Notes under the pieces: generated by a model | Database searches by the model: none | Seen by the model: the letters and a program-made list of their open reading frames with translations, nothing else | What the model was told of the DNA's origin: nothing | In this document: positions 1 through 23,054 of the stretch, in pieces | Layout of the letters: the number at the start of each line of letters is the position of its first letter | How positions within the stretch are numbered: the stretch's first letter is position 1 | Made by a program: the position numbers and the translations under genes | IMG/VR virus record: IMGVR_UViG_3300025057_000762 | Location: 1 to 23,054 of that record | DNA length: 23,054 nt | Direction: 5' to 3' (one strand) | From: a virus

Positions 1-7594: not shown

Positions 7595-8069
7595 TTACGA
7601 TTCGGATGCGCTTACCGGCCTCGACGAATGGCTTGGCGGGATCATGCTCTCGCTGTCGCCCGCGAAGCGTCGGCGCGCATCGCTCAAATTGGGTCAGGCG
7701 CTGCGGCGTGCGAACCTCGCGCGGATCAAGGCGAACGTCGAGCCCGACGGCGGGGCAATGGAGAAGCGCAAGGCGCGGCTCGATCGACGCGGGCGGGTGC
7801 GAAAGAAGGCAGGCGGCAAGATGTTCCGCAAGCTACGCTACGCCCGCCAATGGCAAATCGCTGCCCGGCCCGATAGCGTCGAACTTTCGCCAAGCGGTCG
7901 GTCGACTATCCCGGAAGTGCATCAGTTTGGAGAAAAGGGCTTCGTTGGTCGCACACCCGATGGGCGCAAGGTCTTCACCAAATATCCGCAGCGCCGCCTG
8001 CTCGGCTTCAGCCGTGAAGATGAACAGCTCGCGATCGACATCGCGGTTCAATTGCTCGACGATGCCTGA
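7587..8069 (+). CDS. S: Tail completion / virion morphogenesis protein, P2 gpS family
   Basis: This 160-residue basic protein works with R in tail completion and head-tail joining. It shows the family pattern: SLSPAKRRRASLKLGQALRR near residues 23-42, a strongly basic middle (KRKARLDRRGRVRKKAGGKMFRKLR in that area), and the C-terminal YPQRRLLGFSREDEQLAIDI, which matches the PARELLGF-type motif of gpS proteins. The ATG at 7587 overlaps R by 8 bases. It ends at 8069, directly abutting the stop codon of the convergent nuclease gene (8070), with no space for a separate terminator between them. Confidence 0.88.
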   Translation: MPDYDSDALTGLDEWLGGIMLSLSPAKRRRASLKLGQALRRANLARIKANVEPDGGAMEKRKARLDRRGRVRKKAGGKMFRKLRYARQWQIAARPDSVELSPSGRSTIPEVHQFGEKGFVGRTPDGRKVFTKYPQRRLLGFSREDEQLAIDIAVQLLDDA

Positions 8070-8501
8070 TCAGCAGCGATGATTTTGCCAATATCGATCC
8101 CACCGCAGGGCGGCACCGCTACGGACCATCGCACAGCTGATGTCGCCGCTGATCGGCGACACGCACCATGCGGCAGTTCTTTCACCTTTTCCCCATCCCA
8201 CCGAGCGACAGCGCATCGTCGGGCCGTTCACCAGACGATGGCCGTATGGCCCAAAGCCGCCCGGCGTACCCAGCAAGGCAGCCAGAGTGTCGCGCGCACC
8301 ACTACCACCCACGCGCGGGCATGGTTGCCCCGGTCGGCACGTGTCGTCGATTTCGCGCGCGGCGATACCCGCCAGGCGGATACGCGGTCCCTCCGCACAC
8401 CAGATCGGCCCGTCACCATCCCACACAGCCACGGGCGTGCAGTCGAAAGATTGACCGGCAGGGACTATGGGCGTGTTCGCCAGCAGGAGCGCGAAGATCA
8501 T
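8070..8501 (-). CDS. Secreted thermonuclease-like (SNase-like) protein, opposite to the late genes
   Basis: This minus-strand gene encodes 143 residues from the ATG at 8501. The N-terminus (MIFALLLANTPIVPAG) looks like a short signal peptide. The rest resembles the SNase fold: a DGDGPIWC stretch (D30 at the place of Ca-binding D21 of staphylococcal nuclease), IRLAGIAARE with R42 and E50 matching catalytic R35 and E43, and a late ERTAAWC segment that may supply the third catalytic arginine. D40 of the model enzyme is replaced by alanine (A47). Five or more cysteines fit a periplasmic, disulfide-bonded protein. An in-frame ATG at 8537 is possible; neither start has a good ribosome binding site. 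The gene converges on S and diverges from J, with the second palindrome upstream. P2 has nothing here; it behaves like a moron. Family call is likely, activity is unproven. Confidence 0.72.
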   Translation of the reverse strand: MIFALLLANTPIVPAGQSFDCTPVAVWDGDGPIWCAEGPRIRLAGIAAREIDDTCRPGQPCPRVGGSGARDTLAALLGTPGGFGPYGHRLVNGPTMRCRSVGWGKGERTAAWCVSPISGDISCAMVRSGAALRWDRYWQNHRC

Positions 8502-8561
8502 CGCGCGAGTATGACAGGTCCCATCACCTGACACCATTGCCACCGAACGCACGCGCCCTGC

Positions 8562-8580
8562 GGTAGGGGCGCCCCCTACC
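8562..8580. promoter_or_regulatory. 19-bp palindrome, copy 2: candidate late-gene operator upstream of J
   Basis: This copy, GGTAGGGGCGCCCCCTACC, is identical to copy 1. It lies between the minus-strand nuclease and the plus-strand baseplate J gene. The centre is 56 bp before the J start codon at 8627 and 70 bp before the nuclease ATG at 8501 (34 bp from the alternative ATG at 8537). Since no gene ends here it cannot be a terminator. CCTGC directly precedes it, and CCTGC also lies 3 bases before copies 1 and 3, which may be part of an extended site. A promoter for the J-to-V operon is inferred; no good -10 is seen. Confidence 0.65.
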
Positions 8581-8626
8581 TTCGCCCGACCTTTCCTGCT
8601 CGCGCGAGCCACGGCACCGCCAACGT

Positions 8627-9520
8627 ATGAGTGCCAGCGCAACTTCCGTCGACCTGTCGCGCCTGCCCCCGCCGGATGTGATCGAGGAACTCGATTTCGA
8701 AAGCATTCTAGCCGTCCGGCGCGCCGAGTTCCTGTCTCGGTTTCCGGCTTTCAGCGCCAATGTCGAAAGCGATCCCGTGATCAAGGCGCTTGAGGTCGGC
8801 GCCTATCGCGAATTGGTCTTGCGCGCGCGCATCAACGACGCGGCCAGAAGCGTGCTGGTCGCCTACGCCGCCGCCGCCGATCTCGACAACCTGGCCGCGC
8901 TGTTCGGAGTCTCACGACAGGAAATCAGTCCCGCCAATCCGCAAGAGGGCACCGCCGCCGTGCTCGAGAATGACGATGCGCTGCGCCGTCGCGTTCTGCT
9001 TGCCCCCGATGCCTTCAGCGTAGCCGGGCCCGCGACAGCCTACGTATTCCACGCGCTGTCCGCCGACGCCGATATTCTGGATGCCAGTGCGACCAGCCCC
9101 GCGCCGGGGGAAGTGACCGTTTCGATCCTATCGCGCTCCGGCGATGGCAGTGCGTCGCCCGCCCTCGTGGCGAAAGTGCAGGCGCTGCTCGATGGAGATG
9201 AGGTACGCCCGCTGACCGACAACGTTTCGGTTCAGTCTGTCGAGCTGGTCACGTTCGAAATCGAGGCTGGCCTAACCCTCTATCCCGGCCCCGATCAGTC
9301 GATCATCAGCGCAAATGCCAACGCTGCACTCGACGATCTGCTTTCTGCCAACCGCCGACTCGGTCGCGATATCACGCGCTCTGCGATCATCGCGGCCTTG
9401 CATGTCGCCGGGGTGCAAAACGTCGCCTTGATCGCCCCTGCGCAAGACGTCGTGATCGATCCAACGCAATGCGCCCAGATCGCGGCCCGGTCGGTCAACG
9501 TTACGGGCTTCGATACGTGA
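8627..9520 (+). CDS. J: Baseplate assembly protein J, P2 gpJ family
   Basis: This 297-residue protein forms the baseplate wedge edge (P2 gpJ is about 302 residues). It carries the Baseplate_J pattern: N-terminal VDLSRLPPPDVIEELDFESIL, ESDPVIKALEVGAYRELVLRARINDAARSVLVAYA, AADLDNLAALFGVSR, then FSVAGPATAYVFHALSADADI, SPAPGEVTVSILSRSGDG, and RRLGRDITRSAIIAALHVAGVQNVAL near the C-terminus. The ATG at 8627 lacks a visible Shine-Dalgarno. It is the first gene of its block, 56 bp from the palindrome centre. In P2, J follows W; here W lies 8 kb downstream. It overlaps I by four bases (GTGA). Confidence 0.95.
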   Translation: MSASATSVDLSRLPPPDVIEELDFESILAVRRAEFLSRFPAFSANVESDPVIKALEVGAYRELVLRARINDAARSVLVAYAAAADLDNLAALFGVSRQEISPANPQEGTAAVLENDDALRRRVLLAPDAFSVAGPATAYVFHALSADADILDASATSPAPGEVTVSILSRSGDGSASPALVAKVQALLDGDEVRPLTDNVSVQSVELVTFEIEAGLTLYPGPDQSIISANANAALDDLLSANRRLGRDITRSAIIAALHVAGVQNVALIAPAQDVVIDPTQCAQIAARSVNVTGFDT

Positions 9521-10158
9521 GCATCCTCCCACCCAACTCGACCCCGCTTGAGCGCGCGTTCGACCAGGTCGAAGAAGAGCGCCTCGGCTCTCTACCCTTG
9601 CCCGTGGGCGATGTCTGGAACCCGCAAACCTGCCCCGCACCGCTTCTGCCTTGGCTCGCCTGGGGCATCTCAATCGATATCTGGGACACCAACTGGACGG
9701 AACCGGAGAAGCGTGCCGCCATTGCCGACGCGATCGCCGCCCAGCGTCGCAAGGGCACCCGCGCGAGCCTGCGCACAGTGCTCGACCGCTTCGACCCGCT
9801 GATCGAGATCGTCGAATGGTTCGAGGACCGGGTCAATCTCGACCCGCACACGTTCCGCCTCGAACTGCCTCTCTCGATCGAGAGCGCCGTTGAATACGAC
9901 GCCGCGCTGATCACCTCGCTGCTCGCCGATATCGCCAAGGTGAAGCCGCTCCGGTCGCACATGTATGCAGTTCACCGGATGCGCGCGCAGGCAGCCGCTG
10001 GCCTGCTCGGCGCGGGGCGCGATGCGGGTCACACCCGGCTCGATGCCACCGCCGATGTCGACGCTGCGCAGGACCCAATCTGGGCGAGCTACCTGCAATC
10101 CGAGGATGGCGAGCCAATCCGGCTTGAAGACGATAGCGGATTTCTGGAGGCGGCATGA
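9517..10158 (+). CDS. I: Phage tail protein I, P2 gpI family
   Basis: This 213-residue baseplate protein is longer than P2 gpI (about 176). The core motif is clear: STPLERAFDQV near the start, VGDVWNPQTCPAPLLPWLAW, then ISIDIWDTNWTEPEKRAAI and RRKGTRASLRTVLD. In P2-type baseplates gpI joins gpJ to the tail fibre. The last roughly 50 residues (from about 165) go beyond the P2 protein and are acidic and Ala-rich; this extension may adapt the wedge to the different fibres here. I chose the GTG at 9517, which overlaps the J stop codon (GTGA) and gives the usual N-terminus; the frame is open further upstream inside J. The end overlaps the fibre gene by four bases (ATGA). Confidence 0.92.
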   Translation: MSILPPNSTPLERAFDQVEEERLGSLPLPVGDVWNPQTCPAPLLPWLAWGISIDIWDTNWTEPEKRAAIADAIAAQRRKGTRASLRTVLDRFDPLIEIVEWFEDRVNLDPHTFRLELPLSIESAVEYDAALITSLLADIAKVKPLRSHMYAVHRMRAQAAAGLLGAGRDAGHTRLDATADVDAAQDPIWASYLQSEDGEPIRLEDDSGFLEAA

Positions 10159-11216
10159 GCAGCGGTTTCACCTTCACCATCACCACCGCAGGCCTCGACG
10201 CCTTGGTCGACGCGCAGAATGGCTCGACCGACGCAATCCAGATTGTCGAGGTCGGCGTCTCGCCGTCTCAAGTCGATGTTGCACCGACGCTGACCGCCCT
10301 GCCCGGCGAGACGAAGCGCATCGGCGCGTTGGCGGGCCAGTCGGCGTCAGAAACGATCATCCACATGACCGCGATCGATTCGAGCGCGGACGCCTACGAC
10401 GTGCGATCGATGGCGCTCTACCTTTCCGATGGCACTCTGTTCGCCGCGTATTCGCGCGCGGAGGGCCCGGTCTTCCGCAAGGTCGATATCGCGAGCTTCC
10501 TGTTCTCGATCGACATCGCTTTCGGGGAGGCGGTTTCCGACGCGGTCGTCTTCGGTGACGCATCCTTCGCCTATCCGCCCGCGACCGAAAGCATCAAGGG
10601 CGTGGCCGAATTGGCCACCCAGCAGGAAGTGAACGACGCCGAGGACGACACCCGGATCGTGACCCCGCTCAAGCTCGGCGTGAGGATGGACGTCGAGACC
10701 GCAGCACGCGTGGGCGGGGATACAGCCCTGCAGGCGCAACTCACGGCATTGCTTGCCCGCACGATTACCGGATCGGGCCTGATTACCGGCGGCGGCGATC
10801 TGTCGGGCAACCGCGTGCTGCAGGTGCTTGCCGCCAGCGCTGCGGATATCATCGCGGGCACCGCTGGCGATCGCGCCATCACGCCTGCCGCGCTCGGGCC
10901 AATCGTCAAATCTCTCGGCTTCAACGGCTACATCTCGATCCCTACCGCAGATCCTGCGCGCCTCGTGCTGGTTCAGTGGGGCCGCTTCACTGCTGCAGGC
11001 GACAGCGACACCACGGTCACGTTCCCGATGGCGTTCACCCAGGCCGCCTTCGCGGTGCTGATCGATGGGACGAACGAGACCAACACGGATGGCCGCGAGA
11101 ACGCGCCGCGGGTCCGCACGAGCAGCATCACTGCCTCGAACTTTCGAGCCTTCACCACTCTCGACAGCGGGAGCCCATGCACATTCATCGCCATCGGGGA
11201 GATCGACAACTCATGA
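10155..11216 (+). CDS. H: Short tail fibre protein, P2 gpH-like N-terminus with gp53-like C-terminus
   Basis: This 353-residue protein is about half the size of P2 gpH. Residues 1 to about 140 resemble the N-terminal tail-collar fibre domain (FTITTAGLDALVDAQNGS, IQIVEVGVS, ALYLSDGTLFAAYS) that attaches fibres to the baseplate. Residues 143-164 carry the ATESIKGVAELATQQEVNDA motif typical of phage tail fibre repeats, followed by TPLKL. A Gly/Thr-rich stretch (GSGLITGGGDLSGN, about 207-220) precedes a C-terminal domain with VLVQWGRF and TVTFPMAFTQAAFAVLI, which looks like the gp53-like receptor-binding tip. The ATG overlaps the I stop codon, and the end overlaps the Tfa-like gene (ATGA). Confidence 0.88.
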   Translation: MSSGFTFTITTAGLDALVDAQNGSTDAIQIVEVGVSPSQVDVAPTLTALPGETKRIGALAGQSASETIIHMTAIDSSADAYDVRSMALYLSDGTLFAAYSRAEGPVFRKVDIASFLFSIDIAFGEAVSDAVVFGDASFAYPPATESIKGVAELATQQEVNDAEDDTRIVTPLKLGVRMDVETAARVGGDTALQAQLTALLARTITGSGLITGGGDLSGNRVLQVLAASAADIIAGTAGDRAITPAALGPIVKSLGFNGYISIPTADPARLVLVQWGRFTAAGDSDTTVTFPMAFTQAAFAVLIDGTNETNTDGRENAPRVRTSSITASNFRAFTTLDSGSPCTFIAIGEIDNS

Positions 11217-11665
11217 TCCTCTATAGCCCCAGCACCGGCGGCTTCTACGATGATGCCGTCCATTCGCCCGGTCGCATCCCCGGCGACGTGGTGACGGTAA
11301 CGTCTGCCCGCCGCGAAGAGCTGATCGAGGCGCAGGCGAGCGAGGCTCCGGTCGCGATCATCCCCAGCGAAACCGGCACTCCTGTCATGTCGCGCAGCCG
11401 CACCTTGAGCGACGCAGAGAAGCGCACCGTAAAGCTGGCTGGCCTGCGCGCCGAGCGTAGCCGGCGAATCGCGCTGATCGCGGACACCCAGCAACAGCTG
11501 CTCGATCTCAGGATCGGCGGCACTGAGGCGGATGCACGCAACGCCGAGATCGATGCCCTGGTCGCGAGCGCGGCGTCGATCGCCGCGCAGATCGACGCCG
11601 CCAGCGGTCAAACGCTGACCGACTTCGAAGTTTCGGACGATGCCCTGTGGGAGCCCGCGCCATGA
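11213..11665 (+). CDS. Tail fibre assembly (Tfa)-like protein
   Basis: This 150-residue protein follows the short fibre directly, where P2 has the fibre assembly chaperone G. It starts MILYSPSTGGFYDDAVH, a YSxSTGGFY-type opening that is common in tail fibre assembly proteins, then IPGDVVTVTSARREELIEAQ, close to the IPxDAVEIS-type segment. From about residue 65 on it is charged and helical (SDAEKRTVKLAGLRAERSRR, then a second helix 105-130), probably a coiled coil. I infer a chaperone for folding or trimerising one of the two flanking fibres. The ATG at 11213 overlaps the H stop, and its own stop overlaps the ATG of the large fibre. The assignment rests on position and on a short N-terminal similarity. 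Confidence 0.65.
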   Translation: MILYSPSTGGFYDDAVHSPGRIPGDVVTVTSARREELIEAQASEAPVAIIPSETGTPVMSRSRTLSDAEKRTVKLAGLRAERSRRIALIADTQQQLLDLRIGGTEADARNAEIDALVASAASIAAQIDAASGQTLTDFEVSDDALWEPAP

Positions 11666-14271
11666 GCAAAACCAGCCAGCTCCCCCAACTCGACCCAGCG
11701 CAGATCGACGGGAGCGAAATCGCCCCCGTGGTAAAGAACGGCGGGCTTTATCGCGTGCCGATCTCCGCGATCCCAGCCCCGCAGGCAGTTAGGGACCTGG
11801 GAAATTTGCTTGCGGCGGCTCGGCCCATCCGGATCATTTACAATTCCCGCGCGCTTGCCGAGGCTGCTCTCGACGCAGGCGAAATCACCGACGACACCGA
11901 AGTCTTCATTCGCGTTGACGAGCAATATGATGACAAGTTCACCCGCAATTTTGTGCGAGCTGGCGGGTGGGATATGGCCTACATCGAAACGCTGCCTTTC
12001 ACGCCGCAGGAGATATTCGCCAACCGCAAGGGTGCCTTCTACCTCCCGGCCAAGAAGCGTGGACTATATCAGGACCGCGCTTTCGCCTCTCCGGTGACGG
12101 GATCGGGCCAGAGCGTTGCCGCGATGGTGGACCGTTCGAAAGAGGATCATCCCGATCCGACGATCGCGCGGCGCAACCTTTTTGCCCGCACCGACAACAT
12201 GGCATCGGGCGTGTGGACCTACAGCCGGCTGACCGTAAAGCAGCGGTTCGATTATCCGACCCTTGGCGAAATACGGCTCGCGCGGATTGAGGAAACCGCC
12301 ACAAATGGGACGCATGCCTTTTCGAAGGCAGTCAACTTGGCAGCGGGTCTGGCGACCTACAGTCAGGTATTCAGCCAAGATGAGGTGAGCGCCGTCCGCA
12401 TGTACCTCGATAACGGCTACGTGGACTTCGATCTCGATTCAGAAACGGTCGGCGCGTTGAACGCAGGTCTAGCCGACGCGGACATGATCGACCTGGGTGA
12501 TGGCTTCTATCTCTGCTGGGTGCAGAAGATCGTTACTGCGGGCAGCAAGATTGCCGCTGTCTACCTGACACGTGGTGGATCGACCAGCTACGCAGGCACG
12601 CTGGGCGAAGGCCTCTACATGGGCGCGCCGCAGATAGAGGCAGGAGGCCTGACCGAGTATCAGCCCATCCAAGAAGACTCGCTTGGCTGGATGGGCGAAA
12701 ACATCATGGTCGCGCCCACGGACCCCGACCGCCCGACCTACATCGAGGAAGACGGGATCGGTCGCCTGCGCTTCAACGGTATCGATCAGTTCATGCGCTG
12801 CGGCGCGTTCGACCTGTTGAATGCTAGCAAGAAAGTGACCGTCATTGCACTTGCGCGGGCGGTCGGTTCGAGCACTGCGGTCTGGCTGCATCACGGGTCT
12901 GGCGACATCACGAACGCGCGCGAATTCTTCTTCAACTACAGCGTCGCAGGCGACACGGCAGCAGGGTTCGGCTCGGGCGGGCGGTATCAGCTCGGCAAGC
13001 CGGTTCACACCAATGCGGTGCCGAAGGACAGGCTGCTGGCTTACTTGTTCGATGCGGCGGAGCCCGATCAGAAGGTGCAGGCAGATATCGACGGCAGGCG
13101 TTGCCCGGTCGATTACACTCTGCGCAGCTTCCCGCTCAGCGGCGAAGAATCCCACGCGATGGGCGACCTTACTCTGGGCGGTCGCAGAGCTGCGAATGAC
13201 AGCCTGACGCTGCGCGCCGAGTTCGACCTGTTCGGGCTTTTCATCGTCGCGGCCGAGTTGAGCGAGGCTGAGATATTCGCATCCAAGCAGCGCCTGATCG
13301 AGGATACCGGCATCTCGCCCGACTTCCCGTCCTATATCGCGACGAAACACGATAACCTGTGGGACAGCAAGATCGGGGTTTACGATCATCCGCGCTGGCG
13401 GGTTTCGCCCATGTCGCGCCTCGTGTTCAATACCGAGGCGACCGAGCTGACGGTCCACCTCTGGAACGATATGAACAAGGCGGCCTTCCGCCATGTCGAA
13501 GTGAACGTGAACGGGCAGTTCTTCGCTCAGATTTCGCCCGGCGCGATGGGTTACAGCACGCACACTGTCACCGGCCTGCCGTTCGGGGCGAAGCGGATAG
13601 AGGTCATCAATGGGGCCCAAGCGCAGACGCTGGGCACCTTCGTGCTGGGCGTCGGGGCGGAACAGTCGCTTACCTATGTCGCTGAAAGCTTCGCCGAGCG
13701 GACGCATATGTTCGTAGACAGCATCGGCGTCGGCGATGCAGCGGGCAACCCGATCCGCGAGGGGGGGGTCATGCTCGCACGCGCCGCCGCTCCGGCAGGC
13801 ACGAGCCTCTTGGTCGACGGCTACGGGGTCAATTCTTGGTTCGACCAGGTAGGAGATGCCGCGAAACGTGCAGCGAGCGTCGCCCGCATTGTCGCGAGCC
13901 GATCCGGTAGGTTCTACAGCCAGATTTCGGTCAACGATTTCGCCTTCCGCGCGGAATACTGGAACAATGACCCGGCCAATATGGCGGCTGCGATCAGTCT
14001 CTTCCTCGACGATCTGCACGCCGCAGTGCCTGACCTCAAAGCCTTCCTGCAAACCTTTCTTCCGTGGAACTCCAGTACGAGTGAGCAACCCGCGTGGCGG
14101 GCGGCGATTGCAGGTCAGGCGACCGGGCGCGATTACGTGACGATCGTCGATGGCACCAATATGGGTGTCACTACCGCTGATCTGGTCGACGGCCCCCATC
14201 CAGGCACAGAGGGCCACTTCAAGTGGGCCACGAGCGAGAATGGTCTCATCGCGACGCTGGGGTGGGTGTGA
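11662..14271 (+). CDS. Large tail fibre/spike protein with LamG-like and SGNH esterase domains
   Basis: This 869-residue protein begins with a short segment (residues 6-40, QLPQLDPAQIDGSEIAPVV) resembling fibre anchor modules. Residues about 170-335 form a beta-rich module like carbohydrate-binding parts of phage fibres. Residues about 360-550 look like a LamG/concanavalin-type domain (LRFNGIDQFMRCGAF, then the late FDLFGLFIVAAELSEAEIFA). The C-terminal 190 residues fit an SGNH hydrolase: block I FVDSIGVG with nucleophile S687, block II DGYGVNSW with G722, block III SVNDF with N758, and block V DGPHP with D843 and H846. It probably binds and deacylates host surface polysaccharide. A run of eight G (13761-13768, codons 700-703) lies between blocks I and II. 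P2 has no counterpart. The start overlaps the Tfa-like stop (ATGA). Confidence 0.82.
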   Translation: MSKTSQLPQLDPAQIDGSEIAPVVKNGGLYRVPISAIPAPQAVRDLGNLLAAARPIRIIYNSRALAEAALDAGEITDDTEVFIRVDEQYDDKFTRNFVRAGGWDMAYIETLPFTPQEIFANRKGAFYLPAKKRGLYQDRAFASPVTGSGQSVAAMVDRSKEDHPDPTIARRNLFARTDNMASGVWTYSRLTVKQRFDYPTLGEIRLARIEETATNGTHAFSKAVNLAAGLATYSQVFSQDEVSAVRMYLDNGYVDFDLDSETVGALNAGLADADMIDLGDGFYLCWVQKIVTAGSKIAAVYLTRGGSTSYAGTLGEGLYMGAPQIEAGGLTEYQPIQEDSLGWMGENIMVAPTDPDRPTYIEEDGIGRLRFNGIDQFMRCGAFDLLNASKKVTVIALARAVGSSTAVWLHHGSGDITNAREFFFNYSVAGDTAAGFGSGGRYQLGKPVHTNAVPKDRLLAYLFDAAEPDQKVQADIDGRRCPVDYTLRSFPLSGEESHAMGDLTLGGRRAANDSLTLRAEFDLFGLFIVAAELSEAEIFASKQRLIEDTGISPDFPSYIATKHDNLWDSKIGVYDHPRWRVSPMSRLVFNTEATELTVHLWNDMNKAAFRHVEVNVNGQFFAQISPGAMGYSTHTVTGLPFGAKRIEVINGAQAQTLGTFVLGVGAEQSLTYVAESFAERTHMFVDSIGVGDAAGNPIREGGVMLARAAAPAGTSLLVDGYGVNSWFDQVGDAAKRAASVARIVASRSGRFYSQISVNDFAFRAEYWNNDPANMAAAISLFLDDLHAAVPDLKAFLQTFLPWNSSTSEQPAWRAAIAGQATGRDYVTIVDGTNMGVTTADLVDGPHPGTEGHFKWATSENGLIATLGWV

Positions 14272-14753
14272 TGGATTTCGTCATCGCCATCACCAACGGG
14301 TTCCGCGCATGGGGAGCCGCATCGCTGCTGCTTGCCCTGCCCGTGCTGGTGCCGGCCATCGTCTCCGCGCTGCGCGGGGCGTGGATGGCGGGCTGCAATG
14401 AGGTGCGGCTGTCTGTGCAGACGCACCGGATGCGCGTGCTGCGGGTGTTCCTGATCGCGTTGTGGCGTGAAGGTCAGGCGCAGCCGTTGCCGGTCAACCT
14501 GTGGGCGATTGTGCCGATGATGCTGTTCCTCGGCATCGCAGGCAGTTCGATCTTCATCGCCGACCTCTTCGGCCAGGGTTTCTACGATCCCCGGCTGACC
14601 GCGATCATGTTCGCGGCCTGGCTGCTGATCGCCTGCGGGGGCTGGCTGTTCACGATCAGCAGCGTCCGTGATCCGATATCGATGTCGATCTGTTCGTTCC
14701 TCCTGCTGCTCACATTCACCATCCTTTCTCTGGGCGAGAAAGGTTTCCTGTGA
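14271..14753 (+). CDS. Polytopic membrane protein of unknown function
   Basis: This 160-residue protein has about four hydrophobic spans: residues 15-35 (GAASLLLALPVLVPAIVSAL), 77-98 (LWAIVPMMLFLGIAGSSIFI), 110-129 (AIMFAAWLLIACGGWLFTI) and 134-153 (SMSICSFLLLLTFTILSL). A basic cytoplasmic loop (HRMRVLRVFLIALWREGQ) lies between the first two. The ATG overlaps the stop of the large fibre by one base, and its end overlaps the holin candidate by four bases, so it belongs to the fibre-lysis operon. I do not recognise the family. By location it could be an extra holin or antiholin, or a superinfection-exclusion protein, but nothing in the sequence decides this. Confidence 0.7.
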   Translation: MDFVIAITNGFRAWGAASLLLALPVLVPAIVSALRGAWMAGCNEVRLSVQTHRMRVLRVFLIALWREGQAQPLPVNLWAIVPMMLFLGIAGSSIFIADLFGQGFYDPRLTAIMFAAWLLIACGGWLFTISSVRDPISMSICSFLLLLTFTILSLGEKGFL

Positions 14754-15139
14754 AGGGTACGACCGCCATCGCGGCCACGGTAACCGCCGCCTCCGTCCCC
14801 TCGGCAGCGGTAGAGGTCAACGTCGTCTGGACCATCGTTGTGCCCATCGTGGCGGCGTGGTTCGCGTTCGTCGGGATCGGTGTGCTTTCCGAAAAGAGCC
14901 CGCGCGATATCGCCCGGCAGGTGGCCGGGGGTGCCTGCCTCGGCGGTGTGGTCGGGATCGCGGCATGGGCGGCGATCGAGGCGATGCAGGCCGAGGGCAT
15001 CTTCGCTGCACTGGTGACGCTGACGCTCGCCGTCTCGCCGGTGCTGGTTTTCAAGACGCTGAGCAATGCGGGCCCCGACCTGATCGGCGCGGCATTCGGC
15101 GTGCTCGGGTTCGAGCGCAAGAAAAAGGATGACGACTGA
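14750..15139 (+). CDS. Putative holin (three-span, P2 gpY/LydA-like)
   Basis: This 129-residue protein lies just before the lysozyme. It has three likely membrane spans: residues about 25-47 (VVWTIVVPIVAAWFAFVGIG), 57-79 (QVAGGACLGGVVGIAAWAAIE) and 84-104. The pattern of a first span, then a Pro/Arg loop (KSPRDIARQ), a Gly-rich second span and a third span resembles P2 gpY and P1 LydA-type holins. The C-terminus ends in a basic, then acidic cluster (FERKKKDDD), which is frequent in holins. The start is a GTG at 14750 overlapping the upstream stop (GTGA). The stop overlaps the lysozyme start codon by one base. It would permeabilise the inner membrane to release the lysozyme. The family assignment is by topology and position rather than strong similarity. 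Confidence 0.6.
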   Translation: MKGTTAIAATVTAASVPSAAVEVNVVWTIVVPIVAAWFAFVGIGVLSEKSPRDIARQVAGGACLGGVVGIAAWAAIEAMQAEGIFAALVTLTLAVSPVLVFKTLSNAGPDLIGAAFGVLGFERKKKDDD

Positions 15140-19939: not shown

Positions 19940-22114
19940 ATGTCGAAAAAACTTTCCTTGCTGGTCAACTTCGTCGGCGTCGACAAGCTGTCGGGCAGTC
20001 TTCGCTCGATCCGGTCGCTGGGTCGGAAAGGAACCCGCTCGCTCGGCGAGTTGCGCGGCGAGGGCCGCAAACTTGAAGCGCAGCTGCGGCAGGTCCGCCG
20101 AGAAATCGACGGCGCTTCGGGCAACGTCACCGAACTGATCAACCGCGAACGATCGCTTGAAAGGGCGATCGAGAGCACCAACCGCGAACTGGCACAACGC
20201 AAGCGCCTCAACGCGATCGAGGCGAACCGCCGTGCGATGTCTGCACGCGGAGATGCAATGATGGGTAAGGGGCGCGAGAACATGGCGCAGGGGGCGGCTC
20301 TCGCCGCGCCCATCATCCTCGCCACGAAGACTGCGGCCGAATTTTCCAGCGGCATGGTCGACATCCAGCAGAAGGCTGAACTGACCGACCAGGAGGCCGA
20401 CCGGCTGCAGCGCAACATCCTGCTGATGGCCAAGAACGCGCGTCAGCTGCCCGAGGACATGCGCGCCGGGCTCGACACGCTGCTCGCCAAGGGCATGGGT
20501 CTCGACGCGGCGCAGAGGGCCATCGGCCCGGCGGGACGCATCGCGACCGCCTACAAGGTCGAAATCCCCGACGCTGCGAGCGCGGCCTATGCCTCGATCA
20601 GCAACCTGAAGGTGCCAGCCAGCCAGACCGCGCGAATCTTCGACATGATGGCAGCCGCTGGCAATGAGGGCGCATTCGAAGTCCGCAACATGGCCCGTCA
20701 CTTCCCTGCCCTGACCGCGCAGATGCAGGCGCTGGGCGAGAAAGGCGCGCCCGCGGTTGCGGATCTCTCCGCCGCGCTTCAGGTGGCGATGAAGACCGCC
20801 GGCAGCGAGGACGAGGCGGGCAACAACATCAAGAACCTTCTCGCGAAGATCAACGCACCCGGCACGATCCGCGCGTTCGAGAAGAATTTCGGCGTCAACC
20901 TGCCCGCCGCGATGAAGAAGCTGACCGACGCAGGCTATTCCTCGATGGAAGCGATTGCGCTCGTGACCGAACAGGCCACCGGTGGAGACATGAAGAAGCT
21001 CGGCTTCGCCTTCGAAGACATGCAGGCGCGGCAGGGGATCATGGCACTGATCCAGAATATCGACGAATACCGTGCAATCCGGAAGGCCGCGATGAATTCC
21101 GGTGGGACGGTCGATCGAGCTTTCGGTCAGCGCGCAGCTCGCGACGCCACTGTCGAATGGCGAGCATTGCTAGCCACCACCAGCACGATCGCGATCACGC
21201 TGGGTTCCGCCTTCTTGCCCGCTGCCACCGATTCCATGAAGTTGGTGGCTGGATTGGCGAGCGGCGTGGCTGACTGGGCGGAAGCTAACCCAGCAGCCGC
21301 ATCCACCCTGATGAAAATGGTTGCCGGCCTCGCCTTGCTGAAGATCGGTCTGGGAGTCGGCATGTATTTGCTCGGCGGTTTCATGAAGCCGCTATCGAGC
21401 CTGATCGCGCTATCCTCTCGTCTCGGGCTGGCGTCCAAAGCTTTCATGATCTTGCGCACGGCCGCCCTCTTCCTCGGGCGGGGTATTATGCAGGCGGGCC
21501 TGATGATGCTCGCCAACCCCATCGTGCTCGCGATCACGCTGATAGTCGTCGCGATCGCGGGTGCCGCCTATCTGATCTACAAGCACTGGGATACGATCAA
21601 GGCAGCCTTCTTCAACGCATGGGGCGCGATCAAGAATTTCTTCGGCCAGGCACCTGACTGGCTTAAGGGCATCGGGCGCGCGATGATGACCGGCCTGCTG
21701 ATGGCGATCAATCCGATGGCCCTTGCCGCGAAGCTGATCTCCGTCGCCAAAAACGGCGTCACCGCTTTCAAGAACTACCTCGGCATCAAATCGCCTTCGC
21801 GCGTGTTCATGGCGATGGGCGAACATACCGGCGAAGGGCTCGCTATCGGGATCGATCGCAAGCGCGGGCGCGTCGCCGGGGCGGCAGGCCGAATGGCCGC
21901 AGGCGTCACCGCAGCGGGCGCAATGGCGATCGCACCGACTGCGCTTGCCGCCCAGCCCTCTTCTGGCGGTCAGGCAGGTGGACCAGCGCCGGTGACGATC
22001 CATATCCACCAGCAGCCCGGTGAGGACGCAGGCGACCTTGCCCGGCGCGTAGCCGACATCATCGATCGCAGACAACGTGTCGCGGCGCGCGGCACCTATC
22101 AGGACGAATACTGA
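19940..22114 (+). CDS. T: Tail tape measure protein, P2 gpT family
   Basis: This 724-residue protein sets tail length (P2 gpT is about 815 residues, so the tail should be slightly shorter). Residues about 20-100 form a charged coiled coil (RKLEAQLRQVRREID, RSLERAIESTNRELAQRKR). Residues about 125-400 are the tape-measure core (AEFSSGMVDIQQKAELTD, LLAKGMGLDAAQRAIGPAG, KLTDAGYSSMEAIALVTEQ). Hydrophobic spans occur at about 457-482 and 526-546 (NPIVLAITLIVVAIAGAAYL), followed by the Trp-rich KHWDTIKAAFFNAWGAIKNFF and the family motif LGIKSPSRVFMAMGEHTGEG near 614-640. The tail end is Ala/Gly-rich. AGGA lies 6 bases before the ATG. Its TGA overlaps the ATG of U (TGATG). Confidence 0.95.
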   Translation: MSKKLSLLVNFVGVDKLSGSLRSIRSLGRKGTRSLGELRGEGRKLEAQLRQVRREIDGASGNVTELINRERSLERAIESTNRELAQRKRLNAIEANRRAMSARGDAMMGKGRENMAQGAALAAPIILATKTAAEFSSGMVDIQQKAELTDQEADRLQRNILLMAKNARQLPEDMRAGLDTLLAKGMGLDAAQRAIGPAGRIATAYKVEIPDAASAAYASISNLKVPASQTARIFDMMAAAGNEGAFEVRNMARHFPALTAQMQALGEKGAPAVADLSAALQVAMKTAGSEDEAGNNIKNLLAKINAPGTIRAFEKNFGVNLPAAMKKLTDAGYSSMEAIALVTEQATGGDMKKLGFAFEDMQARQGIMALIQNIDEYRAIRKAAMNSGGTVDRAFGQRAARDATVEWRALLATTSTIAITLGSAFLPAATDSMKLVAGLASGVADWAEANPAAASTLMKMVAGLALLKIGLGVGMYLLGGFMKPLSSLIALSSRLGLASKAFMILRTAALFLGRGIMQAGLMMLANPIVLAITLIVVAIAGAAYLIYKHWDTIKAAFFNAWGAIKNFFGQAPDWLKGIGRAMMTGLLMAINPMALAAKLISVAKNGVTAFKNYLGIKSPSRVFMAMGEHTGEGLAIGIDRKRGRVAGAAGRMAAGVTAAGAMAIAPTALAAQPSSGGQAGGPAPVTIHIHQQPGEDAGDLARRVADIIDRRQRVAARGTYQDEY

Positions 22115-22545
22115 TGGCGAGCCGCCCCAACCCCTCCCCGCGCGAATTGATGACTCTCGGCATGTTCATCTTCGGCATGGACAGTGCCGCCTACCAGAGC
22201 CTCCAACGCAGCCGCGAATGGCGGCACGCGACCAGCGAGCGCCACGGTGCTCGCGACGCGGCGCAATACATCGGCCCCGGTCCCGAAAGCATCGATCTTT
22301 CCGGCTTGATCGTGCCCGAGCTGGGCGGAAGATACTCTGCGCTCGAAACGCTCGCCGCTATGGCCGATACCGGCGACACCTTCCCCTTCATCGACGGGCA
22401 GGGTCGCATCTTCGGCAATTACCGCATCGTGCGTGTCGACGAAGAGCACCTCTCGGTTCTTGCTGGTGGCGCGCCGCGCCACAAGGGTTTCCGGATCACG
22501 CTCGAACGCGGCGATGATCGTGCGGCGCAAGGCACCGCGCCATGA
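22114..22545 (+). CDS. U: Tail protein U, P2 gpU family
   Basis: This 143-residue protein belongs to the gpU tail family, needed at the end of tail assembly (P2 gpU is about 159 residues). The characteristic segments are MTLGMFIFGMDSAAYQSLQR near residue 12, REWRHATSERHGARDAAQYIGPG with ESIDLSGLIVPEL, and then ALETLAAMADTGDTFPFIDGQGRIFGNYRIVRVDE. The ATG at 22114 overlaps the tape-measure stop by one base, and the end overlaps gpD by four bases (ATGA). The order T-U-D matches P2. Confidence 0.93.
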   Translation: MASRPNPSPRELMTLGMFIFGMDSAAYQSLQRSREWRHATSERHGARDAAQYIGPGPESIDLSGLIVPELGGRYSALETLAAMADTGDTFPFIDGQGRIFGNYRIVRVDEEHLSVLAGGAPRHKGFRITLERGDDRAAQGTAP

Positions 22546-23054
22546 CCGCGCGCAAGGCAGCAATCGCTCTCGCGCTTGAGGATGGCACCGATCTCGCCGA
22601 CAAGATCAATCCCCGCCTGGTCGGCCTCACGCTGACCGAAAAGCGCGAGGCAAAGGCCGACGAAATAGAGGTCCGTCTTCAGAACGCCGATGGTCGCCTA
22701 CGCATTCCCGAGCCAGGTGTCGTCCTGACGCTGGCGATGGGATGGGAAACGGGTGACGACGTGCCAGTCGGCCTGGTCGCCAAGGGCCGCTTCACCGTTG
22801 ACGAGGTGGGGCAGGAAGGCCCGCCCGATGTGGTCACCTTCAAGGGCCGCTCCGCGGACTTGACAGGCGATCTGCGCAAACGGCGGACCCAGAGCTGGCG
22901 CGCGACTACGCTCGGCACCATACTGCGGACGATCGCCGCGCGGCACGGGCGCGATGCCCGGATCGAGAGCGGGTTTGCGGCACAGGCGATCGAGGTGATC
23001 GAGCAGGAAGGCAAAAGCGACATGGCCTTCGTCGCCGATCTTGGTCGCCGATAC
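22542..23054 (+). CDS. D: Late control / tail hub protein D, P2 gpD family (truncated by window end)
   Basis: The first 171 residues are visible and the frame is open at the window end. gpD is the baseplate hub protein (gp27-like) that links tube and spike. The visible part shows the family's N-terminal pattern: INPRLVGLTLTEKREAKADEIEVRLQNADG in segments, LTLAMGWETGDDVPVGLVAKGRFTVDEVGQEGPPDVVTFKGRSAD in segments, LRKRRTQSWRATTLGTILRTIAARHG, and EVIEQEGKSDMAFVADLGRRY. It starts at 22542 in an ATGA overlap with the U stop. In P2 the next gene is ogr, the late activator; if order is kept, the activator that reads the palindromes may lie just past this window. Confidence 0.92.
   Translation, partial: MTARKAAIALALEDGTDLADKINPRLVGLTLTEKREAKADEIEVRLQNADGRLRIPEPGVVLTLAMGWETGDDVPVGLVAKGRFTVDEVGQEGPPDVVTFKGRSADLTGDLRKRRTQSWRATTLGTILRTIAARHGRDARIESGFAAQAIEVIEQEGKSDMAFVADLGRRY

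Follow-up and report, generated by a model that had tools for sequence, protein, structure and literature searches.

Downstream of a complete tail fibre gene and a Tfa-like gene, a P2-like virus carries a further open reading frame for a protein of 869 residues, and the question raised by this locus is whether the product is a second receptor-binding protein tipped with an esterase. The stretch of DNA analysed, referred to here as the window, is 23,054 bases long and constitutes the complete IMG/VR record IMGVR_UViG_3300025057_000762. Its content is the late genes of a P2-like contractile phage. The minus strand carries a terminase gene and a partial gene that reads as portal-like; the plus-strand order is scaffold protease, capsid-region genes, J, I, the fibre gene H, the Tfa-like gene and the 869-residue ORF, with endolysin, V, W, sheath, tube, tape measure and U on its 3′ side. 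In a comparison of sheath proteins, the nearest relatives include viral contigs at 76–87% identity, and close sheath proteins are also found in prophage-like regions of a Sphingomonadales MAG (L025) and of Qipengyuania citrea (L026). Because the sheath relatives include these two regions, the host of the phage is most likely a member of the Sphingomonadales.

Two features of the gene order lie outside the fibre genes themselves. The lysis genes (endolysin 15139–15732) and the baseplate genes V and W come 3′ of the fibre genes (window 14223–17541), a placement that differs from the P2 order; in close relatives, V and W are placed as in the window. Amid the late tail genes, on the minus strand at 8079–8546, is a small gene whose product is probably secreted and has a thermonuclease-like motif, DGDGP...IRLAGIAAREID, recognised by eye; a Pfam search with this protein gave no match. 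Its relatives occur in 57 plasmid records, the best at 61–70% identity. These plasmids are mostly from Sphingobium, Sphingomonas and Sphingopyxis, and 31 of the 57 are conjugative. We read the gene as cargo common to sphingomonad plasmids and the window phage.

The 869-residue reading frame is, as had been claimed, open from its ATG to its stop codon (Table 1), and the ATG overlaps the stop codon of the Tfa-like gene in the sequence ATGA (11662–11665). The matches to PF21882, phrog_15547 and phrog_188 establish that the short fibre gene and the Tfa-like gene upstream are real. A single-sequence AlphaFold2 model of the whole protein was uninformative (pLDDT 31), and no close relative of the whole protein or of its C-terminal domain was found in viral and genome contigs. 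Searches with P0001 in 399 Sphingomonadales genomes and with profile A3 in 289 Alphaproteobacteria genomes returned nothing. A tblastn search of 385 Alphaproteobacteria genomes with the C-terminal 280 residues gave weak matches only, and these were chance-like where the alignments were inspected. The original prediction placed two β-rich, carbohydrate-binding-like modules ahead of the C-terminal domain. The first is borne out by matches to PHROG 5939 and to a tail protein of Rhizobium phage P106B (tblastn E 1e-9). The second shows a partial match to XacN1; a Pfam search gave no match, and a LamG-like identity was discarded since the module matches none of the LamG-like modules of other loci.

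Table 1. Features of the fibre region of the window (positions in the 23,054-base stretch)
Feature	Position	Strand	Details
First tail fibre (gpH-like), 353 aa	10155..11216	+	Gp53-like C-terminus PF21882 E 4e-12; phrog_15547 E 1e-68
Tfa-like fibre assembly gene, 150 aa	11213..11665	+	phrog_188 E 6e-9; distribution
Putative second tail-fibre (slot-2) receptor-binding protein	11662..14271	+	869 aa; syntenic slot in relatives
N-terminal anchor, residues 1–38	11662..11775	+	Profile of 7 relatives
β-rich phage tail module, residues 169–340	12166..12681	+	phrog_5939 E 9e-6; P106B 48.5 bits
Second β-rich module, residues 345–575	12694..13386	+	Lectin-like by eye
Small β module before SGNH domain, residues 577–669	13390..13668	+	Inferred from position
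SGNH esterase domain, residues 670–869	13669..14268	+	L102 bridge, AlphaFold2 model, Foldseek
Block I VDSIGVG, nucleophile S687 (codon 13720–13722)	13714..13734	+	Canonical G of GDS = V685
Block II oxyanion Gly G722 (probable)	13825..13827	+	S-to-G 35 residues; loop after model strand 2
Block III N758 in SVND (canonical GxND)	13933..13935	+	Invariant in viral alignment
Block V D843-G-P-H846	14188..14199	+	Invariant DGxHP; N-to-D spacing 85

The N-terminal 38 residues carry the motif MxKxSxLP..DGSE..PVVK.G...R..IS.I, and a profile made from seven relatives scores the window protein at 48.8 bits, compared with 9.2 for the best of 5000 shuffles. This segment presumably attaches the protein to the virion. 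Related P2-like (pro)phages of the Sphingomonadales have the same anchor in a second-fibre slot, which lies between H/Tfa and V. The slot-2 protein of one relative (L002) is 62% identical over 37 residues, after which the similarity stops, and the slot-2 proteins as a set combine a conserved N-terminal anchor with a swapped distal body. Among 299 Sphingomonadales genomes, the anchor profile was found in nine, one being the known L026 genome, and nine further loci were read in the eight others. At all nine, the anchor gene comes after I and H, and also after J where the fetched stretch reaches that far. The relatives thus have, besides H, a second protein that bears the anchor and whose place is fixed, in keeping with the suggestion that the virion has two kinds of fibre, and we infer that the 869-residue protein would be a second, independently anchored receptor-binding protein.

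The distal bodies in this slot exchange freely and include β-helix-like, SASA-like and SGNH types. Some resemble β-helix tailspikes by eye, one of them with a weak match to Pfam Beta_helix (L004), and the body in L026 (L026:4422-6242) is a SASA-like esterase with weak Pfam support. Beside the slot, L031 has a GDSL esterase, L033 a SASA-like protein and L032 a polysaccharide lyase. SASA-like motifs of the form GQS...QGE/HGE... occur in or adjoining the slot at L026:4422-6242, L033:11952-13805, L159:2590-5025 and in the L160 slot-2 ORF; Pfam support for the L033 protein is weak, and the L159 and L160 cases rest on motifs. For L156, L159 and L160, the slot-2 body was assigned as SASA or SGNH from motifs recognised by eye, and a Pfam scan of the L156 and L159 bodies found no esterase family. 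The lyase gene, 3′ of slot-2 (L032:11952-13991), matches PF14099 (E 1e-12) and its product begins MAIKTSQKLK...; in L033, this N-terminus is joined to the SASA-like body.

At the C-terminus of the window protein, S687, G722, N758, D843 and H846 are found at the positions originally assigned to them. Alignment with 12 other viral SGNH domains upholds the view that this tail-fibre-like protein ends in an SGNH domain: the S, N, D and H residues are invariant, the complete invariant set being D686, S687, N758, D759, D843, G844, H846, P847 and G851. Residues D843 and H846 lie three residues apart within the sequence DGPHP near the C-terminus. The S–N and N–D spacings, 71 and 85 residues, respectively, are inside the range for the SGNH family, and the N–D spacing is identical in a Deinococcus SGNH enzyme. 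The motif set is beyond chance: when the C-terminal 200 residues were shuffled 200,000 times, the pattern DS...G...ND...DxxHP with SGNH-like spacing came up only 4 times, and without the proline requirement 235 times. G722 is a probable rather than an established block II glycine. It is supported by the predicted structure and by the spacing, but the alignment is ambiguous here, and a gapped MAFFT alignment prefers G713.

Direct searches with the domain gave matches below threshold. The sole Pfam match to residues 670–869 is Lipase_GDSL_2 (PF13472) at E 0.15, in the SGNH register, with a score of 13 bits that does not reach the curated cut-off of 32.9. The best PDB sequence matches, also below threshold, are the CE3 acetyl esterase entries 5B5S (E 0.41) and 5B5L (E 0.62), and the best plasmid match is a Deinococcus protein annotated as an SGNH/GDSL hydrolase (E 0.3). 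These weak Pfam, 5B5S and Deinococcus matches agree in register. A profile composed mostly of Sphingomonadales TesA-type proteins scored the domain at 1.1 bits, inside the shuffled range, and membership of the TesA-type GDSL esterases was set aside. The phage record L065 proved to be spurious.

The connection to the family is made by L102 (IMGVR_UViG_3300016665_000364), a protein of 198 residues brought in by a scan of viral contigs for a TND...DGxHP DNA pattern. It matches Lipase_GDSL_2 above the Pfam cut-off (E 1.6e-16, 61.8 bits) and its 180-residue alignment with positions 678–859 of the window protein scores 45.8 bits, against a maximum of 17.5 among 20,000 shuffles. Across the domain the two are 31% identical, their S, N, D and H residues line up, and the N–D spacing is 85 in both. 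L102 differs in that it is a stand-alone gene, adjoining a gene that is lectin-like by eye, and in retaining GDS and GTND. We conclude that the assignment of the C-terminal domain as a divergent SGNH domain is well supported. Elsewhere, in an ORF of L100 ending at 9675 and an ORF of L104 ending at 12961, a lectin-like module (by eye) is fused to a canonical SGNH domain.

An AlphaFold2 model of the domain calculated with a viral SGNH alignment has a pLDDT of 70 and a pTM of 0.70. It has a three-layer α/β/α fold with five parallel strands, which in SGNH order span residues 680–684, 714–717, 749–754, 794–797 and 826–829. In a layout that agrees with that described for SGNH enzymes (PMC9487903), the first and third strands are followed by S687 and N758, respectively, the loop that leaves strand 2 contains G722, and D843 and H846 lie just ahead of the final helix. 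The pLDDT is mostly below 50 for residues 702–732. Since the alignment is made up of SGNH enzymes, the fold is supporting rather than independent evidence. A Foldseek search with the predicted C-terminal domain, the check put forward with the original prediction, returned SGNH esterases. The PDB matches, 52 of them at E ≤ 0.001, are to GDSL, CE2, CE3 and related SGNH-fold enzymes; SsfX3, sialate O-acetylesterases, PAF acetylhydrolases and peptidoglycan O-acetyltransferases are also in the list. Among the viral matches are the Pectobacterium phage PP99 tail spike and the tail fibres of phages CN1A (Clavibacter) and Sin4 (Klebsiella).

The matches to SsfX3 (3SKV, the top match) and to the CE2 entries 2WAA, 2WAO and 4XVH are to cellular enzymes with about 14–19% identity to the window domain. 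The chain in 3SKV, as in several of the CE2 entries, extends beyond the SGNH domain and includes a β-rich domain besides, and an N-terminal jelly roll is present in CE2 enzymes (PMC9487903). The window protein has a third stretch upstream of its SGNH domain, residues ~577–669, which the earlier account had passed over; it may correspond to this additional domain, and possibly resembles the N-terminal β-sandwich of the CE2/SsfX3 enzymes.

The reading that we favour, with a probability of roughly 75%, is that the protein is an anchored second receptor-binding protein of a P2-like Sphingomonadales (pro)phage, whose C-terminal SGNH hydrolase would deacylate a host glycan. The conserved N-terminus would hold the fibre on the virion, with the β-rich modules, the small β module and, at the tip, the hydrolase. 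There, S687, activated by H846 and D843, would attack the ester carbonyl, and the oxyanion would be stabilised by the NH groups of S687 and G722 and by N758. O-Acyl groups, probably O-acetyl, would be removed from the surface polysaccharide of the host during adsorption, leaving the backbone uncut.

It is unlikely that the SGNH fold has been kept while useful catalysis has been lost, leaving a tip that only binds sugar. Two glycines that hardly vary among the 12 other viral domains are missing from the window protein, where V685 stands in for the glycine of GDS (block I) and S756 for that of GxND (block III), and the ambiguity at block II points the same way. Neither position is catalytic, and the replacements may mean weak, altered or absent activity. 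S687, N758, D843, H846 and probably G722 have, however, all been kept despite the low identity (~31%) to the nearest relative, which argues against the loss of catalysis.

Sphingomonads have glycosphingolipids in place of LPS, so that the usual O-antigen target may be missing. The SGNH superfamily, moreover, includes lipases and peptidoglycan-modifying enzymes (PMC9487903). An active esterase directed at a lipid, a glycolipid or acylated peptidoglycan, rather than at an O-acetylated polysaccharide, is nevertheless quite unlikely given that the fold matches include the carbohydrate esterases CE2 and CE3, that proteins in or adjoining the slot look sugar-active (SASA-like, polysaccharide lyase), and that capsule or O-antigen is the known or predicted target in the characterised phage systems cited below.

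On the favoured reading of glycan deacylation, a more specific proposal can be made tentatively. Sphingans such as gellan are acylated and so are plausible targets of the putative esterase. The domain could represent a divergent SGNH subfamily, marked by VDS and SxND, that strips acyl groups from sphingomonad-specific glycans such as acylated sphingans and that alternates with other types of enzyme on a shared second-fibre anchor; we regard this as possible rather than probable.

The Tfa-like protein had been suggested to serve one or both fibres. Its gene lies between the two fibre genes in the window and its closest relatives, an arrangement expected if Tfa were to fold or attach both and the SGNH fibre depended on it. 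At five of the nine further loci, however, the slot-2 gene starts 3–22 bases after H with no Tfa gene between them, and service to both is improbable; at the other four, a Tfa-like gene occupies a gap of 443–485 bases between H and slot-2. An SGNH tip would, in addition, be unlike a Tfa-dependent fibre tip. Similarity in H is full length at two of the four Tfa loci and extends to residue ~300 at the other two; at three of the five loci lacking Tfa, it covers essentially the first ~175 residues. It reaches further at the remaining two (L155 and L157), so that the correlation of Tfa with the H tip is imperfect, and the pairing of Tfa with H is drawn mainly from the five slot-2 genes that have no Tfa beside them. 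From this distribution, Tfa most likely serves the first fibre and not the SGNH fibre. An unrelated fibre tip in which the SGNH motifs arose by coincidence, as the sub-threshold Pfam and TesA-type profile searches might suggest, is scarcely credible, being contradicted by the L102 bridge, the motif shuffles and the full-domain alignment.

Receptor-binding proteins tipped with SGNH domains are already known from G7C gp63.1, Possum gp66 and Klebsiella prophages. The gp63.1 tailspike of Escherichia phage G7C is an SGNH deacetylase of O-antigen (PMC6393563, PMC13123978), and its reaction is essential for infection even though the polysaccharide backbone stays intact (PMC6393563). It shares with the window protein an SGNH domain in a phage receptor-binding protein, and it is swapped for lyase-type alleles in relatives (PMC6393563), just as the slot bodies are swapped here. 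G7C differs in being a podovirus with gp63.1 attached through gp66; moreover, activity and substrate have been shown for gp63.1, whereas those of the window protein are predicted, and a search for a sequence match between the two found none. A polysaccharide deacetylase domain is likewise part of the tail fibre or spike in Pectobacterium phages Possum (gp66; PMC9569702) and PP99 (PMC6989608), the latter spike being a Foldseek match of the window model. The SGNH domain of Possum gp66 lies in the middle of the protein, ahead of a separate C-terminal part (PMC9569702), whereas that of the window protein forms the C-terminus. With the SGNH tail fibres of Klebsiella prophages, the window protein has in common a temperate phage background and the C-terminal position of the SGNH domain, the host group being different; two of these fibres are active acetyl esterases that hydrolyse p-nitrophenyl acetate (PMC13123978).

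What is new here is the lineage, sphingomonad P2-like phages, and the divergent SGNH sequence. Esterase-tipped receptor-binding proteins, recently reported to be common in Klebsiella prophages (PMC13123978), would be extended to P2-like phages of the Sphingomonadales, bacteria with unusual surface glycans whose phage receptors have been little studied. The proposal that Tfa belongs with the first fibre is testable. The second-fibre slot is fixed and is defined by a recognisable 38-residue anchor, which makes possible a survey of the enzymes used by sphingomonad phages.
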